From a virus: 21,743 nt of DNA. The DNA lies in IMG/VR virus record IMGVR_UViG_3300038463_000229, positions 1 through 21,743 of that record. One strand, 5' to 3'. This document shows, in pieces, positions 1-21,743 of the stretch; the first letter of the stretch is position 1, and every line of letters begins with the position of its first letter. The notes under the pieces are model-generated. The model was given only the letters and a program-made list of their open reading frames with translations, was not told the origin of the DNA and made no database searches. The position numbers and the translations under genes are program-made.

Positions 1-1540
1 GAGCTAGCTTGGCGTTTGTAACTGCATTGGCCGCAATGGCCGTGGCGCTTTGCGTTCCGGTAACGTCGCCGGATAAGCTCCCGGTAAATGAAGCCGCTGA
101 TCCGCTCGTGTTCGCGGCGTTGTTCGGAATATCGGCGGAGACGATAGAACGGAAGGTCGGCGCGGCGGCGGCGCCACTTGTCGGCCCGGCGTAGAATTTA
201 TTGGCCGCTGGCAAGGTCGAGTAATCGAGAAACGTTGTCGTGCCGTCGGAGTAATAGAGCTTGCGAGCGCCAAGGTCGAGGCTCTTAGACGTGGTATTGG
301 CTGACGGGTAGTTTTCGGTGAAGGTGTAAAGCGGGCCACGGAAATAGGTATTGTACGACTGATCAATGTACATCGTGTCGGGATAACCGTAGTTCCCGTT
401 CCCGGAAAGCCCAAGCTGCGTGCGCGTGTTGTCGTACTCAAGAGCCTGCGTTATGGTCCCATTGTTGGCGAAACCGAACGTGGCGTTATTTCCGGCCGTG
501 TCAAACCAAACGTTGGTCGCGCCCGTGCCTGAGCGCAATTGCATGATTGAATTACTATCGGCGACGGCGGTAATGTCCGAGCCCTTAACAACCTGCAATT
601 GGCTGTAGCCGTCACTGGTAATAGCACCAAGCTGTAATGTTGTCGCGATTGTGACATTTGCCGGGTTGGACCAATCAACCGCAACCGTCGTGCCGTCGCT
701 AGCCACCAAATGCCGGCTATTTGAATCTATTGACGTAGGGCCTGAGTCGTCCACGATTGTTTGCCCGGGATACATTTCAAGATTTCTAGGACCAGTCGGG
801 CGCAAAGCATTCGTAACGTTATCGTATGCCCAAAGACCACCGCCTAGGTCGTTCCAAGTCATGCCATCATAGTATGAAAGCGTGTTGCTGTATGAATGCC
901 AGGCTATCGTGCCGGCGGTTGGACTAAATACCGATGATTCATCGCTAAGAGTTACGCCACCGCCAGACCATGTTTCGGAAACCGTTGACCCATCGCTGGC
1001 GATTAGTTGGCGCGCACCGATATTGACGGCGGCTAAAGCCGATGCATCCTGAATCTCTCCGGCTATCAGATCGCCAAATAGGTCGAAGCTGATGGCATTG
1101 CCCGCTAGATATCCCGTGCCATCCTGATTTAAATTCCACCCGTAGAATGACGACGCGAGCGCCGGGCCAGCCACCCCATTGCCGACTACTAGTGTGGAAT
1201 TTGTCGGCCATGCGAGCATGACGGTGGAACCGTCATTTGCAACTAGAGAGCGGTTTAGGACGTCTAAAGATTCAAAGCCGCTCGAATCTTTAAAGTCATA
1301 AGTGAAAAAGAGATTACCGCTGCCGTCAATAACCATGGCCTGGTATTGCGTGCCAGCGGTTGTCGGTAAAAATAGGCTGAATGGTGCGGTCATGCCGGCT
1401 TGCGCTTGCAGGTCGACATAATTGGCGGTATTGGTGCCGTTATAGACCTGCACTTCGTTAGCGTGGAGCACGCGCCCCGAGTCAGCCCGTGCGACTGACG
1501 ACAAAGAAAGCAGCCCTAAAAGAAATGCTTTAAATGTCAT
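1..1540 (-). CDS. Fibre-like structural protein with signal-peptide-like N-terminus (partial, runs off left edge)
   Basis: The frame is open from an ATG at 1540 to the window edge (513 codons, no stop), so the C-terminus is missing. A GGGAG Shine-Dalgarno sits about 10 bases before the ATG. The start overlaps the end of the collagen-like gene by 11 bases. Residues 1-19 look like a Sec signal peptide: one Lys, the hydrophobic stretch [11 protein letters not shown], then A-R-A before D20. The rest is Gly/Ser/Thr/Asn-rich and beta-like. A 16-residue motif recurs four times, at 96-111, 176-191, 275-290 and 425-440, with consensus xRxL..(S/N)DG(S/T)T....(W/Y). Near the edge, [20 protein letters not shown] (489-508) resembles a motif common in phage tail fibres. 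A tail fibre or adhesin role is inferred from this composition and from its place after the collagen-like gene. The signal peptide is odd for a virion protein, so an exported product is an alternative. Confidence 0.75.
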
Positions 1541-2783
1541 TGCGTGCAATCTCCCACCAGCCGGTGCCGTCCCAAATTAAATACAGGCTGCTAAATTGCT
1601 GACCGACCCAATCGCCGTTAAGGAATAGTTGCGTGCGGTCATCCGTGAGATAAACGGTGTTGGTATTGTCTGAGCCGCGCAAATAAAGCTCTTGGCCAAT
1701 GACCGAGCCGTTAGCGATGGGCGGTGACGCCGTGACAACAATGGGGCCGCCCGAGCCGACGATAAATTGTAATTCGCGTTGCGCGGGCAATAGCGAAATG
1801 CCGCCGGCAGCGGTAATAGATATGGGCGAACCGACCGACCCATTTGGGGCTATGGTTGCGGCCGGTCCAGTCGCGCCTGTCGGACCCGTCGGGCCTGTCG
1901 CTCCAGTTGCGCCAGTGCTGCCAGTAGATCCCGTGGCGCCAGTTGCGCCAGTCGGCCCAGTCGGTCCAGTTGCGCCAGTTGCGCCAGTTGGCCCGGTAGC
2001 TCCAGTGGGGCCAATAGTTCCTGTAGCTCCAGTTGCACCGGTTGCTCCCGTTGGCCCCGTTGCGCCGGTGGCGCCGACGTAAGGCACGCCCGGTGGCCAG
2101 ACGCCGCCGAATTTCGGGCCGTATATTTCTTGGTTATTGGTGTCGATGAAAAAGTCGCCATTATTACCTGTCAACATCGGCGGCGGGTTGACACCGTTCA
2201 GTATGGTGTTGCCGTTGACACCGGTAGCGCCTGTCGCACCGGTCGCGCCCGTCGGCCCGGTAGGACCGGTGATGCCAATAGGTCCGGTAGCGCCCGTGGG
2301 CCCGGTGGGGCCCGTTGCGCCCGTCACACCCGCGCCCGTCGCGCCCGTGGGCCCGGTGGGGCCCGTTGCGCCGGTGGCACCGGTCGGTCCCGAGCCGCCG
2401 GTTAGCCCGGTTGGGCCGGTGGCACCCGTCGCTCCCACCGCGCCCGCCTGACCAGTGCTGCCTGTAGGTCCAGTTGGACCTGTAGGGCCAGTAGCTCCCG
2501 TAGCGCCAGTTGGTCCAGTCGCGCCAGTAGGTCCGGTAATTCCCGTAGCGCCGGTAGCGCCAGTTGGCCCTGTGTTTCCTGTTGCACCGGTTGCTCCCGT
2601 CGGTCCGTATGAGCCGGCGGGGCCGGTCGGGCCGGTTGGCCCAGGCGAAAAGGTGACGACGGCCACGCTAAGGCGGCCGCCTAGATTTCTGGTCTGTGGT
2701 GAGTCGCCGCCGCTCACGCGCGGGCCGGCGCCCACGGGCGTGTCGGACACTTGCCCCGTTAGGTTATTCGCGCCGGCAGCCAC
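1530..2783 (-). CDS. Collagen-like repeat protein (phage structural/fibre)
   Basis: This 417-residue protein has a GTG start that shares one base with the upstream stop (TAGTG). Residues 1-46 form a unique head. Gly-X-Y repeats, mostly GPT and GAT, run through about 47-189 and 237-307. A short globular insert separates them (about 190-236: [13 protein letters not shown], then GDFFIDT and IYGPK), a module seen in other collagen-like tail proteins. A non-repeat C-terminal domain (308-417) ends in [14 protein letters not shown] and may serve as a trimerisation or receptor-binding head. The triplet phase slips once near 150-155 (GATGAGVTG). Phage collagen-like proteins are known as trimeric tail or capsid fibres; which structure this one belongs to is not visible. 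Open frames on the opposite strand (proline/valine-rich) are shadows of the repeat. Confidence 0.85.
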
Positions 2784-3400
2784 TAAACCACCCCGTAGGT
2801 TGGCGCGACAATATTTAAAACCGCCTGCAAGAGAAAGCCGCTCAGCGAGCCGTCGGCATTGGTGACACTGATTTGCAGGTCTTGATTTTGTTGGGTGTTA
2901 GGGTTGACCTGCATAAGTGCGGTGTCCCATGCGGGCGCCACGACTTGGATTTTACCGGCACCAGGGGCGCCAACCACCGTGACATTCGGCGCGGTAGCAA
3001 AAATCACCGAAGGTGAGCCGCTTGCCGTGGCATTTTGCGACATAGTCAAAGACGATGCAGCCACGTTAATTGCCGTCACAAAGGTTGACGACGGTATACC
3101 GGTGCCCGTAATTAATTGGCCAACCGCTATACCGGTCATACTGGCAATCGCGGTTAATTGATTCGAGGTATTAACCGTGGTGCCGGTGGTTGTCACCACC
3201 ACGGTCGAATTTAAAACCTCTTCAACGGGGCTGCCGCTCGAACCGGGGTGCGACACTATTAATTGCGTCACGCCGGTCAGGTCGTAAGGCTCGCCGGTGT
3301 CAGCATAAAAAAGGTCTATATAATAAGTCTTGGAATAGCCCACGAGTAATTGAATACTGCCCGACCCATAGGGGCCGCACGTACTGGCGCAATCCGTCAT
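2783..3400 (-). CDS. Beta-rich structural protein, possible baseplate/fibre adaptor
   Basis: The 205-residue protein starts at an ATG preceded by AAAGGAA. The N-terminal part (about 15-55: [17 protein letters not shown], then [14 protein letters not shown]) resembles the first beta-sandwich of BppU-type baseplate proteins, where the polypeptide describes 'D-L-T-G' edges. A central segment (about 75-130) contains [20 protein letters not shown] and [12 protein letters not shown], a low-complexity beta module that recurs in phage tail proteins. The C-terminus returns to a beta pattern ([20 protein letters not shown]). It lies between the terminase and the collagen-like gene, in the same direction and overlapping the latter by one base, so it is probably co-translated with it. 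No catalytic motif is seen. The structural role is inferred from context and composition; the family is not firmly recognised. Confidence 0.7.
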
Positions 3401-3457
3401 TTGGACTATTCCTTTGATTTGCTTGACATGAACGTTAGCTTGGGGAATTAAATCTGT

Positions 3458-5419
3458 CTAGTACTTCCAATGATTCGAACCGGTAAGACTTATTGGCGCC
3501 CAATCGGATGGGGCAATACCGCTGAAACGGATAAGCCCATGGACCATAGCGTCGACCTGATCATCATGGACACTCGTCGGGAAAGCGGTCCACTCTTCGA
3601 CAAAGTCGTGAACCCATGGCGCGATTGACGGGTCCGGCAACCAAACGTTGCCCGCTTCAATGCGGGGTGACACGGCATTAACGCGGGCAACCTTTGATCC
3701 AAGCGGCTTCACTCCAATGATGCCGGGCAATTCTTTTTGCAGTGAATCAACTAGCGCGTGACCGTTGGCAGCTAATTCGACCAACTTGGTGGAAGCCGTT
3801 GGCCACTTGGCGGAAAGTCGCCGAAAAGCCGCCACCGTTTCGGTAAAGGTCATTCGGCCGCGCACTAAATCTAGTAGGTATATGTTAGCACCTTTGCGCG
3901 CCAACACCACCCCCACCACGAAGTCCGAGCCTTTGGCGCCGGTGAAAGTCAAATCCCAGGCTTGAATATAGGTGTCCAGCCCTTCGGGGATTGCCTTGTA
4001 ATAGCGCCACCATTCGCGCTTGATAATAGCGCCACCCTCGGGCGCCGGCCGTTGCTGATAAAGCGCCGTCCAGTTGCGCGAGCCCACCGACGCTTTGATT
4101 TTTCCGAGCGTGTCTAGGTTATATTTGCCGGGCCAAAGGGCTTCGCCTGGCTCGCGCGGGTCGACGTCGGTGGTCAACTCGCAAATGGCGGGAAGGTTTA
4201 TCACCGTCCACTGGTCAGCCTTTGGGTCTTCAGCCGCGAGCTTGAGTAACAGCCCGGTTAAATCCCCTTCGTGCCAGCGGGTTTGAACTATCACTATCGC
4301 CGCGTCTTTTTCCGCCCGCGTGCTGAATGTCGAGGTATACCAGTCATAAGTGCGCTCACGGTAAACTACCGAGTCAGCCTCTTCGCGGTTTCTGATTGGG
4401 TCATCGCAAATCAAACAATTGTGTATGAGTATTCCGTCTGCAAAGAAATTGCTGTTTCCTGCAACTTGAATGTCATAGACAGGCTGGCTTTCCGCGCGTA
4501 TTCGCCTAACCACGGAAACGGCGTCACTTTCGATTGATGGTGCTTTTGGTGGCACCCATTGCATAGCGTCACTAGATTGGCAGGTAAATTGTTTCTTTTG
4601 TCGCCGTCTACATGATGGACTAACCGTAATTTCGTCCCCAACACACGCACTATTGGCCGGCCCGTAGCCGCGCTTGCCGAAATATATATGGTGATCCCCG
4701 GTACAACGGATTTTTCTGCCGTTGACCGTTTCAATTTCATATATTTCGGTGGCATGAAACACCCGCGAAGCTTTGACCGGTTGCCATTCCGTGGTGTTGG
4801 TCGTGTGGTTGTATGACAGAACGCGGGGCGAATCATAGGATAACTGGGCTAGGTGGGCAATATCTATTAAGCCATTTTCCGTGGTCACCATTGATCCCGC
4901 CGGTAGGCACGTTCCGCCGAAACCCGTGAGTGACGAGCCAACGCCGGCCGATATAAAACAACCACCATAGCCAACCGTTTCAAACATAGTAGCGTTTTTC
5001 AGCCAAGAGCCCTTATCGGCTTTAGTGGCCTGACTGGCTAACCGTGTGGCGGGGAAAAGCTGTTGATAGCTCGGTGATTCTATAATGCGCTGCACGTCGC
5101 GGTTGTTACGTGACGCAAGTGATTGACCATAGCTGGCAGAAATAATTTTAGTACGCGGGTTAAGGCCAAGCATAAAAGCCGGCAAGTGGTGTGAAATAAG
5201 GGTCGTTTTTCCGTGCCTCGGTGGAATAGTAAAGATGACGCGCTTTAGTTCACCGGAAACCACTTTGTTTAAAGCACGAGCGATAATACGGTGGTGCCAA
5301 TTAACCTCGTAATCCTTGAACACATAGCACGTAAAATTTAAAAGCCCTTTGCGGGCTTTGTCAATTTGGTCTTGTTTTCGTAGCTCATGCTCACGCGCGA
5401 GCAAATCAATTGCTGTCAT
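3458..5419 (-). CDS. terL: Phage terminase large subunit interrupted by an intein
   Basis: This is the ATPase/nuclease motor that packages DNA into the prohead. The precursor has 653 residues: N-extein 1-170, intein 171-334, C-extein 335-653, so the spliced product is 489 residues, normal for TerL. Walker A is IPPRHGKT (65-72). Walker B is LICDDPI (336-342), directly after the intein. The RNase H-like nuclease is in the C-terminal half: QAWDLTFTGAKGSDFVVG gives the first Asp, VELAANGHALV the Glu, and HDDQVDAMVHGL the last Asp pair. SDFVVG, LLDLVRGRMTF and AGNVWLPDP match the C-terminal domain known from psiM2 ORF9-type terminases. The ATG at 5419 lacks a strong Shine-Dalgarno and overlaps the lipoprotein gene by 14 bases, which suggests translational coupling. 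A cysteine at +1 (C335) suits protein splicing. Confidence 0.95.
   Translation of the reverse strand: MTAIDLLAREHELRKQDQIDKARKGLLNFTCYVFKDYEVNWHHRIIARALNKVVSGELKRVIFTIPPRHGKTTLISHHLPAFMLGLNPRTKIISASYGQSLASRNNRDVQRIIESPSYQQLFPATRLASQATKADKGSWLKNATMFETVGYGGCFISAGVGSSLTGFGGTCLPAGSMVTTENGLIDIAHLAQLSYDSPRVLSYNHTTNTTEWQPVKASRVFHATEIYEIETVNGRKIRCTGDHHIYFGKRGYGPANSACVGDEITVSPSCRRRQKKQFTCQSSDAMQWVPPKAPSIESDAVSVVRRIRAESQPVYDIQVAGNSNFFADGILIHNCLICDDPIRNREEADSVVYRERTYDWYTSTFSTRAEKDAAIVIVQTRWHEGDLTGLLLKLAAEDPKADQWTVINLPAICELTTDVDPREPGEALWPGKYNLDTLGKIKASVGSRNWTALYQQRPAPEGGAIIKREWWRYYKAIPEGLDTYIQAWDLTFTGAKGSDFVVGVVLARKGANIYLLDLVRGRMTFTETVAAFRRLSAKWPTASTKLVELAANGHALVDSLQKELPGIIGVKPLGSKVARVNAVSPRIEAGNVWLPDPSIAPWVHDFVEEWTAFPTSVHDDQVDAMVHGLIRFSGIAPSDWAPISLTGSNHWKY
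4411..4836 (-). pseudogene. HNH homing-endonuclease core in the +1 frame of the TerL intein
   Basis: In the +1 frame relative to terL, an open frame of up to 141 codons covers most of the intein. It contains LVHHVDGDKRNNLPANLVTL followed by CNGCHQKHH (about 4537-4620). This is a typical HNH nuclease core, with paired His, Asn-Asn, a second Asn, a CxxC zinc pair and the terminal His. Upstream of VHH the frame has no clear domain and no good ribosome site, so a free-standing gene is doubtful. Removing one A from GTTAGTCC would join the intein strand GDEITV directly to VHHVDGDK, so an older in-frame intein-HNH with a +1 indel and a later compensating indel is the simplest explanation. Programmed frameshifting or a true overlapping gene are alternatives. 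The frame ends at TGA, 7 bases beyond the intein. Confidence 0.65.
4418..4909 (-). other. Intein (protein-splicing element) within TerL
   Basis: The in-frame 164-residue insert begins with Cys1 (CLPAGSMVTTENG, block A). It carries block B (GRKIRCTGDHHIYF, with the TxxH-like TGDHH) and a GYGPANSACVGDEITV strand. It ends with VYDIQVAGNSNFFADGILIHN (blocks F and G, His-Asn) followed by Cys as +1 extein residue. All residues needed for class 1 splicing are present: Cys1, the block B His, the penultimate His, the terminal Asn and Cys+1. It sits immediately before Walker B, a conserved ATPase site of the kind inteins typically occupy. The segment between block B and the C-terminal splicing region (about SPSC...SIES in this frame) resembles no endonuclease; the HNH core there lies in another frame. 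Confidence 0.9.
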
Positions 5420-5585
5420 TAGGCATACACACTTGCGGGGTGGACTTGGTTAATTCCAAGCTGGCTTGCAGGTCACCAAAGGCGCGCTCCATTTGCACGG
5501 TCACGTCCATCACGTCACCTTTCGAGGCGCAATGGCATGGCGCGGTCTGACAGGCGGTGAGCGACAACAAAAGCAAGATTTTCAC
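5406..5585 (-). CDS. Small lipoprotein between the terminase genes
   Basis: The best start is the GTG at 5585. AAAGGAG lies 8 bases upstream, and the GTGA overlaps the preceding stop. This gives a 59-residue protein, VKILLLLSLTACQTAPCHCA..., with a short n-region, a hydrophobic core and a lipobox LTAC, so lipidation at Cys and export by Sec/Lol are predicted. The mature part is short and ends in PQVCMPNDSN, with three further Cys. Small phage lipoproteins are often outer-membrane spanin subunits (Rz1-like). That is only a possibility here: the protein is not proline-rich, and no inner-membrane partner is obvious. Its stop overlaps the terL start by 14 bases. A longer frame from 5624 is less likely because it lacks such a ribosome site. 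Confidence 0.65.
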   Translation of the reverse strand: MKILLLLSLTACQTAPCHCASKGDVMDVTVQMERAFGDLQASLELTKSTPQVCMPNDSN

Positions 5586-5791
5586 CCGCCGCACTCCTTT
5601 CGCCAGTCTTGCAACGCGCCCCATACGTGCTCACCGGTGCCGTGCTCGGCCACCGCGTTGCACACCGCTTCGGCCCTACTTAATCTTTCCAATAACGCTA
5701 AAAAGTCGGCCGGCTCCAGTTGCATCATGCGCGTTAGCCCGCACACCGTGGCGTAGGCTTTGAGCGTGTGGAGTTTGCTGTCTTTAATCAT
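5582..5791 (-). CDS. Small hypothetical protein (69 aa)
   Basis: The ATG at 5791 overlaps the last codons of the small terminase gene by 8 bases, and the TGA overlaps the GTG start of the lipoprotein gene, so the gene fits tightly into a co-translated chain. The protein is predicted helical (LEPADFLALLERLSRAEAVCNAVAEHG, given as consecutive short helices) and ends in WGALQDWRKECGG. No family is recognised. Its place between terminase subunits is the only hint to function; a head-completion or lysis accessory role would be guesswork. Confidence 0.65.
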   Translation of the reverse strand: MIKDSKLHTLKAYATVCGLTRMMQLEPADFLALLERLSRAEAVCNAVAEHGTGEHVWGALQDWRKECGG

Positions 5792-6206
5792 CGCCCACCG
5801 CTTCCCGTAAATCCTGCAAGCGTTTGATTTCGGCTAACCGCTCTTCGGGGCTCATGATGACCGACGCAATCGGCGCGCCGTTGGGCCCGGAATGCTCCAC
5901 CCGTTCTTTGGGTTTGCCAAGCATACGGTCAAGTATGAAGCCAAGTCGTTTTTCGTCGGCGACACTTTCGGACGCTTGCAAGATGCGCGCGGCTATCCGT
6001 TCAATCATCGTGAGCTTCGGGTCTTTGAGCCGCTGCACAAGTTGATTGCGGCTCAAATGCAGTAGCGTGTTAATGATGCGTTCAAGCTCGCGCTGATTTA
6101 ACTCACGCGCGGCTTTAAGCTCAGGCGGGAGTTTGGGCGCACCCTTCGGGTTAGTGACCACGCCTTTTTGAAAGCTACGGCCACCCGTTTTTCTGCCCTT
6201 GGCCAT
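5784..6206 (-). CDS. terS: Probable terminase small subunit
   Basis: The 140-residue basic, helical protein starts with MAKGRKTGGRSFQKG and NPKGAPKLPP, a motif like the 'fqpGqSGNPkGrP' head of DUF5681-type phage proteins and some small terminases. The middle is predicted coiled coil (about 30-90, rich in Glu, Arg, Leu). GKPKERVEHSGPNGAPI (about 97-113) is also typical of TerS-like proteins. Small terminases bind the packaging site and present DNA to TerL, and the gene lies two small genes upstream of terL on the same strand. The stop overlaps the next ATG (ATGATTAA). The ribosome site is weak (AAAAAG). A 45-base inverted repeat lies 27 bases upstream of the start. Confidence 0.7.
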   Translation of the reverse strand: MAKGRKTGGRSFQKGVVTNPKGAPKLPPELKAARELNQRELERIINTLLHLSRNQLVQRLKDPKLTMIERIAARILQASESVADEKRLGFILDRMLGKPKERVEHSGPNGAPIASVIMSPEERLAEIKRLQDLREAVGDD

Positions 6207-6232
6207 CGTTACTTTTTCGCTGTTATTTGTTG

Positions 6233-6277
6233 CTTGACTCTATACCTATTGTGTGTGCTCGGCAGAATAGAGTCAAG
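6233..6277. repeat. Perfect 11-bp inverted repeat upstream of the small terminase
   Basis: CTTGACTCTAT (6233-6243) and its exact complement ATAGAGTCAAG (6267-6277) flank a 23-base spacer. The element lies between the methyltransferase remnant and the terS start. No T-run follows on the minus strand, so it is not a classical intrinsic terminator. An operator for a dimeric protein, or a packaging-recognition element close to terS, are possible roles. The arm sequence TTGACTCTA resembles TTGACTA sites at 7732, 10386 and 10410. Confidence 0.6.
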
Positions 6278-6280
6278 GCT

Positions 6281-6495
6281 TTAGCTAGCGGCTAAGCGGT
6301 CAGCCGCTATTTGATGGTACTCTTCGCACTTTTCAATACCGATAAAGCGCTTATTTTTCTGCTTTAGCTGCTACCCCGGTAGAGCCCGAGCCCATGAACG
6401 GGTCTAGCACTGTCCCGCCTGGCGGCGTCACCAGGCGAATGAGGTGGCGCATAAGCGCCGTCGATTTCACGGCTGTTTTATATGGCAAGCGGGCA
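6281..6495 (-). pseudogene. C-terminal remnant of a DNA (adenine/cytosine-N4) methyltransferase
   Basis: Minus-strand reading gives KTAVKSTALMRHLIRLVTPP and then TVLDPFMGSGSTGVAAKAE. This is the SAM-binding FxGxGST motif and helix that end a beta-class N6/N4 DNA methyltransferase. The frame is then broken at a five-A run (6354-6358). Continuing in the next frame gives KRFIGIEKCEEYHQIAADRL and a stop at 6281-6283, the normal end of such enzymes. The first part of the enzyme, including the DPPY catalytic motif, is missing; the basic-protein gene lies where it should be. Both the truncation and the one-base shift mean no active enzyme is made from here. A matching N-terminal piece lies on the other strand near 11.2 kb. 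Confidence 0.8.
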
Positions 6496-6777
6496 TTAAG
6501 CTTTTTTCACCTTGCGCTTGCCCTTACCCGCCTTCGCTTTGACCGGCGAGCGCTTGCGGGTGGCAGCGGTCTTTGTACCGGGCGCCTTGCGCGCGTACTT
6601 GACGGCGATCGGCTTCACCGGCGCCGGGCAATGCACGGCAGCATGAGACAACCACGCCGTGATATTTCCTTGTGTATGGCGTTTGGCATTGGCAAGCATT
6701 TTACCGTGCGCAACATCGTCAATTTTGAAGTTGACTGGGAACTGACTCTTAACCGACTTTTTCTTTGTGATAGCCAT
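6496..6777 (-). CDS. Basic protein with lysine-rich histone-like tail
   Basis: The 93-residue product has two parts. Residues 1-50 (FPVNFKIDDVAHGKMLANAK, NITAWLSHAAV) could form a small helical fold, perhaps ribbon-helix-helix-like. Residues 55-93 are a tail of Lys, Arg, Ala and Pro (KAPGTKTAATRKRSPVKAKA, KGKRKVKKA) resembling the C-terminus of bacterial histone H1-like proteins. DNA binding is inferred from charge. The gene follows the resolvase by 37 bases on the same strand, and its 3' end abuts the methyltransferase remnant. No enzyme motif is present. Confidence 0.7.
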   Translation of the reverse strand: MAITKKKSVKSQFPVNFKIDDVAHGKMLANAKRHTQGNITAWLSHAAVHCPAPVKPIAVKYARKAPGTKTAATRKRSPVKAKAGKGKRKVKKA

Positions 6778-6814
6778 TTAGATTTCCCCGCAAGATGGTT
6801 GTAAGTATAAAGCA

Positions 6815-7306
6815 CTAACCGGCTTTTGATGGTTTGTCAATGCCACGCTCTTTTAAGACACCATAGTGACAGATTAATAGGGCGTCGGTTAAGCCGAGGT
6901 GCGGCACTTTGCTTCGCGCCGTCGCGAGCAAATTGACTGTCGGAAATAGCCGACGCGCGGCTTCGACGTTGCGCGCTTTTGGATTGCCGCCCTTGCAGCC
7001 GGCGCACACGACACGCGGCCACACCGCTGGCGGCACGAGCACGTGCGGAATTTTTAGCGCGGCGATGACACCAAGCAACTCACCAAAGTGACGACCATAG
7101 TTAAACATGCCGGCCACACCGCCTTTGGGAAAGCTCTGTGCCTTTTCAATATAAATAATGGGCGTGCCCCAAATCCATTCGTCTTCGAGGATTTTGGCGA
7201 AAGCCAAAATATCGGGCATCACGTGCAATTTAATTTCCGCGCCATATATAATTGCCACGCCACCGGTTTGGCCTGGGTCGATGCCAATAATTACTTTATT
7301 GGTCAT
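6815..7306 (-). CDS. RuvC-like Holliday junction resolvase
   Basis: The 163-residue protein has the RNase H-fold RuvC signature. IGIDPGQTGG supplies the first catalytic Asp (D10), YIEKAQ the Glu (E54), and HLGLTDALLI the last His/Asp (H136, D141). FNYGRHFGELLGVIAALKIP and VPPAVWPRVV match the 'GYGRSFG...GV.AAL.IP..V.P..WK' block of phage and bacterial RuvC. The enzyme cleaves branched DNA; in phages it removes recombination and replication junctions before packaging. The ATG overlaps the stop of the 46-aa gene (ATGA). CAGC and NPKA segments around 101-110 vary from the family but are not catalytic. Confidence 0.9.
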   Translation of the reverse strand: MTNKVIIGIDPGQTGGVAIIYGAEIKLHVMPDILAFAKILEDEWIWGTPIIYIEKAQSFPKGGVAGMFNYGRHFGELLGVIAALKIPHVLVPPAVWPRVVCAGCKGGNPKARNVEAARRLFPTVNLLATARSKVPHLGLTDALLICHYGVLKERGIDKPSKAG

Positions 7307-7443
7307 GAAAGCGTCCGATCTTTTTTCCCGCGCTTAATTACCCCACCGAAGGGCGGGCCGAAAAAAATTTGATCAAAACGGTATTCAAGCACACCGTCGG
7401 CATTAAATTTATCTCGCGGGCATTTATTTTTTACGATTTCCAT
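7303..7443 (-). CDS. Small hypothetical protein (46 aa) upstream of the resolvase
   Basis: The ATG at 7443 is preceded by GGGAG at a spacing of about 7. The frame encodes MEIVKNKCPRDKFNADGVLE, then YRFDQIFFGPPFGGVIKRGK and KDRTLS. It ends in TGA overlapping the resolvase ATG (ATGA), a translational-coupling arrangement like the others in this region. It is the first gene after the repeat-rich noncoding region. No family is recognised. The good ribosome site and the overlap are the main evidence that it is real. Confidence 0.6.
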   Translation of the reverse strand: MEIVKNKCPRDKFNADGVLEYRFDQIFFGPPFGGVIKRGKKDRTLS

Positions 7444-7787
7444 TGAATTTCTCCCAATTAAACATGATTTGTTTTGGCTATTTTACCTGTTTTTGTTCCT
7501 GCTTGTTCCGCTAGGTTCCGCCCCCAAAAATTTGCTAAGTTACTGATATGTTTACGAAATATGTGGGTGTCCCGGTGTTCCCCTATACCCCCCCTATAGG
7601 GTGCCCGTGTAACCCGCCAGACACCCCCCCCCACCATAGGTGCCACCCAAGCCCCTTTCTAGGTATCTAAACATAACTCTTATATAGTATAGCGGAACAG
7701 CGGAACAGTACACCATAACATGGTGTTTTTGTTGACTATGACAGTTCCGCCCTATAGCGGAACCTAGCGGTACACAGCCGGAACTTT
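7444..7787. promoter_or_regulatory. Gene-free, repeat-rich region: candidate origin/control region
   Basis: These 344 bases between the helicase gene and the resolvase operon carry no convincing gene; small minus-strand frames here lack ribosome sites and overlap the repeats. The heptamer GTTCCGC or its complement GCGGAAC occurs at 7505, 7515, 7692, 7700, 7744 and 7757. Near-copies are at 7495, 7767 and 7778. The first three are spaced 10 bases apart. Other elements are the hairpin CACCAT-aac-ATGGTG (7711-7725), CCCTATA/TATAGGG around a C-run (7581-7601), a further C-run near 7623-7632 and an AT-rich stretch (about 7660-7691). Iterons plus an AT-rich block next to a primase-helicase gene suggest a replication origin. 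An operator array or the leftward promoter of the resolvase operon are alternatives. Confidence 0.55.
7505..7773. repeat. 17-bp inverted repeat pair bounding the noncoding region
   Basis: GTTCCGCTAGGTTCCGC (7505-7521) is repeated in inverse orientation at 7757-7773 (GCGGAACCTAGCGGTAC) with one mismatch, 235 bases apart. Each arm itself contains two copies of the heptamer. The right half has a further local palindrome, GTTCCGC-CCTATA-GCGGAAC (7744-7763). Confidence 0.75.
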
Positions 7788-10064
7788 TCAATTTGTCACC
7801 CAAAGCCGTCTTTTAATCCCTCTTATTCTTTTATGGATTAATGAATACCCGGCTTTTTTAATTATTGACGCAATTCGGTTTTGATAGGCTTGGTCCGTGC
7901 GATTAGCAAATGTCGCGCCACTACCTAAAAGCTCCGCCAAGGTGAAAGCATCAGGGTTAAGCTTGCGCTCGGCTTCCGGCAACTCGCGTAATGCATTTAA
8001 ATAGTCAAGTACGTCTTCCCGTACGGAGTCGTCTAACGTGCGCTTATCTTGCTCAATCCGTGCTTGCCGCTCCGCTTCCGGTGATAGGTGCATAAGATAT
8101 TCGCCCCCCTCCAGGTAGCGCCAGCGGGCTTCCGCCCACAATTGGTCACGCGCGGCGGCGATGCCCTCAACATCGCATTGCCAAGCTTTCACCGGCCAAA
8201 AACGCCGTTCACCGGTAGGGTCGCGTAAATAAGTATTTTGGTTGGTAGTGCCCACTAAAATGCACTGGCGTGGGAAGTCTTCAGTAAGACGCCCATAGGG
8301 CGGCCGCATCCGATCGGTGCGCCGGCTTAGGAAAGCCTTCATATCCTCAACGTCGTTAGCGCGGATGGTGGTGATTTCCCCCATTTCCACGAGCCAACGC
8401 CCCGCCATGATGCCCACCGAATCTTTGTCATGTATGTCAATGCGGGAGTCGGTAAACCACGGGTCAGACGCTAATGCCCGCAGGGAGGTTGATTTTCGTA
8501 TACCCTGGTCACCTTCAATAACTAAGACCGTGTCGTAATGCACTCCCGGCTCAAAAATGCGCGCCACCATGGCAACTAACGTTTTAGACGAAACTTCGGC
8601 TAAATAGGGCTCAGGCGCGCCCGTGACATTAAGGAAATCCTTTAACCAGGTGTCAATACGAGGGCGCCCGTCCCATACCAAGCTATCCAAATAATCCCGG
8701 ACCGGGTGAAAAATGTTAGCTTCGCCCACAATGGTGACGATATTTTGAATACGGTCTAGGCTTGGCTCAAAACGGCGCGGTAATTCCGAAAACCAATTCA
8801 TTGCCAGGACGACGTGTTTATCTTTTAATTCGCTATCCTTTTTTGCCCACGGCGTGTCCACCCCATGAATATAGCGCCCCGAAAAATCATTAAGCCGGAA
8901 AATATTTGGGCCAAATGCCTTGACCAGCATTTTCTTGACATTCCTGGTGGTGTTTTTAATTGCCCCTTCCTTGGTGACGTCAAGCCCGTCAGGGTCTTTT
9001 TCAGTTAATTCCTTTTCTTGGGCCACGGCGTCCGCGTCCGATAATTTTGGCTCGGCAATGTCTTCAACATTTTCCACCGCCGTGAAATCATGCGCCCCGC
9101 TTGCCCGCTCACGCGCCTTTACCATGGTGTAGTCACGCACCCATGAGCCCGCATATTGCCGGTTGCTCGTGTTGCGGTGGTTGGGCGCGTAAGCGACTTC
9201 CCCAACGTAAGTCCCACGCTCAGTGGTCAAGGTCAGGATTTCGTCATCACTAAGGCCAGCCCTAAATGCCGCTATACAAAAACGGTATAGGTCATCGCTC
9301 CGGTTGCCTGTGCCACCGTCGCCACCTTCCCATAGCGCCCGCGCCCGCTCCGGGAGCTTGGCCGCTGCCGCGCCCACGTCCACCACCTTAAACCCGCCGC
9401 TAAGCCCCTTTTTGGGGCTCTCAGCGCGTTTAGCCGTTGCCGGGGCTGCCGTGACCACCTGCAAAGCCCCAAGCGGCTTAAACCAGCGGTAGCAGGCGCC
9501 GCTGTCCGGGTGGACCGAAGGGGGCAAGACCACTTGCTGCCCGTCCCCCATAAATGAGATTTCCCAAGCGGCCCGAAGGCGCCAGCCGGCCGCTAACTCT
9601 TCACTTGACAATTCGGCTTTTTCACGCTTTGAGGGCACTCCCGCCGACGGCATTTTGACCTTGACAACTTCGCCCGATTTTGCCAACTCGCACTTTTGTG
9701 CCGGCGCTTTCGTCGCCACATATATATGACATGAGCCGTTGCCGCGCCCGGTCACCACCCGTGGACCACCCAAATCAAGGTCAGGGAAAAGCGCCCGCAC
9801 GGCGGCCACCATTTCCTTTTGGTGGCGGGCATCGGTGCTTTTGACGTCACAATCAATCACGGCTAAATACTTGTCACCGCCTATTTTGGACGCCGAGCCG
9901 AGACGCACGCCCATATTCATGCCGGGTTTAAATTGTTTTTCCAGGGCGCTCCACATTTTGCGCGGGCCGGATGCCCAGCCGCTATCAATGGGGCGCTTTT
10001 CTTTGGGATGCAGCCAAAGAATTCCAAAACCCAATGAATAGAGTCGTTTAGCTTCAGCCAGCAT
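7788..10064 (-). CDS. Primase-polymerase / VirE-type helicase replication protein
   Basis: This 758-residue, two-domain replication initiator has an AEP prim-pol domain at the N-terminus: VIDCDVK with the metal-binding Asp pair (D71, D73), SCHIYV (111-116) with the catalytic-site His, and LPPSVHP (180-186). The C-terminal half is the VirE/virulence-associated-E ATPase, a helicase-like fold. Its P-loop is GDQGIRKST (518-526), its Walker B-like stretch is WLVEMGEIT, and further motifs are RRTDRMRPPYGR and VGTTNQNTYLRDPTGERRFW, the last two strongly conserved in VirE proteins. The Arg before the P-loop Lys replaces the usual Gly. The ATG directly follows the stop of the HTH gene (TAA-ATG) with GGGGA upstream. 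The likely role is synthesis of primers and unwinding at the phage origin. Confidence 0.93.
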   Translation of the reverse strand: MLAEAKRLYSLGFGILWLHPKEKRPIDSGWASGPRKMWSALEKQFKPGMNMGVRLGSASKIGGDKYLAVIDCDVKSTDARHQKEMVAAVRALFPDLDLGGPRVVTGRGNGSCHIYVATKAPAQKCELAKSGEVVKVKMPSAGVPSKREKAELSSEELAAGWRLRAAWEISFMGDGQQVVLPPSVHPDSGACYRWFKPLGALQVVTAAPATAKRAESPKKGLSGGFKVVDVGAAAAKLPERARALWEGGDGGTGNRSDDLYRFCIAAFRAGLSDDEILTLTTERGTYVGEVAYAPNHRNTSNRQYAGSWVRDYTMVKARERASGAHDFTAVENVEDIAEPKLSDADAVAQEKELTEKDPDGLDVTKEGAIKNTTRNVKKMLVKAFGPNIFRLNDFSGRYIHGVDTPWAKKDSELKDKHVVLAMNWFSELPRRFEPSLDRIQNIVTIVGEANIFHPVRDYLDSLVWDGRPRIDTWLKDFLNVTGAPEPYLAEVSSKTLVAMVARIFEPGVHYDTVLVIEGDQGIRKSTSLRALASDPWFTDSRIDIHDKDSVGIMAGRWLVEMGEITTIRANDVEDMKAFLSRRTDRMRPPYGRLTEDFPRQCILVGTTNQNTYLRDPTGERRFWPVKAWQCDVEGIAAARDQLWAEARWRYLEGGEYLMHLSPEAERQARIEQDKRTLDDSVREDVLDYLNALRELPEAERKLNPDAFTLAELLGSGATFANRTDQAYQNRIASIIKKAGYSLIHKRIRGIKRRLWVTN

Positions 10065-10286
10065 TTATTTCCCCTTCGCTTTGCGCGGGGGGATTTTGCC
10101 CGTGTCTAGCAATATGTCGTGTAAAGTGATTTTCCCTTTACTTAATTCCACGAGTTTAACCATGGTGGCAGATTTCGGAGACGTTGCCCCCGTCAGCCAA
10201 TAAGTAATGGTGGCACCCGAGACGTTAAGCGTGCGAGCGAGGTTAGCGCGCCCGTATTTGTCAATCCATTCGTGAAAACGGCCCAT
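10065..10286 (-). CDS. Cro/CI-like helix-turn-helix regulator
   Basis: The 73-residue protein starts at the ATG at 10286, about 10 bases after TGGAG; a longer frame from 10358 has no ribosome site and would run through the promoter region. HEWIDKYGRANLARTLNVSG followed by ATITYWLTGATSPKSATM is a compact helix-turn-helix like those of phage Cro and DicA/YdaS-like repressors. KITLHDILLDTG follows, then a basic tail. It is the first gene of the leftward operon and faces the rightward operon across a 129-base divergent region, so it probably controls both, including itself. Its stop adjoins the replication gene start. Confidence 0.8.
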   Translation of the reverse strand: MGRFHEWIDKYGRANLARTLNVSGATITYWLTGATSPKSATMVKLVELSKGKITLHDILLDTGKIPPRKAKGK

Positions 10287-10415
10287 GCGGCGGTAACTCC
10301 AGTGGCAGATTTTTTGGATAGCTCGGGCATCGTGCCTTGAAGCTTGACAAGTCCGCAATAAAAAATTAACTTAAGACTTCCAAATTTGACTACACACTAT
10401 CCATGGGGCTTGACT
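10287..10415. promoter_or_regulatory. Divergent control region between the two operons
   Basis: This region separates the leftward HTH/replication operon from the rightward operon. It contains TTGAC three times (10344, 10386, 10410), the last two as TTGACTA 24 bases apart, and an A/T-rich block (about 10358-10372). CTTGACAAG (10343-10351) is a near-palindrome. The sites are plausible operators for the adjacent HTH protein, or -35 boxes. Confidence 0.55.
10344..10372 (+). promoter_or_regulatory. Predicted sigma-70-like promoter of the rightward operon
   Basis: TTGACA (10344-10349) is a perfect -35 box. It is followed after exactly 17 bases by TAACTT (10367-10372), a partial -10 match in an A/T-rich context. 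The first gene starts 44 bases downstream. The match is only by consensus. Confidence 0.5.
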
Positions 10416-10895
10416 ATGACCGAGCAACACCAAGATTGGATGCCGTGCCGTGCATGTCATGGCAGGGGTGTCACAGACGAAATGAGTTTTTGTCAGTTTT
10501 GTAGAGGGACGGGAAGCATGACACGCAATAAAACAATTAAATGCCCGGTCACCGGTCAAGTGCTTTTTGATAGCGAAGCTAATCGCAATTTGATCTATGA
10601 GCGGCAAAAAAGAGTCGATAACAAATGGCTTTTTGGTATTGAGTCACCGGCAGCCTTTAAGCCCATTATCTGCAAATGCGCGGGCAAGGATTTGCATTGC
10701 CAATTGTGCAAGGGCAAAGGTCAAGCGGGTTGCGAGTGCAGCAAGGAAAAATTTGGTTTTGAATGGCATGAGCGCTGGTGTCATGAATACCGGCACGCCT
10801 TTGACATTGTCGCCACTGAAGTCAAAACCGAAATGCCGAGTTATCTGACATTCGGCGACAAAGCCGGCATTCTTAGCCGGGGCAAAGCCAAATGA
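10416..10895 (+). CDS. DnaJ-type zinc-finger protein
   Basis: The ATG at 10416 is preceded by GGGG and gives 159 residues; an earlier TTG at 10386 falls inside the control region. The protein has three CxxCxGxG motifs typical of the DnaJ cysteine-rich domain: CRACHGRG (11-18), CQFCRGTG (26-33) and CQLCKGKG (95-102). Extra Cys pairs are CKC (86-88) and CEC (106-108). There is no J domain (HPD). Between the first two motifs and the third lies a 60-residue insert. It probably binds two zinc ions and may act as a small chaperone-like or nucleic-acid-binding protein; the exact role is unknown. It is the first gene of the rightward operon, and its stop overlaps the next start (ATGA). Confidence 0.75.
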   Translation: MTEQHQDWMPCRACHGRGVTDEMSFCQFCRGTGSMTRNKTIKCPVTGQVLFDSEANRNLIYERQKRVDNKWLFGIESPAAFKPIICKCAGKDLHCQLCKGKGQAGCECSKEKFGFEWHERWCHEYRHAFDIVATEVKTEMPSYLTFGDKAGILSRGKAK

Positions 10896-11104
10896 TTGAC
10901 CCACACGCCGTGCTAGCGGAATGGGATGCTAATAAATCCCGCACCGATCCAGAGCCACAAGCCTACGTTGCCTTGCGGCAAGCGCTGCACCATTTGGCTA
11001 TTGAAACCAAAGCGCGGCAGAAATGTCAGCAACAAAGAATTGATTTAGCCACCGAATTACAACGCGCCTATGAAGCGCTAAGCAAAGCGAGGGCGAAAGA
11101 ATGA
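10892..11104 (+). CDS. Small coiled-coil hypothetical protein (70 aa)
   Basis: The ATG overlaps the upstream TGA (ATGA), and its own TGA overlaps the next ATG. The protein is highly helical, with a Gln/Ala/Leu/Arg-rich half (about 25-70: ALRQALHHLAIETKARQKCQ, then LATELQRAYEALSKARAKE) that reads as a coiled coil. No family is recognised. The tight overlaps suggest it is a real member of the operon. Confidence 0.65.
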   Translation: MIDPHAVLAEWDANKSRTDPEPQAYVALRQALHHLAIETKARQKCQQQRIDLATELQRAYEALSKARAKE

Positions 11105-11283
11105 CCGACCTACCATCCCTGCTTGCGCGAGCGCGGGAGATTTCTGAGGCGGCGACGCCGGGGCCTTGGGATATATATGATGTGTCTACGACGATTGTCA
11201 AAGATTCATACGCGCTGATGCTTGGGGATTGCCTTGAGAGGATGCGGGAGATTCCGTACGCCTTGTCCAGGCACATGTGCTGA
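11101..11283 (+). pseudogene. Chimeric remnant: Ea22-like start joined to a DNA methyltransferase N-terminus
   Basis: The 60-codon frame begins with LLARAREISEAATPGPWD, like the start of Ead/Ea22-type phage proteins (AATPGPW). At about residues 33-51 it changes to VKDSYALMLGDCLERMREIP, which reads as the first strand and helix of an N6/N4 DNA methyltransferase (usually followed by D.SVD....DPPY). Instead the frame runs YALSRHMC and stops. The catalytic part is missing, so at most a short peptide is made. It looks like the scar of a deletion or recombination that fused the beginnings of two genes. The rest of a methyltransferase, its C-terminus, lies at 6281-6495 on the opposite strand. The start overlaps the preceding stop (ATGA). 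Confidence 0.55.
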
Positions 11284-11423
11284 ATCATGACCGGCCGAGG
11301 GATGATGATGGCGTCGATGGTGGCTTCCAGCACGATGGTGTCGTGCCGGTTTCCAAAAGTTGGTTACAAGTTCTTTTAAATCTTGCTTTTTTTCGGTTCA
11401 ACAAACCTATTTGGAGCGCATCC

Positions 11424-11606
11424 ATGACTACCAAAAACCCTAATGACGACATCAACCGCACGCTCACGCCTCTCACCGATGAATGGCGAGATTATCATGA
11501 CTACGAATATCAGCTAGCGCGCGACATTCGCAATTTCCCGTTTCTTGGGACTGATGCTGAGAACGTGTTACCGATTAAGCCGATGTATTGGCCGAAGGGG
11601 GATTAA
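11424..11606 (+). CDS. Small hypothetical protein (60 aa)
   Basis: The ATG at 11424 follows GGAG at a spacing of about 8. The protein MTTKNPNDDINRTLTPLTDE, then WRDYHDYEYQLARDIRNFPF..., is acidic and aromatic, ending KPMYWPKGD. An open frame extends upstream to 11277 without a ribosome site; that stretch (11284-11423) follows the methyltransferase scar and shows no recognisable coding content. No family is recognised. Confidence 0.6.
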   Translation: MTTKNPNDDINRTLTPLTDEWRDYHDYEYQLARDIRNFPFLGTDAENVLPIKPMYWPKGD

Positions 11607-11633
11607 TGCGCCTGAAACTTTAGGAGAAAACGA

Positions 11634-11891
11634 ATGAGGAAGAATCTATACGTATGCTCGAAATGCAAAACACAAATGATCGCGCAGGGCCAAGCAAACT
11701 GGGTCATGCCATTTCTTCTAAAATGCCGCAACTGTGGCGATTACGCGCAATCAACAATATTTGCCCTAGCGCAAGATGTACTTGCGGATGCTCACGTTGA
11801 GTTTACTTACGAGGGCGTCAAAGAAGGCTACGGACCTAGTGGCTGTCGAGATCTCCGCCCGCCAGCAAAGCCGGAGAAAGAAACCAAATGA
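11634..11891 (+). CDS. Zinc-ribbon hypothetical protein (85 aa)
   Basis: A strong Shine-Dalgarno (AGGAGAA) precedes the ATG. Two Cys pairs, CSKC (8-11) and CRNC (31-34), about 20 residues apart form a rubredoxin-like zinc ribbon (KCKTQM...LLKCRNCGDYAQ). The second half (about 45-85) is acidic and ends in a Pro/Lys/Glu tail. A nucleic-acid or protein contact role is usual for such phage ribbons, but none is established here. The TGA overlaps the start of a 19-codon frame (ATGA). Confidence 0.65.
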   Translation: MRKNLYVCSKCKTQMIAQGQANWVMPFLLKCRNCGDYAQSTIFALAQDVLADAHVEFTYEGVKEGYGPSGCRDLRPPAKPEKETK

Positions 11892-11947
11892 GCTTGGAAG
11901 TTAACCCAGAAGCGGTTAAGGCTTGGGAAGATGCCCCATGGCAGTAA
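11888..11947 (+). pseudogene. 19-codon mini-ORF resembling the C-terminus of DUF6948
   Basis: MSLEVNPEAVKAWEDAPWQ starts at an ATGA overlap and ends just inside the glycine-repeat gene. The tail AVKAWEDAPWQ matches ASKAWESAPWS at the end of the DUF6948 protein at 17847-18161, and both overlap a repeat gene through the same CCATGG (Pro-Trp read in one frame, ATG in the other). It is best read as the surviving end of a second DUF6948 copy, possibly kept as a translational lead-in to the repeat gene. Confidence 0.6.
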
Positions 11948-12168
11948 TCAAAGGCAAATTGCCTGAATGGTGCTCCGGCTACGGCTACGGCTACGGCTAC
12001 GGCTACGGCTACGGCTACGGCTCCGGCGACGGCGACGGCTCCGGCTACGGCGACGGCAACGGCTACGGCAACGGCGACGGCTCCGGCTCCGGCTACGGCT
12101 ACGGCGAAGATATAGTTTCATACGACGCCTTCGCCAAGGCCGCCAGTGACGCAGTGGGGGAGAAATGA
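11938..12168 (+). CDS. Glycine-dipeptide repeat protein, copy 1 (LPEWC head)
   Basis: The start is the ATG inside CCATGG at 11938, translated from within the end of the preceding frame. The 76-residue protein has the head MAVIKGKLPEWC, then 22 dipeptides X-Gly with X = Tyr (11), Ser (5), Asp (4) or Asn (2), then a non-repeat tail EDIVSYDAFAKAASDAVGEK. It shares the head and repeat with the gene at 18152 but has an extra tail. Such Gly/Tyr/Ser/Asp low-complexity segments are usually disordered. No function is known to me for this head-plus-repeat arrangement. The TGA overlaps the next ATG. Confidence 0.7.
   Translation: MAVIKGKLPEWCSGYGYGYGYGYGYGYGSGDGDGSGYGDGNGYGNGDGSGSGYGYGEDIVSYDAFAKAASDAVGEK
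11974..12105 (+). repeat. 6-bp tandem repeat (NNC GGC), 22 units
   Basis: Units TACGGC, TCCGGC, GACGGC and AACGGC follow one another without interruption, including seven identical TACGGC in a row near the 5' end. The six-base period keeps the reading frame whatever the copy number, so slippage would change protein length only. Confidence 0.9.
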
Positions 12169-12383
12169 CTACTAGAAGCGAATGCCATATTCATAGCTGG
12201 GCGACTTCCAAAGAATACGCATATTGCCCATTTTGCGTGGAAGCCAAGGAGCTTGTTAATCAAGCTAAGGACTACATGACACATGCCGACACCTGCCTAC
12301 TAAAAGACAAGCGGGTGGATGGTACAGGGCCATGCACTTGCGGTCTTGAGCAGTGGTTTGAAAAGGCGAGGACGCACCGATGA
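12165..12383 (+). CDS. Small Cys/His-rich hypothetical protein (72 aa)
   Basis: The gene starts at an ATGA overlap with the repeat gene. It contains CHIH (7-10), YCPFC (20-24), CLL and CTCG, a pattern suggesting one or two zinc sites (HSW...CPFC, HADTC...CTC). The remainder is helical (EAKELVNQAKDYM). No family is recognised. The TGA overlaps the ATG of the next small gene. Confidence 0.65.
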   Translation: MTTRSECHIHSWATSKEYAYCPFCVEAKELVNQAKDYMTHADTCLLKDKRVDGTGPCTCGLEQWFEKARTHR

Positions 12384-12520
12384 CCACCGAAAACTACACC
12401 AAGGAATACTTGCAAGCCGTCTGCGGTGTCTTGGCGACGATTCTCGATAGCTTAGACCGCGATGACCGCGAGCGGGTGCTTGATGATTTGTTCACGCTTT
12501 ATTGCCTGGAGGGGAAATGA
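12380..12520 (+). CDS. Small hypothetical protein (46 aa)
   Basis: The frame is MTTENYTKEYLQAVCGVLAT, then ILDSLDRDDRERVLDDLFTL and YCLEGK. Both ends overlap neighbours as ATGA. The peptide is acidic and entirely helical. Its sole support is the unbroken chain of overlapping starts and stops and a GGAGGGG ribosome site at its 3' end that serves the next gene. No family is recognised. Confidence 0.55.
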   Translation: MTTENYTKEYLQAVCGVLATILDSLDRDDRERVLDDLFTLYCLEGK

Positions 12521-12729
12521 GCGACCAGCCTAAGCCGACGCCGGATGATTTACTGGCTGAATGTGACGCTGAGAAAGATTTTGAATTTGGCGAATTACAA
12601 AGATTTGTAGACGCCCTTCGCGCCGCGATCAAAGAGAGGGATGAAATAAAGCGTAGGCACGATTCTCTACTGCAGCGGTTAAAGACCAAATGGCAAGAGC
12701 GGCAAAACGTAAGTGACCCTCACCCCTAA
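12517..12729 (+). CDS. Small coiled-coil hypothetical protein (70 aa)
   Basis: The ATG at 12517 follows GGAGGGG at a spacing of about 5 and overlaps the previous stop (ATGA). The protein MSDQPKPTPDDLLAECDAEK, then FEFGELQRFVDALRAAIKER..., is charged and helical and ends near the SNF2 start, which it overlaps by 17 bases. No family is recognised. Confidence 0.6.
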   Translation: MSDQPKPTPDDLLAECDAEKDFEFGELQRFVDALRAAIKERDEIKRRHDSLLQRLKTKWQERQNVSDPHP

Positions 12730-14035
12730 GCCCTTCCAACTCACCGCCGTTGATTTCGCGCTAAAGCGGCAGGCGTCTTATCTTGCGCTTGACATGGGGC
12801 TGGGGAAGTCAGTGGTGGCGGCGCTCATTCATAACCATTTGAATAGCGCCACGCTCGTCATTTCACCACCAAGCCTTGTGCTCAACCTGGAGTATGAGTT
12901 TACCCGCTGGTGTCGGCGCCCCCTACGCGTGTCCCGCGCGCCGTTTTTCCCGATGCAATTCCCCTGCATTTGGATAGTGCCCGATAGCCTGATAGCCCGC
13001 GCCGACGTGCAAAAGGAAATACAAGATTTTGCCGTCTACCACCATGCACGCGCGCGCACGCTGATAGTAGACGAAGCCCACCGCTTTAAGACGCCGGACA
13101 GTCAACGGAGCCTAGCGCTTTTTGGCATCATCACCCCGCTTTTTGGCACTAAGGTGGCGCTGTCAGGTAGCCCCATTCCCAATCGACCTTTGGAGCTTTT
13201 CCCCATTCTTGACTCTTGGGCGCCTCACACCATTAACAACATGTCGGTGTGGGATTACGGCCGTGCTTTTTGCGACGGCTTTCAAGACGAGCGCGGGCAC
13301 TGGGATTTTTCAGGCGCGTCTAACCTTAAAGAGTTGGGCAAGCGCGTCATCGGCCCGTTTATGCTACGCATGAAAAAAGCCGACGTCATGCCCGAGCTTC
13401 CGCCGAAAATGGAGTCACTGGTGTTTATCGGTGAAGGTCCGCCCAAGGAAATCGGCCGGCTTGACGCCAAGATTTTGCGGCACTACTCGCCCGAAGACTT
13501 GGCGCGCATCGATATCACCCAAGACCTAAATTTAGACGACGGCGAAACGCTCGAATTGTCAACCTATAGGCGTTTACTCGGTGAGAAAAAAGCGCCAGCG
13601 TGCGCCGCGTATATCAAGGCGGCCCTGGAAAATACGGACGAAGCGGTATTTGTGTTTGCCATTCACCGGTCAACCGTTTCGTATATTCAAAAAGCTCTTG
13701 ACGAGTTTAGCCCGCTCGTGGTTACTGGTGAGACGCCCATGAAGACAAGGCACGAGCTAGTGAAGCGGTTTCAGACCACGGCCAAGCATCGTGTCTTTAT
13801 CGGCAACATGGCGGCGGCGATTGGCATTACATTGACAAAGGCAAGCACAATTTTTGTAGCGGAGTCGCCGTGGGTCCCTGGTGATTTAGACCAGGCTATT
13901 GACCGTATTCACCGAATTGGCACCACGCACGACACTATTTTTATTCGGCACCTAGTTTTCCGTGACAGCTTAGACCGCGCTGTTTTGGAAACGGTTTTGA
14001 AAAAACGCGCGGTCATTGACGAGGTAATGGGATAA
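12713..14035 (+). CDS. SNF2-family (DEAD/DEAH-like) helicase/translocase
   Basis: The GTG start at 12713 overlaps the preceding gene. The 440-residue protein has the full superfamily 2 set: PFQLTAVDFAL (Q-like motif), DMGLGKS (motif I, 27-33), DEAH (motif II, 120-123), LSGSPI (motif III, 150-155), VVTGET and FIGNMAAAIGITLTKAS (motifs IV-V), and QAIDRIHRIG (motif VI, 394-403). Motif VI QAxxRxHRIG is typical of SNF2/SMARCAL1-like ATPases, which move along or reanneal DNA. It lacks accessory domains and is shorter than cellular SNF2 proteins, as in other phages. It belongs to the rightward replication/recombination module, probably aiding fork movement or recombination. It is adjacent to the next start (TAA-ATG). 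Confidence 0.93.
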   Translation: MTLTPKPFQLTAVDFALKRQASYLALDMGLGKSVVAALIHNHLNSATLVISPPSLVLNLEYEFTRWCRRPLRVSRAPFFPMQFPCIWIVPDSLIARADVQKEIQDFAVYHHARARTLIVDEAHRFKTPDSQRSLALFGIITPLFGTKVALSGSPIPNRPLELFPILDSWAPHTINNMSVWDYGRAFCDGFQDERGHWDFSGASNLKELGKRVIGPFMLRMKKADVMPELPPKMESLVFIGEGPPKEIGRLDAKILRHYSPEDLARIDITQDLNLDDGETLELSTYRRLLGEKKAPACAAYIKAALENTDEAVFVFAIHRSTVSYIQKALDEFSPLVVTGETPMKTRHELVKRFQTTAKHRVFIGNMAAAIGITLTKASTIFVAESPWVPGDLDQAIDRIHRIGTTHDTIFIRHLVFRDSLDRAVLETVLKKRAVIDEVMG

Positions 14036-14302
14036 ATGGATGGTCAAACACTATTGCAGGTGGCACAAGGCAATCCTGGGGCGTTTAACGTGCTCGGAAA
14101 AATCATGGAAACTGACGCAAAGTTTTTAAACCCGCTCTGCATTGCCCTGCTATTGACGCAAAGCAAAAGCTACGGGCTTTGGGTGGTCTTTAAAGACATG
14201 TGCAAATTTGATATTCAAAAAACCATGGCTACGCTCAAAGATTGGTATGACCATTCTACCGAGCCGCTTGAGCTTTGGTGCGAAGCCAAAGGATTTAAAT
14301 AA
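14036..14302 (+). CDS. Hypothetical protein (88 aa) after the SNF2 gene
   Basis: The ATG immediately follows the SNF2 stop. The protein is helical (LLQVAQGNPGAFNVLGKIME, then FLNPLCIALLLTQSKSYGLW..., ending EAKGFK) with two Trp-containing stretches. No signal or clear membrane segment is seen; the LCIALLL run is too short. The direct adjacency suggests it is made with the helicase and may act with it; this is inference. No family is recognised. Confidence 0.65.
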   Translation: MDGQTLLQVAQGNPGAFNVLGKIMETDAKFLNPLCIALLLTQSKSYGLWVVFKDMCKFDIQKTMATLKDWYDHSTEPLELWCEAKGFK

Positions 14303-14347
14303 ACAACGCCAGCAACACCGCCGGCTAACTTCAGGGAGTTTTTGAAC

Positions 14348-14785
14348 ATGACTATTGGCATCATCCTAGACCCGAATTTGTCTTTTCGCATTGCCGCTGT
14401 CCAGTTGCGCGCCTACGCCGACCGGCTAGATAAACTTTCCGACGCCGATGGCGCGGAAGCGCCGGCTGCCCGTGAGACGCTTGACGACGGCGCCCCGGTC
14501 CCCGCGAAAAAGCGCGGGCGCCCGGCTAAAGTAGCCGCGCCCGTGGAAGTGGAAGTCGAAACCGAAGAGGAAGCGGACCCATTCGGCGAGCCGGAAGCCG
14601 AAGACGCCGCCGAGCCGGAAGTCACCACTCAAATGGTGATGGCCGCCGCTAAGAAATACGACACCAAAAACGGCCGCGAAAAAATGTTGAAAATTCTTGG
14701 CCGCTTTTTGCCCGCCGGCAAGAAAAGCATTAACGATGTGCCGAGCGACCAGCTTGCTGCCTGCCTCAAAGCTTTCGGCGGCTGA
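14348..14785 (+). CDS. AT-hook protein with acidic linker and C-terminal helical domain
   Basis: GGGAG (14334-14338) supports the ATG at 14348 rather than the TTG six bases upstream. The 145-residue protein has an N-terminal helix (about 10-30), an AT-hook KKRGRPAK (54-61) for minor-groove contact with A/T-rich DNA, a strongly acidic stretch (about 66-92) and a folded C-terminus (about 94-145: TQMVMAAAKKYDTKNGREKM, FLPAGKKSINDVPSDQLAAC). This last part resembles a small helical domain common at the ends of phage DNA-binding proteins. A role in replication or recombination is inferred from its place between the SNF2 and DUF2800 genes. A hairpin follows the stop. Confidence 0.75.
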   Translation: MTIGIILDPNLSFRIAAVQLRAYADRLDKLSDADGAEAPAARETLDDGAPVPAKKRGRPAKVAAPVEVEVETEEEADPFGEPEAEDAAEPEVTTQMVMAAAKKYDTKNGREKMLKILGRFLPAGKKSINDVPSDQLAACLKAFGG

Positions 14786-14791
14786 AAAAGA

Positions 14792-14819
14792 AAACCCTGG
14801 CCATCGCTGGTCAGGGTTT
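14792..14819. terminator. Hairpin after the AT-hook gene (partial terminator)
   Basis: AAACCCTG (14792-14799) pairs with CAGGGTTT (14812-14819) across a 12-base loop. The T-run after it on the plus strand is only three bases, whereas the minus strand reads through TTTTCTTTTT. So it may terminate leftward transcription better than rightward, or simply attenuate the operon. Confidence 0.55.
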
Positions 14820-14899
14820 CAAGCTCAACTCAAAAATGGATGCATCCTATGACTGTAACAAAGGGCGGCCGGACACGCAAATATAAAGGGGGTGGCACA

Positions 14900-16327
14900 G
14901 TGAAGCCTAATGAAGAAAAAGCGCACGCGGTATACTCCGCATCAGGGTCTTCACGTTGGCTTAGCTGTCCAGCGTCAATTACTCTTTCTGAAAAAGCCCC
15001 GCCTCAACGGGAAAGTCCTTATGCTTTGGAAGGCACACGGGCGCACGAATGTTTTGAGGCATTCCTTAAGAATGGTAAAACCGCTGCCAAGAAAACTAAA
15101 GACATGCTTTTTGGCAGCTACCCGCAAGATATGGTAGAGCATACGCATGATGCAGCAATTGAGGTATGGAATAGGGCCAGCAATCTCCCGATATTGAGCG
15201 AAACAAAAGTTGACTTGTCTTTCATATCACCCAATATGTGGGGCACCGTCGATGCGGCAATAGTAGATGAATTTGGACGGTTAACGGTCATTGACTATAA
15301 GCACGGAATTGGTCACACAGTTGATCCAATCAATAACTCGCAACTGGCCTATTATGCGTTAGGACTTTCACATAAGTACGAGCATAATTTTCTTGACGTT
15401 GCCATGGTCATTATCCAACCACGCGCCCGCGACGAGTCAGCGCCAGTAAAAGAATGGATAGCCTCAATTGACGAGCTTAGGGCGTGGGAGGATGTTTTTC
15501 GTAAAGGCATAGCCGCATGTGAAGACCCTTTTTCAGATTATGTTGCTGGTGACCACTGCCGGTGGTGCCCAGCTAAAACTATCTGTCCGGCAATAAGTGA
15601 CCGCGCCATGGTGCAAGCTCAAATAGATTTCAATCCGAGTATTGGTCAAATTGCGGGGTTACCTGTTCCTCAAAATTTTACACTGCCAAATCTCGGGCGC
15701 GTTTTAGACGCATGTAAGCGGCTTGAGGTTTGGATTGAAGCGGTACGGGAGCACGCCCTTATGGTTATGGAGCGCGGCGGCGAAGTGGACGGGTTTAAGC
15801 TCGTGCAAAAGCGGTCAACGCGTAAATGGTTGCCAGGCACTGAAGCCATCCTAGAAAAAAGTTTCAGCGACGCCGAAATATATGAGAAAAAGCTGCTTTC
15901 ACCGGCGCAATTTGAAAAGAAATTCAAATACAAAAAAGAATTATTAGCCGCGTACACCACTAACGAGTCATCGGGAGTCACCATCGTGGAAACAACGGAT
16001 AAACGCCAAGCCATCAATCAAATTAATGTCGATTTTGCCAGCCTACCAGACACCGTGGCTTCGGACGGCGTGGCGACAGTCAATGACGACAGCCCGGCCG
16101 ATGACGTGGCAGCGGCTTTCGAAACTGACGAGCCGCAAGGCTTGGCCGTGCTCAAGCGCAAGCGTAAGAAAAAAGCAGCGCCTAATGCGGTGCCAAAGAA
16201 AAAGGTAGCCAAGAAAGCTATCAAAAAGCCCTTGCCAAAAGCCGCTACAAAAAATATAAAGTTAAAGAAAAAAGCTACTAAAAAGAAAGCTAAGCCCGTC
16301 AAAAAGGCAAAGCGGAAGTCACGTTAA
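14900..16327 (+). CDS. DUF2800 Cas4/RecB-like nuclease with lysine-rich tail
   Basis: I choose the GTG at 14900 because AAAGGGGG lies 7 bases upstream; the ATGs at 14840 and 14849 lack a ribosome site and would add up to 20 basic residues. From the GTG there are 475 residues. SGSSRWLSCPAS (C23), EGTRAHE, MWGTVDAAIV (D118), VIDYK (D132, K134) and QLAYYALGL (Q148) form the PD-(D/E)XK nuclease core. HCRWCPAKTIC (C220, C223, C229) together with C23 gives the four-Cys Fe-S site of Cas4/AddB-type enzymes. The last 60 residues are almost all Lys, Ala and Pro, histone H1-like, and unusual for the family. DUF2800 proteins are phage recombination/replication exonucleases; here the gene is paired with DUF2815 next door. 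Confidence 0.92.
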   Translation: MKPNEEKAHAVYSASGSSRWLSCPASITLSEKAPPQRESPYALEGTRAHECFEAFLKNGKTAAKKTKDMLFGSYPQDMVEHTHDAAIEVWNRASNLPILSETKVDLSFISPNMWGTVDAAIVDEFGRLTVIDYKHGIGHTVDPINNSQLAYYALGLSHKYEHNFLDVAMVIIQPRARDESAPVKEWIASIDELRAWEDVFRKGIAACEDPFSDYVAGDHCRWCPAKTICPAISDRAMVQAQIDFNPSIGQIAGLPVPQNFTLPNLGRVLDACKRLEVWIEAVREHALMVMERGGEVDGFKLVQKRSTRKWLPGTEAILEKSFSDAEIYEKKLLSPAQFEKKFKYKKELLAAYTTNESSGVTIVETTDKRQAINQINVDFASLPDTVASDGVATVNDDSPADDVAAAFETDEPQGLAVLKRKRKKKAAPNAVPKKKVAKKAIKKPLPKAATKNIKLKKKATKKKAKPVKKAKRKSR

Positions 16328-16351
16328 ACACTTTTCACGGAGTCACGAGTC

Positions 16352-16984
16352 ATGGCACAAGCACAGGTAGCAGGTAAGGGCAAACCGGCGGCAGCGGACA
16401 AATACGCCAAAACGCGGGTGACCACGCCCGAGTTTCGGGTGAGTTTCGCCCACGTCTTCAAGCCAAGCGCCTATGAAGGGCAAGAGCCCAAGTATAGCGT
16501 GGTAATGCTTTTCCCGAAGTCCACCGACATTAAAGCGCTAAAAATTGCGGCGGCCGAAGCGGTGAAAGCCAAGTACGGCGAAGACAAGACCAAGTGGCCT
16601 AAAAACCTCAAGCTTCCGTTTCGGGACGGCGACGTGCCGACCGGTGACCGTGAAGAGCCGCTTGACGGTTATGCCGGCCATTATTTTGTCAACGCTACGA
16701 GTAAAGAGCGTCCCGACTTGGTGGACGGCAAGTTGTCGCCCATCGCCGAAACTGACGGCACCTTTTATTCGGGTTGCTATGCCCACGCCACCATCAATGC
16801 CTATTGCTACGATGTAAGTGGCAATAAAGGTGTGGCTTTTGGGCTTAACAACATTCAAAAACTTCGCGACGGAAAATCTTTTGCGGGCAAAAAAGCTGCC
16901 GTCGATGATTTTGACGCGGTTGAAGACGTTGACGGCGTGGACGTTGACGCCGACGCGCCAGCCGAAGACGACCCGTTTAGCTGA
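16352..16984 (+). CDS. DUF2815 single-stranded DNA-binding protein
   Basis: The 210-residue protein starts after CGGAG. TTPEFRVSFAHVFKPSAYEG, KYSVVMLFPKSTD, FRDGD, YAGHYFVNATSKERPDLVDG, and ETDGTFYSGCYAHATINAY with VAFGLNNIQKLRDG match the DUF2815 family, an OB-fold related to T7 gp2.5. The C-terminus (about 185-210) is acidic and ends DDPFS, with a near-terminal Phe, as in SSBs that recruit partner proteins. It lies directly after DUF2800 and upstream of a strong terminator, and probably coats ssDNA for the nuclease, polymerase and helicases. Confidence 0.92.
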   Translation: MAQAQVAGKGKPAAADKYAKTRVTTPEFRVSFAHVFKPSAYEGQEPKYSVVMLFPKSTDIKALKIAAAEAVKAKYGEDKTKWPKNLKLPFRDGDVPTGDREEPLDGYAGHYFVNATSKERPDLVDGKLSPIAETDGTFYSGCYAHATINAYCYDVSGNKGVAFGLNNIQKLRDGKSFAGKKAAVDDFDAVEDVDGVDVDADAPAEDDPFS

Positions 16985-17044
16985 GAGTTTCATTACCGTA
17001 GCTAAGTGCTTGCCAATTCTTAGCCTTCGGTGATTTTCTCAAAG

Positions 17045-17096
17045 TGCCCCGGTGCAGGGTCATAGCTGTCAGCCGGGGCATTCTTTTCCCATTTTT
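17045..17096 (+). terminator. Rho-independent terminator after the SSB gene
   Basis: TGCCCCGG (17045-17052) pairs with CCGGGGCA (17073-17080), a GC-rich 8-bp stem, followed by TTCTTTTCCCATTTTT. The U-rich tail suits rightward termination about 60 bases after the SSB stop. The genes downstream would then need their own promoter. Confidence 0.8.
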
Positions 17097-17106
17097 CAGG
17101 TTGGGC

Positions 17107-17223
17107 ATGGAAACACCCTACACCAAAGATTCAGCGGTCAAGGCTGATATTGCAATCGTCCTAAGCTTGCAAAACGCCTGTCCCAAAACTAGAAACTGTC
17201 GCGGGGTAATTTTGAATGAGTAA
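17107..17223 (+). CDS. Small hypothetical ORF (38 aa) leading into the HTH gene
   Basis: METPYTKDSAVKADIAIVLS and then LQNACPKTRNCRGVILNE ends at a stop that overlaps the HTH start (AATGAGTAA). The upstream site is only AGGTTGGG. It may be a real short gene or a leader that couples translation; nothing else identifies it. Confidence 0.35.
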   Translation: METPYTKDSAVKADIAIVLSLQNACPKTRNCRGVILNE

Positions 17224-17614
17224 ACCCAACCTAGGCAAGAAGCTCAAAGCGAAGCGGATTCAAGAGGGTCTGTCGCTTCGCGAGCTGGCGCGGATTGTTG
17301 GGATTTCGTTCTCGGGATTGTCTCGCATCGAGCGAGGCGTCGGATACAATATGGACGATACGATTCAACGGGTTAACCGTTGGATCGAAATCGGAGTTGG
17401 CAGCGAGAAAAAGGAGCGGCATGGGCGGCCGTGGATTTTGACTGTCGAACAAAGATTGGCTCGGATTGAGCAGGCGTTGGGACTTGGTGGCGACCTTAGC
17501 GAGTCGCGTTCTCAATCCGGCGATACCACATCAGGCAGCATGCAAAATCCAGTATGCCTTGATGGTTCTGCACCTTCCGTTCGTAGCGTATCCGGAGACC
17601 CCGGTAATTGTTGA
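17216..17614 (+). CDS. XRE-type helix-turn-helix protein, C-terminus altered by IS remnant
   Basis: Residues 1-60 are a classic HTH_3 domain: LGKKLKAKRIQEGLSLRELA, RIVGISFSGLSRIERG. After a linker, LTVEQRLARIEQALGLGG (76-92) reads as a short coiled coil, possibly for dimerisation. From about residue 94 to the end (132) the sequence is the antisense of a transposase fragment and is unlike a natural domain, so the native C-terminus has been replaced. It could be a second regulator, for late or lysogeny genes; nothing shows its target. The HTH part is intact and may still work. Confidence 0.7.
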   Translation: MSKPNLGKKLKAKRIQEGLSLRELARIVGISFSGLSRIERGVGYNMDDTIQRVNRWIEIGVGSEKKERHGRPWILTVEQRLARIEQALGLGGDLSESRSQSGDTTSGSMQNPVCLDGSAPSVRSVSGDPGNC

Positions 17615-17684
17615 ACCAAGCATGACAACGCTCCACAACCCAACGGCGAGGCGTATGAAACTTTGTTGCACGAAGCCGTTTCAT
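17496..17684 (-). mobile_element. IS5-family transposase C-terminal fragment
   Basis: Minus-strand reading gives RATKFHTPRRWVVERCHAWF followed by NYRGLRIRYERKVQNHQGIL and DFACCLMWYRRI. This is the end of an IS5-group DDE transposase (RRWVVER..AW with the catalytic Glu, then ..RRL..RYE and a helical end). Only about 60 codons remain, and the catalytic Asp residues are gone. No inverted repeat pair is found, so it is an immobile scrap. It overlaps the end of the HTH gene and lies just before a truncated membrane-protein frame, marking a past insertion and deletion. Confidence 0.75.
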
Positions 17685-17818
17685 CGGTTATCGCCGCCGT
17701 CGTGATGTATGTCGGCGGTTTGGCGTTGCGGCTGGCGAAGGATGTGAACCAGGCGTTTTGCAAGCTTAGGACGATTGAGAAAGAACTTGCGGAGCTAAAG
17801 GAAAAGATAGGCAAATGA
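17648..17818 (+). pseudogene. Truncated single-helix membrane protein with coiled coil
   Basis: The frame from about 17648 reads EAYETLLHEAVSSVIAAVVM and YVGGLALRLAKDVNQAFCKL, then RTIEKELAELKEKIGK and TGA. That is one hydrophobic helix (about VSSVIAAVVMYVGGLAL) followed by a heptad-type coiled coil. A TGA at 17612-17614 closes the frame upstream. No ATG with a ribosome site precedes the helix; only TTG (17663) or the ATG inside the helix (17705) are available. Its 5' end was probably lost with the transposase insertion. Small membrane/coiled-coil proteins of this kind can be lysis or immunity factors, but no family is recognised. Confidence 0.45.
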
Positions 17819-17846
17819 TGAACCGGCGTTTTGGGAGGGAGCAGGG

Positions 17847-18161
17847 ATGAAAAAGAAAGCAAAGACGACAAAGAAAAAGACGACGAAGGCATTGCGCCCA
17901 GTCATCATTACAACCGCACATCGCGGTGTGTTTTTCGGCTATGCCACGAACACAGATGGCGACACGATCAAGTTGAAAGATGCACGCCTATGCGTCTACT
18001 GGTCCGCTGACCTCAAAGGCTTCATGGGTCTAGCATCGACGGGGCCTACCGCTAAATGCCGGATTGGTCCGCGTGCTGACGTTGAATGCCGAAACGTAAC
18101 AGCTGTCATTGAGGTTACCGATGAAGCATCTAAGGCGTGGGAAAGTGCGCCATGGTCGTGA
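17847..18161 (+). CDS. DUF6948 family protein
   Basis: GGGAGGGAGCAGGG precedes the ATG. After a Lys/Thr-rich head (1-15, KKKAKTTKKKTTK), the 104-residue protein matches the pattern I know as DUF6948: RPVIITTAHRGVFFGYATNT, IKLKDARLCVYWSADLKGFM, LASTGPTAKCRIGPRAD, and a C-terminal VTDEASKAWESAPWS. The family is common in phages and prophages and has no known function. The stop lies inside the start region of the glycine-repeat gene (GCGCCATGG), the same overlap as at 11.9 kb. A shorter relative of the last residues is the mini-ORF at 11888. Confidence 0.75.
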   Translation: MKKKAKTTKKKTTKALRPVIITTAHRGVFFGYATNTDGDTIKLKDARLCVYWSADLKGFMGLASTGPTAKCRIGPRADVECRNVTAVIEVTDEASKAWESAPWS

Positions 18162-18418
18162 GTAAAGGCGTTCTGCCTGAATGGTGCTACGGCGACGGCT
18201 ACGGCGACGGCGACGGCTACGGCGACGGCTACGGCTACGGCTACGGCTCCGGCTCCGGCTCCGGCGACGGCTCCGGCTCCGGCTCCGGCGACGGCTCCGG
18301 CTACGGCTCCGGCGACGGCTCCGGCTACGGCTACGGCGACAGCTCCGGCTACGGCTACGGCTCCGGCTCCGGCGACGGCTCCGGCTACGGCTCCGGCGAC
18401 GGCAGGAGTGAACCTTGA
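18152..18418 (+). CDS. Glycine-dipeptide repeat protein, copy 2 (LPEWC head)
   Basis: The start is the ATG in CCATGG at 18152. The head MVVSKGVLPEWC is nearly that of copy 1 (MAVIKGKLPEWC). It is followed by 36 dipeptides of Tyr, Ser or Asp with Gly (one Asp-Ser) and a very short tail RSEP. There is no non-repeat C-terminal domain as in copy 1. The final codons AGGAGT form the Shine-Dalgarno of the next gene, and the TGA overlaps its TTG start. Predicted disordered and acidic/aromatic, with a single Cys in the head that could form a disulphide or a link to a partner. Function unknown. Confidence 0.7.
   Translation: MVVSKGVLPEWCYGDGYGDGDGYGDGYGYGYGSGSGSGDGSGSGSGDGSGYGSGDGSGYGYGDSSGYGYGSGSGDGSGYGSGDGRSEP
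18188..18403 (+). repeat. 6-bp tandem repeat (NNC GGC), 36 units
   Basis: Units TACGGC, GACGGC and TCCGGC alternate without gaps for 216 bases; one unit is GACAGC (near 18338). Within the array longer blocks repeat, such as GACGGCTCCGGC and TACGGCTACGGC, which points to unequal copying of multi-unit segments. Confidence 0.9.
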
Positions 18419-18609
18419 CCGATTGGTATGAACAACCCCTTCCTATTCAGCATGGCCAAGATAAGCGCGGCCATCGTCGCGGCGCCGGTGGCGGCACGCT
18501 CATGTTTGCCCGGTCATTACAAAATTATTGGTCAAAAAAGGGCAAGCTTTCCCTTCGTCAGTATGACGTGCTGAAATCTATGTACGACGAATTGAAAGGC
18601 AACCAGTGA
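18415..18609 (+). CDS. Small basic hypothetical protein (64 aa)
   Basis: The TTG start at 18415 overlaps the previous stop (TTGA) and has AGGAG 6 bases upstream, inside the end of the repeat gene. The protein MTDWYEQPLPIQHGQDKRGH, then FARSLQNYWSKKGKLSLRQY..., is basic in the middle and helical at the end (DVLKSMYDELKGNQ). No family is recognised. Its last TGA overlaps the GTG start of the glycosyltransferase (GTGA). Confidence 0.6.
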   Translation: MTDWYEQPLPIQHGQDKRGHRRGAGGGTLMFARSLQNYWSKKGKLSLRQYDVLKSMYDELKGNQ

Positions 18610-19598
18610 TTGTTAGTACGACGCTTGCCGGCCCCGGCAGTGAAGGCATTATTGGCGATGCACTAGCAAGCGTGGCACCAGTAGTGGACCGGTGCATAGT
18701 TATTGATACAAGGCCCTCGCCGGTTAAAGTACCGTTCTTAGACGTGCCCCGAGACACGTATATTTGCTACTATACTTGGACTGGCAGTTTTTCCGACGCC
18801 CGCAATTTCGCGTTAGGCGTGGCTGCCAGCATAGGCGCGGAATGGGCTCTCACTATAGACGCTGACGAGCGGTTAGTACCTGCCGGGCCTAATGACCGCC
18901 TTAGCAAGCCAAATATTTCTTATGCTGACGTTGAGCTTTGCTATGACGAAGCCCGGACCTACGCCAAAGAACGGTGGATAAGGCTACCGCTGAAACCCGG
19001 CGCCGGGTGGGTTGGCCCCACGCACGAATGCTTTTTAGCCGGCAAAGGCGCCCGGATTATCACTAATCCCCACATGCGCGTGCGCGAGCTTCCGAAAACG
19101 CCCGAGCAACTGCTTAGAAAATTCCAGCGCGACCGTGACGTGCTCGAAAAATATTGTATGGAGCATAAGGACGATAGCCGGTGGTGGTTTTATCTCGCGG
19201 AAACCTACCGCAACCTCGGGGACACCAAGATGGCAAGTGAAACCTATAGTCTTTGTGCCCAGAAATCCAATTGGGACGAAGAGAAAGCTTGGTCGCTTTA
19301 TTGTGTTGCCAAAATTGAGGCGCTTGAGGGCCAATATCGCTCAGCCTTGGGCTATTGCGTCTATACCTTGTTAGCCCATCCCGGCTTTGCCGAAGCTGCC
19401 GCGCTCGCCGCCTGGTGCGAAAGCAAGCGCGGTCACCACAAAGCTACAGTCTACTGGTGCAAAATTTCCCAGACCATCGACGAAGCGGAAAAAGGCTATT
19501 CAGGTTTAACACGTATTGGCTTCCGCGACGCGTCGGTGCTTGGTTGGGTATATAACCTAGCGCAATATGCTTGGGACCACCTAAATGCCACGCCCTAA
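18606..19598 (+). CDS. GT2-type glycosyltransferase with TPR-like C-terminus
   Basis: The GTG start overlaps the previous stop. The 330-residue protein begins with the GT-A fold: STTLAGPGSEGIIGDALAS, VIDTRPSP, FSDARNFALGVAASIGAEWA and LTIDADERL, the DxD metal/nucleotide-sugar motif (D85, D87). The Asp-Ala-Arg-Asn sequence preceding is typical of GT2 enzymes. From about residue 180 the sequence becomes helical with TPR-like spacing (WWFYLAETYRNLGDTKMASE, LGYCVYTLLAHPGFAEAAAL). GT2-TPR enzymes often glycosylate peptides or proteins. Here, within a phage replication operon, targets could be a virion or host surface protein, or modified DNA bases; the sequence does not show which. The 3' end precedes a membrane-protein gene. 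Confidence 0.85.
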   Translation: MIVSTTLAGPGSEGIIGDALASVAPVVDRCIVIDTRPSPVKVPFLDVPRDTYICYYTWTGSFSDARNFALGVAASIGAEWALTIDADERLVPAGPNDRLSKPNISYADVELCYDEARTYAKERWIRLPLKPGAGWVGPTHECFLAGKGARIITNPHMRVRELPKTPEQLLRKFQRDRDVLEKYCMEHKDDSRWWFYLAETYRNLGDTKMASETYSLCAQKSNWDEEKAWSLYCVAKIEALEGQYRSALGYCVYTLLAHPGFAEAAALAAWCESKRGHHKATVYWCKISQTIDEAEKGYSGLTRIGFRDASVLGWVYNLAQYAWDHLNATP

Positions 19599-19638
19599 AG
19601 TCACCATCATCGCAATGAAATTACGGGGAGGGCGCACC

Positions 19639-19791
19639 ATGTTTGAGATTTGGTGGCTGGTCAAGCTCTTGGCACTTTTTATCTTGGTGCCCTTGGCCGT
19701 CATCGGCTTTGGACAGATTTTGGTGTGCCATAAAGACCACCCGAAAAAACCTGTGCTTGAATGCCTGGTGCATCGGGTGACCGGTCCATGA
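19639..19791 (+). CDS. Single-helix membrane protein (50 aa)
   Basis: The ATG at 19639 follows GGGGAGG at a spacing of about 7; an in-frame ATG at 19585 lies inside the glycosyltransferase gene without a ribosome site. WWLVKLLALFILVPLAVIGF is one strong transmembrane segment. A short hydrophilic end (HKDHPKKPVLECLVHRVTGP) with two Cys follows. The type of insertion cannot be told from charge alone. The TGA overlaps the polymerase ATG (ATGA). No family is recognised; a holin-like or membrane-anchor role is possible but unsupported. Confidence 0.65.
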   Translation: MFEIWWLVKLLALFILVPLAVIGFGQILVCHKDHPKKPVLECLVHRVTGP

Positions 19792-21743
19792 TTGAGCAAG
19801 TTTTTTGTGTATACGATTGGGAAACAAGATCCACGGCTGATCTAAAACAGCTTGGGCAAACCGAATATGCGCGTCACCCTTCAACGGAAATCTTATGTTG
19901 CGCTTTTCGCATTGGCACACGTAAAAATTTTACACTCAATAAAACGCAAAGCTGGTCACCACTACTGCCCGATTGGCAATTCACTAACGCCTATCAGAAT
20001 TTTATTAATGCACTATTCAACCCCGCTATTATTCTCGTGTGCCACAATGTCCAATTTGAGTATGCCGTTACTAAATATGTTTTAGCCGGCCGGTTGCTCC
20101 AAGACCACCGAGCGCTTGCCGCTGCGGTTGAGCCGCCTGAGCGCTGGCTTTGCACGGCTAGCCTTGCCGCCGCTATGGCGCTGCCACGCTCTTTGGAAGG
20201 TGCCGGCGCGGCACTAGGGCTTCCCGTACAAAAGAGTATGGAAGGGCGCAAGCTGCTTTTGAAAATGTGCAAGCCCCGGCGCATGACTATGGGCGATATG
20301 ACCAGCCAGTGGCACGAGTCACCCGAAGACCTAAAAGCCCTTATCGACTATTGCGTGCGCGACGTGGACACCGAGGTTGAGCTTTTTCTCAAAGCGCGCC
20401 CGCTTATCCCGCAAGAGCGAGAGATTTGGAAACTAGACGCGGTCATTAATCAGCGCGGTGTGCAGATTGACCGCGAATTGGTGACACGTTCGCTTAAAAT
20501 GATTGCTATGGAAGCTGAATTTTTAGCCGCTGAAACCAAGACGGTGACTGGCGGCGAAATCACGAGTACACGGCAAGTTGAAAAAACGTTAGCCTGGCTG
20601 TCCGGCGAAAAGCTGCATATCCCAGATTTAACCGCGAAGACCGTTAAAGACGCGCTTGCCGCTGGTCTGGGCTCACCCGCTGCCCGGCGACTGTTGGAAA
20701 TCCGGCAAGCCACAAGCAAATCAAGCACCGCAAAGTATGCCGCCTTTGAAGCGCGCTCACGTTTTGATGGCCGAATGCGTGACAATCTGATTTATCATGG
20801 CACCAGTACCGGGCGCTTTAGCGGCTCAGGGGCGCAAGTCCAAAACTTACCAAGGCCGGCGCTCAAGCAAGAGCTTATCGAATACGCTTTAAGTGTGGTG
20901 AAAGACGAGCCTGAAGAGCAAGCACTTGATTGGTTGCGCGTGTGCTACGGCAATCCTATGAATGTCTTTTCAGATTTGCTTCGTTCAGTAATTGTCGCCG
21001 GACCAGGCACAGAGCTTTTTGCGGCGGACTATGCCGCTATCGAATTGCGGGTTTGTTTTTGGATGGCTGACCACACCAAAGGGTTAGCCGCGCTTCGCAA
21101 CGGCGATGATTTGTATGTTGATTTGGCTCAGGATATTTACGGGCAGCCCAAAGCAAGCATCACCAAAGACAAGCGCTTCATAGGTAAGTCGGCAGTTTTA
21201 GGTGCCCAGTACCAACTGTCACATGCTAAGTTTCAAAAGCAAATGCTCGGCTTTGGCGTTAGCATCTCTGAAGACTTCGCCAAGGCTGTCATCAAAGCTT
21301 ACCGCACCAAACACCGGCCGGTTGTGCTCATGTGGTCCAACCTCGAAAAAGCGATGGTAGCGGCAATCCAAAACCCCGGCAAAGCCTATACCATTAACCA
21401 CACCAAATGGTTTATGCAGGATAAGTTTTTATGGTGCGAGCTTCCTAGCGGTCGGCGTTTGGCTTATGCCTACCCCGAGGTGAAAATGGAAACTCCGCAC
21501 TGGGGCGGCGAGGAGAAAAAGCCGCGTGTTTATTATTGGTGCGTCAACGGCGTGACACGACAGTGGGAGCGTACGGCAACTTTCGGGGGCGCCGCGTGCG
21601 AAAATGTTTGCTCGGGTACTTCGCGGGATATTATGACGACAGCCATGCTTAAGCTTGAAGCCGCCGGCTATAAAATCGGTATGTCTGTCCACGACGAATT
21701 GGTTGGCGAGCGCACCATTGATGAAGGCAATCTTGACGAATTT
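19788..21743 (+). CDS. polA: Family A DNA polymerase with 3'-5' exonuclease (partial, runs off right edge)
   Basis: The frame is open for 652 codons to the edge; only the last part of the palm/C-terminus is missing. YDWETRS (D10, E12) starts the exonuclease (motif Exo I), CHNVQFE (about 84-90) is Exo II, and DYCVRDVDTEVEL is Exo III. Polymerase motifs: TGRFSGSGAQVQNLPRP, ADYAAIELRV (motif A, Asp near 413), KDKRFIGKSAVLGAQYQ (motif B, with R..GK...Y) and VHDELV (motif C, about 634-639). The arrangement without a 5' nuclease is that of phage replicative polymerases. The ATG overlaps the membrane-protein stop (ATGA). It is the main replicase of this module; the primase-helicase and SSB would be its partners. 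Confidence 0.95.
   Translation, partial: MIEQVFCVYDWETRSTADLKQLGQTEYARHPSTEILCCAFRIGTRKNFTLNKTQSWSPLLPDWQFTNAYQNFINALFNPAIILVCHNVQFEYAVTKYVLAGRLLQDHRALAAAVEPPERWLCTASLAAAMALPRSLEGAGAALGLPVQKSMEGRKLLLKMCKPRRMTMGDMTSQWHESPEDLKALIDYCVRDVDTEVELFLKARPLIPQEREIWKLDAVINQRGVQIDRELVTRSLKMIAMEAEFLAAETKTVTGGEITSTRQVEKTLAWLSGEKLHIPDLTAKTVKDALAAGLGSPAARRLLEIRQATSKSSTAKYAAFEARSRFDGRMRDNLIYHGTSTGRFSGSGAQVQNLPRPALKQELIEYALSVVKDEPEEQALDWLRVCYGNPMNVFSDLLRSVIVAGPGTELFAADYAAIELRVCFWMADHTKGLAALRNGDDLYVDLAQDIYGQPKASITKDKRFIGKSAVLGAQYQLSHAKFQKQMLGFGVSISEDFAKAVIKAYRTKHRPVVLMWSNLEKAMVAAIQNPGKAYTINHTKWFMQDKFLWCELPSGRRLAYAYPEVKMETPHWGGEEKKPRVYYWCVNGVTRQWERTATFGGAACENVCSGTSRDIMTTAMLKLEAAGYKIGMSVHDELVGERTIDEGNLDEF

Follow-up and report, generated by a model that had tools for sequence, protein, structure and literature searches.

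Inteins are usually described as a splicing domain and an endonuclease fused in the same reading frame. The locus analysed here raises the question of how an intein in a phage terminase gene, open along its whole length, comes to have an HNH nuclease motif that can be read only in the overlapping +1 frame. The window, by which we mean the whole stretch of DNA analysed, comprises positions 1 to 21,743 (21,743 nt) of the IMG/VR virus record IMGVR_UViG_3300038463_000229. As set out below, we favor the reading, with a probability of roughly 0.88, that the intein of the window belongs, in decayed form, to a family of dual-coding inteins, and that in the window a nested HNH gene was cut by one in-frame deletion of approximately 610 nt.

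The terL intein and its out-of-frame HNH remnant

The gene encoding the terminase large subunit, whose product has both the ATPase and the nuclease domain of terminases and matches the Terminase_6N, Terminase_6C and psiM2_ORF9 profiles, contains the following features.

3458 to 5419, minus strand: terL, coding for the terminase large subunit and its intein; 653 aa in a single open frame (ORF and translation)
4418 to 4909, minus strand: class 1-type mini-intein of 164 aa, C171 to N334 (PF14890, TIGR01445, TIGR01443)
4411 to 4755, minus strand: nested +1 ORF, ATG to TGA, 114 codons (MPPKYMKLK...YSYTIV); homing-endonuclease gene remnant
4531 to 4623, minus strand: remnant of the HNH core, LVHHVDGDKRNNLPANLVTLCNGCHQKHHQS, with H, N and H retained and one of two CxxC pairs gone
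4414 to 4530, minus strand: C-terminal tail of the HNH protein, conserved in the family alignment (KVTPFPWLGEYARKASLSMTFKLQETAISL...)

A first-pass annotation of this DNA had described the terL frame as open and as carrying complete splicing blocks, and both points hold. Measured against the curated Pfam and NCBIfam cut-offs for the intein splicing domain, window TerL scores 44 bits with PF14890, 36.9 with TIGR01445 and 33.8 with TIGR01443, all of which exceed the thresholds. Block A contains C171 in CLPAGSMVTTENG, block B reads CTGDHH in a T-x-x-H pattern, and blocks F/G correspond to VYDIQVAGNSNFFADGILIHN, with a C-terminal ILIHN followed by Cys+1; the residues that define class 1 inteins (Cys or Ser at position 1, T-x-x-H in block B, and a C-terminal HN followed by Cys, Ser or Thr) are therefore all in place. 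The intein is inserted directly ahead of the Walker B stretch CLICDDP, and intein-free TerL relatives are uninterrupted at this site; in one of them (L003), 443 codons correspond to query positions 22-628, which equals 607 minus 164. Because the blocks are complete and intein-free homologues are continuous across the site, we assign the window element to the class 1 inteins, and its sequence suggests that splicing probably still goes on. It is now effectively a mini-intein.

The claim that the HNH is read only in the +1 frame was likewise borne out, with LVHHVDGDKRNNLPANLVTLCNGCHQKHH readable in that frame alone at 4623-4537 of the minus strand, within an ORF spanning 4836-4411. The H-N-H catalytic residues are present (LVHHVDGDKRNNLPANL...CHQKHH). 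Pfam matches to HNH_3 (E 9e-4) and HNH (E 3e-3) both fall below the Pfam cut-off, and an HMM of the HNH core of the family described below, built with the window excluded, matches the window HNH at E ~1e-11. Over 31 HNH codons, the HNH frame is closer than the intein frame in 54/54 relatives (on average 51% versus 24% alike), and the resemblance therefore goes beyond chance. The start region of the nested ORF is homologous to that of the family ATG, with the window ATG two codons upstream of it, and its stop falls within terL codons L336/I337, just beyond the intein, at a position that matches relatives. Its tail is coded opposite intein blocks F/G, where both frames are under constraint. Family members have two CxxC pairs, which bind structural zinc, together with DNA-binding zinc ribbons; in the window, a single CxxC is left and the ribbons are deleted.

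Nested HNH genes in TerL inteins at the Walker B site

Searching with the window intein, the first relatives recovered (L067, L068 and L069-L071) have inteins of 331-373 aa at the same site, with a long domain-less stretch in the intein frame and a complete protein comprising multiple zinc ribbons and a full HNH in the +1 frame. A search with the +1 protein of these relatives returned approximately 30 viral contigs of the same layout and also matched the cultured Gordonia phage Clown (MT771343) and Synechococcus phage S-EIVl (KJ410740), in which the annotation mentions just a terminase. The same layout is found in four Streptomyces plasmids (L151-L154). Our second scan used the splicing domains alone as query and was hence blind to the nuclease and its frame; it extended the collection to the family set given below. 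Among prokaryote genome contigs there were only four weak, short matches, with the intein frame closed in all four, and the distribution of the family is scattered. Two sets of hits were discarded along the way: the first nested-frame query, which retrieved mostly HNH proteins outside TerL inteins, and a match to MT835610, which on reading its sequence is an IscB-like protein and irrelevant here.

The family set comprises 79 non-redundant TerL inteins (95% nucleotide identity), all at the Walker B site of the window. An HNH of the window's family occurs in 65 of the 79, a share that is biased upward since some full-length members were found via their nuclease, and in each of these 65, the window included, it lies in the +1 frame, which was not selected for in either scan. 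Every intein longer than 250 aa carries the HNH (62/62), with full-length members measuring 288-460 aa, and the 14 inteins without an HNH are 117-169 aa long, two of them being cut by contig ends.

These counts bear directly on the cause that the first-pass annotation had proposed, namely that the HNH was once in frame and that a one-base insertion and a later compensating deletion moved it to +1 and silenced the nuclease. The frames do differ and the nuclease looks dead, as this account would have it. However, alignment with the TerL inteins of related phages identified none among the 79 at this site that carries its HNH between blocks B and F in frame with the intein, and because all HNH-bearing members have it at +1, no frame change is needed. 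Moreover, family members keep a whole +1 gene that is under selection, and the loss of most of the domain (the zinc ribbons and the first CxxC) is left unexplained by two single-base indels. We therefore regard a two-indel origin as very improbable. The same annotation had made its reading depend on conservation of the +1 HNH in relatives, and this conservation is present in the HNH-bearing members.

The +1 ORF, measurable in 61 full-length members, has a median length of 311 codons and encodes zinc ribbons and an HNH. The intein frame of these members contains 0 stops, whereas synonymous recoding of the HNH protein with its own codons would lead one to expect ~11.5; the median for the third frame is 16.5 stops. 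We compared codon-level substitution in both frames within the Streptomyces subfamily and found that, in the ribbon/HNH part, differences at HNH codon positions 1, 2 and 3 amount to 0.16, 0.12 and 0.35, and amino acid identity is 79% in the HNH frame versus 55% in the intein frame; opposite blocks F/G, identity is ~90% in either frame. Because substitutions favor HNH third positions and identity is higher in the HNH frame, these data indicate purifying selection on the HNH frame.

The predicted fold of the full-length HNH-frame protein consists of zinc ribbons and a beta-beta-alpha element, with pLDDT mostly 75-94 from the ribbons through the HNH. The well-folded prediction takes in C-terminal helices coded opposite the catalytic C-terminal blocks of the intein, and the first 45 residues, opposite block B, are mostly predicted with low confidence. 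Full-length relatives thus combine an apparently intact HNH fold with purifying selection. By sequence, the best match of the nested HNH proteins is PHROG 1271 (best E 2.6e-33, 15/16 members); a PDB sequence search with the HNH profile returned nothing significant, and a fold search with the HNH-frame protein gave weak HNH-like matches only (DotN and Cap5).

Given that the HNH is at +1 in 65/65 inteins, that the intein frame is free of stops and that the HNH frame is under purifying selection, the nested, overlapping homing-endonuclease gene reads as the ancestral state. TerL inteins of this family accordingly appear, from sequence comparison, to encode two proteins routinely in the same DNA, with at least 60 relatives keeping the nested gene whole. 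A true overlapping gene had been among the alternatives listed in the first-pass annotation; this stands for the ancestral state, seen whole in full-length relatives, and fails for the window, whose copy is a shrunken remnant.

Proposed expression of the nested frame

In intact members, the HNH gene with its zinc ribbons would lie wholly inside and just past the terL intein, in the +1 frame. TerL would be translated together with the intein, which would then be spliced out post-translationally, and the endonuclease would be translated separately from the nested frame, most likely via an internal start codon, and could cut intein-free terL, leading to homing. Several observations make internal initiation the likeliest route for the nested HNH gene. 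Of 60 full-length members, 31 share a nested-frame ATG at a single column when the inteins are aligned; the same ATG occurs in 3 of 12 HNH-less mini-inteins, an excess in full-length members that is not significant (Fisher p ~0.12), and we thus set the conserved ATG aside as proof of initiation and treat it as suggestive. In five members (L086, L091, L069, L083 and L101) the shared ATG is preceded by an AGGAG-type Shine-Dalgarno (SD) sequence, which reads as Arg-Arg or Lys-Glu in the intein frame. Streptomyces-type members have GAT at the shared ATG, a rare choice given that only ~7-17% of their NAY codons end in T. In L084, which lacks the shared ATG, the +1 frame opens one codon before another SD-preceded ATG. 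The nested ORF passes the last codon of the intein in most members and, in those inspected, stops in the first extein codons.

The first-pass annotation had also raised programmed frameshifting. A +1 ribosomal shift from the intein frame would produce a TerL-intein-HNH fusion with no internal initiation. Such a route would accommodate the +1 frame being open well upstream of the zinc ribbons in many members, and the roughly half of full-length members that are without the shared ATG. By contrast, the opening of the +1 frame in L084 so shortly before its own ATG speaks against it, other members have the shared ATG with an SD, and no common slippery site was noticed, albeit without a systematic search. 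Frameshifting is unnecessary to explain the layout, and we consider it unlikely as the route by which the nested gene would be translated.

Probable loss of the nuclease in the window and in other viruses

How the window came to its present form can be read from the positions of two motifs. The GD motif is at ~89-90 in the window and in relatives, and the HH codon has index 97 in the window versus ~300 in relatives; ~203 codons are therefore missing from the window, and in full-length members these encode the zinc ribbons together with the first CxxC pair and the leading half of the HNH domain. The inferred junction is as follows.

4620 to 4639, minus strand: deletion junction, at which the end of the intein N-domain (GDEITV) joins the HNH strand (KLRLVHH)

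Because the frames keep their mutual relation, a single deletion of a multiple of three nucleotides explains the layout of the window, and we infer one in-frame deletion of ~610 nt, its exact end points included, which left both frames open. Among the sequences searched, no close but non-identical relative of the window was found by which to place the deletion directly. After an event of this kind, the intein would persist as a mini-intein that splices, whereas the nuclease gene, stripped of its zinc ribbons and of the front of its HNH domain, would be reduced to 114 codons whose product is probably non-functional. Since the ribbons and the front of the HNH are missing, including one CxxC pair, and the fold prediction for what remains is poor (pLDDT 49), the window nuclease is very probably dead, in agreement with the silencing that had been proposed at the outset.

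We also considered whether the 114-aa product of the window might still be made and serve a function, such as that of a minimal nuclease or of a DNA-binding or inhibitory peptide. The stop-free run of 114 codons has P = 0.042 given the intein protein, an ATG lies near the family start column, the H, N and H residues are retained, and the HNH frame exceeds the intein frame in identity in every one of the 54 relatives compared, all of which would fit a functional product. However, the zinc ribbons and a CxxC pair are gone, the SD ahead of the nested ATG is weak, the fold prediction is poor, and a good part of the conservation that is left is either inherited or imposed by the intein blocks read from the same DNA. 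A useful product thus seems quite doubtful to us, and the open frame of what we read as a remnant indicates instead that it is either recent or weakly selected.

The metagenomic origin of the data could in principle make the layout of the window a sequencing or assembly artefact, an explanation to which we assign a negligible probability. A second IMG/VR record, IMGVR_UViG_3300034065_000059 (59,466 b), shows a 100% match to the window across the 20 kb searched and is identical base for base over 10.4 kb including the terL end, which makes a random assembly error unlikely, and the +1 arrangement is also found in cultured phages and isolate plasmids. This second record has ~130 bases of end overlap and looks circular at ~59.3 kb, and is seemingly the whole genome of the window's virus.

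Similar losses appear to have occurred in other viruses. L230, with a 341-aa intein, and L199, with one of 169 aa, are 99.6-99.97% identical over ~4.4 kb outside one deletion, and the difference between them is a clean 516-nt gap inside the nested gene, without microhomology; as judged from this pair, loss of the nested nuclease is caught in the act. L228 (197 aa) and L161 (154 aa) are further partial forms with an HNH remnant in the +1 frame, and L163 (139 aa) is a mini-intein close to L204 and L207 (414-416 aa). On a tree of the splicing domain, mini-inteins and partial forms are scattered among full-length members, with 11 label changes for the minis; the mini label is no less clustered than when shuffled, on a tree of few columns and of poor resolution, its deep forks included. 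Such scatter, on so poorly resolved a tree, would fit repeated loss.

Relation to known elements

In the open-licence literature other than bioRxiv, we came across no account of a true intein that houses a nuclease gene out of frame, the nearest case being the ShiLan element. ShiLan is an out-of-frame zinc-finger HNH inserted in a phage methylase gene without splicing blocks; it is proposed to home, and the insertion is thought to stay in the host protein (PMC11855218). In both arrangements, a phage gene has an insertion that is free of stops and that contains a zinc-finger HNH when read in a shifted frame. They differ in that the ShiLan HNH is in the third frame and has no intein, whereas the family described here has a true intein with complete blocks and an HNH at +1, and its nested gene, unlike that of ShiLan, stops in the downstream extein. 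Four C5 DNA methylase genes in our data (L110, L111, L120 and L141) lack intein blocks and have a +1 HNH near the C-terminal part; they are ShiLan-like but have the HNH in another frame.

TerL inteins with in-frame LAGLIDADG nucleases are known (PMC5050341), and the dCTP deaminase of cyanophage CL131 has an in-frame HintN + HNH_3 intein (PMC6293099). As in our family, splicing blocks flank the endonuclease region in a phage gene, and the TerL ATPase domain is a known hotspot; in these inteins, however, the nuclease is part of the intein polypeptide, whereas our family encodes it in a separate gene that overlaps the intein. Free-standing phage endonucleases of PHROG 1271 are annotated simply as HNH endonucleases, and the present copies differ from them in being embedded in an intein in the +1 frame. 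With mini-inteins, the end stage of the homing cycle, the window intein shares its size of 164 aa and the retention of splicing blocks; unlike ordinary ones, it still carries, readable but out of frame, the fossil of the endonuclease gene that it has lost.

Two intein-containing family A DNA polymerase genes (L129:1624-5079 and L130:2068-4992) have a different, HNH_3-type nuclease in the +1 frame, indicating that inteins outside terL can also have nested nuclease genes. We think it probable that dual-coding inteins are a widespread and overlooked class among the inteins of phage terL and some DNA polymerase A genes, in which a nested +1 endonuclease is expressed by internal initiation and shares ~300 codons with the intein, and of which the window shows loss without the breaking of splicing. 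Splicing and homing would then be divided between two proteins from the same DNA, with a ~300-codon overlap in at least 61 full-length TerL inteins, and the full, partial and mini forms offer a natural deletion series for study of the homing cycle. That the nuclease gene can decay in three-base steps with the essential terminase unharmed suggests one way in which the overlap may persist.

Dual coding also explains the odd linker sequences in TerL inteins and the way in which terL has been split or misannotated on Streptomyces plasmids. In the four plasmids with this layout (NZ_CP134214, NC_013449, NZ_CP108353 and NZ_CP032230), the annotation of terL consists of no more than an HNH gene and a C-terminal 'hypothetical protein', probably because gene callers are unable to represent the overlap, and these plasmids therefore carry an unrecognised phage terminase.

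Elsewhere in the window, ORFs at 11923-12168 and 18137-18418 contain low-complexity runs of Gly-Tyr, Gly-Asp and Gly-Ser dipeptides encoded by near-perfect six-base repeats, and downstream of terL, at 1530-2783 on the minus strand, lies a gene for a collagen-like GPTGATG repeat protein, probably a structural or fibre protein.
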